47,176 bases of DNA from Arcobacteraceae bacterium (GTDB lineage: Bacteria > Campylobacterota > Campylobacteria > Campylobacterales > Arcobacteraceae), in the NCBI GenBank assembly GCA_029934475.1, contig JAOZMC010000004.1, positions 1-47,176 of the forward strand, given 5' to 3'. Of the stretch, positions 1 through 47,176 are shown piece after piece. Position 1 is the stretch's first letter; every line of letters starts with the position of its first letter. Under the pieces are notes generated by a model. The model saw nothing but the letters and a program-made list of their open reading frames with translations. It was not told where the DNA came from and did no database searches. Both the position numbers and the translations under genes were made by a program.

Positions 1-2267
1 ACTATCTTAACCTTTTTAAACCTATAGCCACTATCTATATCGTCTCCATCTAAACCACTGGCAAATGTAGGATACAAGGCTATAGTGCCTCGTATAGTCT
101 TGTCTATCTTAAATCTCCTAGTAGTCTCGAAGCCATCGTATAGTATAGAGACTTTGTCGCCATCTTTTATCTTCGCTGCTGTAGCAAACGACACAGAGCC
201 TCTCAGGTGTTTGTCGCCTTTGAGTATGGGTGAGCTGTGTGTGTGGTAGTTAAACTGATGTAGTGGCTCACACCTATATATGACCGTGCCATCGAAACTT
301 CCTATGTCGTCTATATCGCAAATACCATCTAAGTCTAGTTTTGTATCTAACTTAAACTCCTTCAAGAGATATCCACGAGTATCTACTCCGTGTTTGTTGT
401 AGCCGTTTGACATATCATCAAAGCAAATACCCATAAAACCTTTGTGAGTCGGTAGTTTGGCAGTATAATCTACAGTTAGCTCTTGTGGATTATCTAGTAC
501 AGCATTTGCTATATCATTAAGACAGTATCCGTCAAACTGGACTGCTACATTTAGATTGACAACTTTTTTGTCTATAGTGGCAAATGTCCCCTCCTGTTGA
601 CAAAGCGATGGCATAGATATATCTGCTTTGGGTATGCTTCCAGCTACAAAATCCGCTTTTACATTGTAGCCAAATGTTTTGCCAGACGGAGTGTCCTCCA
701 TATCGCATATGAGTGATACTCCAAGACTATTTGTCTGTGATGGAACTAAACAGACCGCAAAAGAGCTGTATCTGTCTATTAACCCCACTATTTTGGCTAT
801 ATTTGTAGCATTTTTGTGTCTGTATATATCTTCGCCTATTATCAACACTTGTGTTTTTTGTCTCTTCGATAGTTGATATATCTGCTCTATCTCCTCTTCA
901 CCGACACTTGACTCACCGCTTAAGTTACCTATATCAAGAGTATCTATATATGGCTTGAGTTCTGGATTGTCTCGTAGCAAATAGTAGCCTAGCATCGCTA
1001 TGACCGCCTCTTCTGCTCCTGCTTCGTATTTGACAAATGATCTGTATTTGTCGCTTAAAGCTATATCATCTATAGGGTGCATATATATGAAACTAGCTCT
1101 GTGTTTTTTGTTTGCTTGGTTTATAGCATATTTGACCGCTGGATTGTCACGGCTTATCCTCGAGCCTATCAACACGACTAAGTCGCTGTTTGATATATCT
1201 TTGGTGTCGGCTGTATATAAAGAGTTGTTTGATGTGGTAGTATAGTTTTCTAAAAATCGTTTGTAACAAACCGCATCTTCGTTTACTAGTTTTACTCCTA
1301 ACTTGACTTTGAGTTGTTGTAGTATATAGGCTTCTTCGTTTGTGATATATGAGTTGAACTTTATCGTGTCTGCTGTTTTGAGAGCTTTGAGAGCTTTGTC
1401 AAATACCGCTACATCTTTGCCACAGTTTTTTGTGGCAAAATCAAACCCAAACCGTCCAGCTCCACATAGTGTGCCAAACTCACTGTCGTTTGTGACACGG
1501 ACTATCTTTTGAACCTGTTTACCTGTCTCGTTTCTGACTGGTTTGCTTTCATAGGACAAAGCACATCCAGCACTACAATGAGCGCAACTAGATGGGGTTT
1601 TTGATAACTCCCAAGCATTTGAGCGATATTTAAAGTCGCTTGATACCATAGCTCCTACCGGGCAGACCGATATACAATCCCCGCACTGTTCACACTTTGA
1701 CATACTTATATCTATGGTTGATTTGTAGCCGCCTGTTTTGATATATAGAGCCTTTGTGCCTATGATTTCGTTACAAGTGCTGACACACTTTTCACACAAT
1801 ATACAAAGCGATGGGTCGTAGCTTAAAACTCCCCACTTTTTCTTTTTTCTATACTGGTCTTTTGCCATAAATTGTTGTGATGATACTTCAAACTCTAGTG
1901 TCTTGTCTTGTAGATCACACTCGCCACTTTTGTCGCAAACTCCGCATTGAAGTGGATGATTTACATCGTATAACTTCATGATATTTTGTCTGTGTTTGTG
2001 TAAGTCATCGCTATTTGTGGTTATAACGGCTTTGTCTACTGCTTTTTCTTGACAGCTTAACACAAACCCATCTACACCACTCACATCTACTACGCACATA
2101 CGACAGCTACCTATAGGCGATAGTTTGCTAAGATAACACATAGTAGGTATATATATGTCGTATCGTCTGGCTATTTGCAATATAGTTTCACCATATACTC
2201 CGCTACAAGTTATGCCATCTATTGTCAGCTTAAGTTTTTTGCCCCTGTTTATAATCTGCTCACTCAT
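1..2267 (-). CDS. nuoG: NADH-quinone oxidoreductase subunit G (NuoG), 3' end cut by the window edge
   Basis: Peripheral-arm iron-sulfur subunit of respiratory complex I. The minus strand is open for 755 codons from the ATG at 2267 to the left edge, so the C-terminus is missing. Reading from the start I see the [2Fe-2S] ligands C44, C55, C58 and C72; the His/Cys cluster H104, C108, C111, C117; two 4Fe-4S sets C155/C158/C161/C165 and C192/C195/C198/C202; and the N7-type set C228/C231/C235. A molybdopterin-oxidoreductase-like region follows. The start overlaps the stop of the upstream flavoprotein gene by four bases (ATGA), so translation is probably coupled. All chain ligands needed to pass electrons toward NuoB are kept, although the usual NuoE/NuoF entry module upstream is not. 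The membrane subunits (nuoH-N) would be expected beyond the left edge. Confidence 0.95.
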   Translation of the reverse strand, partial: MSEQIINRGKKLKLTIDGITCSGVYGETILQIARRYDIYIPTMCYLSKLSPIGSCRMCVVDVSGVDGFVLSCQEKAVDKAVITTNSDDLHKHRQNIMKLYDVNHPLQCGVCDKSGECDLQDKTLEFEVSSQQFMAKDQYRKKKKWGVLSYDPSLCILCEKCVSTCNEIIGTKALYIKTGGYKSTIDISMSKCEQCGDCISVCPVGAMVSSDFKYRSNAWELSKTPSSCAHCSAGCALSYESKPVRNETGKQVQKIVRVTNDSEFGTLCGAGRFGFDFATKNCGKDVAVFDKALKALKTADTIKFNSYITNEEAYILQQLKVKLGVKLVNEDAVCYKRFLENYTTTSNNSLYTADTKDISNSDLVVLIGSRISRDNPAVKYAINQANKKHRASFIYMHPIDDIALSDKYRSFVKYEAGAEEAVIAMLGYYLLRDNPELKPYIDTLDIGNLSGESSVGEEEIEQIYQLSKRQKTQVLIIGEDIYRHKNATNIAKIVGLIDRYSSFAVCLVPSQTNSLGVSLICDMEDTPSGKTFGYNVKADFVAGSIPKADISMPSLCQQEGTFATIDKKVVNLNVAVQFDGYCLNDIANAVLDNPQELTVDYTAKLPTHKGFMGICFDDMSNGYNKHGVDTRGYLLKEFKLDTKLDLDGICDIDDIGSFDGTVIYRCEPLHQFNYHTHSSPILKGDKHLRGSVSFATAAKIKDGDKVSILYDGFETTRRFKIDKTIRGTIALYPTFASGLDGDDIDSGYRFKKVKI

Positions 2268-4276
2268 ACGACCACCATACCTATATAGTAGCATCGCATA
2301 CATCGCATAGCTTCTGCCACAGCTTCGTGTTGGGTGAAACCTAGATTTACTTCTAGGTTGTTTGATTTTCTAGTGTCTGTGTCTAGTTTTTCACTATGTT
2401 CTCGTGGCAATCCTGGCATCCAGCTCGTGATCTTTTCATTTTTGTTATATACTTTAAGTCGGCTAAAGTGGTCTTGCATGATCTCATCATCTGTCAAACT
2501 AACTTTGCCGTCATAGATATATCTAGATATGACACTTGATGCTCTTTTGGCTTGTCCTACGGCATTGACTATAGTCATAGGTCCGTATTCACAATCACCT
2601 GCGGCAAACAGACCAGCACGACTAGTCATATAGTCTCTGCCATTGGTTAGCAGTGTCCCCCATGAAGTCATCTCTAGCTCCCAATCTTTTGGTAGTATTT
2701 GTAGATCAGAACTTTGAGAGACTGCTGGTATGACAAAGTCGCACTCTATCTCATAGCTTTTGCCCTCTTGTTTGACTAGCTGAGCTCTACCACCGTCTGG
2801 GTCAGGAACTAGCTCAAATATATCTACTATGAGTGATTTTAGCACACCGTCTTTGTCTATAAGCTTGTTTATAGCACTATAAAACACAAACTCCACACCC
2901 TCTTCCACTGCTTCTGTGTATTCTTCTAGAGTAGTGTTTCGTATGATAGTTTTCTCATCTCTACGATATAACATGATCACTCGTTTAGCTCCCTCTCGTA
3001 TAGAACATCGCACCACATCCATAGAGGTAAATCCACCACCTACACATACGATAGTTTTGCCTTCTAACTCTTCTTTAGCTGGTGAGCCTATACGGTATTT
3101 GTGCCACAAATTGACCTTGTCAAGCATCTCTATAGCGCCCCAATATCCTACTATATCTGGATTTTCGTTTTCACATCGTATCGCTTTGGATAGCCTAGCA
3201 CCAAAACCTAGCATAGTAGCATCAAACTGCTCGTCTATCTCTTTTAACCTATCTGCAGTTACTTTGTGGTTTTTGATGATCTTGACTGTCGGCATATCTT
3301 CCACTAGCTTGATATCTTGGTTGTATTTTTCTATAGGCATACGGTATTGTGGCACACCTACGGCTACTTCACCACCCAACACTGGCAACTCTTCAAATAT
3401 AGTCACATCTATACCCTCTAACCCTAGATAATATCCAGCAGTGAGACCAGCAGGACCTGCTCCTATGATAGCTACCTTTTTGCCATCGTTTTTGGGTGGT
3501 TTTGGTTTGGTAGGATGAAACCACTGCAAAGCATGGTCTGTCTCATAGTCAGCGCCTATTCGTTTGAGTTCCATGATAGATATAGGCTCATCTAAGTTGG
3601 CTCTACGACAAGCATCTTCACATGGGTGTGGGCAAACTCTCCCACAAGTATGAGATAGTGGCATAGTTTGTCGTGTGGCTTTGAGCGACGCTTCAAAATC
3701 CAAATCCCTAACTCCCTCTATGTATGCAGGTATATCTACATGAGACGGACATAGATCAGTGCAAGGAGCTGTCACATTTGCTATATATTTGCTGTCGTCT
3801 TTTGCATATCGTGGCGATGGAGTTTGCTCCTGTATACATCGCATAAAATCTTTTTCAAAATATTTTATCATATATAGTAGTGGCACTGGCACAGTTTTGC
3901 CTATCTCACATTTGCTAGTCTCTTTCATAGTGGAGCTTATCTCTTTGAGATGTGCCAGATCGCTTCGCTCGCCATCTCCTCGCCCAATTTTATCCAATAT
4001 ATCGTATAATATCCTACCGCCCCACCTTCCGGGGGCACACCTGCCACAGGCTTGACTATATTCTTGGTATTGTCTAGCATAGTTGGTGGCTAACTGGACT
4101 ATATCTGTGTTTTTGTCAAATATAGCAAAACCACTCCACCCTACAAATGCTTTGGTCGGTTGGTCTTTGTCAAACTCAAATGGCAACTTGTGGGCTGTCT
4201 CTTTGATATCGCCAGCTGTTTTGCCACGGTTGTCTATGATCTCATCTTGCCATATAGAAAAATATATCTTGCTCAT
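2264..4276 (-). CDS. NuoF-position flavoprotein: NuoF Fe-S-like N-terminus fused to a GltD-like FAD/NAD(P) oxidoreductase
   Basis: A 670-residue protein in the nuoF position, probably an alternative electron-input subunit of complex I. Residues about 1-150 resemble the C-terminal Fe-S part of NuoF: C77 and C80 are in place and C123 sits at the distance of the fourth N3 ligand, but the third position is G83. From about 165 it is GltD-like (small subunit of glutamate synthase): cysteines C172/C176 and C211/C215/C219/C223, an FAD-binding GAGPAG at 272-277, a second dinucleotide-binding VGGGFTSMD near 412-420, and an AAGD motif near 558-561 typical of the FAD domain. A final CxxC is at C659/C662. 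The NuoF FMN/NADH fold is absent. Related proteins occur in nuo operons of Sulfurimonas-like bacteria. The electron donor (NAD(P)H, ferredoxin or flavodoxin) cannot be read from the sequence. Confidence 0.85.
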   Translation of the reverse strand: MSKIYFSIWQDEIIDNRGKTAGDIKETAHKLPFEFDKDQPTKAFVGWSGFAIFDKNTDIVQLATNYARQYQEYSQACGRCAPGRWGGRILYDILDKIGRGDGERSDLAHLKEISSTMKETSKCEIGKTVPVPLLYMIKYFEKDFMRCIQEQTPSPRYAKDDSKYIANVTAPCTDLCPSHVDIPAYIEGVRDLDFEASLKATRQTMPLSHTCGRVCPHPCEDACRRANLDEPISIMELKRIGADYETDHALQWFHPTKPKPPKNDGKKVAIIGAGPAGLTAGYYLGLEGIDVTIFEELPVLGGEVAVGVPQYRMPIEKYNQDIKLVEDMPTVKIIKNHKVTADRLKEIDEQFDATMLGFGARLSKAIRCENENPDIVGYWGAIEMLDKVNLWHKYRIGSPAKEELEGKTIVCVGGGFTSMDVVRCSIREGAKRVIMLYRRDEKTIIRNTTLEEYTEAVEEGVEFVFYSAINKLIDKDGVLKSLIVDIFELVPDPDGGRAQLVKQEGKSYEIECDFVIPAVSQSSDLQILPKDWELEMTSWGTLLTNGRDYMTSRAGLFAAGDCEYGPMTIVNAVGQAKRASSVISRYIYDGKVSLTDDEIMQDHFSRLKVYNKNEKITSWMPGLPREHSEKLDTDTRKSNNLEVNLGFTQHEAVAEAMRCMRCYYIGMVVV

Positions 4277-4285
4277 ATCTTTTGC

Positions 4286-4549
4286 CTAGTCGTTTGTGTC
4301 TGTGGTCTTTTGTGTCCGCGGAGCTGTCTTTTTGACTATTATTGTCCAGTCTACTTCGTTGAACTTGAGAGAATTCATGAGAGTCCAGTTGTGTTTTCGC
4401 ACTATGTCCGCTGACTTTTGGACAGCGGTAAAGTCGCCTATCTCAAACAATATTATAGCATTTTCGCCATCTTTTATATCGCTGTTTATCAGCTCTATCA
4501 TTCTGTCACCAAAGTTTTCTTTCAGTGGTCTTAGATCATATCTTTTCAT
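4286..4549 (-). CDS. Small NuoE-position protein, no Fe-S ligands
   Basis: An 87-residue protein in the nuoE position of the operon. It resembles the short proteins that occupy this place in Campylobacter and Helicobacter (Cj1575c/HP1264 type). Canonical NuoE is a roughly 160-residue thioredoxin-fold protein carrying a [2Fe-2S] cluster; this one contains no cysteine at all and so cannot bind it. It lies 9 bases after nuoD and 9 before the GltD-like flavoprotein gene. I infer a structural or docking role in the replaced input module. Assignment rests on position, size and overall resemblance. Confidence 0.75.
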   Translation of the reverse strand: MKRYDLRPLKENFGDRMIELINSDIKDGENAIILFEIGDFTAVQKSADIVRKHNWTLMNSLKFNEVDWTIIVKKTAPRTQKTTDTND

Positions 4550-4558
4550 ATTTTGCTC

Positions 4559-5785
4559 CTATCTATCTATCTCGCCAAACACTATGTTTAGGTTTCCTAT
4601 GATCGTGACCACATCCGCTAGCTGGTGTCCAGGTAGTAGGTCTTGTAGCAAACCAGTATGCCAGAAACTAGGTGCTCTAACTTTGAGTTTATATGGATAT
4701 GGCGAACCGTCGCTGTTGATATAAAATCCTAGCTCTCCTTTGGGTGATTCGGTTGCTACATATATTTCTCCAACTGGTGGTCGCATACCTTGGGTTACTA
4801 GCACAAAATGTTGCATGAGAGAATAGTTTTGTGTCATCATCTGCTCTTTTGTAGGCGATAGATATCGTGGGCTGTTTGCCATCAGCTGTGTGTCGGTTTT
4901 TTCATATATAGGCACAAGCTGTTTTAGTATCCTCATCGATTGTCTCATCTCTTGCATATAGCATAGATATCTGCCGTAGCTATCACCTCTGTCAGACACT
5001 GGCACATCAAAGTCAAGTTCGCTGTATAACTCATAAGGCATCTCTTTTCGCAAATCCCACTTAACTCCACTCGCACGAAGAGCAGGACCAGTCACTCCCC
5101 AACTTTTCGCCATATCTTTAGATATCACTCCTACATTTTCTAGTCGCATTCGCCATATTCTGTTTTTGGACAACAGCCCCTCATATGTTTCTAGCTGTTC
5201 TGTCAAAATTGTCATAAATTTCTGTAGATCGTTTAGCCAGTTTTCCGGCAAATCAAGTGGCACTCCACCTATACGGACGGCACTATGTGTGAGTCTGGCT
5301 CCACAATACTCCTCCATCAAGTCCATAGCATATTCTCGCTCTCTAAAAGCATACAAAAATATACTCATAGCTCCTACATCAAGTGCATGAGTTGCAAGCC
5401 AAAAAAGGTGCGATATGATACGATTTAACTCCAAAAGCATAGTTCGTATAGCTTGAGCTCTTCGTGGAGCTTCTATACCTATAAGTCTCTCTACGGTCAA
5501 GGCAAATCCATAGTTGTTTGCAGTAGCGGCTATATAATCCATACGATCGGTTGTGGGCAAAAATTCGTTGTATATCATATTTTCGCCCATCTTTTCCATA
5601 CCTCTGTGTAGGTATCCTACATCCGGCACTGCTTTTATGACCTCTTCGCCTTGTAGCTCTAGTATCAGTCTGAGTTGTCCGTGAGCGGATGGGTGTTGTG
5701 GTCCAAAATTGACCACCATGGTATTGTCTTCTCTGTCAAACGATATGTTTTCGAAAAATGGTTTTAGCCTGTTTGGTTGTTGCAT
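4559..5785 (-). CDS. nuoD: NADH-quinone oxidoreductase subunit D (NuoD, 49 kDa)
   Basis: Quinone-pocket subunit of complex I, related to the large subunit of [NiFe] hydrogenases. The protein has 408 residues, full length for the unfused form. The N-terminal [14 protein letters not shown] at about residues 26-39 is the family signature that lines the quinone cavity; GYLHRGMEK follows near residue 57, and the C-terminus ends with the GEIDR typical of NuoD. A good ribosome-binding site (GGAG) precedes the ATG. It lies 9 bases after nuoC. Confidence 0.97.
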
Positions 5786-5794
5786 ACTACTCTC

Positions 5795-6601
5795 CTACTT
5801 TCTTTTGTCTAATATCTTAGACGGTTTTTTGTCAAATTTTGTCACAAGTGTAGATCCACCGTCCTCTTGGTATCGTATAGGAGTATCTGGTTCGCCACCA
5901 CTTATATCGGCACCTTTTGGCACTTCGTGTCCTAGTCGAGCAAATCTGTTTGTGTCATATCTATCTACTTGTGCCGTATCTCTAAGTTCTTTGCCTATCT
6001 TGTCTCTGTTTTCATGCCCAAATATCTTGTCTACTTCATACCACGAAGCAGCTTCATCGCCTATGAGTGGATAAGTTTTGAGTAGCGGATATCCGCTCCA
6101 GTCGTCCGGCATGAGAAGTCGCTTCATATATGGGTGGCTTTTGACCTTGACTCCATACATATCATACATCTCTCGCTCGCTCCAGTTTGCCATATTAAAT
6201 ATACTATAGACAGATTGTATAGCTTCATCTTTTTGGATAAAACATTTTAGACGGATTCTGCTTTTTTTGATAGTAGATAACATCTCATAAAATATCTCAA
6301 ATCCACCACGTGTAGCTATATAATCGATAGCACTCAACTCCATCATAAAGTCATAATCCAAACTATCTTTTAGATATGTTATAGCGGTAGTATTGTCTGC
6401 TGGGTCTATATATATCACTAGATGACCTGCTTGGATATAACTCTCATTTATATTTACTATAGTTTGTAGGTTGCTTATATCTGCAGCAAATAGAGAGTTT
6501 GTGTCTGGGTTTAGTTTCGGTAGAGTTGGTGTCTTGTAAAATCTATCGCTATGGTAGGACTTTTTTTGAACATTTTGTTTCTCTTTATACATTCTCATCA
6601 T
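5795..6601 (-). CDS. nuoC: NADH-quinone oxidoreductase subunit C (NuoC, 30 kDa)
   Basis: Peripheral-arm subunit that braces NuoD and NuoB. It has 268 residues. The signature is the stretch [12 protein letters not shown] followed by a PDDW and YPL block around residues 141-180, matching the 30-kDa family (ERE..D..G......HP...R...PDDW.G.PLRKDYP). The last 60 residues are a charged tail found in some Campylobacterota NuoC proteins. Two consecutive ATG codons are available; the first overlaps the nuoB stop by four bases and I use it. NuoC is separate, not fused with NuoD as in E. coli. Confidence 0.95.
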
Positions 6602-7107
6602 ATTAGCCTTTTTGATTTTTGTGCCATGCCGGCTTTGTTTCTACGAATCTTTTGTTGTAAGTGCATCAAAGCATATTGAAGTGACTCAGGTCGTGGAGCA
6701 CAGCCGGGTAGATATATATCTACAGGTATCACTCTATCTACACCTTGGACTGTGGCATAGGTGTTGAACATACCACCGGTGTTTGCACAGCTTCCCATAG
6801 ATATTACCCACTTTGGATCTGTCATTTGGTCATATAATCGTCTCATAAATACCGCATGTTTTTTCGTCAAAGTTCCTGCTACTATCAGCACATCGCTTTG
6901 TCTAGGACTTGCTCTAAATATAGTGCCGAACCTATCAAAGTCAAAACGACTTGCTCCACTAGCCATCATCTCTATAGCACAACAAGCCAGCCCATAGGTC
7001 ATAGGCCAAAGTGAGTTGCTCCGTCCAAAATTGACCAGTTTGTCGATAGTTGTCAGCACCACAGGTGCACCGCCGTCTTTTAGATAATCTACTTTATGCT
7101 GTGCCAT
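6598..7107 (-). CDS. nuoB: NADH-quinone oxidoreductase subunit B (NuoB)
   Basis: Carries cluster N2, the last Fe-S centre before quinone. The protein is 169 residues long when started at the ATG at 7107, which is preceded by AAAGGAGC; the frame stays open upstream to 7218 but that part is simply nuoA read in another frame. Ligand motifs are visible: the [11 protein letters not shown] adjacent-cysteine pair, GSCANTGG and PGCAPRPE. Its start lies inside the last 19 bases of nuoA, and its stop overlaps nuoC. Confidence 0.97.
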
Positions 7108-7478
7108 GTTAAAGCTCCTTTTTTCCATGCATATACGAAACCTATAGTAAGTAGTAGTATAAACAATATCATCTCTACAAAGCCAAACCACCCCAAAGTG
7201 GTGAAATTGACCGCCCACGGAAACATAAATATGATCTCCACATCAAACAATATAAAAAGCAATGCCATAAGATAAAACTGTGGCGATATGCTATTTGGTT
7301 GTTTGGTAACCTCTGGACCACACTCATATAGTGAGGTCTTGAGCTTCTCTGTGTCAAGCCTCGCTAGTCTCCTGCTCACCAGTCTTGCCAAAACGGTGGT
7401 GGCAATAAAAGCTCCAAATGTGAGTGTAAACATCACAAATACTCCAAAATATGGGTGAGCTACATCTATAGTCGTCAT
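7089..7478 (-). CDS. nuoA: NADH-quinone oxidoreductase subunit A (NuoA)
   Basis: Small membrane subunit of complex I, 129 residues with three predicted transmembrane helices (about 9-30, 66-87 and 94-115). The loop between helices 1 and 2 holds the conserved YECGPE motif next to the quinone channel. It is the first complex I gene but not the first gene of the transcription unit: an unrelated reading frame ends 10 bases upstream, with no promoter-like sequence between them. Confidence 0.95.
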
Positions 7479-7488
7479 ATATTCTCCT

Positions 7489-8244
7489 TTATGTACTAAG
7501 TTTAAGTTTCAGATCCACAACTTTGCCTCGCATGAGGTTTGTAACAACTTCTTTGTCCAAAACTGCAAAAAGTGGCATGAGCTGTTCTAGCAAAAACCTA
7601 TCAAGTGTGATAGTGTTGTTTCTGGTTGCATTGTGTCTAGTTGTGGTGCTATATTTAGAGCGATTTCTATTTTTGTATGATCTGCGACTATCATCATAAT
7701 CACTTATTTGGTCGATATTTAGTCTAATATTTTTTCTCGCTTCTCTTTGTGAAGCAGTGCTTTGAAGTAGTCTTTTGATGTCATTTATCTCGTCAATATT
7801 GAGTGCCGATGTACTTTTTTTTCTTGTAGTTTGTTTTCTTGTGCTATTTGTGTTATTTATATTTGCGTCTATGTTTTGTTTGTAATTTTTGTCTGTCACT
7901 TTGACTTTAAAATTTTCTATTTTGTTAAACTGTGTTATAATCACTTGCACAAGATGATTTGGTAAAAATGGCTTGTATATCACAAACGACACAAAATCTT
8001 TGTCAAAGTCTCGTCTGCTCGTGATGACCCCGATTTTATCGCAGTTTTCATTGAGTTTAGAGACATACGCCTTGAGCAGGTCTAGATCGTTGTTTATAAA
8101 ACTTTCATCTATTAGCGCCATATCGCTAGGTTTGACATAATCAACACTTTTGACCACTTGCAAGTCAATATTTGTATCTTTGAGCGAAATCTGGCAAATA
8201 GCCCTAACTTTGTCGCAATTTGTCAATAAAACTAAACTTTTCAT
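7489..8244 (-). CDS. Unknown protein with degenerate receiver-like N-terminus, first gene of the nuo transcription unit
   Basis: A 251-residue protein I cannot assign to a named family. The first 110 residues alternate strands and helices like a response-regulator receiver: a hydrophobic strand LVLLTN at 4-9, MALIDESF at 42-49 with D46 where the phosphoacceptor would be, IGVITSRR at 71-78, and YKPFLP at 90-95 with the conserved Lys-Pro. The acidic pair after the first strand, needed to bind Mg2+, is missing. A hydrophilic Asn/Thr/Lys/Arg-rich linker (about 115-210) leads to a short helical C-terminus. It sits immediately after a GATATAAT element and 10 bases before nuoA. A pseudo-receiver controlling or scaffolding something linked to respiration is inference only. 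Confidence 0.6.
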   Translation of the reverse strand: MKSLVLLTNCDKVRAICQISLKDTNIDLQVVKSVDYVKPSDMALIDESFINNDLDLLKAYVSKLNENCDKIGVITSRRDFDKDFVSFVIYKPFLPNHLVQVIITQFNKIENFKVKVTDKNYKQNIDANINNTNSTRKQTTRKKSTSALNIDEINDIKRLLQSTASQREARKNIRLNIDQISDYDDSRRSYKNRNRSKYSTTTRHNATRNNTITLDRFLLEQLMPLFAVLDKEVVTNLMRGKVVDLKLKLST

Positions 8245-8269
8245 ATGAGACCTTTTTCAAAATTTTATA

Positions 8270-8277
8270 ATTATATC
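8270..8277 (-). promoter_or_regulatory. Putative -10 element for the unknown gene and nuo operon
   Basis: GATATAAT on the minus strand, 25 bases before the ATG at 8244, with an AAAAAGG ribosome-binding site between. No other promoter-like sequence is visible before nuoA, so the complex I genes are probably read from here. No obvious -35 box, as is usual for the housekeeping sigma factor of Campylobacterota. Confidence 0.5.
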
Positions 8278-8299
8278 CAAGTAGCCTTAAGTTTAATTT

Positions 8300-8307
8300 G
8301 ATATTAT
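8300..8307 (+). promoter_or_regulatory. Putative -10 element for fabG-tsaD
   Basis: GATATTAT, 17 bases before the fabG ATG. If transcription begins 6-7 bases downstream, the leader is only about 11 bases and begins almost at the AAGGAA ribosome-binding site (8315-8320). Confidence 0.45.
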
Positions 8308-8324
8308 ACAAAAAAAGGAAAATT

Positions 8325-9068
8325 ATGAAATTTAGTGGCTCAAATGTCCTAATAACAGGGGCAAGCAAAGGTATAGGTGCTAGCATTGCTAAATATTTAG
8401 CAAAAGAGGGTTTGAAAGTGTGGATAAACTACAGAAGCAACCCACAGTTAGCAGACAAGGTCATGGCAGATATAGTAGCAGATGGTGGCAAAGCAGGTGT
8501 AGTCAAGGGTGATGTCTCTGTAGAAAACGACTGGAAAGAGATGCTCAAGCTCATAGTTGATAGTGATGGTGGGCTTTCGTATTTAGTAAACAATGCAGGT
8601 ATAACCAAAGATAAGTTAGCTATTCGTATGAGTATAGATGACTTTGATAACGTTATAGATGCAAACTTGAAGTCGGCTTTTATAGGGTGTCGTGATGTCT
8701 TGAAGCTCATGAGCAAAAAAAGATTTGGAAGTGTGGTAAATATATCATCGATAGTAGGCGAGATGGGCAATGCAGGTCAGACAAACTATAGTGCCAGTAA
8801 AGGCGGAGTAAACAGTATGACCAAAGCCTTTGCCAAAGAGGGTGCTATACGAAATATAAGGTTCAATGCCATAACACCAGGATTTATAGCTACAGATATG
8901 ACAGATGAGTTAAAGCCAGAAATCAAAGAAAATTATGAAAAAAACATCCCACTAGGGCGGTTTGGCACGAGCGATGAAGTAGCACAGAGTGTGGCATTTT
9001 TGTTAAGTGACCATTCATCGTATATCACAGGCGAGATACTCAAAGTAAATGGCGGATTGTATACATAA
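8325..9068 (+). CDS. fabG: 3-oxoacyl-[acyl-carrier-protein] reductase (FabG)
   Basis: NADPH-dependent reductase of the fatty acid elongation cycle; short-chain dehydrogenase fold, 247 residues. Visible features are the cofactor-binding TGASKGIG at about 10-17, NNAG near 90, the catalytic Ser in NISS and the YSASKGG motif with Tyr and Lys, and the PGFIATDMT loop. I start at the ATG at 8325 because AAGGAA lies 4 bases upstream; an in-frame start at 8298 falls before that site and inside the promoter. The end overlaps tsaD by 20 bases. Confidence 0.95.
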
Positions 9069-10017
9069 AAAAAACTTGCTATTATCTATAGAGTCAAGTT
9101 GTGACGATAGCAGTATTGCCATAACTTGTGTAGATGACTACAAGATAGTTTTCAGCGAAAAAGTATCACAAGAGAGCGAACATGACAAATATGGCGGAGT
9201 AGTGCCGGAGCTTGCTAGTAGATTGCACTTAGAAGCACTACCAAAGATATTTGCAAAGACCGAAAGGTATTTTCCATATCTTTGTGCTGTAGCTGTGACG
9301 ACTGCGCCTGGACTGAAAGTATCTTTGACACAAGGTGTAAGTATGGCAAAGGCTATAAGCATAGGGCTAGATATACCGCTAATACCTATAAACCACCTAC
9401 AAGGACACATATATTCGCTGTTTATACAAAAAGAAACTCAGTTTCCTATCTGTTGTCTACTAGTCTCTGGCGGACACACGAAGCTCATGCAAGTAGAAAA
9501 AAACAGCTCAAAAACTATAGGTGAGACTATGGACGATAGTTTTGGCGAGAGTTATGACAAAGTAGCCAAGATGTTGGGTCTATCATATCCGGGTGGTCCT
9601 ATAGTAGAACAGTATGCTCTAAGTGGAGATGAAAACAGATGGACTTTTCCAGTGCCACTTCGACAAAGTCCACAGATAATGTTTAGCTACAGTGGTCTCA
9701 AAAATGCGGTAAGAATAGTTATAAACAAAGAGCCAAACCTAGACAAACAGACCAAAAGTGATATTTGTGCCAGTTTTCAAAAAACAGCGGTCTCACATAT
9801 CATCATGAAGCTCAAAAAACATTTTAGGACAAATCCACCACAAAATTTTGCCGTAGTAGGCGGAGCAAGTGCAAATATATACCTACAAGATGAACTCAAA
9901 AAGCTACTAGCGAAGTTTGATTGTGCAAATTTTCAAGCACCACTTATGAAATATTGTGGCGACAATGCCGAAATGATAGGCAGATGTGCCATAGAAAAAC
10001 AGAGAAAACCTCTCTAG
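9049..10017 (+). CDS. tsaD: tRNA N6-adenosine threonylcarbamoyltransferase (TsaD)
   Basis: Transfers threonylcarbamoyl to A37 of ANN-decoding tRNAs, together with TsaB and TsaE. The protein is 322 residues, close to the family length. It has the ASKHA-fold start LSIESSCDD, metal-binding H116 and H120 in HLQGH, the VSGGH phosphate loop, the [10 protein letters not shown] block and the NAEMIGR end motif. The ATG lies within the last codons of fabG; no closer start is available before the conserved N-terminus. The gene ends only three bases from the end of the convergent dxr. Confidence 0.95.
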
Positions 10018-10020
10018 TCG

Positions 10021-11088
10021 CTACTTTTCTGTCTGCCTTATTTGTCGGTCTATAGCATATATATCATCTATAGTGTTGATCTTTGGGCTGTGATATTTAT
10101 TTACCATATCCAACACAAAACGAGATATATCCACAAATGATATACCACCACCTAAAAACCTAGTCACAGCTATCTCATTTGCCGTGTTTAGCACCACTGC
10201 TAGTGATGGATTGTCTAGCATATCATCTTTGAGACTAAATATAGGATACCGCAAGTTGTCAATCTGTCTAAACTCCAAAGACCCTATGTCGCTTAGGGAT
10301 ATAGACCTCATCATATCAGTACTACAGCTACCAGTTAGTGCATAGGATATAGGCAATATCATAGATGGGTTTGCCATATGTGCTACAGTGCTGCCGTCTT
10401 TATATGATACAAATGCATGGATTATCGACTTTGGCTCTATGATGGCATCTATATTTTTAGATCCAAACAACCAATAAGCCTCCACGATTTCCAAAAGTTT
10501 GTTTGCCATAGTGGCACTATCTATAGTGATCTTCTCTCCCATAGACCAGTTGGGGTGGTTTAGAGCATCTTTTATGGTTATATCTTTAAACTTATCTAGT
10601 GACAAATCTCTAAAACTGCCACCAGATGCGGTGATAGTTAGACGGTCAAGATTTTTTGTCTTGTCTAAAATATATTGCAAACTAAAATGCTCGCTATCTA
10701 TGGGGATTATCTTTGATATATCTATAAACTGTCCTGCAGTTACAAGCGATTCTTTGTTTGCTAGGGCGACTTTTTTGCCACACGATATAGCCGTGAGTGT
10801 AGGAGCTAGTCCTATGAAACCTGTCAAGGCATTGACTACTAATTTACTTGAGGAGTTTTCTATAGCATCAAGCATAGCTTGCTTGCCAAAGTGAACATTT
10901 GGATGATTGACTTTGTGGATATCTCGCTTGTGAGCTATGACTACACTCTTTGGATTTGTTATAGTGAGCTGTCTGTTGAGTAGTTGGATATTTTCTCCAG
11001 CTACTAGCAGATCTATATGTAGCTTGTGGGACAAGGCTACTTTGATACAGTTCGCACCAATAGAACCAGTGCAACCTAAGATTATCAA
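10021..11088 (-). CDS. dxr: 1-deoxy-D-xylulose 5-phosphate reductoisomerase (Dxr/IspC)
   Basis: Converts DXP to 2-C-methyl-D-erythritol 4-phosphate with NADPH and a divalent metal, the committed step of the MEP isoprenoid pathway. It has 355 residues, slightly short for the family. I see the NADPH site near residue 4 (GCTGSIG, with Cys in place of the usual Ser), ALANKESLV, the metal-binding PIDSEH, ASGGSFR, HPNWSMG and the MANKLLEIVEA block. The start overlaps the cdsA stop by four bases. Membrane-lipid and isoprenoid genes are paired here, as in many bacteria. Confidence 0.95.
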   Translation of the reverse strand: MIILGCTGSIGANCIKVALSHKLHIDLLVAGENIQLLNRQLTITNPKSVVIAHKRDIHKVNHPNVHFGKQAMLDAIENSSSKLVVNALTGFIGLAPTLTAISCGKKVALANKESLVTAGQFIDISKIIPIDSEHFSLQYILDKTKNLDRLTITASGGSFRDLSLDKFKDITIKDALNHPNWSMGEKITIDSATMANKLLEIVEAYWLFGSKNIDAIIEPKSIIHAFVSYKDGSTVAHMANPSMILPISYALTGSCSTDMMRSISLSDIGSLEFRQIDNLRYPIFSLKDDMLDNPSLAVVLNTANEIAVTRFLGGGISFVDISRFVLDMVNKYHSPKINTIDDIYAIDRQIRQTEK

Positions 11089-11837
11089 ACAGTAAACCTA
11101 AGCAACACGACCAATATCACACTAGCAAACAGATAGCCATCTGCTCTGTCTAGCATACCGCCATGTCCAGGAAATATATCGCCACTGTCTTTTATCTCTG
11201 CTTGTCGTTTGAGATAACTTTCAAACAGATCGCCAAATATAGATGATATAGCTGTGACAAACGATATAAGTAGCCCAGTCACAAAACTAAGCTGACTGAT
11301 TACAAAAAGCGAACCCAGCACAGTAGCGACTATTATGCCACCTGCCACACCTTCTAGGGTCTTGTTTGGACTTGTTGGGCTGAACTTGGTTTTGCCAAAC
11401 TTTTTGCCTATAAAATATGCCCCTATATCTGTGCTTATGACTATGACTATAAGCCACACAAATGCTTTCAAGCCATATGATACATAGAGTGAAAATATAA
11501 ATAGATACGACACGAGTGGATAAGCTAAAGGCAGCATCTCTTTTGGTTTGATAGAGTTGTTGTAGGCTAGTTTTGACAACAGCACTATAGCCATGACAAG
11601 CACTATCTCCTCTGGCTTTGGATAAAACAAAGCCACAGTCCATACGACCAAACTATATATCACCATAACTTTTGAAGCGGTTCCAAATATCTTTTGAGCC
11701 TCTATGACAGACAGTGCCATCATGACACCTAGCACTGCCCATGTTAAAAATATATTGTTCACGAAACCAACTATCAAAAACCCAACAAAAAGCAACACTG
11801 CTGTTGTGGTTCTTTGCTTTAGGTCAGAGCTTGCCAT
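11085..11837 (-). CDS. cdsA: Phosphatidate cytidylyltransferase (CdsA)
   Basis: Makes CDP-diacylglycerol from phosphatidate and CTP, the branch point for phospholipid synthesis. A 250-residue integral membrane protein with about seven hydrophobic segments. The C-terminal family signature is complete: SYLKRQAEIKD, then PGHGGMLDRADG. It overlaps the upstream lipoprotein gene at the start and dxr at the end, so the three form one transcription unit read from the minus strand. Confidence 0.95.
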   Translation of the reverse strand: MASSDLKQRTTTAVLLFVGFLIVGFVNNIFLTWAVLGVMMALSVIEAQKIFGTASKVMVIYSLVVWTVALFYPKPEEIVLVMAIVLLSKLAYNNSIKPKEMLPLAYPLVSYLFIFSLYVSYGLKAFVWLIVIVISTDIGAYFIGKKFGKTKFSPTSPNKTLEGVAGGIIVATVLGSLFVISQLSFVTGLLISFVTAISSIFGDLFESYLKRQAEIKDSGDIFPGHGGMLDRADGYLFASVILVVLLRFTV

Positions 11838-12427
11838 TATAGTCCTAGATTTACAAATATTCTACTGTTATATACTTTGACAGATTCTATAGTTCCCAAT
11901 GATTTGCTGTCTTGACTTAAGTTGTATATATATTTTTTTGATAAAGACTCCAAAACTGTTTTGGCTATAAGTTTCGTGATGATCTCTTGTGGATCATAAG
12001 TGATATATTTTGACGAAGAAAAGTTTTCAAACTTAATATCTCGCACTTGTAAGTTTTTGAAAAATATCTTTTTTGATTTTGTTTCAAACCTTATGCCTGA
12101 TGTTATATCTATAATACCGTTTAGACCCTTTGGAAAAAGATAGTTTACAAACTTGAAATTTGCTACGACTACAAGTTTGTCGTTGTTGTTTTGTTCATAA
12201 GCAACTGGGTCTTTGATATATAAAGTCCCTTTCATAGCTCCATACGATACAGTTTGCTGTGTAGGATACTGTGTTTTCAAAGTATCGTTTAGTTTGGGGG
12301 TTGGTATGATAAACGAGTAGTTTACTTTATCTACCTTGTTGTAGTTTGTTTTGCTACTTGAACCAGTCAAAACACACCCCGTAAATATAAATACTGCCAA
12401 TATAACCAAAATAATATTTTTTATCAT
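11837..12427 (-). CDS. Putative lipoprotein, DUF1439-like
   Basis: A 196-residue protein with a lipoprotein signal: a hydrophobic segment followed by the lipobox FTGC, acylated Cys at residue 18. The mature part is rich in beta strand and resembles the DUF1439 family (YceB-type), whose members have a lipid-binding-like barrel fold but no settled function. It is first in a unit with cdsA and dxr and preceded by AAAGGA. Membrane anchoring is well supported; the family call is by appearance only. Confidence 0.6.
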   Translation of the reverse strand: MIKNIILVILAVFIFTGCVLTGSSSKTNYNKVDKVNYSFIIPTPKLNDTLKTQYPTQQTVSYGAMKGTLYIKDPVAYEQNNNDKLVVVANFKFVNYLFPKGLNGIIDITSGIRFETKSKKIFFKNLQVRDIKFENFSSSKYITYDPQEIITKLIAKTVLESLSKKYIYNLSQDSKSLGTIESVKVYNSRIFVNLGL

Positions 12428-12448
12428 CTTATAATCCTTTTTTTGTTA

Positions 12449-12456
12449 ATTATATC
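12449..12456 (-). promoter_or_regulatory. Putative -10 element for the lipoprotein-cdsA-dxr unit
   Basis: GATATAAT on the minus strand, 21 bases before the ATG at 12427, with AAAGGA between them. Confidence 0.5.
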
Positions 12457-12490
12457 CAAAAACAATAAAATTAAGCTAAAAAAGATAAAA

Positions 12491-12496
12491 TAATAT
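12491..12496 (+). promoter_or_regulatory. Putative -10 element for the antiporter-nadE run
   Basis: TAATAT within an A/T-rich stretch (GATAAAATAATATAAAA), 16 bases before the ATG at 12513. The exact hexamer is uncertain; an adjacent TAAAAT is equally possible. Confidence 0.35.
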
Positions 12497-12512
12497 AAAA
12501 AAAGGACATTTT

Positions 12513-13868
12513 ATGCATCACGATTTATGGTTATATTCAACTATAGTTATATCTCTCATAGTATTCGCAAAGATATTATCATCTAAGACAAGGACTGTAG
12601 ATGTGCTATGGCTTATACTGTTTGGTAGTGTAGCGGTAAATCTAGGTATATTACCACAAGAACATCAAGTCATAGAAGCTATAGGTGAGTGGGGCATAGT
12701 ATTTATAATGTTTGCTTTGGGGTTCGATGAAAACTTATCTCACTTTATGCGAGGACTCAAAAAAAGCATGGGCATAGCTATCATAGGTGCTTTGTTTCCG
12801 TTTTTGGCAGGATATTATACTGCTGGATTTTTTGGGTTTGACTTTTATAGTCAGATGATATGGGGGCTTACTATGACAGCGACTGCCGTGTCTCTAACTA
12901 TGGTGAGCTTAAGAGACGAAAACTTACACAAATCTACTGCTGCTACAGCTATCATGACCGCAGCCGTGGTAGATGATGTGCTTTCGCTCATTGGCTTGTC
13001 TATACTTATGCCTATCATAATTAGTGCTGGACATGTTACATCTTCTGGTATAGACATAAGTGGGCTTGGTATTATCATGCTGAAAGTTGTGCTGTTTTTT
13101 GGTATCATGGCATTTATAGGGCTTATACTATTTCCTGATACTCTTGTAGTAGAAAAAAACAAAAAACACGGAATCATATTTAATCTAGCCGTGAAAATAC
13201 GATACCAGCTAGGCATACGAAAACTACTAGTCACACAAAATGGCAAATTTACCCCTGTCATCATGATACTTATAGCATTTACATTTGGACTGTTAGCTGA
13301 AGTGTTTGGCTTTCACCCTGCTATCGGGGCATATTTTGGAGGTTTGTTTCTCAAGGGTGAGTATTTTAACTTCAATATAAACAAAGAGATAAAATCTCAC
13401 CAAAAAGAAGCAAAATATATCATAGATCATCTTGCGTTTACTATCTTTGGTCCTATATTTTTCTTGATGTTAGGAACTAAACTTTTGTTTGATGTAGAGA
13501 TCATATTAAATGTACTGTTTCCTATATTTGTGTTGTTTGTGACGGTTTTGATATTACAGGTCGTGTCAGCTAGCACGGCAGCTAGATACACTGGCAGATA
13601 CGAATGGCACGAAAGTGTGATGATAGGTTTTGGTATGCTAGGACGAGCTGAGCTTGCATTTATCGTCATAAATATAGCATTTACTCAGCATCATATCATA
13701 TCACTAGAACAGTTTTATATACTTATAGGGGTTGTGTTTTTGCTGAACCTTACTGTGCCTACAGCTATCAAATGGTGGAAACCGTATTATCTAGGCAAAA
13801 AAGAGTTTAAGTTGTTTGGAGTTTTGTTGTCAAGAAAAGAAAATATCTGGATGGATTGTGATGAATAA
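12513..13868 (+). CDS. CPA2-family monovalent cation/proton antiporter
   Basis: A 451-residue inner-membrane protein with 11-13 hydrophobic segments and the architecture of CPA2 antiporters (Na+/H+ or K+/H+ exchange). The ion-site pair D154-D155 in AAVVDDVLSL is the DD form typical of electrogenic exchangers. The family motif GxxLPxLxGY-like stretch near residues 92-102 and the GMLGRAELAFIV stretch near the end also fit. There is no C-terminal TrkA-N/KTN domain. The ATG follows an AAAGGA site. It overlaps nadE by eight bases. Which ion is carried cannot be told from sequence. Confidence 0.85.
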   Translation: MHHDLWLYSTIVISLIVFAKILSSKTRTVDVLWLILFGSVAVNLGILPQEHQVIEAIGEWGIVFIMFALGFDENLSHFMRGLKKSMGIAIIGALFPFLAGYYTAGFFGFDFYSQMIWGLTMTATAVSLTMVSLRDENLHKSTAATAIMTAAVVDDVLSLIGLSILMPIIISAGHVTSSGIDISGLGIIMLKVVLFFGIMAFIGLILFPDTLVVEKNKKHGIIFNLAVKIRYQLGIRKLLVTQNGKFTPVIMILIAFTFGLLAEVFGFHPAIGAYFGGLFLKGEYFNFNINKEIKSHQKEAKYIIDHLAFTIFGPIFFLMLGTKLLFDVEIILNVLFPIFVLFVTVLILQVVSASTAARYTGRYEWHESVMIGFGMLGRAELAFIVINIAFTQHHIISLEQFYILIGVVFLLNLTVPTAIKWWKPYYLGKKEFKLFGVLLSRKENIWMDCDE

Positions 13869-14616
13869 CAAACAAATCAAAGACAATTTGGTCAAGTTTA
13901 TTCAACACGAACTAAAAAAAACAAAAGCACAAAAACTTGTAGTAGGCTTAAGTGGTGGTCTGGACTCTGCAGTCGTCGCGATGCTATGTTTACATGCAGT
14001 TGGTGCTGAAAATTTAAAATGCGTCTTGATGCCATCACAAAACTCAAGTGCCAGTAGCATAGAGGATGCAAAACAGCTATGCCACAAGTTTGATATAGGT
14101 TATGAGATAGTCCATATAGGACAAGTCGTCAGTAGCTATTTTTTAGACAAAAGTTCCACACCGCTACAGGTAGGCAACTTCACAGCTAGAGTGAGAATGG
14201 CAACTTTGTATGATATTAGTAGTAGTATTGATGGTGTAGTTGTAGGCACTTCAAACCGCTCTGAGATTTTGCTAGGATATGGCACTATATATGGTGACAC
14301 AGCATGTGCTTTCAATCCAATAGGCAATATATACAAAAGTAGTCTATATAAGTTTGGCACATATCTACAGATAACAGAAAATATCTTGACCAAAAAACCA
14401 TCGGCAGATCTATGGAGCGGACAGACAGACGAACAAGAGCTGGGCTTCAGCTATGAAAAGATTGACGAAGTTTTGAAAAAACTTGTAGATGATGGTATTG
14501 ACAGATCACAGCTTTTAGAGAAGGGATATGACAAAGTTTTGATAGATATGATAATAGATCGTATGACAAAATATAGCTTCAAGCTACATATGCCAAATAT
14601 AGCAAAGATAGTTTGA
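13861..14616 (+). CDS. nadE: NH3-dependent NAD+ synthetase (NadE)
   Basis: Amidates nicotinic acid adenine dinucleotide to NAD+ using ATP and ammonia. It has 251 residues and no N-terminal glutaminase domain, so it is the ammonia-dependent type. The PP-loop is GLSGGLDSAVVA near residues 28-39; VVGTSNRSE and the KKPSADLWSGQTDE block complete the active site. I use the ATG at 13861; the longer frame back to 13816 only covers the end of the antiporter gene. Confidence 0.95.
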   Translation: MNNKQIKDNLVKFIQHELKKTKAQKLVVGLSGGLDSAVVAMLCLHAVGAENLKCVLMPSQNSSASSIEDAKQLCHKFDIGYEIVHIGQVVSSYFLDKSSTPLQVGNFTARVRMATLYDISSSIDGVVVGTSNRSEILLGYGTIYGDTACAFNPIGNIYKSSLYKFGTYLQITENILTKKPSADLWSGQTDEQELGFSYEKIDEVLKKLVDDGIDRSQLLEKGYDKVLIDMIIDRMTKYSFKLHMPNIAKIV

Positions 14617-15755
14617 TGGACTATAAAGATATACCATTTTTTACACCTTTTGTCGATAATGCAGATATAGAAAACTTCACAAAGGGTTTGAAAAACACAC
14701 AAAATATATCTAGTGTAGATATAGAAAACAGGTTCAAAGAGTTATTTATAGTGGAGCATTGTGTAGCTGTGCCAAATATAAGTTTCGCCATAAAGATAGC
14801 TTTGGAAGTATATGACACAAAAAGAGGTGATGAGGTCATGATGAGTGTTTGTTCACCAGTAGTTTTGCCTCAAGCGGTTAGGCACTTGGACTGCAAGCCT
14901 GTGTTTATAGATATCATGACAGACAACTACAATATGGACTTAGATAAGTTTGAGACATATCTTGAAGAAAATTATCATAAAAAAATAAAAATACTCCTAT
15001 GGACAATCATGCCAGATGTTATACATGACATAGATAGACTAGAAAAAATATGCGAAAACTACAAGATAAAACTAGTTAAAATAGCTATAAATATGCTGGG
15101 TCAAAAATATGGCAATATAGATATATCTACTCAAAAAGCAGATATATCAATATTGACTTTGACCAAACAGCTTACAGATAAAAAAATAGCAGATATAGCG
15201 ATATTGACAACACAAGATGAAACGACAGCACAAAAGCTTTATGTCCAAAAATCAAATGGTTTGCCTATGGTGTATCACGGCGATCGTGAGCTTGAATATC
15301 TATATGATGTGGAGTCGGTTGGGCATGATTTTCACTTAGATATCCTTTCTATGATATACAATTTGACACAGTTGGAAAAATATGAAACATATATTCAAAA
15401 ACGGATAGAAATAGCTAAAATATATTGCGAAAAACTTCATGGCTTAAAACATATAACTATCAGTAAATTTGACAAAAATTCTGTATATGGCGAATTTATC
15501 GTCCAAGTGAGCAAAAACAGAGATGCCTTTGCAAGAGAACTCAAGACAAAAGGTATAGTCGCTGGACTTCACTATATACCTTTGCATCTGTTGTCGTATT
15601 ACAAAGAAAAATACAGCTACAAGATCACACTGTATCCAAATGCTTTGAGTAGTTTCAGCAAAATATTATCATTGCCAATATATGAAAATATGAGTTATAG
15701 TCAAGTTGATTTTGTGTGTGAGCAGATTGTAAAGTTAGATGCAAAATGGATATAA
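14616..15755 (+). CDS. DegT/DnrJ/EryC1-fold protein with altered PLP site
   Basis: A 379-residue protein with the fold pattern of sugar aminotransferases: a GDEV strand at 71-74, KPVFIDI at 94-100, a helical segment, and a C-terminal domain ending in LPIYENMSYSQVDFV. The Schiff-base lysine appears kept (K184 in LTKQLTD), but the V-E-D-A-A motif that places Asp against the PLP ring nitrogen reads V-K-I-A-I at 154-158, and the usual S-G-T-A-A-L phosphate site reads P-N-I-S-F-A. The glycine-rich loop after the lysine is also gone. It may therefore be a non-catalytic member or one with new chemistry. It sits between nadE and lpxK with overlaps on both sides. The ATG at 14616 is used; a TTG lies one codon upstream. 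Confidence 0.7.
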   Translation: MDYKDIPFFTPFVDNADIENFTKGLKNTQNISSVDIENRFKELFIVEHCVAVPNISFAIKIALEVYDTKRGDEVMMSVCSPVVLPQAVRHLDCKPVFIDIMTDNYNMDLDKFETYLEENYHKKIKILLWTIMPDVIHDIDRLEKICENYKIKLVKIAINMLGQKYGNIDISTQKADISILTLTKQLTDKKIADIAILTTQDETTAQKLYVQKSNGLPMVYHGDRELEYLYDVESVGHDFHLDILSMIYNLTQLEKYETYIQKRIEIAKIYCEKLHGLKHITISKFDKNSVYGEFIVQVSKNRDAFARELKTKGIVAGLHYIPLHLLSYYKEKYSYKITLYPNALSSFSKILSLPIYENMSYSQVDFVCEQIVKLDAKWI

Positions 15756-16717
15756 ATAGTTTCAAAAACAAAACTTTTTTGCAGGTTGAGCAGTATCTGT
15801 TTTTCCCAAATTTTTTTCAAAAACTTATATCTATAGCAGTCTTGCCATTGACTATGATCTATTGTATGACAATTTTGTATAAAAAAGCCAAGTCATATAT
15901 GGTGTTTTTGCCAGCTGTGCCTGTGATAAGTGTCGGCAACTTGGTTGTAGGCGGAAGTGGCAAGACACCTATAGTAGAGTATCTAGCAAAAAAATACAAA
16001 GATGTGGCAGTAGTGTTGCGAGGACACGGCAGACAGTCAAAAGGTTTGTTGGTCGTGTCATTAAAAGGGGATATAAAAGCTTCTGTCCAACAAAGTGGCG
16101 ATGAAGCTATCTCTCTAGCAAATGCTATATCAAACTGTACAGTCATAGTCAGCGAAGATAGACAAGTAGGTATAGCCAAAGCTATAGAACTAGGAGCGAA
16201 AGTTATATTTCTAGACGATGGATATGCTAAATACAGTATAAAAAAATTTGATATTCTTATCAGACCAAAAGATGAACCACAAAATATATTTTGCCTACCT
16301 AGTGGCGGATACAAACTGCCGAAACTCTTTTATAGTATGGCAGATATAGTTATAAAAGATGGCTATGATTTTAAAAGAGTTGTGAATTTCGAGCAAAACG
16401 GCAAAACTATAGATAAGCTTCCAAGCGACACCGTGTGTATCACAGCTATATCCAAGCCAGGTAGATTGGTAGAGTTTTTGCCGTCAAACTGCGATATAAA
16501 GTCATTTTATGACCACTATGAGTTTCATCCACAAGATATAGACAATATAGTAGAAAATTATCCAACCCACACTATAGTTACAACCAGCAAAGATATACAC
16601 AAGTTAAAACATCTGCTAAAAACCGAGCCAGTATTGATGAAGCTGGAGATAATCCCTACAAAAAGTTTTGATACAAAAATGATAGATGACTTTATCAAAG
16701 GTTATAAATATGCATAA
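15746..16717 (+). CDS. lpxK: Tetraacyldisaccharide 4'-kinase (LpxK)
   Basis: Phosphorylates the 4' position of the lipid A disaccharide at the inner membrane. It has 323 residues, usual length. One N-terminal membrane-associated helix (about 24-46) is followed by SVGNLVVGGSGKTP, the family's Walker A, then VVLRGHGR, QSGDEA and the Walker B-like VIFLDDGYA. The ATG lies within the last ten bases of the preceding gene. It indicates a Gram-negative outer membrane with lipid A. Confidence 0.95.
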   Translation: MDINSFKNKTFLQVEQYLFFPNFFQKLISIAVLPLTMIYCMTILYKKAKSYMVFLPAVPVISVGNLVVGGSGKTPIVEYLAKKYKDVAVVLRGHGRQSKGLLVVSLKGDIKASVQQSGDEAISLANAISNCTVIVSEDRQVGIAKAIELGAKVIFLDDGYAKYSIKKFDILIRPKDEPQNIFCLPSGGYKLPKLFYSMADIVIKDGYDFKRVVNFEQNGKTIDKLPSDTVCITAISKPGRLVEFLPSNCDIKSFYDHYEFHPQDIDNIVENYPTHTIVTTSKDIHKLKHLLKTEPVLMKLEIIPTKSFDTKMIDDFIKGYKYA

Positions 16718-18038
16718 GCTCCAAACATATCTAAACTCCAAAGATATATCACAGCTCCACCCATCTGTGATAGCTTCTATAATAAAACAGTTTGACGATG
16801 AAAAATTTGCAAAAGCTATACAGACGATACCAGCTGAACTCTTGGGCGATGTAGCTCTGGCACTGCCAGATAGATTTATAGATAAAATCGTCTCAAATAC
16901 AGACACAGACAAACTATCCACAGCTCTAGAAAATCTAGAATCAGACGACCAACTAGAGATGATACAAGAGATAGAGCAAATAGACAAACAAAAAGCACAA
17001 AAGCTCATAAAATCCCTCACCAAAAAAGACCAACAAGATATACAAAGACTCAAAACATACGATGAAAACCAAGCAGGTTCACATATGCAGACAGAAGTTT
17101 TTCAAGCAAAGATGAGTGAAAATGTCCATGATATCATACGAAGATTTGCGACACTCAAAAAAAGCGGAGAGTTAGAACATATACAAAACTTGTTTATAAC
17201 AGACGACAAAAACAGCTTGCAACATACCATAGGACTAGACGACCTGCTTGTATTTGAGTTTAAACAAAGTTTACAAGAAAATATAGAGGCAAACAAAGAT
17301 GACTTTGATGTGATATGGACAAAAGATACAACAGATATAAAAGATGTCGTCCACAATTTTGAACAATACGACCTCTCTGTCATACCAGTGGTTGACAAAG
17401 ACCACAAGCTAATAGGACGAATAACTTCAGATGATATACATGATATTATAAATGAGCAAGCTACCAAGCAGATATACAATCTAGCAGGAGTCGATGACGA
17501 TGCCGAAGAGGACGAAAATATCTACAAATCTACAAAAACTAGAGCTATATGGTTGAGTATAAACCTATTTACCGCTATATTAGCATCGCTCATCATAGGA
17601 CTATTTGTCGATACTTTGGGAGCTATTGTAGCGCTAGCTGTGCTTATGCCGATAGTAGCTTCCATGGGAGGCAATGCAGGCACTCAAAGTTTGACAGTAG
17701 CAGTCAGGCAGTTGGCTCTGAGAGACATAGACCAAAGAGATGCTAAAAGAATCGTGAAAAAGGAGCTAGTCATAGCACTGATCAACGGCTTGGTATTTGG
17801 TATAGTCATAGGAGTCGTGTCGGCTGTGTGGTTTAGCATACCATATCTAGGATTTGTTATAGCTATAAGTATGGTTATAAATATAGTTGTTGCTGGATTT
17901 TTCGGTGCATCTATACCGTTGATTTTGCAAAAGTTCGAGATAGATCCAGCTATAGGTAGCACAGTAGTTTTGACTACTATTACCGATGTTGTTGGATTTT
18001 TTCTATTTTTGTGGCTGGCAACTTTGATATTATTATGA
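16710..18038 (+). CDS. mgtE: Magnesium transporter MgtE
   Basis: Mg2+-gated Mg2+ channel. With the ATG at 16710 (AAAGG upstream) it has 442 residues. Domains in order: helical N domain (about 1-125), two CBS domains (about 130-255), a linking plug helix, and five transmembrane helices from about 280. The conserved pore block MPIVASMGGNAGTQSLT lies near 313-329, and the C-terminal helices include the conserved ITDVVGFF Asp. The acidic residues at the N/CBS interface suggest ordinary Mg2+ feedback. No Mg2+ riboswitch is visible upstream because the gene begins inside lpxK. Confidence 0.95.
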   Translation: MHKLQTYLNSKDISQLHPSVIASIIKQFDDEKFAKAIQTIPAELLGDVALALPDRFIDKIVSNTDTDKLSTALENLESDDQLEMIQEIEQIDKQKAQKLIKSLTKKDQQDIQRLKTYDENQAGSHMQTEVFQAKMSENVHDIIRRFATLKKSGELEHIQNLFITDDKNSLQHTIGLDDLLVFEFKQSLQENIEANKDDFDVIWTKDTTDIKDVVHNFEQYDLSVIPVVDKDHKLIGRITSDDIHDIINEQATKQIYNLAGVDDDAEEDENIYKSTKTRAIWLSINLFTAILASLIIGLFVDTLGAIVALAVLMPIVASMGGNAGTQSLTVAVRQLALRDIDQRDAKRIVKKELVIALINGLVFGIVIGVVSAVWFSIPYLGFVIAISMVINIVVAGFFGASIPLILQKFEIDPAIGSTVVLTTITDVVGFFLFLWLATLILL

Positions 18039-18044
18039 TACAAT
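18037..18044 (+). promoter_or_regulatory. Putative -10 element for plsY-folB-aldehyde dehydrogenase
   Basis: GATACAAT overlapping the mgtE stop codon, 34 bases before the plsY ATG; AAGGAG precedes the ATG. The same octamer occurs upstream of the second beta-barrel gene at 33053. Confidence 0.45.
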
Positions 18045-18078
18045 ACAAAAAAATAAAAATAAAAGATTAAGGAGTTTT

Positions 18079-18696
18079 ATGGAGTTTATAAATATAAATA
18101 TAGTGTTTTATCTGGTGGCATATCTAGTGGGGTCTATCCCATTTGGTTTGATATTGGCAAAAAGGTTTGCAAATGTCGATGTCCAGCAGTCAGGCAGTCA
18201 AAGCATAGGTGCTACAAATGTGCTAAGAGTGGTCAAACAAAAAGACCCAAAACTAGCAAAAAAGTTAGGCTTTGCTACTATCACACTGGATGCGTTAAAA
18301 GGTATCTTGGTCATAGCCGTAGCATATAGATATGATATGCCACTAGAGACGATATGGGCTATAGCTGTGCTGTCTGTGCTAGGGCATTGTTATAGTATAT
18401 ATCTCGTATTTGAAGGTGGCAAAGGTGTGGCTACTGCTTTGGGTGTGTTTGTGGTGTTGTTGCCGTTGCCGACTATCGCTGGGGCTGTAGTGTGGATAGT
18501 CTCTGCGAAGTTGTTGAAAATATCGTCTGTAAGTTCGCTGTTGGGTATATTGGCTATCATGATAACTGCTGTTATCTTAAACGATGGTCTAGGCATTGAC
18601 TCAAATATCCCGCTTTTTATGATAGTATTTATCATATTTTATAAACATATACCAAATATCACTAGAGTATTTCAAGGAAATGAGCAAAGGATTTGA
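18079..18696 (+). CDS. plsY: Acyl-phosphate glycerol-3-phosphate acyltransferase (PlsY)
   Basis: Integral membrane enzyme making lysophosphatidate from acyl-phosphate and glycerol 3-phosphate. 205 residues, with about five to seven hydrophobic segments. All three family motifs are seen: GSIPFGLILAK near 18-28 with QSGSQSIGATNVLR after it, GHCYSIYLVFEGGKGVAT near 101-118, and the C-terminal KHIPNITR. AAGGAG lies 5 bases before the ATG. Its stop overlaps the folB start. Confidence 0.95.
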   Translation: MEFININIVFYLVAYLVGSIPFGLILAKRFANVDVQQSGSQSIGATNVLRVVKQKDPKLAKKLGFATITLDALKGILVIAVAYRYDMPLETIWAIAVLSVLGHCYSIYLVFEGGKGVATALGVFVVLLPLPTIAGAVVWIVSAKLLKISSVSSLLGILAIMITAVILNDGLGIDSNIPLFMIVFIIFYKHIPNITRVFQGNEQRI

Positions 18697-19010
18697 AACT
18701 ATTTATACACAACCTAGAGTTTGAAGCTATATTGGGAGTGCTAAAGTATGAGCGACAAAATCCACAAAAGATTGTGGTAGATCTGGAGTTTAGATATAAT
18801 TATGACAAACAAAAAAAGGATTATATTGATTATACAAAAGTTGCACAAAATATACAAGATACGATAATATCTGGCAAATACAAGCTAATAGAAGAAGCAC
18901 TGATAGCTTGTGAGTTGTCTATCTGTGCTATATACGATATAAGAGATTTGAAGTTAAAAATAACCAAACCAAATATCATGCAAAATTGCAAAGTAGGAGT
19001 GCAACTATGA
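18693..19010 (+). CDS. folB: Dihydroneopterin aldolase-like protein (FolB)
   Basis: A 105-residue protein of the T-fold family; FolB cleaves 7,8-dihydroneopterin in folate synthesis. It begins LFIHNLEFEAILGVLKYER, matching the FolB opening where the Glu binds the pterin, and has the mid-protein DYTKVAQ and a C-terminal KITKPN. The start is TTG, preceded by AAAGG and overlapping the plsY stop. It is a little shorter than the typical 115-120 residues. The family call is solid; exact substrate is taken from family knowledge. Confidence 0.8.
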   Translation: MKLFIHNLEFEAILGVLKYERQNPQKIVVDLEFRYNYDKQKKDYIDYTKVAQNIQDTIISGKYKLIEEALIACELSICAIYDIRDLKLKITKPNIMQNCKVGVQL

Positions 19011-20422
19011 TAGCCAATATATTTTTCGGCAGTATTGAAGAGAGACGACCAAAGCTACGAGACAGACTAAGTCCATATGACCAAAAAGTTGTATCGAGAT
19101 ATCCCTTGTGTAGTGTAGAGGACACAAGCAAGGCTTTATCTATAGCCCAAAAAGCTAGCAAAGACACAAAAGCCTCAAAACTATCAACCAGAATATCATG
19201 GCTAGAAGACGTCATAAAAAATCTGAAAATCCAAAAAAACGACATAGCTAGAACTATAGTAGATGAAGTTGGCAAACCCATAAGCTTCGCCAAAATAGAA
19301 GTAGATAGATCTATACAGACTATGCGACTAAGCATAACCGCTATGACAGAGCTAGGCGGAGAGACATATCATAGCGATAGTCAAGATAGTGGCAAACAGA
19401 CTATATCGTATTGGTTTCGTGAGCCTGTAGGAGTGGTAGCTTGTATCACCCCTTTTAACTTCCCACTTAATCTCATAGCACACAAGATAGCACCGGCTAT
19501 AATATCTGGCAATGCCGTGGTGCTTAAACCCACACCAGAAGCACCGCTAACTGCCTACAAATATATAAAACTTTTTGTAGATAGTCCATATGCTACAAAA
19601 GATGCCATTAGCTTGATATATGGCGATATAGAAGTAGGTTCGACTATGGTAGCCTCGCCGATACCACGAGTGCTAAGTTTCACAGGTAGTGTGCCAGTAG
19701 GCAAGACCATAACCAAAACAGCAGGTATCAAAAAGTTATGCCTAGAGCTAGGTGGCAATGCCGGCACATATGTAGATAGCACTGCCGATATAGATGTCGC
19801 TGCAAAAAGAGCAGTATTTGGAGCATTTGTAAACAGCGGTCAAGTATGTATAAGCTTGCAAAGGATTTATATTCATACTGATATATACGATGAGTTTGCT
19901 AGTAAATTAAAAACAGAAACAGAGCTTTTGATAGTAGGTAGTCCATATGATGATGATACATTTGTAGGACCGCTCATAGATAGCGACAGTATAGACAGAG
20001 CAAAAAGTTGGTGCAAAGATGCAGTATCACAGGGAGCAAAAATACTCACAGGTGGGCGAAACGATGGGCGAAACTTCTATCCTACAGTCGTAGTAGATGT
20101 CCGTGATGATATGAGTATAGTATGCGAAGAGGTATTTGCTCCCATAGTTAGCTTGATAAAAGTTGCCAATTTTGACGAAGCTATGACAAAGATAAACGAC
20201 TCTGCCTATGGACTACAGCACTCAATATTTACAAATGATTTATCACAGGTTAGAGGATTTATCACCCAGGCAAATTGTGGCGGTGTCGTGATAAACGATA
20301 TACCTACTTTGCGATTTGATATCCAGCCGTATGGTGGCATAGGCGAAAGCGGTATAGGCAAAGAGGGTCCAAAGTTTGCCATAGAGGAGATGACACAGAT
20401 AAAATCAGTAACTATTTGCTAG
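19007..20422 (+). CDS. NAD(P)+-dependent aldehyde dehydrogenase
   Basis: A 471-residue member of the ALDH superfamily that oxidises an aldehyde to a carboxylate. Active-site residues are in place: N151 in PFNFP, K174 in VVLKPTPEAP, E247 in LELGGN and the nucleophile C281 in NSGQVCISLQR; GESGIGKEG near the end matches the family. It fits best among the lactaldehyde/succinate-semialdehyde/glyceraldehyde-phosphate branch, but the substrate is not readable. The ATG at 19007 follows AGGAG and overlaps the folB stop (ATGA); the frame upstream to 18986 is not used. Confidence 0.88.
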   Translation: MIANIFFGSIEERRPKLRDRLSPYDQKVVSRYPLCSVEDTSKALSIAQKASKDTKASKLSTRISWLEDVIKNLKIQKNDIARTIVDEVGKPISFAKIEVDRSIQTMRLSITAMTELGGETYHSDSQDSGKQTISYWFREPVGVVACITPFNFPLNLIAHKIAPAIISGNAVVLKPTPEAPLTAYKYIKLFVDSPYATKDAISLIYGDIEVGSTMVASPIPRVLSFTGSVPVGKTITKTAGIKKLCLELGGNAGTYVDSTADIDVAAKRAVFGAFVNSGQVCISLQRIYIHTDIYDEFASKLKTETELLIVGSPYDDDTFVGPLIDSDSIDRAKSWCKDAVSQGAKILTGGRNDGRNFYPTVVVDVRDDMSIVCEEVFAPIVSLIKVANFDEAMTKINDSAYGLQHSIFTNDLSQVRGFITQANCGGVVINDIPTLRFDIQPYGGIGESGIGKEGPKFAIEEMTQIKSVTIC

Positions 20423-20442
20423 GTTCTAGTTGCTTGAGACTT

Positions 20443-20476
20443 GAGACTGGTTTGCTTGAATCTAGCCACTAGTCTC
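20443..20476. other. Imperfect dyad at the convergent ends of aldehyde dehydrogenase and pyrB
   Basis: GAGACTGGT at 20443-20451 pairs with ACTAGTCTC at 20468-20476 (8 of 9), partly inside the last codons of pyrB. A TTGCTTGA octamer also occurs twice here (20430-20437 and 20452-20459). There is no T-run, so it is not a classical terminator, but it could form a modest hairpin between the convergent genes. Confidence 0.25.
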
Positions 20477-21364
20477 TAATAACTTCAACAAAATAGCCAT
20501 ACGAATAGCGACACCGTTTGTGACTTGTCGTAGCACTTTGCATCTAGTATCTGCTAACATATCATCACTTATATCTATGTTTCTGTTTACTGGTCCTGGA
20601 TGTAGTAGTAGCACATCTCTGTCGCCAAATATATCTTTGGTGATACAATAGTCTTGTCCATATTGCTCCAAACTTTTGTAGTGGCTTTCGCTATGCCTCT
20701 CTATCTGTGTCCGCAAACTCATCACTATATCTACTCTATCTATGACATCGGTCAGTTGATGAGCTTTTTCAAACTCATCGTCCATCGGCATAAAGCACTC
20801 AGGAGCTACAAGTATGAGTTTGAGACCAAACCGTGGCAGTAGCTTTATATTGCTAGAGGCTACTCGTGAGTTTTTGATATCGCCTACTATCGCTATGCTC
20901 TTGCCGTCTATATCTCCACGGAAATGCTCCTGTATAGTGTATAGATCTAGCAAGGCTTGTGTGGGGTGGGAGTTTTTGCCGTCTCCTGCATTGATGATAG
21001 GACAGTTTACATATCTAGTCAGGCTTTTGGGTAGTCCGCTTGTCCTATGTCTCATGACTATGGCATCTGGGTTCATGGCATTTAGGTTGGCTACTGTATC
21101 TTCTATGCTCTCGCCTTTACTACTAGAGCTTGTGCCTAGGTCTAGATTTACTACTTTTGCGCCTAATCGTTTGGCAGCTATCTCAAAGCTACTTCTAGTT
21201 CTCGTAGAGTTTTCAAAAAATAGCGTGACTATCAGCTTGTCTTGAAGAGTATTTGAACTTTTTGTGTCGTTGAATATATCTGCCATAGCAAACACCTCTT
21301 TGATCTCATCTGTAGTGAAGTCGTCCTGTGTGATAAAGTGGCGGGTATTTTTAGCTTTCGGCAT
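20462..21364 (-). CDS. pyrB: Aspartate carbamoyltransferase catalytic chain (PyrB)
   Basis: Joins carbamoyl phosphate to aspartate in pyrimidine synthesis. 300 residues, the usual size. The carbamoyl-phosphate loop [13 protein letters not shown] lies near 49-61, [11 protein letters not shown] near 133-143 and HPGPVNR near 254-260. It overlaps the end of rpoD by 14 bases, so it is the last gene of a unit with rpoD and purM. No pyrI regulatory chain is beside it. Confidence 0.96.
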
Positions 21365-23192
21365 ATAGTTTCAGGTGTCTGCCTATCTTTGGATGTTTTA
21401 ACTTTTTGATAGCTATAGCTTCTATCTGTCGAATCCTCTCACGACTTAGACCAGTTTCAGCAGATATCTCGTCCAAAGTTCTGTCGCTGTTGTCCTCTGT
21501 TAGACCAAATCTCATACGAAGAACTACTTGTTCTATATGCGATAGTTGGTCTATGATATTTTCTATCTGTGTTTTTAGATCGTCCAGCATGATATTTGCC
21601 AATGGGCTTTCGGCTTTTGTATCCGGTATGAAGTTGCCTAGTCTGGCATCTTCTTCTGTGCCTACTGGTGTCTCTAGCGAGACTGGTTTTTTGGTAATCC
21701 TGATCACTTGATTTAGTTTAAACTCATCTATATCTAAAAGCTCAGCTAGTTTTTTGGTGTCTGGCTCTTCTCCTGTCTCCTGTAGATATTTTCTGGTTGC
21801 TATGTTGATACGATTTACAGTCTCTATCATATGTATAGGTATCCGTATAGTCCTAGCTTGGTCGGCTATAGCCCTAGTGATCCCCTGTCGTATCCACCAT
21901 GTAGCATATGTAGAAAACTTATAGCCCTTTTTATGTTCAAACTTATCGACAGCTTTCATCAGTCCTATGTTGCCCTCTTGTATCAAGTCCAAAAATGCCA
22001 AGCCTCTGTTTGTGTATTTTTTGGCAACCGACACGACCAATCGTAAGTTTGCTTTTGCCATAGTAAATTTCGCATCGTCTGCTATCTGTTTGCCAATCTT
22101 TATCTGTGTAAGTATGTTTTTGATCTCTTCATCGTCCGTATCAAAGCCTGTGGAACTATATTCTCTAGTTCTAAATAGTTTTTGTATCTCCATATATGTA
22201 TTTACCATAGTAACTTCCGGCACCATCTTTGCTATCTCTGGTTTGGTGAGTTTGAGTATCTTTGAAACTATCTTTTCATGATTTTGCTTGAGAGTATCAC
22301 TAAACAATGGCAGTTTATATTCAAGCAATTTTAACCTAGTGTTGAAGTCATCATCTCCATTTATAGTGGTTTCGAGTGCTTTGACTATCTCGTTGATAAG
22401 TTTGCTAGTAGGACCCAGTAAAGTAAGTCCTAGTTTGAGCTGGTGTCTTTTGAAAGCAAAGCTCAATATATCAAAAAGTTTTTTAATGTTATCTGGAGAT
22501 TTTGGTTTTTTATATTGCTTTTCAAATAGCATCAACTCTTTTGATGCTTTTTCAATAACCTTGAAATCTTTTCGTATATGTTTTTCTCTATTTTCATAAA
22601 ACTGTTGCTTTTGTTTTGCTTTTTCTGTTGCGTTTTTTTTGCCGACTATCTCTTCTTGGTCTGATTCTTCGTTTTGGTCGTAACTTTTAAATAACTCTTT
22701 GACTTTTCTCTCACGATTTACTAGTGGTTCTTTGTAATCCATGACAAACTGTACTAGATATGGTATAGAACAGATAGCATTGAGTATAGTATTTTCGCCT
22801 TGTTCCATAGATTTACTGATGGTTATCTCTTGTTCTTTGGTAAGCAACGGCACCGTCCCCATCTGTCGTAGATACATCCTCACAGGCGAATCAGTCCTGC
22901 TCCACTCCGACATCTCTTTTGAGTTTAAGAGCTCTTCTGTTTTTTGCTCTTTCATATCCTTTTGTCGTTGGAGCTTTTTTTGTCTTATTTGCTCATCTTT
23001 TGTGGCAAATATAAGCTCTCTGGAGCTTAGAAGTTTGACATTGTATATCCTTTGAAGAGCTTCTATCTTTTTGCAGTTTGCTAGAGTCGGCATCTTTTCA
23101 AATGTCGCCACCAAGCATTCGTATGTTTCTTTGCCATTTTTGTTTTCTTTAAAAAACTTTTCCAGCACTTTGCTAATATTTACTTTTGCCAA
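21351..23192 (-). CDS. rpoD: RNA polymerase primary sigma factor (sigma-70)
   Basis: Housekeeping sigma factor, 613 residues. A short N-terminal region 1.1-like part is followed by region 1.2 near 100-130 ([11 protein letters not shown]), a charged non-conserved insert, region 2 with [13 protein letters not shown] and the -10-reading helix near 430-445, region 3 ([12 protein letters not shown]), and region 4.2 with [21 protein letters not shown] near the C-terminus. Its gene lies 9 bases after purM and overlaps pyrB, so synthesis of the sigma factor is tied to nucleotide-synthesis genes. The promoters I see in the window fit a sigma that relies on an extended -10 more than on a -35 box. Confidence 0.97.
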
Positions 23193-23201
23193 TTTATTCT
23201 C

Positions 23202-24197
23202 CTATGCCAAGATACAACCGCTATCGCCTCGTGTGATGTTGCCTATCTCATATGCATCTGTGTTGTCTATGATGGTTTGGGCTTTGGTTTTATCCACAAC
23301 CCACACAGCTCCTACTCCCATGTTGAAAGTTCTATACATCTCGTTTTGTTCTACATATTTGCCTATCTCGTCAAATATATCTAGTCTCTTTATCTGCGAT
23401 TTATAGACATTTGCCTGTAAGTCATCTGGTAGCACTCGCGGTAAGTTTTCTACTATACCACCGCCTGTGATATGCGACATGGCTTTGATATCGTGCTTGT
23501 GTGCCAAAAACTCATCTACATATATGCGAGTAGGTTCTAGCAAAATATCTATAAGTTTCCGTCCGTGTAGTGTGTCGTCTAGCGACATATTTAGCTTGTC
23601 AAAAAATATCTTTTGAACTAAACTGTAGCCATTTGAGTGGATACCACTACTAGGTAGTGCCAGTAGCACATCTCTATCTTTTATATGGGATTTTCTGTCT
23701 ATCTCCTCTTTTTCGGCAATTCCAACACAAAATCCAGCTAGATCAAAGTCGCCATGCCTATACATAGTCGGCATCTCTGCTGTCTCGCCACCTATCAAGG
23801 CACAGCCGCTTATACGACAGCCATCGGCTATACCTTTGACTACAGCTGTAGCTTCCTCTATCTTTAACTTGCCAGTAGCATAATAGTCCAAAAAAAACAA
23901 AGGTTTGCCAAAATTACACAAAATATCATTTACACACATGGCTACTAAGTCTATACCGACTGTGTCAAACTTTTTTGCAACTATGGCTAGCTTGAGTTTG
24001 GTTCCCACTCCATCTGTGGCAGATAGTAGCACCGGTTTTTGATAGCCAGCAGGTAGCTCAAAAGCACCAGCAAATGAACCTATGCCTCCTAGCACACCTT
24101 TTGTTTTCGTAGCAGATACTAGTGGAGCTATATTTGATATAAAACTGTTGCCAGCATCTATATCTACTCCTGCATCCTTGTAGGATAGTTTTGCCAT
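23202..24197 (-). CDS. purM: Phosphoribosylformylglycinamidine cyclo-ligase (PurM, AIR synthetase)
   Basis: Closes the imidazole ring in purine synthesis using ATP. 331 residues, normal length. It starts SYKDAGVDIDAGN, the family's opening, and contains the TDGVGTKLK nucleotide loop, AMCVNDIL, GGETAEMP and HITGGGIVENLPR. It lies 2 bases after the DUF2892 gene and 9 before rpoD. Confidence 0.97.
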   Translation of the reverse strand: MAKLSYKDAGVDIDAGNSFISNIAPLVSATKTKGVLGGIGSFAGAFELPAGYQKPVLLSATDGVGTKLKLAIVAKKFDTVGIDLVAMCVNDILCNFGKPLFFLDYYATGKLKIEEATAVVKGIADGCRISGCALIGGETAEMPTMYRHGDFDLAGFCVGIAEKEEIDRKSHIKDRDVLLALPSSGIHSNGYSLVQKIFFDKLNMSLDDTLHGRKLIDILLEPTRIYVDEFLAHKHDIKAMSHITGGGIVENLPRVLPDDLQANVYKSQIKRLDIFDEIGKYVEQNEMYRTFNMGVGAVWVVDKTKAQTIIDNTDAYEIGNITRGDSGCILA

Positions 24198-24199
24198 CG

Positions 24200-24388
24200 T
24201 TAGCTTTTAGGCGAACATTTTTTGCTTATCATACATGTAGGACAAAAGTCAAACAATCCAGCTAGCAAAGGTAATATGCCTAGATAAAACCAAGCATTAC
24301 CGCTCCATATACCTATACCTATGAGCGCAACACCCAAAACTACTCTAAACTTCTTGCAAAAATTCCGTATTTTATCAAACTTATTCAT
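24200..24388 (-). CDS. Small membrane protein, DUF2892/YgaP-type
   Basis: A 62-residue protein with two closely spaced hydrophobic helices (about 15-28 and 31-45) joined by a short turn, then a cysteine-containing tail (C49, C52, C58). Size and the R-x-x-LG...G-I-x...P-L-L-x-G-x-F-x-x-C-P pattern match the DUF2892 family, found alone or fused to rhodanese domains, as in YgaP. In sulfur-oxidising Campylobacterota a role in sulfur or redox chemistry is conceivable but unproven. It is first in the unit with purM, rpoD and pyrB, and AAAAAGG precedes its ATG. Confidence 0.75.
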   Translation of the reverse strand: MNKFDKIRNFCKKFRVVLGVALIGIGIWSGNAWFYLGILPLLAGLFDFCPTCMISKKCSPKS

Positions 24389-24415
24389 AATATCAACCTT
24401 TTTTTATAAATTTTA

Positions 24416-24426
24416 GATATTATATC
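24416..24426. promoter_or_regulatory. Overlapping divergent -10 elements
   Basis: The near-palindrome GATATTATATC reads GATATTAT on the plus strand (29 bases before the ATG at 24453) and GATATAAT on the minus strand (30 bases before the ATG at 24388). The two divergent units (SpeE-like/coaE... and DUF2892/purM/rpoD/pyrB) therefore appear to share one -10 box, and RNA polymerase could bind only one orientation at a time. Confidence 0.5.
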
Positions 24427-24452
24427 AAAAATAACTTTAAGGAACCAAAAAT

Positions 24453-24962
24453 ATGATAAATGAGACAAATATTTTGAACGAAATGTTGATACATGTGTCA
24501 GCCACGACACATCAAGACCCGCAAACTGCCCTAGTCATAGGAGAAATCAACGACAACTTCAAAGACAACATAGCCCAACACGATATCCAAGTGATATATA
24601 TGCAAGACCTAGACGGCGAGATAAACAAAAAGTTTGATATTATTATATCGCTAGACAAGCATGATATAGAAAAGATAGACGATATGCTAGAGCCAAAGTG
24701 TGGTATATTTGTATTTATTGCTGATAAAGTTATAGATGATATAAAGATGGTATCGTCTCGTTTTTGGATAGTTATGCCGTATCACTTTTATAATACAAAT
24801 GCTATATTTTGCTCAAAAAAGTATCACCCAAAAGCAGATATACGATGGAGTGTGTCAGATATGATCACAGATACCCAGTATTACAACAGCGAGATACAAA
24901 ATGCTGCATTTATATATCCGCAATATTTTCACGAAAAGTTGACAGGTATTGCAAAAAGATAA
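24453..24962 (+). CDS. Truncated SpeE-like (spermidine synthase) protein
   Basis: A 169-residue protein that resembles the C-terminal two-thirds of Campylobacterota SpeE. The stretch FDIIISLDKHDIEKID and the ending with TQYYNSEIQNAAFIYPQ correspond to conserved parts of Helicobacter-type SpeE. Compared with the full-length 260-residue enzyme, the N-terminal beta-domain, about 75 residues, is missing, and the S-adenosyl-methionine-binding segment (here ALVIGEINDNF) lacks the usual GG motif. It may no longer make spermidine. AAGGAA precedes the ATG, so the short form is a real start. It overlaps coaE. Confidence 0.7.
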   Translation: MINETNILNEMLIHVSATTHQDPQTALVIGEINDNFKDNIAQHDIQVIYMQDLDGEINKKFDIIISLDKHDIEKIDDMLEPKCGIFVFIADKVIDDIKMVSSRFWIVMPYHFYNTNAIFCSKKYHPKADIRWSVSDMITDTQYYNSEIQNAAFIYPQYFHEKLTGIAKR

Positions 24963-25548
24963 TCTACCATATGCCATAGCCTTGACAGGCGGTATAGGCT
25001 GTGGCAAAAGCACTGTTTGTTCACTTTTAAGTTTAAGTGGATTTGATATCATAGATACCGACAAGATAGCAAAAATTATCTTAGACGACAACAAAGAGAA
25101 ACTCAAGCTACTTTTTGGAGATGAATATATCGTAGGACACGAGATAGACAGACAAAAGCTAGGGCGACTGGTATTTAGCGACAAGGAAGCCAGAGAAAAG
25201 CTAGAAAGTTTCGTGCATCCACTTATATATGATGAGGTCATAGCTAGAGCAGATGAGCTAGAGAAAAAGCAGACACCATATATCGTAGATATACCGCTGT
25301 ATTATGAGACAAAAAACTATGATATAGATAAAGTTGTCTGTGTCTATTGTCCTATATCTATGCAGATACAAAGAGTTATAAGTAGAGACAACAAGACACC
25401 CAAAGAGATAGAAGATATTATAAAATCACAGATAGATATAGAGACCAAAAAACAAAAAAGCGACTATGTTATAGATAACACAAAAGATTTAATCCATCTA
25501 CAAGATGAAGTGGATAGATTTAAAAAGGCGATATACCATGATAGATGA
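24949..25548 (+). CDS. coaE: Dephospho-CoA kinase (CoaE)
   Basis: Last step of coenzyme A synthesis. 199 residues. P-loop GGIGCGKST at about 14-22, the DTDKIAK substrate loop near 36-42, HPLIYDE near 89-95 and VDIPLYYE near 113-120. The start is a TTG inside the end of the preceding gene with only a weak purine-rich site; no ATG or GTG is available in frame before the P-loop, so the start is less certain than the gene. Confidence 0.93.
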   Translation: MQKDNLPYAIALTGGIGCGKSTVCSLLSLSGFDIIDTDKIAKIILDDNKEKLKLLFGDEYIVGHEIDRQKLGRLVFSDKEAREKLESFVHPLIYDEVIARADELEKKQTPYIVDIPLYYETKNYDIDKVVCVYCPISMQIQRVISRDNKTPKEIEDIIKSQIDIETKKQKSDYVIDNTKDLIHLQDEVDRFKKAIYHDR

Positions 25549-26287
25549 AAAAGTTTTTGATGCCTCTGGCAACAACTTTGTCATAATCCAAAAGTCCATA
25601 AAAGCAGACTATAGCAAGCTGGCTGTGTCGTTGTGCCAGAGATACCAAACAGATGGACTGATAATAGTGCTAAAGCCCACAGATAGCCAAGTCGCACAGC
25701 ATAAGGTTGATTTTGTATGGCAGTTTTATAACCGTGACGGCTCAACAGCGACTATGTGTGGCAACGGCACTAGAGCGGTTGCTATGTATTATCACCGATA
25801 TATAAATCAAAAATCCCATATAGCATTTTTGACCGATGTAGGAGTGATAGACACACAACTCCATGGTGATATGGTCCAGACCACTATGCCAAAAGAGATA
25901 GAGTTAAAAGCACCATTTGATATAGATGGTTTAACATGGTGGAAAGTAGATACAGGTGTGCCACACATGGTAGCTGTAGTGGAAGATATAGAGAGCTTCG
26001 ATATATTAAGGATAGGACAAATACGGCAAAAATATGATGCAAATGTAAATATGGTCAAGTTAATATCAAAAAAGTATATAAAGGTGCGAACCTATGAGCG
26101 AGGAGTAGAGGATGAGACACTAGCATGTGGCACTGGTATGGTGGCTTGTTTTTTATGGCTTGAAAAGTTGGAGCTAATACACAGCACGATAAAAGTATCG
26201 CCACGGAGCAAAAAAGATATAGAGATAAAAAGAGAATATGGAAAAATATATTTCAAAGGAGAAGTACATGAGCAAAAGATTGATTAA
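25538..26287 (+). CDS. dapF: Diaminopimelate epimerase (DapF)
   Basis: Converts L,L- to meso-diaminopimelate for lysine and peptidoglycan. 249 residues. The catalytic cysteine pair is C74 in MCGNGTRA and C197 in LACGTGMVA; the opening FDASGNNFVII is the family's. I use the ATG at 25538 because it directly precedes the conserved start; a longer frame to 25505 is within coaE. Its end overlaps the next gene by 20 bases. Confidence 0.96.
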   Translation: MIDEKVFDASGNNFVIIQKSIKADYSKLAVSLCQRYQTDGLIIVLKPTDSQVAQHKVDFVWQFYNRDGSTATMCGNGTRAVAMYYHRYINQKSHIAFLTDVGVIDTQLHGDMVQTTMPKEIELKAPFDIDGLTWWKVDTGVPHMVAVVEDIESFDILRIGQIRQKYDANVNMVKLISKKYIKVRTYERGVEDETLACGTGMVACFLWLEKLELIHSTIKVSPRSKKDIEIKREYGKIYFKGEVHEQKID

Positions 26288-26993
26288 GATTGTGTTGTTG
26301 TTGTCCATGGCGATATATGCCACAGCTGGAGGTTTGCCACAGAGCTATTATAAGATAAAATCTATCAAGAAACAAAAAGAGATATTTTTTGCCACATTGA
26401 TACCGATGATAAAAAATCAAAACACCATAATACTAGATGATAGGGAGTTTGTGAAAAAGTTTTTTGACGATAGGCAAAATATAGAAACAAACAGCACAAG
26501 CATCACTAGGTTAAAAAAGTTACAAAGTGAATACAAGATAAAAAAGCTATACAACAAAAGCGAATATATGCACAAGATAAACACCATACCCACATCTATA
26601 ATATTAGCACAAGCAGCACTAGAGAGTGGCTGGGGCAAAAGTAGATTTGTACGAGAGGGCAACAATATCTTTGGACACTGGACCTATGGCAAACGAGGTT
26701 TGATACCAAAAAGGCGAAACAAAGGAGCCAGGCACAAGATAAGAATATTTGACTCGCTTGAGGATTCACTAGAAGCATATATGCAAAATGTAAATTCAAA
26801 CGGAGCATACAAAAAAGTTCGCTCTTTGCGAGCGAGTGCTATAAAAAAGGGCAAAAAGGTAGATGGACTAGATCTATATAGAGGTTATATATATTACTCC
26901 GAGTTAAGAGAAGAATACCTAAGACGACTGAGGGTTATGATAACTTACAACAAACTGTTAAAATATGACAAGGAGAATTATGAAAAAAAGTAA
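26268..26993 (+). CDS. Bax-type secreted glucosaminidase
   Basis: A 241-residue protein with an N-terminal signal peptide (hydrophobic 5-20) and a Bax/GH73-like catalytic domain that would cut the glycan strands of peptidoglycan. The probable catalytic acid is E119 in AALESGWGKSRF; the NNIFGHWTY stretch and the later SLEDSLEAYMQNVNSN block are typical of this family. The ATG at 26268 follows AAAGGAG; the longer frame to 26238 is in dapF. Sits between dapF and leuD, so cell-wall supply and remodelling genes adjoin. Confidence 0.85.
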   Translation: MSKRLIKIVLLLSMAIYATAGGLPQSYYKIKSIKKQKEIFFATLIPMIKNQNTIILDDREFVKKFFDDRQNIETNSTSITRLKKLQSEYKIKKLYNKSEYMHKINTIPTSIILAQAALESGWGKSRFVREGNNIFGHWTYGKRGLIPKRRNKGARHKIRIFDSLEDSLEAYMQNVNSNGAYKKVRSLRASAIKKGKKVDGLDLYRGYIYYSELREEYLRRLRVMITYNKLLKYDKENYEKK

Positions 26994-27465
26994 AGTATGG
27001 AAAATGGGCGACAATATAGATACAGACTTGATAATAGCGGCAAGATATTTAAGTAGTAGCGACCCAAAACATCTAGCTAAATATCTGTTTGAAGATATGG
27101 ATAGTAGTTTTGCTAAAAATGTAAAAACTGGAGATGTGGTAGTAGCTGGAGAAAACTTTGGCTGTGGAAGTAGCCGTGAGCATGCACCTATAGCACTCAG
27201 GGCATCTGGAGTCAAGGCGGTCATAGCGAAGTCATTTGCTAGGATATTTTATAGAAATGCCTTTAACATGGGATTGCCTATATATGAACTATTGCAGACA
27301 GATAATATATCTCAAGATGATATACTGGTTATAGATGAACAGACAGGCAAGATAGAAAATATATCCAACAAACAAGTTTATAGTTTCAAGCCAATACCGC
27401 CGTTTATGCAAGAGCTGGTGCGAAGTGGGGGTCTTATGAATATGGCAAAAAAGAGGCTCGGCTAA
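26980..27465 (+). CDS. leuD: 3-isopropylmalate dehydratase small subunit (LeuD)
   Basis: Swivelling domain of isopropylmalate isomerase in leucine synthesis; pairs with LeuC, not in this window. 161 residues, the archaeal-type short LeuD common in Campylobacterota. Signature GDNIDTDLIIAARYL at about 9-23 and GENFGCGSSREHAP near 58-71. The ATG at 26980 follows AAGGAG and lies inside the end of the glucosaminidase gene. Confidence 0.94.
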   Translation: MKKSKVWKMGDNIDTDLIIAARYLSSSDPKHLAKYLFEDMDSSFAKNVKTGDVVVAGENFGCGSSREHAPIALRASGVKAVIAKSFARIFYRNAFNMGLPIYELLQTDNISQDDILVIDEQTGKIENISNKQVYSFKPIPPFMQELVRSGGLMNMAKKRLG

Positions 27466-27466
27466 T

Positions 27467-28417
27467 ATGAACAAAAACAAAAAAGTAGCCATTGTAGGTG
27501 CTGGACTTGTAGGGGGGACGACAGCATATACTCTAGCTATGATGGGTGTCTGTCGTGAGATAATCCTCTACGATATAGATGTGAGTGTAGCTATAGGCAA
27601 AGCTATGGATATAGCACAATCTGTGCCAAATATGGCACGAAACACAAAAGTATCGGCGGTGGAAGATATGTCAGAGCTTGCGGGTTGTGATATCGTGGTT
27701 GTGACAGCAGGTGTGCCACGAAAAGGTGATATGACTAGAGATGACCTGCTTGTGATAAATGCAAAAATCATGAAAGATATATCACAAAATATAGCTATAT
27801 ATTCTCCAGATGCAGTTTTGATCTGTGTATCAAATCCACTGGATATCTTGACTTATGTAGCATACAAAATGACCAGCTGGGAGCGACATAGGATTATAGG
27901 TATGGCTGGGGCATTGGATACAGCTAGGATGATATATGAGATAAATCAAAAAGTAGGAGTTACGGACAAGCAGATCAAAGCTATGATGATAGGCGAACAT
28001 GGACAACATATGTCGCCAGTGCCACAGTTATCGACCATAGGCGGAGTGCTGTTAGATGAGGTGCTGACACAACCAGATATAGATGATATAGTCAAAGAGA
28101 CCAAAAATGGCGGAGCCAAGATAGTCAAACAGCTGGGCTACAGTGCATACTATGCTCCTGCTTGTGCGATATGTGTGATGGTGGAGGCTATATTAAATGA
28201 TAGTAAAATAACAGTGCCGTCTAGTGTGATATTGGATGGCGAGTATGACTACGATGATATAGCTATAGGAGTGCCAGTAGTTATAGATGGTCGTGGAGTA
28301 GAGAGTATCATAAGCATAGATTTGGACAAGCAGACCAAAGATGAGTTTAGATCATCTGTGGATTCTATACAAGGTGGCATAAAGATACTACGAGACAAGG
28401 GATTTTTTAAAGATTAA
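27467..28417 (+). CDS. mdh: Malate dehydrogenase (LDH-like type)
   Basis: NAD-dependent oxidation of malate to oxaloacetate; in this phylum usually run as part of the reductive TCA cycle. 316 residues. GAGLVGGTTAY is the NAD-binding loop; AGVPRKGDMTRDDLL holds the substrate-binding Arg residues, of which the first marks a malate rather than lactate enzyme; the catalytic His is in GEHGQHMSPVP. One base after the leuD stop. The last gene of the run; a new promoter follows. Confidence 0.93.
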   Translation: MNKNKKVAIVGAGLVGGTTAYTLAMMGVCREIILYDIDVSVAIGKAMDIAQSVPNMARNTKVSAVEDMSELAGCDIVVVTAGVPRKGDMTRDDLLVINAKIMKDISQNIAIYSPDAVLICVSNPLDILTYVAYKMTSWERHRIIGMAGALDTARMIYEINQKVGVTDKQIKAMMIGEHGQHMSPVPQLSTIGGVLLDEVLTQPDIDDIVKETKNGGAKIVKQLGYSAYYAPACAICVMVEAILNDSKITVPSSVILDGEYDYDDIAIGVPVVIDGRGVESIISIDLDKQTKDEFRSSVDSIQGGIKILRDKGFFKD

Positions 28418-28458
28418 AATTAGTTTTGATATATAAGGATAGATTTATTTTATTTGGT

Positions 28459-28464
28459 TATAAT
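28459..28464 (+). promoter_or_regulatory. Putative -10 element for the LolA-like/porin/RND unit
   Basis: TATAAT 25 bases before the ATG at 28490, with AAAAGGA in between. The 72-base gap after mdh holds nothing else I can identify. Confidence 0.5.
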
Positions 28465-28489
28465 TTCACACAAAAAGAAAAGGATAAAT

Positions 28490-29212
28490 ATGTTAAAGAT
28501 ATTATTGGTGGTAGTGTTGGCTACTATGTCGTGGTCAGTGACTGCCAAACAGGTTATGAACAAAGTTTATACAAAAGCAGACAAGCACAAAACTCAAGAG
28601 TTTGATGTCAAGATGAAGATAGTCAACAAAGACGGCGAAAGCAAGGAGAGGTTTTTTACAAACAAAAAACAGATAGCTAAAGTAGAGAGAAAGGGGCTTA
28701 TAAAGTTTTATAAACCTACCAAGATAAAAAACAGCTCACTGCTGACTATATCAAAAAGTGGCGAAAAAAACCAGTGGATATATCTGCCGGCATTTAAATC
28801 TATCAAAAAGTTAAACACCAAAGAGCGGTCAAAAAGTTTTATGGGTTCGGATTTTAGCTACATAGATATAGCAGGGCGAGAGCTAAACGATGACCGACAC
28901 AAGATGTTGAAAAAGGACAAAAAGTATTATTATATACAAAGCACCCCAAAAGACAAAAAAGATGCCTATAGTAAGATGGAGCTGATCATAGACAAAAAAA
29001 AGTTCGTAGCACTGAAGATCATATTTTATGACAAAAAAGGCAAACAACTCAAAACTTTGGACAACAAAGAGTTCAAAAAGGTCAAGGGAAGCTACTTTGC
29101 AGTGTTGTCTGTGATGAAAAACTTAAAACATGGTGGAAGCACCAAGCTAGAAGTCAGCGACATAACAGTAGGTGAAGATGTAGGCTACATAGGCTTGAAA
29201 AGCCTGAAATAG
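28490..29212 (+). CDS. LolA-like periplasmic protein (outer membrane lipoprotein-sorting type)
   Basis: A 240-residue secreted protein with a Sec signal peptide (hydrophobic 3-14, cleavage near VTAK). The mature part is the half-barrel pattern of the 'outer membrane lipoprotein-sorting protein' family, a relative of LolA: DVKMKIVNKDGESKERFF, then QWIYLPAFKSIKKL, then GSDFSYIDIAGRELN, then a lysine-rich strand set. Members are repeatedly coded next to RND/MMPL exporters and an outer-membrane beta-barrel, exactly as here, and are thought to carry lipids or hydrophobic cargo across the periplasm. The ATG at 28490 follows AAAAGGA; the frame open to 28454 precedes the ribosome-binding site. Confidence 0.8.
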   Translation: MLKILLVVVLATMSWSVTAKQVMNKVYTKADKHKTQEFDVKMKIVNKDGESKERFFTNKKQIAKVERKGLIKFYKPTKIKNSSLLTISKSGEKNQWIYLPAFKSIKKLNTKERSKSFMGSDFSYIDIAGRELNDDRHKMLKKDKKYYYIQSTPKDKKDAYSKMELIIDKKKFVALKIIFYDKKGKQLKTLDNKEFKKVKGSYFAVLSVMKNLKHGGSTKLEVSDITVGEDVGYIGLKSLK

Positions 29213-29213
29213 T

Positions 29214-30761
29214 ATGAGACAACTTCTACTGTGGCTATCTTTTATAGTGGTTTTGCAAGCGGAGAAACTATCTGTAACAGATGAGCCAAAGTTTGAAAAA
29301 AATAGCGACAAGACAGAGTCGCTGTCTATAGATGGGGTTGATTATAAATCATCTACAAAAGATGAAGGTAGCAACTACTTAGAAAAGGTCTTTTCTGGCA
29401 ATATTGGTTTTAGTTTTTTTGATAGTGAGACTAGCAGTAGAGAGTCCTATTTTGGTGCTTTGCGATATGAGGATATATTTTTTGATTTTATCAAAGCAAA
29501 GATAGAGTATCAAGCCTCACAGACCAAAGTTACACAGACATTGACACTAGGACAGTTTGGAGAAGTTGGCGCGCAAGAGACTATAGAGATAGAGAGAAAA
29601 TACAACACCAGTGGATTTAAGGAAGCATATGTAGATGTGAGTTTGGGACGATATGCATCTGTATCAGTAGGCAAGCAGGTCATAGTGTGGGGGCAGTTTG
29701 ATATACTCTCACCCATAGATGCTGTGTTGCCATTTGTAGAGTCTAGTGGTATCATGTCTATGTCAAAAGCACAAAACAGACTACCCATGAATGTGGGCAT
29801 ACTCAAGCTATATCCCACAGACAAACTACACATAGAGGCATACTATTTTCCGCAGATCACCAGAGACCCTATGGTCCAAGATATTATAGACGATGGAGTG
29901 ATATATTATGACAATAACAGTTCGAATTTCAACAATACAAACTTCGAATTTATCTTGTCTCATGCAGATGTAGAACAGCCAGAAGATGAAGCTCATCATG
30001 CTTTTCGTGTCATATACTATGGCGATAGTTTCACTCTGGGGGTGACCAAATTTGATGGCTATGAGAAGTATTTTAGCTTCAACGAAAACATATCAAATGC
30101 CGGCACATACAACTTGACAGGAGTTGCACCAAAAGTAGAGAAGCTAAATATGACAGGAGTGGAGCTGTCTATCCCTGTAAACAGATGGACATGGAAGATA
30201 GATTATGAAGCACACACTTTCAATGAATCATTGCGAGGTTATGGTGCTTATTTGGAATACAATAGTATGGATGCAGAGCAACTTGAGTTCAACAACTGGG
30301 TTTTGAACCAAAATGAAGGCAAACTATATATACCCATAGAAGTGCAAATAAGTGCGATTGGGTTTGAGTATAACTCCGATCAGTGGTCCACTAGCTTTGG
30401 GCTGCTTAGTTTTAGTAGAGAGTTTAAAGATAGTGAACAAAAACGAAGATATAATCAAAGTATAGATATTCATGCAAGATTGTATGGAGATGATGGCGAA
30501 GAGGTAACGTCTATTCCTATGTTTAACACTACTAGGTATCTGGATGAGGACAAAGAGCAAGCTTGGGGTGTGGCTATGGGTATGTTTGGCGGTGCGAGTG
30601 GTTTGACGATATACTACAAAGATGTCGTAGCAGAGTCGCTGACCTATGGCATATCGTATGACTATCTCACGTACAGCACAGATATACTCACAGAAGAGGG
30701 ACGATATGAAGCAGAAGAGAATACAGGGGGAATAAGATATTTTGCAAGCTATAAATTCTAA
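29214..30761 (+). CDS. Outer-membrane beta-barrel protein 1 (DUF1302-like), partner of the RND exporter
   Basis: A 515-residue protein with a signal peptide (about 1-16, cleavage after LQA), many amphipathic strands and a C-terminal phenylalanine (SYKF), the marker of outer-membrane barrels. It carries SVGKQVIVWGQFD and a downstream SPID, a combination seen in DUF1302-type barrels encoded with LolA-like and RND genes. Its close paralogue lies at 33082-34620: FFDFIKAK, VWGQF..SPID and YYFP.ITRDPM are shared. It begins one base after the LolA-like gene and overlaps the exporter start by 20 bases. Function is inferred from context: an outer-membrane outlet or receptor for whatever the exporter moves. 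Confidence 0.75.
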   Translation: MRQLLLWLSFIVVLQAEKLSVTDEPKFEKNSDKTESLSIDGVDYKSSTKDEGSNYLEKVFSGNIGFSFFDSETSSRESYFGALRYEDIFFDFIKAKIEYQASQTKVTQTLTLGQFGEVGAQETIEIERKYNTSGFKEAYVDVSLGRYASVSVGKQVIVWGQFDILSPIDAVLPFVESSGIMSMSKAQNRLPMNVGILKLYPTDKLHIEAYYFPQITRDPMVQDIIDDGVIYYDNNSSNFNNTNFEFILSHADVEQPEDEAHHAFRVIYYGDSFTLGVTKFDGYEKYFSFNENISNAGTYNLTGVAPKVEKLNMTGVELSIPVNRWTWKIDYEAHTFNESLRGYGAYLEYNSMDAEQLEFNNWVLNQNEGKLYIPIEVQISAIGFEYNSDQWSTSFGLLSFSREFKDSEQKRRYNQSIDIHARLYGDDGEEVTSIPMFNTTRYLDEDKEQAWGVAMGMFGGASGLTIYYKDVVAESLTYGISYDYLTYSTDILTEEGRYEAEENTGGIRYFASYKF

Positions 30762-33015
30762 TATAACAAAAAATTTCATACTATTGTTTCAAGTAGCTTT
30801 GATAGGCTTTTTGATATTTGGCGCTTCAAATATAACTATGGACAACAGCCAGTGGCTAGCCGATACACACCCTGTCAAAGTTGACAAGCTGTATCTTGAA
30901 AACAAATTTGGAGTCAAAGAATCAACCATAATCATAGTCAAACTTCAAGATAGTTTTTTTCAACAAAAATATATAGATGAACTTAAAGGCATCACAAAAA
31001 AACTTGAAGCCATAGAGATGATAGAGCAGAACATAAACACACCACTGACTAGCGATACTATCATCAACAAAAACGAAGAGCTAAACATAGCCAAATACGG
31101 CGATGCATTAGATGACGGGGTCATAGATATAAAGCAGTTCAAAAAAAGATTTACAAACTCTATATACAATCATGAGCTTGTATCAAAAAGTGGCAAGCAG
31201 TTTGCTGTGGTAGTCGGTATAGATAGACAGTTTAAAAAACACCACCACCGCACAAAACTTATCAAAAGTATAGAAAACATATTAAAAGAGACAAAACACT
31301 TCAAAGACTACAGTTTCGCAGGTTCTACCCCACTGTTTTATGAGATAGACAACAAAACCTTGTATAGTATATCTAGCTCTCTTGCTATATCGTTTGGGGT
31401 ATTTTTGTTGCTTATTATAGTCGTGTATAGGGACTTTTATAAGATTTTGATATTAAGTATAAGTGCCATATCGGCGGTGCTTTTAAGTATAAATGCCATA
31501 AAATTTCTACACATAGACCTAAACAGCATAAATATAATCATCCCAGTCATCGCCATAACTATAGCAGTAGCCGACACCATACATATACTCAGCAAATACG
31601 ACAGACTACGACAACACAAGCACAGACTACGAGAAACTTTTCGCCAGACCATATCGCCTGTATTTTTCACCAGCTTGACTACCGCTGTAGGATTTGGGTC
31701 GTTTTATTTTAGCAAGATCACACCGCTGCAAAACTTTTCTAGTGAAGCATTTGTAGCTATCGGTAGTATATTTATCTTTTCTGTGCTGTTTGTGTATCTA
31801 AACTTGTATCTGTTTGGCAGTAGATTGACCCACAGAGGAACCAAAGAACCATACAAGGTGATATATTTTTTATATAAATTTATCCAAAAAAGATACAAAA
31901 CGATACTAGCAGTTAGTTTCGTAGCTATTTTGGTCTCTGGCTTTTTTCTGTCTAAACTCACCACGGAGACAAATTTCTTGAAAGTGTTTTTCCAAAAAGA
32001 TGAAGCACTGACAAAAAATTTCAGTTATTTTGATACAAACTTCAACGGCACCGGCAACTTTGATATCATCATCAAAAAGCGAAAAGCAGACTTTGAAAGT
32101 TTGGAGGAGTTTGAAGCGATAGTCAAACTACAACAAGAGTTACAAAAAGTCAAAAATATCATCACTACCAAGTCATACACAGACTATGTATCTATGATAA
32201 ACCGCGAAGTAATAGGAGGCAAATATCCTATAAGCGATGAGGAGCTAGCTCAAGAGATATTGTTTATAAGTTTTTCAAAGTCCGCCGAAAAGCAGGAGAT
32301 AATATCAAACTATGTAAACTTTGACTACTCACAAGCTAGGATAAATATAAAGACACCAAATCTAGGGTCATCGCAGTCCAAAGAGCTGATAGATAACATA
32401 CAAGCTATCATCCAGACACAAAATATATCCAACTATATTCTCACTGGCAACGAATATTTTGTATTTAAGTTAAGCGATTATGTAGTCCAGACACAGCTAG
32501 AAAGTCTAGTGCTGTGTGCTGTGTTTGTGTTGTTTGTGTTTTTGATATTGTATGGACTGAAATACGCTCTTTTAGCCTTTGTGGTAAATTTTTTGCCTAT
32601 AGTTGTAACTCTTGGATTTTTGGTAGCTTTTGGCGATAGCTTCGACTTTGCTACAGTTATCATAGCTGGTATTGCTATAGGGTTTTGTGTAGATGATACG
32701 ATACATATGATGCATCAGTTCAAAAGACACAAGACAAATAGCGAAAAACTAGCCGTGCTACATAGTGTGAGAGTGTTATATCGACCGCTACTTTTGACTA
32801 CTGTTATACTGGGTATTTGCTTTTTTAGTTTCTACTTTTCATCTATGGTGGTCACACAGAAGTTTGGGTTTTATACCTTGATAGCTATCGTGTTGGCATT
32901 TTTGAGCGACATCATCTTGCTACCTGCTTTGGTGTTGGCATTTGTCAAAAAGAGCGACAAAAGGACGATAAAACAGATAAAACTAAAAGAGACATCAAAA
33001 AGTAGCTACAAATAG
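30742..33015 (+). CDS. RND superfamily exporter (MMPL/COG1033 type)
   Basis: A 757-residue inner-membrane protein with the duplicated RND layout: one helix, a periplasmic domain, six helices, then the same again. The proton-relay Asp motifs are visible in each half, AVADTIHIL near residue 276 and CVDDTIHMMH near 651. It is half the size of a drug-efflux RND pump, matching the MMPL/hopanoid-transporter class that moves lipids. No periplasmic adaptor gene is nearby; the LolA-like protein probably serves instead. The start is TTG, chosen because AGGGGGA lies 9 bases upstream; the first hydrophobic helix follows at once. Confidence 0.87.
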   Translation: MQAINSNITKNFILLFQVALIGFLIFGASNITMDNSQWLADTHPVKVDKLYLENKFGVKESTIIIVKLQDSFFQQKYIDELKGITKKLEAIEMIEQNINTPLTSDTIINKNEELNIAKYGDALDDGVIDIKQFKKRFTNSIYNHELVSKSGKQFAVVVGIDRQFKKHHHRTKLIKSIENILKETKHFKDYSFAGSTPLFYEIDNKTLYSISSSLAISFGVFLLLIIVVYRDFYKILILSISAISAVLLSINAIKFLHIDLNSINIIIPVIAITIAVADTIHILSKYDRLRQHKHRLRETFRQTISPVFFTSLTTAVGFGSFYFSKITPLQNFSSEAFVAIGSIFIFSVLFVYLNLYLFGSRLTHRGTKEPYKVIYFLYKFIQKRYKTILAVSFVAILVSGFFLSKLTTETNFLKVFFQKDEALTKNFSYFDTNFNGTGNFDIIIKKRKADFESLEEFEAIVKLQQELQKVKNIITTKSYTDYVSMINREVIGGKYPISDEELAQEILFISFSKSAEKQEIISNYVNFDYSQARINIKTPNLGSSQSKELIDNIQAIIQTQNISNYILTGNEYFVFKLSDYVVQTQLESLVLCAVFVLFVFLILYGLKYALLAFVVNFLPIVVTLGFLVAFGDSFDFATVIIAGIAIGFCVDDTIHMMHQFKRHKTNSEKLAVLHSVRVLYRPLLLTTVILGICFFSFYFSSMVVTQKFGFYTLIAIVLAFLSDIILLPALVLAFVKKSDKRTIKQIKLKETSKSSYK

Positions 33016-33036
33016 ACAACATAAAATATTTGATAT

Positions 33037-33060
33037 ATTTTAATCTTGTTGTGATACAAT
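33037..33060 (+). repeat. Direct repeat copy 1 (promoter-containing) before the second beta-barrel gene
   Basis: 24-base sequence matching 34624-34647 at 23 of 24 positions. It ends in GATACAAT. The similarity continues, after a ten-base insertion in copy 2, through ACAAAAAAGGACA at 33061-33073. Confidence 0.85.
33053..33060 (+). promoter_or_regulatory. Putative -10 element for the second beta-barrel gene
   Basis: GATACAAT, 21 bases before the ATG at 33082, with AAAAAAGGACA in between. It suggests the second barrel can be expressed apart from the exporter unit. Confidence 0.5.
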
Positions 33061-33081
33061 ACAAAAAAGGACACATAAAAC

Positions 33082-34620
33082 ATGACAAATACAAATAAAC
33101 TTCTCATAGCTGTGTCGGTCATAGCTACAAATATGGTAGCTATAGAGTCGCTGTCTGTAGATGATGTCAGATTTGACGATGGCAGACAGCAGGAGTCTTT
33201 GACTATAGATGAAAAGGTGGATTTTGGACGAAACAAAGAGAGACAAACCTCTACATACCTAGAAAAGGTTCTCTCAGGAGAGATAGGTTTCTCATGGTCA
33301 CAAAATACAAACACCAAAAGAGTTTCCTATTTTGCTATCGTGAGATATGAGGATCTGTTTTTTGATTTTATCAAAGCCAAGCTAGAATACAGACACACTA
33401 CTACCAAGCTCCAAAGAGAGCTTACACGAAGAACTTATGCCGATGACCCCACACTACCACAGACCAAAACAGTAGAAAAAACATACAGATCAAATGCTTT
33501 GAGAGAAGCATATGTAGATATAAATTTCGGCAGATACGGCTCACTATCTGTCGGTCGGCAAGTGTTGGTGTGGGGTCAGTTTGAGGGGTTTTCGCCTATA
33601 GATATGGTCATGCCACATGACTATTCTACAGGGACAGCAGGTATGACAAAAGTTCAAAACAGATTGCCACAAGATGCTGTGGTGTTAAATCTATTTCCTA
33701 TAGAAAACTTAAAGATAAGCGGATACTATTTTCCACATATCACAAGAGACCCTATGATAGAGAAGTTTTTTGAAAATGCTGAAGTGCATTATGGCGAGGA
33801 GACTCACAACACTAGAGTATTGGAACAGCCAGACGAAGACGAAGACTATCAGACTGCACTTCGTATCATGTATTATGGCGATAAATGGACTGTAGGCTAT
33901 ACTAGATATGATGGCTGGGAAGGTTACTATAGCGAAAACGAACATATACATCCAGATCCATTTCGCCCTGGCGAATACAACCATATACCACATCCCAAAG
34001 TTGAGAGATTTCAAAGTGAGGGCTGGGAGTTTGCTATACCATCAAACAAATGGACATGGAAGTTTGAGACTATGGTAGCAAAAAGGTCTTTGGATTTGGA
34101 TCACAATAGATTTTCAGACACCAACACACCAGAAGAGCAAGATTTTTTAGACTGGGTGTTAAATGAAAATGCCAGCAGGTTTTATGTGCCTGTGTGGTAT
34201 AGATTGTCTGTAGTGGGATTTGACTACAGCTCCGAAAGATGGGACACAAACTTCCTCATGTTTAATATCAACGAAGACATAGCAGGAGATGAATATGAAA
34301 AAAGATACAAGCAAAGCTACGATATAAACGGACAGAACTACAAGGACAGTCTGTTTCCAGTATGGCTATACATACCGTTTATCCATACAGCAAGATATTT
34401 TGACGATGAAAAGAGTAGCGCCATAGGTGCTGGGTTTGGCATATATGGCGATAGTTTCAAGGCATTTACCTACTTCAAAGATACTATAGATGATTCGTTT
34501 TCTTATGGTATATCTTATGAATACACACAGATAGCTTCAGATGCGGAGCTAGAAGACAACAACTACGAACTAACTAGCACAGGTGGAGCTGGACGAGTGT
34601 TTGGATTGTATAAGTTTTGA
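33082..34620 (+). CDS. Outer-membrane beta-barrel protein 2 (DUF1302-like), paralogue of barrel 1
   Basis: A 512-residue protein with a signal peptide (about 1-20) and terminal phenylalanine (LYKF). It shares the layout and several blocks with the protein at 29214-30761 (SLSVDD opening, YLEKV.SG.IGFS, FFDFIKAKLEY, SVGRQVLVWGQF, SPID, YYFPHITRDPM, NKWTWKFE), but overall identity appears moderate, so the duplication is old or the copies diverged fast. It has its own promoter. I infer a role similar to barrel 1 with different cargo or conditions. Confidence 0.75.
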   Translation: MTNTNKLLIAVSVIATNMVAIESLSVDDVRFDDGRQQESLTIDEKVDFGRNKERQTSTYLEKVLSGEIGFSWSQNTNTKRVSYFAIVRYEDLFFDFIKAKLEYRHTTTKLQRELTRRTYADDPTLPQTKTVEKTYRSNALREAYVDINFGRYGSLSVGRQVLVWGQFEGFSPIDMVMPHDYSTGTAGMTKVQNRLPQDAVVLNLFPIENLKISGYYFPHITRDPMIEKFFENAEVHYGEETHNTRVLEQPDEDEDYQTALRIMYYGDKWTVGYTRYDGWEGYYSENEHIHPDPFRPGEYNHIPHPKVERFQSEGWEFAIPSNKWTWKFETMVAKRSLDLDHNRFSDTNTPEEQDFLDWVLNENASRFYVPVWYRLSVVGFDYSSERWDTNFLMFNINEDIAGDEYEKRYKQSYDINGQNYKDSLFPVWLYIPFIHTARYFDDEKSSAIGAGFGIYGDSFKAFTYFKDTIDDSFSYGISYEYTQIASDAELEDNNYELTSTGGAGRVFGLYKF

Positions 34621-34623
34621 GGT

Positions 34624-34647
34624 ATTTTAATCTTGTTGTGATATAAT
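34624..34647 (+). repeat. Direct repeat copy 2 (promoter-containing) before comF
   Basis: Matches 33037-33060 with one C/T difference, which turns GATACAAT into GATATAAT. The two copies, 1587 bases apart, bracket the whole second beta-barrel gene. Confidence 0.85.
34640..34647 (+). promoter_or_regulatory. Putative -10 element for comF
   Basis: GATATAAT inside the repeat, 58 bases before the comF ATG, unusually far for this genome. The ribosome-binding-site-like AAAAAGGA at 34661-34667 sits about 38 bases from the ATG and is followed by no in-frame start. Confidence 0.45.
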
Positions 34648-34705
34648 TTAACACAATACAAAAAGGACAAAATATAAAAAGATCTCCACACAGACTAAAT
34701 TTACC

Positions 34706-35272
34706 ATGAGATGCACCTCTTGTGGTAGGTTTAGCTGGGCTATATTGTGTGCCTATTGTCGCACAAAATTGCTTCGTCCGTCTGTGTCCAAAAGAGTGAT
34801 AGAGGGTGGCTTCTCTGTGTATAGTTTCTATCACTACGAAGAGATACGAGCCTTGGTCGATGCGAAGTATTATTTCTATGGTGATAGAGTATACAACACA
34901 CTAGCAAGATTGTCATACAAGTTGTTTCGTCCCAAATTTGATGACAAAGTTGTTGCCATCCCTATAGACGACCATACACGACACGACTTTTCACAGACAG
35001 CGATACTAGCGAGACACTTTTGTCAGCCAAACATAGATGTAAAGTATGGCACTCTCAAAGCTACAAACCATATCAAATATGCCGGCAAAGAGTTAGCTTA
35101 TAGACAAAAGCACAAACGAAAGTTTCGATACACAGGCAAAAGTGGTCTCAAGGTCGTCCTCATAGATGATATCATAACCACTGGGCTGACCATACTTGAA
35201 GCAAAAAAATCTCTGGAGCAACACGACTGTGAAGTGCTTTTTGCTCTGACTTTAAGCGACGCGAAAGATTGA
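34706..35272 (+). CDS. comF: ComF-family phosphoribosyltransferase-like protein
   Basis: A 188-residue protein with an N-terminal zinc-ribbon (C3, C6, C15, C18) and a phosphoribosyltransferase domain whose PRPP loop reads VVLIDDIITTGLT near residues 149-161. ComF proteins are needed for natural transformation in several bacteria, including Campylobacterota, acting on imported single-stranded DNA. Only this ATG lies in frame before the first cysteine, yet it lacks a Shine-Dalgarno sequence; the candidate site is about 38 bases upstream. It ends 16 bases before rqcH. Confidence 0.83.
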   Translation: MRCTSCGRFSWAILCAYCRTKLLRPSVSKRVIEGGFSVYSFYHYEEIRALVDAKYYFYGDRVYNTLARLSYKLFRPKFDDKVVAIPIDDHTRHDFSQTAILARHFCQPNIDVKYGTLKATNHIKYAGKELAYRQKHKRKFRYTGKSGLKVVLIDDIITTGLTILEAKKSLEQHDCEVLFALTLSDAKD

Positions 35273-35275
35273 TAC

Positions 35276-35283
35276 GATATAAT
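35276..35283 (+). promoter_or_regulatory. Putative -10 element giving a leaderless rqcH transcript
   Basis: GATATAAT ends five bases before the rqcH ATG (35289). A start site 6-7 bases downstream would coincide with the ATG. There is no Shine-Dalgarno sequence for this gene. Confidence 0.45.
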
Positions 35284-35288
35284 ACCAT

Positions 35289-36557
35289 ATGAAATATTTT
35301 GAACTGACCCATCTAAACGACCATCTCCAACAATACAAACAGCTAAACCATATCAAAAGAGTGAGCGAAAATGTGTTGAAGCTAGAGTTTGAGATTGACA
35401 ATATCTATTATTTTGATATGACCAACGGTCAAAGCGAAGTGTTCAAAAGACCAGACAGCGACTACGAGAGCAAAAGTTTCAAAGCACCGTTTGATGTGAT
35501 GCTAGCCAAACATATACGAAAAACAGATATAAAAAGTATAAGCATAATAAACGAAGACAAGATTTTGAACTTTTGTTTGTTGCAAAAGTCTAGCTACAAA
35601 CAAACCGAGGTAAATATCCAGTTTGAATTTACAAGTCGGCGAACAAATGCTATAGTGTTGAACAAAGATGGCGAAGTGATAGAAGCTTTGAGACACATAA
35701 GCGATGCTGTGTCATCTAGGGTGGTCAAAGTAGGATATATACTGCAAAATCCGCCTAAACCCATGTATATACCTATACAACAAAACATAGAGGATATGGA
35801 GAAGTATTTGCTAGATATATATAACAAAAGGTATCTACATAGTCTAAATATGACTAGAAACCAAAAGTTAAGTGCCGTAGTGAAAAGTAGACAAAAACTC
35901 CAAAAGATATACGATGGATTTGAGAATATAGCACAGCTAAATGACAAGCTAGTAGATACTTCACGACAAGCAGATAAGATATTGCAGACACTGTATCAAA
36001 AAACTGGCTACGAGAAAAGTATAGCCAGTAAACTGTCAAACGATATGTTCAAACAGTGCAAAAAACTGAAACAAAAGATCAAAAACCAACACATAGAACA
36101 ATCCAACATAAAACAAAAGATAGAGTTTCTAGACAAAGCTATAGCCACGATAGACAACTGTACATCTATAGAGGAGCTGGAGTTTTATTTTCCCAAAAAA
36201 CAAAAACAAAAGAGCAAAACCAAAGTAAAGATGCCATACAAACAGTTTGTATATGGTGAGTTTATCATAAGGTTGGGGCGAAACGAAACCGAAAACAGCT
36301 ACTTGTTAAAACATAGCAAAAGTAGCGATATATGGTTTCATCTCAAAGAGAGACCCTCTTGTCATCTTTTCGTGTTGACGAAAAAAAAGCAACTTCCAGC
36401 AGAACTTTTAGAAAAATGTGCTATAATAGTCACTAAATTTTCAGTAGATAGTATAGGTGATTATCTGGTAGACTACACGAGGCGTTCAAATGTCAAAGTA
36501 GTATCAAAAGCAAATGTCACATACAAAGACTACAAGACGATAAAGACAAGGATATAG
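35289..36557 (+). CDS. rqcH: NFACT-family protein, RqcH-like (ribosome-associated quality control)
   Basis: A 422-residue protein of the NFACT (fibronectin-binding/Rqc2/NEMF) family. Bacterial RqcH binds the stalled 50S-peptidyl-tRNA complex and adds C-terminal alanine tails. Order: NFACT-N (about 1-170), a lysine-rich coiled-coil (about 185-290), then the NFACT-R domain with SSDIWFHLKERPSCHLFV near 348-365. The tRNA-handling DR motif of NFACT-N appears as D90-K91. It is shorter than the 570-residue Bacillus protein, as in other Campylobacterota. Followed 4 bases later by the acyl carrier protein gene. The older annotation is 'fibronectin/fibrinogen-binding protein'. Confidence 0.85.
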   Translation: MKYFELTHLNDHLQQYKQLNHIKRVSENVLKLEFEIDNIYYFDMTNGQSEVFKRPDSDYESKSFKAPFDVMLAKHIRKTDIKSISIINEDKILNFCLLQKSSYKQTEVNIQFEFTSRRTNAIVLNKDGEVIEALRHISDAVSSRVVKVGYILQNPPKPMYIPIQQNIEDMEKYLLDIYNKRYLHSLNMTRNQKLSAVVKSRQKLQKIYDGFENIAQLNDKLVDTSRQADKILQTLYQKTGYEKSIASKLSNDMFKQCKKLKQKIKNQHIEQSNIKQKIEFLDKAIATIDNCTSIEELEFYFPKKQKQKSKTKVKMPYKQFVYGEFIIRLGRNETENSYLLKHSKSSDIWFHLKERPSCHLFVLTKKKQLPAELLEKCAIIVTKFSVDSIGDYLVDYTRRSNVKVVSKANVTYKDYKTIKTRI

Positions 36558-36561
36558 ATAG

Positions 36562-36816
36562 ATGATAAAAACAAACGAGTTCAAACAGCTACTCATAGAT
36601 AGCTTAAACTTAGAGGATATGACAGTAGATGATATAGCAGACGATGAGGTGCTGTTTGGTGATAGTGGTCTAGGGCTTGATAGTGTGGATTCTATAGAGT
36701 TGGTCATAGCTATAGACAAAGCCTACGGAGTGAAGATAACAGACAACAAAAACTACAACACTATATTTGCTAGTGTCTCAAACTTACTAGCATATATCCA
36801 TGAACAAAAAGCATAA
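36562..36816 (+). CDS. Acyl carrier protein, specialised
   Basis: An 84-residue acyl carrier protein. The phosphopantetheine site is S41 in GLDSVDSIEL, followed by the recognition helix. It is unlikely to be the primary fatty-acid ACP because it lies in a run with a dedicated ketoacyl synthase, a chain-length-factor-like protein and a dehydratase. The ketoacyl synthase gene starts 17 bases before it ends. Confidence 0.9.
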   Translation: MIKTNEFKQLLIDSLNLEDMTVDDIADDEVLFGDSGLGLDSVDSIELVIAIDKAYGVKITDNKNYNTIFASVSNLLAYIHEQKA

Positions 36817-37903
36817 AGCTTATATAACTCACTACGACTCTATAAGCCCAGCAGGATATGGCGACGAGTTGTTTGCAAATATCTTGTGTGGCAAAACAGC
36901 TCTCAAAAAAGATGACGATATATACAAAGATATATCACCCACGATAGGTCATATAAAATCGCAGTATAGTTTCGATGAAAATCTATACAAACTATGCCAC
37001 GATGTGCTGACCAAATCAAACTTGGTAAACTATGATAGCACCATGCTAGTCGTAGGTTCCTCTGTAGGCGGTATGCCAAACAGCGAGCAACACTATTTTA
37101 CAGATGGCTCATATGTAAATGTCCGTGCCGATACTCACGGCATAAATACGATAGCACATAAGCTAAAGCAGCACTTTAGCTTCAAAGCTGATATAAGTTT
37201 CTCTACTGCTTGTACCTCTAGCGCAAATGCTCTAGGTTATGCTATGGAACTGTTACAAGCAGATATATACGACTCTGTGTTGGTCGTAGGTGCCGATGAG
37301 CTATGTCAAACTACAGTCCGTGGGTTTGATACTCTAGGAGTGTTGTCCAAAAATATCTGCCGACCTTTTGATGAGACTAGAGATGGTATGAATGTGAGTG
37401 AAGCTATAGCGGTGGTGCTGCTACAAAACCGACCACAATCCAAAGATGATATAGCGCTTGTAGGTGTAGGATATAGTAGCGATGCTTTTCATATGACAAG
37501 ACCACACGAAAACGCAACTGGTGCTATCATCGCTATGAGTGATGCTATGACTACTGCCAACATATCGCCAGATGATATAGACTATATCAACTCTCACGGC
37601 ACAGGCACGATAGCAAACGATGAAGCAGAAGCAGGTGCTATAGCGAAATTTTTTGCACACAAGCCATATATCAGCTCTACGAAATCTACCACAGGACATA
37701 CACTAGGAGCCAGTGGAGCTATAGAGGCTATAGTGTGCTGTGAAGTGCTGAAAGCCCAAACCGTGCCTAGCAACCGCCACGAAAAAACTATATACAAAGA
37801 TATAAACCTAACCACACAAAACAAAAAAGCCGATATAAGATATGCCATGAGCAACTCTTTTGCTTTTGGTGGCAACAACTGCTGTCTGGTATTCAAAATA
37901 TGA
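36800..37903 (+). CDS. Beta-ketoacyl-ACP synthase, FabB/FabF type, of an aryl-polyene-like set
   Basis: A 367-residue condensing enzyme. The full Cys-His-His triad is present: C138 in STACTSS, H266 in NSHGTGT and H300 in KSTTGHTLGASG, with K295. It is about 45 residues shorter than FabF and has a compact N-terminus, resembling the KS of aryl-polyene (ApeO-type) and other secondary type II systems. Translation is coupled to the ACP gene before it and to the chain-length-factor-like gene after it (ATGA overlap). Confidence 0.87.
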   Translation: MNKKHKAYITHYDSISPAGYGDELFANILCGKTALKKDDDIYKDISPTIGHIKSQYSFDENLYKLCHDVLTKSNLVNYDSTMLVVGSSVGGMPNSEQHYFTDGSYVNVRADTHGINTIAHKLKQHFSFKADISFSTACTSSANALGYAMELLQADIYDSVLVVGADELCQTTVRGFDTLGVLSKNICRPFDETRDGMNVSEAIAVVLLQNRPQSKDDIALVGVGYSSDAFHMTRPHENATGAIIAMSDAMTTANISPDDIDYINSHGTGTIANDEAEAGAIAKFFAHKPYISSTKSTTGHTLGASGAIEAIVCCEVLKAQTVPSNRHEKTIYKDINLTTQNKKADIRYAMSNSFAFGGNNCCLVFKI

Positions 37904-38535
37904 ACCTACTTTTAGAAAAATCAGCGGCAATATATGACCACAAACATATAGCAGAGCTAAATACCAAAGAGCTAGTCCCAAAGATGACACAAAGACGAAG
38001 ACTTACAAGAGCATCGAAAATAGTTATATATCTAGATAGTATCATAAATTCATCAAACAAACCTATAGTATATGGTAGTAGTTTTGGCGAGCTTGAGTGT
38101 AGCGACAAAATACTTGACAGTATATCACAGCACCAACCCATAAGTCCTACGGTGTTTCAAAACTCTGTCTATAATACAGCGGTATCCTATCTATCTATCA
38201 AAAATCAAAATCAAAGCGAGGTTATGACTATATCTAGTGGCGACAACACTTGCAAGGCATTGCTAGATATTGTTAAGCTAAAAGCCCTCACTAGACCAAC
38301 TGTCTGTCTATTTGCCACGGAGACACTGGATGTGCCAAATATAGACAACTTTGTCGCTGGTGTTTCGTATCTGGAGGTGGGAGTAGCTATGACTATATCA
38401 CTCACAGAGAAAGACCCGACCATAGATATGCAAAATTTACAACATATAAAAGCTATGCCAAACTCAATATCACTGCTAGTCGATATAGCTATTAGCTGCA
38501 AAGATGGAGAAAACATAATACCATGGCAGATATAA
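37900..38535 (+). CDS. Ketoacyl-synthase-related chain-length-factor-like protein
   Basis: A 211-residue protein resembling the N-terminal half of a ketoacyl synthase ('Ketoacyl-synt_2' type, as in ApeC-like proteins). It keeps the thiolase-like strand pattern (PIVYGSSFGELECSD, then SPTVFQNSVYNTAVSYLS, then VMTISSGDNTCKALLDIV) but has neither the nucleophilic Cys context nor the paired His motifs, so it is probably non-catalytic and pairs with the synthase coded just before. It overlaps both neighbours. Confidence 0.75.
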   Translation: MNLLLEKSAAIYDHKHIAELNTKELVPKMTQRRRLTRASKIVIYLDSIINSSNKPIVYGSSFGELECSDKILDSISQHQPISPTVFQNSVYNTAVSYLSIKNQNQSEVMTISSGDNTCKALLDIVKLKALTRPTVCLFATETLDVPNIDNFVAGVSYLEVGVAMTISLTEKDPTIDMQNLQHIKAMPNSISLLVDIAISCKDGENIIPWQI

Positions 38536-38876
38536 ATCTACCACACAAATATCCGCTAAAGTTTGCAAAAAAAGTTTTGAAATCCACAGCTACCACTAGA
38601 GATGTTTTGTGTAGCTTTGAGCTTGTGCCTACTATATCTATGCTACTTGAAGCGGCAGCTCAAAGCACAGTAGCTTTTTGTGATAACAGTGAGCAGATAC
38701 AAGGTATGCTAATATCGGCAGAGCATATAGAACTTTTGGGAGATATATCAAATACTATCTATAGATGCAAAATAGAGATATTGTCACCTATAGACAACTA
38801 TACAAAATACAGTTTCGAGATGTTTGATGGCACAACAAAAATGTGTTTTGGCAAACTTTTGATAGGTTCAAATTAA
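38523..38876 (+). CDS. Hotdog-fold 3-hydroxyacyl-ACP dehydratase-like protein
   Basis: A 117-residue protein with the LPHKYPLKFAKKVL opening that resembles the catalytic-His loop of FabZ/ApeP-type dehydratases, and LEAAAQS, whose Glu fits the second catalytic residue. It would remove water from the hydroxyacyl-ACP made by the synthase. Last gene of the four-gene lipid/polyene set, overlapping the gene before it by 13 bases. The usual ketoreductase, AMP-ligase and acyltransferase of polyene clusters are not here; fabG at 8325 is distant. Confidence 0.7.
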   Translation: MADINLPHKYPLKFAKKVLKSTATTRDVLCSFELVPTISMLLEAAAQSTVAFCDNSEQIQGMLISAEHIELLGDISNTIYRCKIEILSPIDNYTKYSFEMFDGTTKMCFGKLLIGSN

Positions 38877-38959
38877 GCTAACTTTAAGATTAGAAAAAAT
38901 ATTTTTGCCTTAAAATAGGGATTTTGCCGATTTTTTAGCTTAAATTAAGATTAAAAAGA

Positions 38960-38974
38960 TAAAATGGTATAAAT
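38960..38974 (+). promoter_or_regulatory. Putative ffh promoter region
   Basis: The 116-base gap before ffh is very A/T-rich. TAAAAT at 38960-38965 or TATAAAT at 38968-38974 could serve as the -10; AAGGAG at 38981-38986 precedes the TTG start. A weak inverted stretch, AAAAT..ATTTT, near 38913-38926 could be part of a terminator for the preceding operon, but its stem is all A-T. Confidence 0.35.
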
Positions 38975-38992
38975 TTAAAAAAGGAGCAAATA

Positions 38993-40333
38993 TTGTTTGG
39001 GATTATAACCGATAGTATCAAAAATATATCAAATAAAATACGATTTAAAGATGATATATCTGCACTAAATAAAGCTACACAGTCGCTCAAAAAAACTATG
39101 CTCAAATCCGACCTACACCACAAGACTACAAAAGAGCTCATATCTAAAGTAGAGTTAGATACAAAAAAGCACGGCATAGGGCAGAAAAACTTCATGTCTG
39201 CTTTGCAAAAATCTTTACTACAAATACTACAAACACAAGGCAACCAAGGCTTCGTGCATGCAAAAACTCCACTGACTACTATACTCATGACAGGGCTACA
39301 AGGTAGCGGCAAGACCACCACGACAGCTAAACTAGCCTTGTATCTCAAAAATAGAAACAAAAAGGTACTCATATCGGCATGTGATACTCAAAGAGCGGCA
39401 GCAGTGGAGCAACTACGACAGTTATGCGCCGATATAGATGTGGATCTATATAGCGACGAAAATGAAAAAAACCCAAAGACCATAGCCAAAGATGCCAAAC
39501 AAAAAGCCCAAAAAGAGCTATATGATGTGCTACTAGTAGATACAGCAGGGCGGTTGGCTATAGATGACAAGCTTATGGGTGAGCTAAAATCTATCAAAAA
39601 GGCTATACAGCCAGATGAGACCTTTTATATAGCAGATATGCTCACAGGACATGACGCTACGAGGACAGCAAAGAGTTTCCACGAGCTAATAGGCATACAA
39701 GGCGTGGTGCTTACGAAGTTTGACGGCGACACCAAAGGTGGTGTGGCACTTAGTATTGCTCATCAAATAGGTTTGCCACTTCGGTTTGTAGGGACAGGCG
39801 AACATATGCCAGATATAGAGCCGTTTATACCACAACGCATAGTATCGCGAATCATGGGTCAAGGCGATATGGAAGGACTGGCAGAAAAAACTTCAGGACT
39901 GATAGACGACAAAAAGCTCAAGCTAGTCAAAAGCAAGATAAAAAAAGGCGAGTTCAACTTTGATGATTTTCTAGACCAGATGAATATGCTCAAAAAAATG
40001 GGATCTATGAAGTCTATGTTGGGTATGATACCCGGTATGGGAAACATGGCATCGCAGCTAGGTTCTATGGATATAGAAAACTCCTCTCAGATGAAAAATA
40101 TCAAGGCTTTGATATCGTCTATGACCAAAAAAGAGAGACAAGAGCCATCTGTGCTAAATCCTAGCAGAAAGATGAGAATATCAAACGGAGCAGGACTATC
40201 TATACAGCAAACCAACAGGATACTCAAGCAGTTTAAAAACGCATCAAAGATGGCAAAAAAGATGTCAGGCAAAAATGGCAAAGCCATGAAAGATATGATG
40301 AACAATATGGAAGGCAACCAGATACCGAGATAG
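38993..40333 (+). CDS. ffh: Signal recognition particle protein (Ffh)
   Basis: SRP GTPase that delivers ribosomes to the membrane. 446 residues: N domain (1-95), G domain with GLQGSGKTTTTAKLA near 101-115, DTQRAAAVEQL, DTAGR, TKFDGDTKGG, and the methionine-rich M domain from about 310 (MGSMKSMLGMIPGMGNMA) that binds signal peptides and SRP RNA. The start is TTG, well placed after AAGGAG. Its receptor partner, ftsY, is 2.6 kb downstream on the same strand. Confidence 0.97.
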   Translation: MFGIITDSIKNISNKIRFKDDISALNKATQSLKKTMLKSDLHHKTTKELISKVELDTKKHGIGQKNFMSALQKSLLQILQTQGNQGFVHAKTPLTTILMTGLQGSGKTTTTAKLALYLKNRNKKVLISACDTQRAAAVEQLRQLCADIDVDLYSDENEKNPKTIAKDAKQKAQKELYDVLLVDTAGRLAIDDKLMGELKSIKKAIQPDETFYIADMLTGHDATRTAKSFHELIGIQGVVLTKFDGDTKGGVALSIAHQIGLPLRFVGTGEHMPDIEPFIPQRIVSRIMGQGDMEGLAEKTSGLIDDKKLKLVKSKIKKGEFNFDDFLDQMNMLKKMGSMKSMLGMIPGMGNMASQLGSMDIENSSQMKNIKALISSMTKKERQEPSVLNPSRKMRISNGAGLSIQQTNRILKQFKNASKMAKKMSGKNGKAMKDMMNNMEGNQIPR

Positions 40334-40360
40334 GTTATAGACGAGATGGCAATACTAAAA

Positions 40361-40380
40361 ATTGATACAAGATTATCAAT
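40361..40380. other. Perfect 7-bp dyad upstream of rpsP
   Basis: ATTGATA / TATCAAT with a 6-base loop, in the 83-base gap between ffh and rpsP. The pairing extends three more A-T pairs beyond a mismatch. There is no T-run, so it is not a rho-independent terminator; it could be a weak mRNA hairpin or an operator. No clear promoter is visible for rpsP in this gap, so readthrough from ffh is likely. Confidence 0.3.
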
Positions 40381-40416
40381 ATTTAGTGTTGCTTGACAAC
40401 AAAAAAAAGGAAAAAT

Positions 40417-40644
40417 ATGACGACGATAAGATTGACAAGAATGGGGCGAAAAAAGATGCCATTTTACAGAATAGTAGTAACAGACAGTAGAAAAAGAAGA
40501 GACTCAGGGTGGATAGAATCTATAGGATACTACAACCCAATAGTAGAACCAAAAGAGCTAAAAGTAGATGATACTAGACTAGACTATTGGTTGAGTGTGG
40601 GCGCTCAAATGAGTAGCCGAGTGAAAAAGATCACAGGTAGATAG
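40417..40644 (+). CDS. rpsP: 30S ribosomal protein S16 (bS16)
   Basis: 75-residue ribosomal protein. It starts [20 protein letters not shown], the S16 opening, and has [19 protein letters not shown] precedes the ATG at 40417; an in-frame start at 40393 lies before that site. It leads the rpsP-khpA-rimM set. Confidence 0.97.
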
Positions 40645-40647
40645 GCT

Positions 40648-40887
40648 ATGAGCAAAGAGTTTGTAGAAAACTATTTGACACTATTGTTAGATGACGGTGT
40701 CAAATTCGATGTACACATAGAGGAGGTTAGTGACACTTTCGCTTATCTCAATATCACTGTGCCATCGGAATATATAGGTGCTGTCGTAGGCAAACGAGGC
40801 ATGCTAAAAAATGCACTCAAAACAGTGATAAATGGTTGTAAATCAAAAAACCAAAAAGTATACAAGATAAATGTCAAAGAGAGCTAA
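40648..40887 (+). CDS. khpA: KH-domain RNA-binding protein (KhpA)
   Basis: A 79-residue single KH domain with the GKRGMLKNAL version of the G-x-x-G RNA-binding loop near 50-59. In bacteria it follows rpsP and acts as a general RNA chaperone, sometimes with KhpB. Three bases after rpsP and 3 before rimM. Confidence 0.9.
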   Translation: MSKEFVENYLTLLLDDGVKFDVHIEEVSDTFAYLNITVPSEYIGAVVGKRGMLKNALKTVINGCKSKNQKVYKINVKES

Positions 40888-40890
40888 CGA

Positions 40891-41406
40891 GTGATACAAG
40901 TAGCGACAGTAGGCAAGACAGTCGGACTAAAAGGCGAGCTTAAACTCCATCACAAGACGGATTTTACTGACCAGTTTGCTGCAGACAAGGTGTTTTGGAT
41001 AGAGCCAAACAAAAGTTTGCAGATAGAGTCCTACAAGAGACAAAGCCAGGTGGTGAAGTTTTATGGGTTTGATACAGTAGAGTCATCGAGAACTCTCATC
41101 AACAAAGAGATATACACGACTATAGATGACACGAGAGAAAATTGTGCCTTGGGTAGTGGTGAGTATTTTTGGTTTGATATAGTTGGTTGCGAAGTTATAG
41201 AGCTAGATGAGGTGTTGGGAGTAGTGGGCGATATACAAAGATATGGCGATACTGATTATCTGTTGATAAATACAAGCAAAACTTTGGTAGATGGTGGCTA
41301 TGCAAAACTGTTTTTGGTAGCTTATGACAAACAGCAACTCACATGCGATATAAAAAATAAAAAAATTATAGCCTCAAATGCGAAAGTTATACTAGAAAGT
41401 AGTTGA
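40891..41406 (+). CDS. rimM: Ribosome maturation factor RimM
   Basis: 171-residue 30S assembly factor that binds S19. An N-terminal barrel starts VATVGKTVGLKGELKLHH and the PRC-barrel follows from about 90 (YFWFDIVGCEV..., GYAKLFLVAYDK). Starts with GTG. In most bacteria trmD and rplS come next; here the next gene is rsfS. Confidence 0.92.
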   Translation: MIQVATVGKTVGLKGELKLHHKTDFTDQFAADKVFWIEPNKSLQIESYKRQSQVVKFYGFDTVESSRTLINKEIYTTIDDTRENCALGSGEYFWFDIVGCEVIELDEVLGVVGDIQRYGDTDYLLINTSKTLVDGGYAKLFLVAYDKQQLTCDIKNKKIIASNAKVILESS

Positions 41407-41409
41407 AAT

Positions 41410-41742
41410 ATGGATAAAACAATAGACAAGATAAAAATGATATTAGATGACAAAAAGGCTACAGATATAGCAGTGTTTGATCTATCAAAACAAAGTTATA
41501 TAGTAGATACAGTGGTGCTGTGCACCAGCTTAAACGACAAACATGCACACTCGCTCATAGATAGTCTCAAGACCGATCTCAAAGTAGATGGTGAGGAGTT
41601 TTTAAGAATAGACGATGGCGATGGCTGGATAGCTATAGATATGGGCGATAAGTTAGTGCATATCATGACAGATCAGTTTAGGCAACGATACGATATGGAT
41701 CAATTTCTAAAAGATTTTGGCAAAAAGGAAACAAATGAATAA
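41410..41742 (+). CDS. rsfS: Ribosomal silencing factor RsfS
   Basis: 110-residue protein that binds uL14 and blocks subunit joining during slow growth. Typical sequence blocks: KKATDIAVFDL, TVVLCTSLNDKHAHSLID, GWIAIDMGDKLVHIM and QFRQRYDMDQFL. Three bases after rimM; its end overlaps the next start by 8 bases. Confidence 0.93.
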   Translation: MDKTIDKIKMILDDKKATDIAVFDLSKQSYIVDTVVLCTSLNDKHAHSLIDSLKTDLKVDGEEFLRIDDGDGWIAIDMGDKLVHIMTDQFRQRYDMDQFLKDFGKKETNE

Positions 41743-42352
41743 AAATATATTACTAGCAGTAGTCGTAGCATCGCTGTTTTTTGTAGCATGTGAAGATAAA
41801 CAAACGATAACAGAAGAGAATCTAGCGAAAAAAACAGACAATAGTAAACAGGAGCAAACAAAAACAGAACCAAAAGAGACGATTTTTAACTTTAAAACAA
41901 CTAATGGCAAAGATATAAAGATAGCTATCAGCGATGATGGCTGGAAATTCCAATCACATGGCTATGAAAATAAAATTGTGTTGCTAGACTTTTTTGCTAC
42001 TTGGTGTCCGCCGTGCAAAAGAGGTATACCGCACCTAAACAACATAATAGAAAAATACAAAGAGGATGTAGTAGTACTAAGTTTGGAGATAGGCAAGCGA
42101 GGCACAGGTGAAGTAGAAACTGTAGAACACCTACAAAGCTTCATCAAACAATATGAGATGAAATACGATGTAGTAAATGGTGAAAAAACAAATGAGATGA
42201 TGTATGGACTAAAATCACTCAACGAAAACGGCTCTATACCATTTATAGTGATGTTTGACAAGCACGGTCACTATAGCGAAAGTTTCGTAGGTATGGCAAC
42301 TCAAGAGATTTTAGAAAAACAGATACAAGAGATCATGAAAGAGGAGAAATAG
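41735..42352 (+). CDS. TlpA-like thioredoxin lipoprotein 1
   Basis: A 205-residue periplasm-facing lipoprotein: signal with lipobox LFFVAC (Cys19), a charged linker, and a thioredoxin-fold domain with C91-x-x-C94 in FFATWCPPCKR, and a cis-proline loop in GSIPFIVMFD. TlpA/ResA-type proteins reduce disulfides, for example during cytochrome c maturation. Starts at the ATG at 41735 after AAAAAGGA; an upstream TTG at 41717 is rejected. A second gene of the same type follows directly. Confidence 0.85.
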   Translation: MNKNILLAVVVASLFFVACEDKQTITEENLAKKTDNSKQEQTKTEPKETIFNFKTTNGKDIKIAISDDGWKFQSHGYENKIVLLDFFATWCPPCKRGIPHLNNIIEKYKEDVVVLSLEIGKRGTGEVETVEHLQSFIKQYEMKYDVVNGEKTNEMMYGLKSLNENGSIPFIVMFDKHGHYSESFVGMATQEILEKQIQEIMKEEK

Positions 42353-42892
42353 TTGAAAAAATTATTTTTTGTTTTTTTCTCTGTAGCACTACTTTTTTTC
42401 ATAGGTTGTGATGAAAAAGAAGTTGCCAAAAAACCGGTAAAAAAGCCTATCAAAAAAGTTTTCGTGCTGAAAAATTTTGACAACAACAAAAGTATAACCA
42501 TAAGACGAAACAACACAACTTTCAAAGCTGACAATGGCAAGGTTACGGTTGTTGATTTTTTTGCTACTTGGTGTGCTCCTTGCAAAGTAGAAGCTGAACA
42601 TCTCAACGAACTATATGAAAAATATGGGTCAGACATAAATATAGTATTGGTGTCGTTGGAAAAAAAGCTATCCAAACAGGGATTGGATAAATTTAAGAGA
42701 GATAACAAAGTCAAATACAACATAGTCCACAACAAAGATGGCTTTGCATTGTCCAAAGCTATAGGCATAGTTCGGTCATATCCTACTATGTTTTTGATAA
42801 ACAAACAAGGCAAAATCATAGAAAAATATGTAGGTATAGTGCCTATAGAGATGCTAGAGTATGACATAGAAAAAACTATAGGACAACAGTAG
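42353..42892 (+). CDS. TlpA-like thioredoxin lipoprotein 2
   Basis: A 179-residue paralogue of the protein before it: lipobox LFFIGC (Cys19), lysine-rich linker, C74-x-x-C77 in FFATWCAPCKV, and a SYPTMFLI cis-proline loop. The redox centre is CAPC, not CPPC, which usually shifts the redox potential. The start is TTG after GAGGAG, directly after the preceding stop codon. A tandem pair with different active-site dipeptides suggests two substrates or a relay. Confidence 0.85.
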   Translation: MKKLFFVFFSVALLFFIGCDEKEVAKKPVKKPIKKVFVLKNFDNNKSITIRRNNTTFKADNGKVTVVDFFATWCAPCKVEAEHLNELYEKYGSDINIVLVSLEKKLSKQGLDKFKRDNKVKYNIVHNKDGFALSKAIGIVRSYPTMFLINKQGKIIEKYVGIVPIEMLEYDIEKTIGQQ

Positions 42893-42893
42893 T

Positions 42894-43724
42894 TTGTTTG
42901 ATATTTTTAAAAGCAAAAAACAGACTAAGCTAGGTTTTGATGATATAGAAATCAAGCTAATAGAGTCGGATATAGACTACGATATAGTGCAAGATATTAT
43001 GAGAGGATTGCCAAAAGAAATATCGCAAGACCAGCTCAACAGTAGGTTATATGAGATGTTTGGACCTGCTAACAACGATACAAAACCTCTCACAGATGAC
43101 AAACCGTTTGTAGAGCTAGTGTTTGGTGTAAATGGTGCTGGCAAGACCACTACTATAGCAAAGTTAGCGAACCTATACAAACAACAGGGCAAAACTGTCA
43201 TACTTGGAGCTGGTGATACATTTCGTGCGGCCGCTATAGAGCAGCTAGATATATGGGCTAGCAAGTTATCTGTGCCTATAGTCAAGACACAGCAAGGACA
43301 CGATAGTAGTGCAGTAGCATACGATACTATTTGCAAGGCAGTAGCCAAAGGCATAGACCGTGTCATCATAGATACAGCAGGGCGACTTCAAACCCAAAAG
43401 AACCTAAACAAAGAGCTACAAAAGATTGTAAAAGTTTGTCAAAAAGCCCAACAAAATGCACCACAGAGAAAACTTTTGATAATAGACGGCACACAAGGAG
43501 GCACAGCAGTAGCGGGTGCTAAAGAGTTTCACGATATCGTAGGTATAGATGGAGTTATCATCACAAAGCTAGATGGCACAGCCAAAGGCGGAGCGGTGTT
43601 TGGTGTCTCTCATACTCTAGGATTGCCTATATTGTATGTAGGGTATGGCGAAAAACAAGACGATATTAAAAAGTTTTCGCCAAAAGAGTTTGTAGATGAT
43701 TTGACAAGGAGTATATATGGATAA
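42894..43724 (+). CDS. ftsY: Signal recognition particle receptor (FtsY)
   Basis: SRP receptor GTPase, 276 residues; it lacks the acidic A domain of the E. coli protein, as usual in this phylum. GVNGAGKTTTIAKLA at about 78-92, DTFRAAAIEQL, DTAGR, TKLDGTAKGG and the closing KKFSPKEFVDDL. The TTG start lies one base after the stop of the thioredoxin gene. Confidence 0.96.
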   Translation: MFDIFKSKKQTKLGFDDIEIKLIESDIDYDIVQDIMRGLPKEISQDQLNSRLYEMFGPANNDTKPLTDDKPFVELVFGVNGAGKTTTIAKLANLYKQQGKTVILGAGDTFRAAAIEQLDIWASKLSVPIVKTQQGHDSSAVAYDTICKAVAKGIDRVIIDTAGRLQTQKNLNKELQKIVKVCQKAQQNAPQRKLLIIDGTQGGTAVAGAKEFHDIVGIDGVIITKLDGTAKGGAVFGVSHTLGLPILYVGYGEKQDDIKKFSPKEFVDDLTRSIYG

Positions 43725-44094
43725 ATTTGTTGAAATATCTTTTGAAGAGTTTAAAGACAATTTTGAACCGATACAAAATTTTATGGATGATGAAGCTGGT
43801 ATGAGTGGTATATTGTTTGATATTTATGGCGATGAGCTGGAGTATATCAAAGAGGAGTCATCTGCTGGGACTGTCTGGACTTTGATACAAAAGCATGATG
43901 ACAGATATATACTAGAGGGGTTTCATATCACAAATAGAGCAGGATATATCATCACATCTATAACAAATACAGATATGAAAACAAAGCTCAAAGTAGTGTT
44001 TGAGGCACAAGGGACAACACCAGAACAACCACAAACAGAAGCCACACAGATAGATAGTAGCCTATGGCAAAAGATAAAGCAGTTTTTTCGATGA
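43717..44094 (+). CDS. Unknown acidic protein between ftsY and ruvA
   Basis: A 125-residue protein I do not recognise. It is acidic and mixed alpha/beta, with a hydrophobic strand pattern in the middle ([23 protein letters not shown]), a Pro/Gln/Thr-rich linker at 98-112, and a short amphipathic C-terminal helix ([10 protein letters not shown]). No signal peptide or transmembrane segment. It overlaps ftsY by eight bases and ruvA by four, so it is certainly translated in this operon. Confidence 0.65.
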
Positions 44095-44645
44095 TAGTAG
44101 GACTAGTAGGAATCATAGAAAAAAAGGAACCCACAAGGATAGAGCTAAATGTCCAAGGAGTTATATATGAGGTGTTTATATCTATCAACTGTAGTAGTAA
44201 AATACAGAGCAAAGATATCACAATACAAACTACGCATATTATCAAAGAGGAGTCCTCAAATCTATATGGCTTTGTAGACAAAGATGAGCAGAAAATGTTT
44301 GACACAGTTATCAAGATAAATGGAATAGGACCCAAAGTAGCACTGGCTATCTGTAGCACATTTACCCCAGGTAATTTCGCTACAATAGTAGCAAACAAAA
44401 GTGTAGATATGCTAAAATCTGTGCCAGGCATAGGACCAAAAGGTGCTAGTAGATTGCTAGTGGAGCTTAGTGGTTTTGTAGTCGATGGTGATGATGATAA
44501 AAGTAGTATACATATACAAGAAGCCACTATGGCATTGGAGAGTTTGGGTTTTAAAAAAGAGCAGATAAGAAAAGCGATAAGTGGATGTAATATAGGCGAT
44601 ACAGCGGAGCTTATACGACAAGCACTCAAAAGATTACAAAGGTAA
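44091..44645 (+). CDS. ruvA: Holliday junction DNA helicase subunit RuvA
   Basis: 184-residue tetrameric junction-binding subunit that loads the RuvB motor. The N-terminal OB fold begins [12 protein letters not shown]; two helix-hairpin-helix motifs follow ([12 protein letters not shown] near 71-82, [16 protein letters not shown] near 106-121), and the C-terminal domain III is [15 protein letters not shown]. The ATG at 44091 overlaps the previous stop (ATGA); a start at 44064 would add residues from the preceding gene. Confidence 0.95.
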
Positions 44646-44648
44646 AAT

Positions 44649-45683
44649 ATGGTATATGGTATAATATTTGGAAGCAAAAGTTTCGAACACGAGATAAGTA
44701 TAGTCAGTGCTATCGCTATGAAAAAGGTGCTAGACAGACAGCCTGTCTATATTTTTGTAGATAGCCAAAAGCAGTTTTATAATATACCAGCAGAGAAGAT
44801 CACATCAAAGTTGTTTAGTAGCGGGAGTTATAAAAAGTTTGATACTCTCACTATAAAGCATGGTGGGTTTTTTTCTAAAACTATGTTTGGTGAGACTAAA
44901 CTAGAGTTTGATGTCGTTTTGAACTTGATACATGGCAAAGATGGAGAAGATGGCACTGTGGCATCGTTGTTGGAGTTTTTTGATATAGCTTATATAGGAC
45001 CACGACTAGAAGCGAGTGCCATAAGCTACAACAAAACCTTGACAAAACTATATGCCAAGCATAAAGCAGTGGCGGTATTGGAGTTTGAAAGTTTCAAAAA
45101 AGATGATGATATAGTAGTAGATAATTATCCTGTCATCATCAAGCCATCGTGTCTAGGAAGTAGCATAGGGGTGTCTATAGTGAAAAACAGAAATGAGCTG
45201 CAATATGCTGTAGATGTGGCATTTGAGTTTGATGATGAGATCATAGTCGAGCCGTTTATCAAAGATATCAAAGAGCTAAACATAGCAGGAGCCTGTATAG
45301 ATGGTGAGTTTGTATTTTCTATCATAGAAGAGCCTCAAAAGGGCGAGTTTCTGGATTTTGAAAAAAAGTATCTAGATTTTAGCAGAACTTCACAAGTCTC
45401 AAGAGCCGATATCAGCGATAACTTAGCAAAAAAAGTGAGAGATACTTTTGCCAAAGTTTATAACAACACATTTACAGGAAGTATCATAAGATGCGACTTT
45501 TTCATATACAAAGAGGAGATAGTGCTAAACGAGATAAACTCTATCCCCGGTAGCTATGCTAACTATCTGTTTGATGATTTTAACCAAGTCATAGATGGCG
45601 TGGCTAGAAGTTTGCCACAGATTATAGATATAAAGATTGATTATGCTTATGTAAACAAGATACAACAAGCAAAAGGTAAATAA
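44649..45683 (+). CDS. ddl: D-alanine-D-alanine ligase (Ddl)
   Basis: Makes the D-Ala-D-Ala dipeptide for peptidoglycan. 344 residues, ATP-grasp fold. I see KSFEHEISIVSA near 10-21, LIHGKDGEDG near 93-102, KPSCLGSSIGVS near 164-175, and NEINSIPGS near 297-305. Starts with ATG 3 bases after ruvA. The ATPase gene that follows begins only 3 bases after its stop. Confidence 0.95.
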   Translation: MVYGIIFGSKSFEHEISIVSAIAMKKVLDRQPVYIFVDSQKQFYNIPAEKITSKLFSSGSYKKFDTLTIKHGGFFSKTMFGETKLEFDVVLNLIHGKDGEDGTVASLLEFFDIAYIGPRLEASAISYNKTLTKLYAKHKAVAVLEFESFKKDDDIVVDNYPVIIKPSCLGSSIGVSIVKNRNELQYAVDVAFEFDDEIIVEPFIKDIKELNIAGACIDGEFVFSIIEEPQKGEFLDFEKKYLDFSRTSQVSRADISDNLAKKVRDTFAKVYNNTFTGSIIRCDFFIYKEEIVLNEINSIPGSYANYLFDDFNQVIDGVARSLPQIIDIKIDYAYVNKIQQAKGK

Positions 45684-45686
45684 ATC

Positions 45687-46763
45687 ATGACAAAACTGAT
45701 AGTAAAAAATTTTGGAGTATTGAAAGATATAGATATAAATCTTAACAAAACAAATCTTTTTATCGGTGAAAATGGTGCAGGCAAGAGTGTGTTAGCTAAA
45801 CTTATCACTATTGTTACCACTATGATATTAACCGAAGATGAAATATTTAAAAAATTTAAAGACTATAATATAGATTTTATTAGCGATGATACTATTATAA
45901 AATTGATAGGAAAAGAAGATACTATATTTGAATTAAAAAATAAAAAAATCAAATTGATGCCAAGCACTGTTAGATTGGCAGAACTTTATCCTATATTAGA
46001 ACCCGTAATAAAATTAGAGAAAAATAAAACAGAACAAGATAAGGGGCTATTGGAAATAGAAACACAGTTCAACCAGTTTGTATCACAATATATTCCAGCA
46101 GAGAGAAATCTAATATCAATATTTAACAATTCACTTAGTAATTTTATCGTAAACGATATGCCACTACCCAAAACACTTTTGGAGTTTTCAGCACAATACA
46201 ACAAAGCAAGACAGGAGATACAGCAGTTAGATCTGTTGGATATAAAATTTGAAACAGATGGCAAAAAAGATAAAATATATTACAATAGGACAGAATTTTT
46301 GTCTTTGGAGCATAGCTCTAGTGGTATTCAAGCAGCAGTTCCTATGTGTCTTGCAGTCAAGTATTTTAACACAAAACACGACCATATCATAATAGAAGAA
46401 CCAGAGCTAAATCTATTTCCAAAAGCACAAGTAGATATAGTCAGGTTTATCATAGAAAATAGCGACAACAATCTATATCTCATGACACACAGCCCATATA
46501 TTTTGTCCGCTCTAAACAGCTCTATACTTGCATATAAGATATCAAAAAAAAGCAAAACACAAAAACAAAAAGCAGACAAGATTATCCCTGCATCTCAACA
46601 AATAGATCCAAGCGAGTTTGGTGCATACTTGATAGAAAATGGCACCGCAATAGATATAGTAAGCAAAAGAGGACTGATAAATGAAAATTCTATAAGCAAA
46701 TGCAGTGAAGATATAGATGATGAGTTTTATAGCTTGATGGATATCTATGGCGAGATAAAATAG
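45687..46763 (+). CDS. ABC-type AAA ATPase (AAA_21/OLD-like), candidate defence ATPase
   Basis: A 358-residue ATPase of the SMC/ABC-like class found in phage-defence systems. Walker A is GENGAGKS at 27-34; a YIPAERNLIS block at 135-144 is characteristic of AAA_21-type proteins; signature S210-SSGIQAA; Walker B IIIEEPE at 234-240 and the switch His268 in THSPYIL. There is no long coiled coil. Downstream, with no gap, is a probable PD-(D/E)xK protein. First-half base composition is somewhat richer in A/T than the ddl gene, but Ile is still mostly ATA. Alternative: a housekeeping ATPase of unknown role. Confidence 0.8.
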   Translation: MTKLIVKNFGVLKDIDINLNKTNLFIGENGAGKSVLAKLITIVTTMILTEDEIFKKFKDYNIDFISDDTIIKLIGKEDTIFELKNKKIKLMPSTVRLAELYPILEPVIKLEKNKTEQDKGLLEIETQFNQFVSQYIPAERNLISIFNNSLSNFIVNDMPLPKTLLEFSAQYNKARQEIQQLDLLDIKFETDGKKDKIYYNRTEFLSLEHSSSGIQAAVPMCLAVKYFNTKHDHIIIEEPELNLFPKAQVDIVRFIIENSDNNLYLMTHSPYILSALNSSILAYKISKKSKTQKQKADKIIPASQQIDPSEFGAYLIENGTAIDIVSKRGLINENSISKCSEDIDDEFYSLMDIYGEIK

Positions 46764-47176
46764 ATGATAAATATAGACAAAAAATGTATACAAAATATCT
46801 CAAAAACTCACTTTTTTATAAGTGATGATACAGAAAATAAGCCAGCTTTTATCACAGATAAGTTGGCACAATTTGAGGTCAAAAACAATACAAAAGAAAA
46901 TATATCTTTTTTGCAAATAGATGAGTGTGTCTATAATTCAAGTAATGGCAAAAGATGTGATTGTGCTATATACAGCAGTGATACATTTTGTTTTGTGGAG
47001 CTTAAGGATTGTAAGAAAAAAAACAAACAAAAAAATAGGAAGAATGCACGAGATCAGCTGATACAAACTATACAAGATTTTAGAGATAATCCGATAATAA
47101 AAGAAAAAAAACTAGAAGCATATGTATCTTTGAGTTGTAAAAAAGAGATAAAAATAACCCCAATTTTACACACTCC
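46764..47176 (+). CDS. Putative PD-(D/E)xK-type protein, 3' end cut by the window edge
   Basis: Open from the ATG at 46764, directly after the ATPase stop codon, to the right edge: 137 codons, the C-terminus missing. The motif D66...E79-x-K81 in CDCAIY and FVELKD has the spacing of a PD-(D/E)xK nuclease core, with E54 a possible upstream acidic residue and a helix starting ARDQLIQTI at 95-103, where the family often has a conserved Gln. There are several cysteines (C55, C65, C67, C76, C83). I do not know a named family. Nuclease activity is inferred. Confidence 0.55.
   Translation, partial: MINIDKKCIQNISKTHFFISDDTENKPAFITDKLAQFEVKNNTKENISFLQIDECVYNSSNGKRCDCAIYSSDTFCFVELKDCKKKNKQKNRKNARDQLIQTIQDFRDNPIIKEKKLEAYVSLSCKKEIKITPILHT

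Follow-up and report, generated by a model that had tools for sequence, protein, structure and literature searches.

A pair of adjoining genes, A and B, at the end of the window (the whole stretch of 47,176 nucleotides analysed, from contig JAOZMC010000004.1 of an Arcobacteraceae bacterium) is, in our judgment, probably a horizontally acquired anti-phage module, a candidate of the class that joins an OLD-type ABC ATPase to a PD-(D/E)xK nuclease (PDC-M29), and it most resembles the WonAB system. The case is built on the families and motifs of the two proteins, on their linkage in other genomes, on the comparison of filled and empty insertion sites, and on the way in which the C-terminal tail of A varies together with B.

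The A-B pair between ddl and moeA

Gene A starts 3 nt after the stop codon of ddl (45683 to 45687), the housekeeping gene that hosts the insertion on its upstream side, and the ATG of B (46764) follows the last base of A (46763) on the same strand with no gap. These coordinates agree with a sequence-only reading of this DNA, which had placed the pair 3 bases after ddl and the second gene directly at the stop of the first. Position 47176 lies at the edge of an assembly gap inside B and is no biological end: the contig (C39, 56,068 bases) continues with a 100-N scaffold gap immediately after it, which conceals the 3' end of B and the start of moeA. Extending the sequence past this point had been proposed, and the copy in G039, one of the three other genomes of the genus that were searched, supplied the answer. 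It carries a complete ddl-A-B-moeA arrangement with an intact B of 164 aa, whose stop overlaps the moeA ATG by 4 nt; its ddl scores above an NCBIfam cut-off, and the genes beyond moeA are of the hydrolase, SulP and dapE types, as read from their sequences.

Promoter-like matches over 43600-47176 were at chance level (19 found, 16.5 expected), with one 9-of-12 site inside ddl (45460-45487) and none of note between ddl and A. Terminator-like sites in the same scan numbered four against 1.3 expected, all within ddl and none between ddl and B. As the stretch from ddl to A showed no promoter, the pair is probably expressed from the ddl-moeA operon. Some other A-B loci have a leader of 36-49 nt 5' of A with TATAAT and a GAGGTA-like run. 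Further upstream in the window, two tandem thioredoxin-like lipoprotein genes followed by an ftsY-like gene were read from the sequence at 41717-42892.

Table 1. Coordinates in the window of ddl, the A-B pair and the motifs of both proteins
Feature	Position	Strand	Basis
ddl (D-alanine--D-alanine ligase)	44649..45683	+	Pfam Dala_Dala_lig N and C
Gene A, 358-aa OLD/Rad50-type ABC ATPase (PDC-M29A)	45687..46763	+	PADLOC 6.3e-36; AF2 pLDDT 91.8
A Walker A GENGAGKS (residues 27-34)	45765..45788	+	sequence; K33, S34 invariant in 57
A YIPAER block, invariant R140	46089..46106	+	sequence and alignment
A ABC signature SSSG (residues 210-213)	46314..46325	+	sequence and alignment
A Walker B IIIEEPE (residues 234-240)	46386..46406	+	sequence and alignment
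A H-loop THSPY (residues 267-271)	46485..46499	+	sequence and alignment
A C-terminal segment, where B is proposed to dock (residues 271-358)	46497..46760	+	covariation with B; chimaeras L053, L054
Gene B, PD-(D/E)xK-like effector, N-terminal 137 aa (full length about 164 aa)	46764..47176	+	PADLOC PDC-M29B 3.8e-18
B active-site region D53 ... D66 ... E79-L-K81 ... Q98	46920..47057	+	conservation over 72 sequences

The product of gene A matches Pfam AAA_15/AAA_21, and its top PADLOC match, PDC-M29A, ranked first among the 84 families listed at E values up to 1. The full ABC-type motif set and the YIPAER block, both recognised in the sequence-only reading, are all present, and K33, S34, R140, S212, G213, E237, E238 and H268 are invariant across 57 aligned A proteins. 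When the AF2 model, made from the same 57-row alignment, was compared with solved structures, the closest folds were PtuA of the retrons Ec78/Ec83 and of Septu (for retron PtuA, VIA Z 17.7 over 268 residues, rmsd 4.0), followed by SMC/Rad50 heads.

For the second protein, PDC-M29B is the top PADLOC match (3e-18 for the complete G039 copy) and was matched by 63 of 72 B proteins at 1e-4; Pfam and NCBIfam gave no above-cut-off match for B, and the commonest Pfam match over the 72 proteins, in eight of them, was a weak one to HSDR_N_2. D66, which lies in an RCD motif, and K81 are invariant among the 72 aligned sequences, and conservation reaches 90% or more at C8, D53, E79 and Q98, so that the D...ExK motif with a following Gln stands as first read. 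A structure was predicted from a full-length relative (L056, 72-row alignment, pLDDT 91.5) in place of the partial B of the window. Its best Foldseek matches, weak at E 8.9e-3, were structures of Nt.BspD6I; re-alignment with VIA placed Can2, McrC, FokI, Hjc and Avs4 at Z 4.5-6.0 (best 6.0), in the same list as acetyl-CoA carboxylase (Z 5.7) and Rab GTPases (near 5). Searching PDB sequences with the B profile gave unconvincing matches only, the best being an amphibian ribonuclease at E 0.02. From the fold matches taken together with the D53/D66/E79-x-K81/Q98 pattern, we read B as a PD-(D/E)xK-like nuclease, as had been expected of the second protein, though the structure-match scores are weak.

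Linkage, insertion sites and movement of the pair

A profile of five A proteins matched at least 592 stretches in the named genome collection, at least 424 of which encode an A relative, and the best 80 of these loci were kept. An intact adjoining B (130 aa or more) was present in 72 of the 80, and the two genes are thus linked well beyond this genome. The exceptions were an open B frame without the usual start codon (L050), a split or broken B (L061, L100 and L121), a B cut by the contig end (L055 and L116), a remnant (L060) and a single locus with no B at all (L085). Judging from record titles, eleven of the best 80 loci belong to Campylobacterota and the majority of the others to Bacteroidota. 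The trees of A and B are concordant (mirror-tree r 0.68 over 80 pairs, with none of 999 permutations as high), a figure that treats related loci as independent and includes one locus entered twice, as L030 and L056.

Within the phylum the distribution is patchy: of the 104 family genomes three gave a match to the B model, as did six of the 397 phylum genomes, own genome included in both counts. A pattern scan of IMG/VR returned no A relative, plasmids gave no A at E 1e-6, and neither plasmids nor phages gave B at E 1e-3. The phage search with A returned two matches, both short, unannotated human-gut records titled 'Bacteriophage sp.' (best 31% over 99% of A, E 1e-35), which leaves room for a mobile carrier.

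Comparison with related genomes at the ddl locus indicates that A-B is foreign there, inserted and not ancestral; the sequence-only reading had proposed this comparison. G037 and G038, of the same genus, lack the pair, and their ddl stop overlaps the moeA start by 1 nt, so that the two genes overlap directly in two of the four genus genomes. The GC fraction is 0.31 for A and 0.28 for B against 0.36 for ddl and 0.39 for moeA. No target-site duplication was seen when filled and empty ddl/moeA junctions were compared.

Nor is the pair generally conserved at ddl across Campylobacterota; other genomes carry it at other sites. In G117, of the same order, A-B lies between apt and trpB; trpB directly follows apt in 17 of 19 other apt loci of the family (gap of 2 nt or less, many overlapping), the remaining two being L164, where trpB is in the same place and the ORF caller missed apt, and L165, which shows no trpB. 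A relative with a B of the short type lies between cdsA and dxr in G301, and these two genes are at most 12 nt apart in 17 of 19 other loci (127 nt in L143; L146 was unreadable). Elsewhere the pair follows purT or tex or precedes pyk, and at three loci (L049, L053 and L054) it precedes hypF. Around another 70 loci (L057-L126, mostly Bacteroidota, with L060 from Campylobacterota and a few others) 105 neighbours were scanned, and the 25 most frequent families included lysS (7), dxs (5), dnaK (3), corA (3) and accA (2); the seven cases flanked by lysS may share descent. Many of the named neighbours of A-B loci are thus housekeeping genes. The same 105 neighbours matched 134 PADLOC models at 1e-8, PDC-S05 and PDC-S23 appearing among the 25 most frequent models with three members each.

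It had been remarked that expression from a housekeeping operon would be unusual for a defence system. We assessed this with a crude, ORF-based measure that requires same-strand neighbours on both sides at gaps of 12 nt or less. By this measure A-B is embedded at 5 of the 14 Campylobacterota loci whose flanks could be seen on both sides (L008, L029, L050, L052 and L056); L030 duplicates the L056 locus, and L050 occupies the same site as L056. Among D12 methylase genes in this phylum, some of which may have the cognate restriction gene as a neighbour, 5 of 30 are embedded likewise (Fisher P 0.25); Gabija, with one locus in 394 genomes, was useless as a comparison. These figures do not support operon embedding as a special property of the pair, and the remark was not borne out: by this comparison the position cannot be clearly distinguished from where other accessory genes of the phylum lie, and insertion at the junction of two genes accounts for it.

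Several comparisons bear on how the module moves and diverges. L047 and L049 carry much the same module at different genomic sites: its last 1206 nt are 92% identical and its first 226 nt 83%, with a diverged stretch between; the similarity begins 36-38 nt upstream of A and stops at the stop codon of B. In the reverse situation, L049 and L053, from one MAG, hold different modules at a site that looks shared, with a HypF-like gene on one side and hypF on the other. The window pair and the G039 copy (L008; window 45687-47174) form a mosaic with two diverged blocks, the start of A and the core of B: dS per block is 0.41-0.75 for A codons 1-90 and B codons 46-135, against 0-0.16 for A codons 91-358, 0.09 for B codons 1-45 and 0.09-0.23 for the neighbouring genes. 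The pair might conceivably move itself in a homing-like manner, B (with A) cutting empty stop/start junctions and repair copying in the leader, A and B free of scars and with no transposase. This idea arises because the L047/L049 similarity ends exactly at the B stop and because empty junctions often overlap by a base or a few. We regard it as highly improbable; no target motif or duplicated site for such a move was seen, and selection for harmless insertions would give the same junction pattern.

The tail of A and its match to B

Two loci from different assemblies, L053 and L054, are natural chimaeras. The first part of their A is nearest to pairs with a long B (53-63% identity), while the C-terminal segment, apart from its counterpart in the other chimaera, has its closest relatives in L031 and L009 (55-59%; the next 41%). 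The B of both loci is likewise of the L031 and L009 short type (51-52%). In sequence, the last 80 or so residues of A thus travel with the matching B in these chimaeras. Just before the chimaeric A of L053, a 242-aa fragment of a defence-type ATPase resembling HEC-01A/MADS3 was observed at 4256-4984.

The same tendency was found over 79 pairs, in which residues 271-358 of A track B better than residues 1-270 do (r 0.76 against 0.69; bootstrap difference 0.01 to 0.16). The advantage resides in Campylobacterota (r 0.88 against 0.52) and is absent from the other loci (0.78 against 0.78), and it drops to 0.77 against 0.72 when the two chimaeras are removed. The tail was the better predictor of B at 56 of the 79 loci and the worse at 23, for which the sign-test P of 0.0003 is too optimistic, as related loci are counted as independent. 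Together, the chimaeras and the covariation suggest that B probably docks on the C-terminal segment of A. From independent data, this fits the docking of WonB predicted on the C-terminal extensions of dimerised WonA (PMC12137116). The chimaeras also offer a concrete and cheap handle on sensor-effector matching, as the last 80 or so residues of A should decide which nuclease it can use.

Known relatives and mode of action

The sequence-only reading did not recognise the combination, which nevertheless corresponds to PDC-M29 of PADLOC and is of the same kind as the published WonAB. Both genes match the A and B models of PDC-M29 best, adjacent, on the same strand and in the same order, and no difference between PDC-M29 and the window pair was found. 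PDC-M29 is attributed to unpublished candidates of Payne et al. (PMC11811056), and in two papers the PDC systems figure as candidates identified by 'guilt-by-embedding' that are unpublished or for the most part unvalidated. We found no paper naming or testing PDC-M29 among open-licence PMC papers and, as far as we found, PDC labels rest on genomic embedding and mostly not on tests. A-B very probably belongs to an already catalogued, mostly untested class of candidate anti-virus systems.

The closest tested system is WonAB, from the WASA-1 prophage of Vibrio cholerae, for which the published account (PMC12137116) states that both the ATPase and the nuclease residues are required and names K34, R182, E300 and H333 as key residues of WonA. 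The likeness is one of architecture and not of sequence comparison: both have an ABC ATPase with K, R, E and H in the same order and, after it, a small nuclease of the PD-(D/E)xK type in which a lysine is a key residue. K33, R140, E238 and H268 of A would be the equivalents of the WonA residues by their order, although the spacing from the Walker A lysine to the arginine is shorter in A (33 to 140, against 34 to 182). WonAB is also prophage-borne, whereas the window pair sits in a chromosomal housekeeping operon. Operons described as 'OLD-ABC ATPase + novel REase', and other OLD-ABC/nuclease dyads, likewise place an OLD-type ABC ATPase beside a stand-alone PD-(D/E)xK gene, a comparison made from their published descriptions (PMC12137116, PMC12839542).

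Other two-gene systems were less close. PtuA of Septu and retron Ec78 PtuAB is the closest solved fold to A, but PtuB is an HNH nuclease whereas B has no HNH match in Pfam or NCBIfam and carries D-ExK; Septu was rejected on this PD-(D/E)xK-like effector. PD-T4-4 is likewise an ATPase with a nuclease, and A matched PD-T4-4_A at 1.5e-16, much more weakly than PDC-M29A (6e-36), with no match of B to PD-T4-4_B. PARIS (AriAB) and Gabija share the OLD-type ATPase core with A (AriA 5e-16, GajA 3e-12). PARIS was set aside because B matches no AriB model and there is no TOPRIM (DUF4435) effector, and Gabija because the 358-aa A has no TOPRIM match and the next genes are B and moeA, with no helicase partner GajB.

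An anti-phage role for A-B is likely, and from the residue set and gene order shared with WonAB the best reading is a sensor/effector pair acting by abortive infection. A would dimerise around ATP and hold B through its C-terminal tails; an infection signal would shift the ATPase state of A and so license B, whose D-ExK site would then cut nucleic acid, and the infected cell would halt before phage release. WonAB is reported to act by abortive infection, arresting translation while genomic DNA stays intact, and its authors suggest rRNA or tRNA as the nuclease target; the substrate of B could be DNA instead of RNA.

Direct restriction, in which A scans or clamps DNA and B cuts the invading DNA without killing the cell, is the strongest alternative and a decidedly less likely one. 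Restriction and nicking enzymes are among the nearest folds of B, the weak similarity of eight of the 72 B proteins to HSDR_N_2 points the same way, and A resembles the DNA-clamping Rad50/SMC heads. However, the unit has no methylase or other self-marking gene, and the WonAB result described above is one of translation arrest with intact genomic DNA. The patchy and apparently mobile occurrence of a small nuclease with a partner would also suit an addiction pair of the toxin-antitoxin style, with B as toxin and A as its keeper, retained for its own sake. We consider this unlikely, as simple sequestration was ruled out for WonAB, whose nuclease WonB is reported to be toxic only with active WonA present, and a 358-aa ATPase would be a costly antitoxin. 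A role in host DNA repair, in the manner of SbcC/SbcD or RecF, which the Rad50/SMC-like fold of A, its regular nuclease-like partner and the housekeeping neighbours might recall, is very improbable given absence from most relatives searched, differing sites between genomes, low GC and degraded copies (L060, L100).

Within bacterial immunity, ABC-ATPase sensors with small nuclease effectors make up a large branch, most of it untested. The present case shows that such pairs can reside outside obvious defence islands and prophages, within housekeeping operons of Campylobacterota and, in Bacteroidota, next to lysS, dnaK and dxs. Searches by guilt-by-association might overlook them in such places.

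Some neighbouring finds were recorded along the way. At L052 (2450-6696) a PtuA-like and a PtuB-like gene lead directly into A-B, the gene ends overlapping, and the four may form one defence operon. At L031 (4466-13209) the short-B pair lies by a tyrosine recombinase and several small genes that by eye resemble toxin-antitoxin pairs, the region being bounded by rpiB-like and trpB-like genes. Downstream of the dapE-like gene are likely remnants of a type III DNA methyltransferase, at 7653-7925 of L007 (C39:51653-51925) and 1994-2485 of L008; the match is 7e-31 for the G039 copy (L008) and only 1e-4 for the G000 copy (L007). The genome of the window also holds a second pair on the minus strand (L002 810-2370; G000 contig C59:12275-16141), a 343-aa ATPase and a 179-aa D...EFK protein with no significant profile match to B, between genes read from sequence as rsmG-like and guaA-like. 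This layout recurs in G037 (L200), and G039 has the end of a copy beside guaA at a contig end (L199) and another copy elsewhere (L201).
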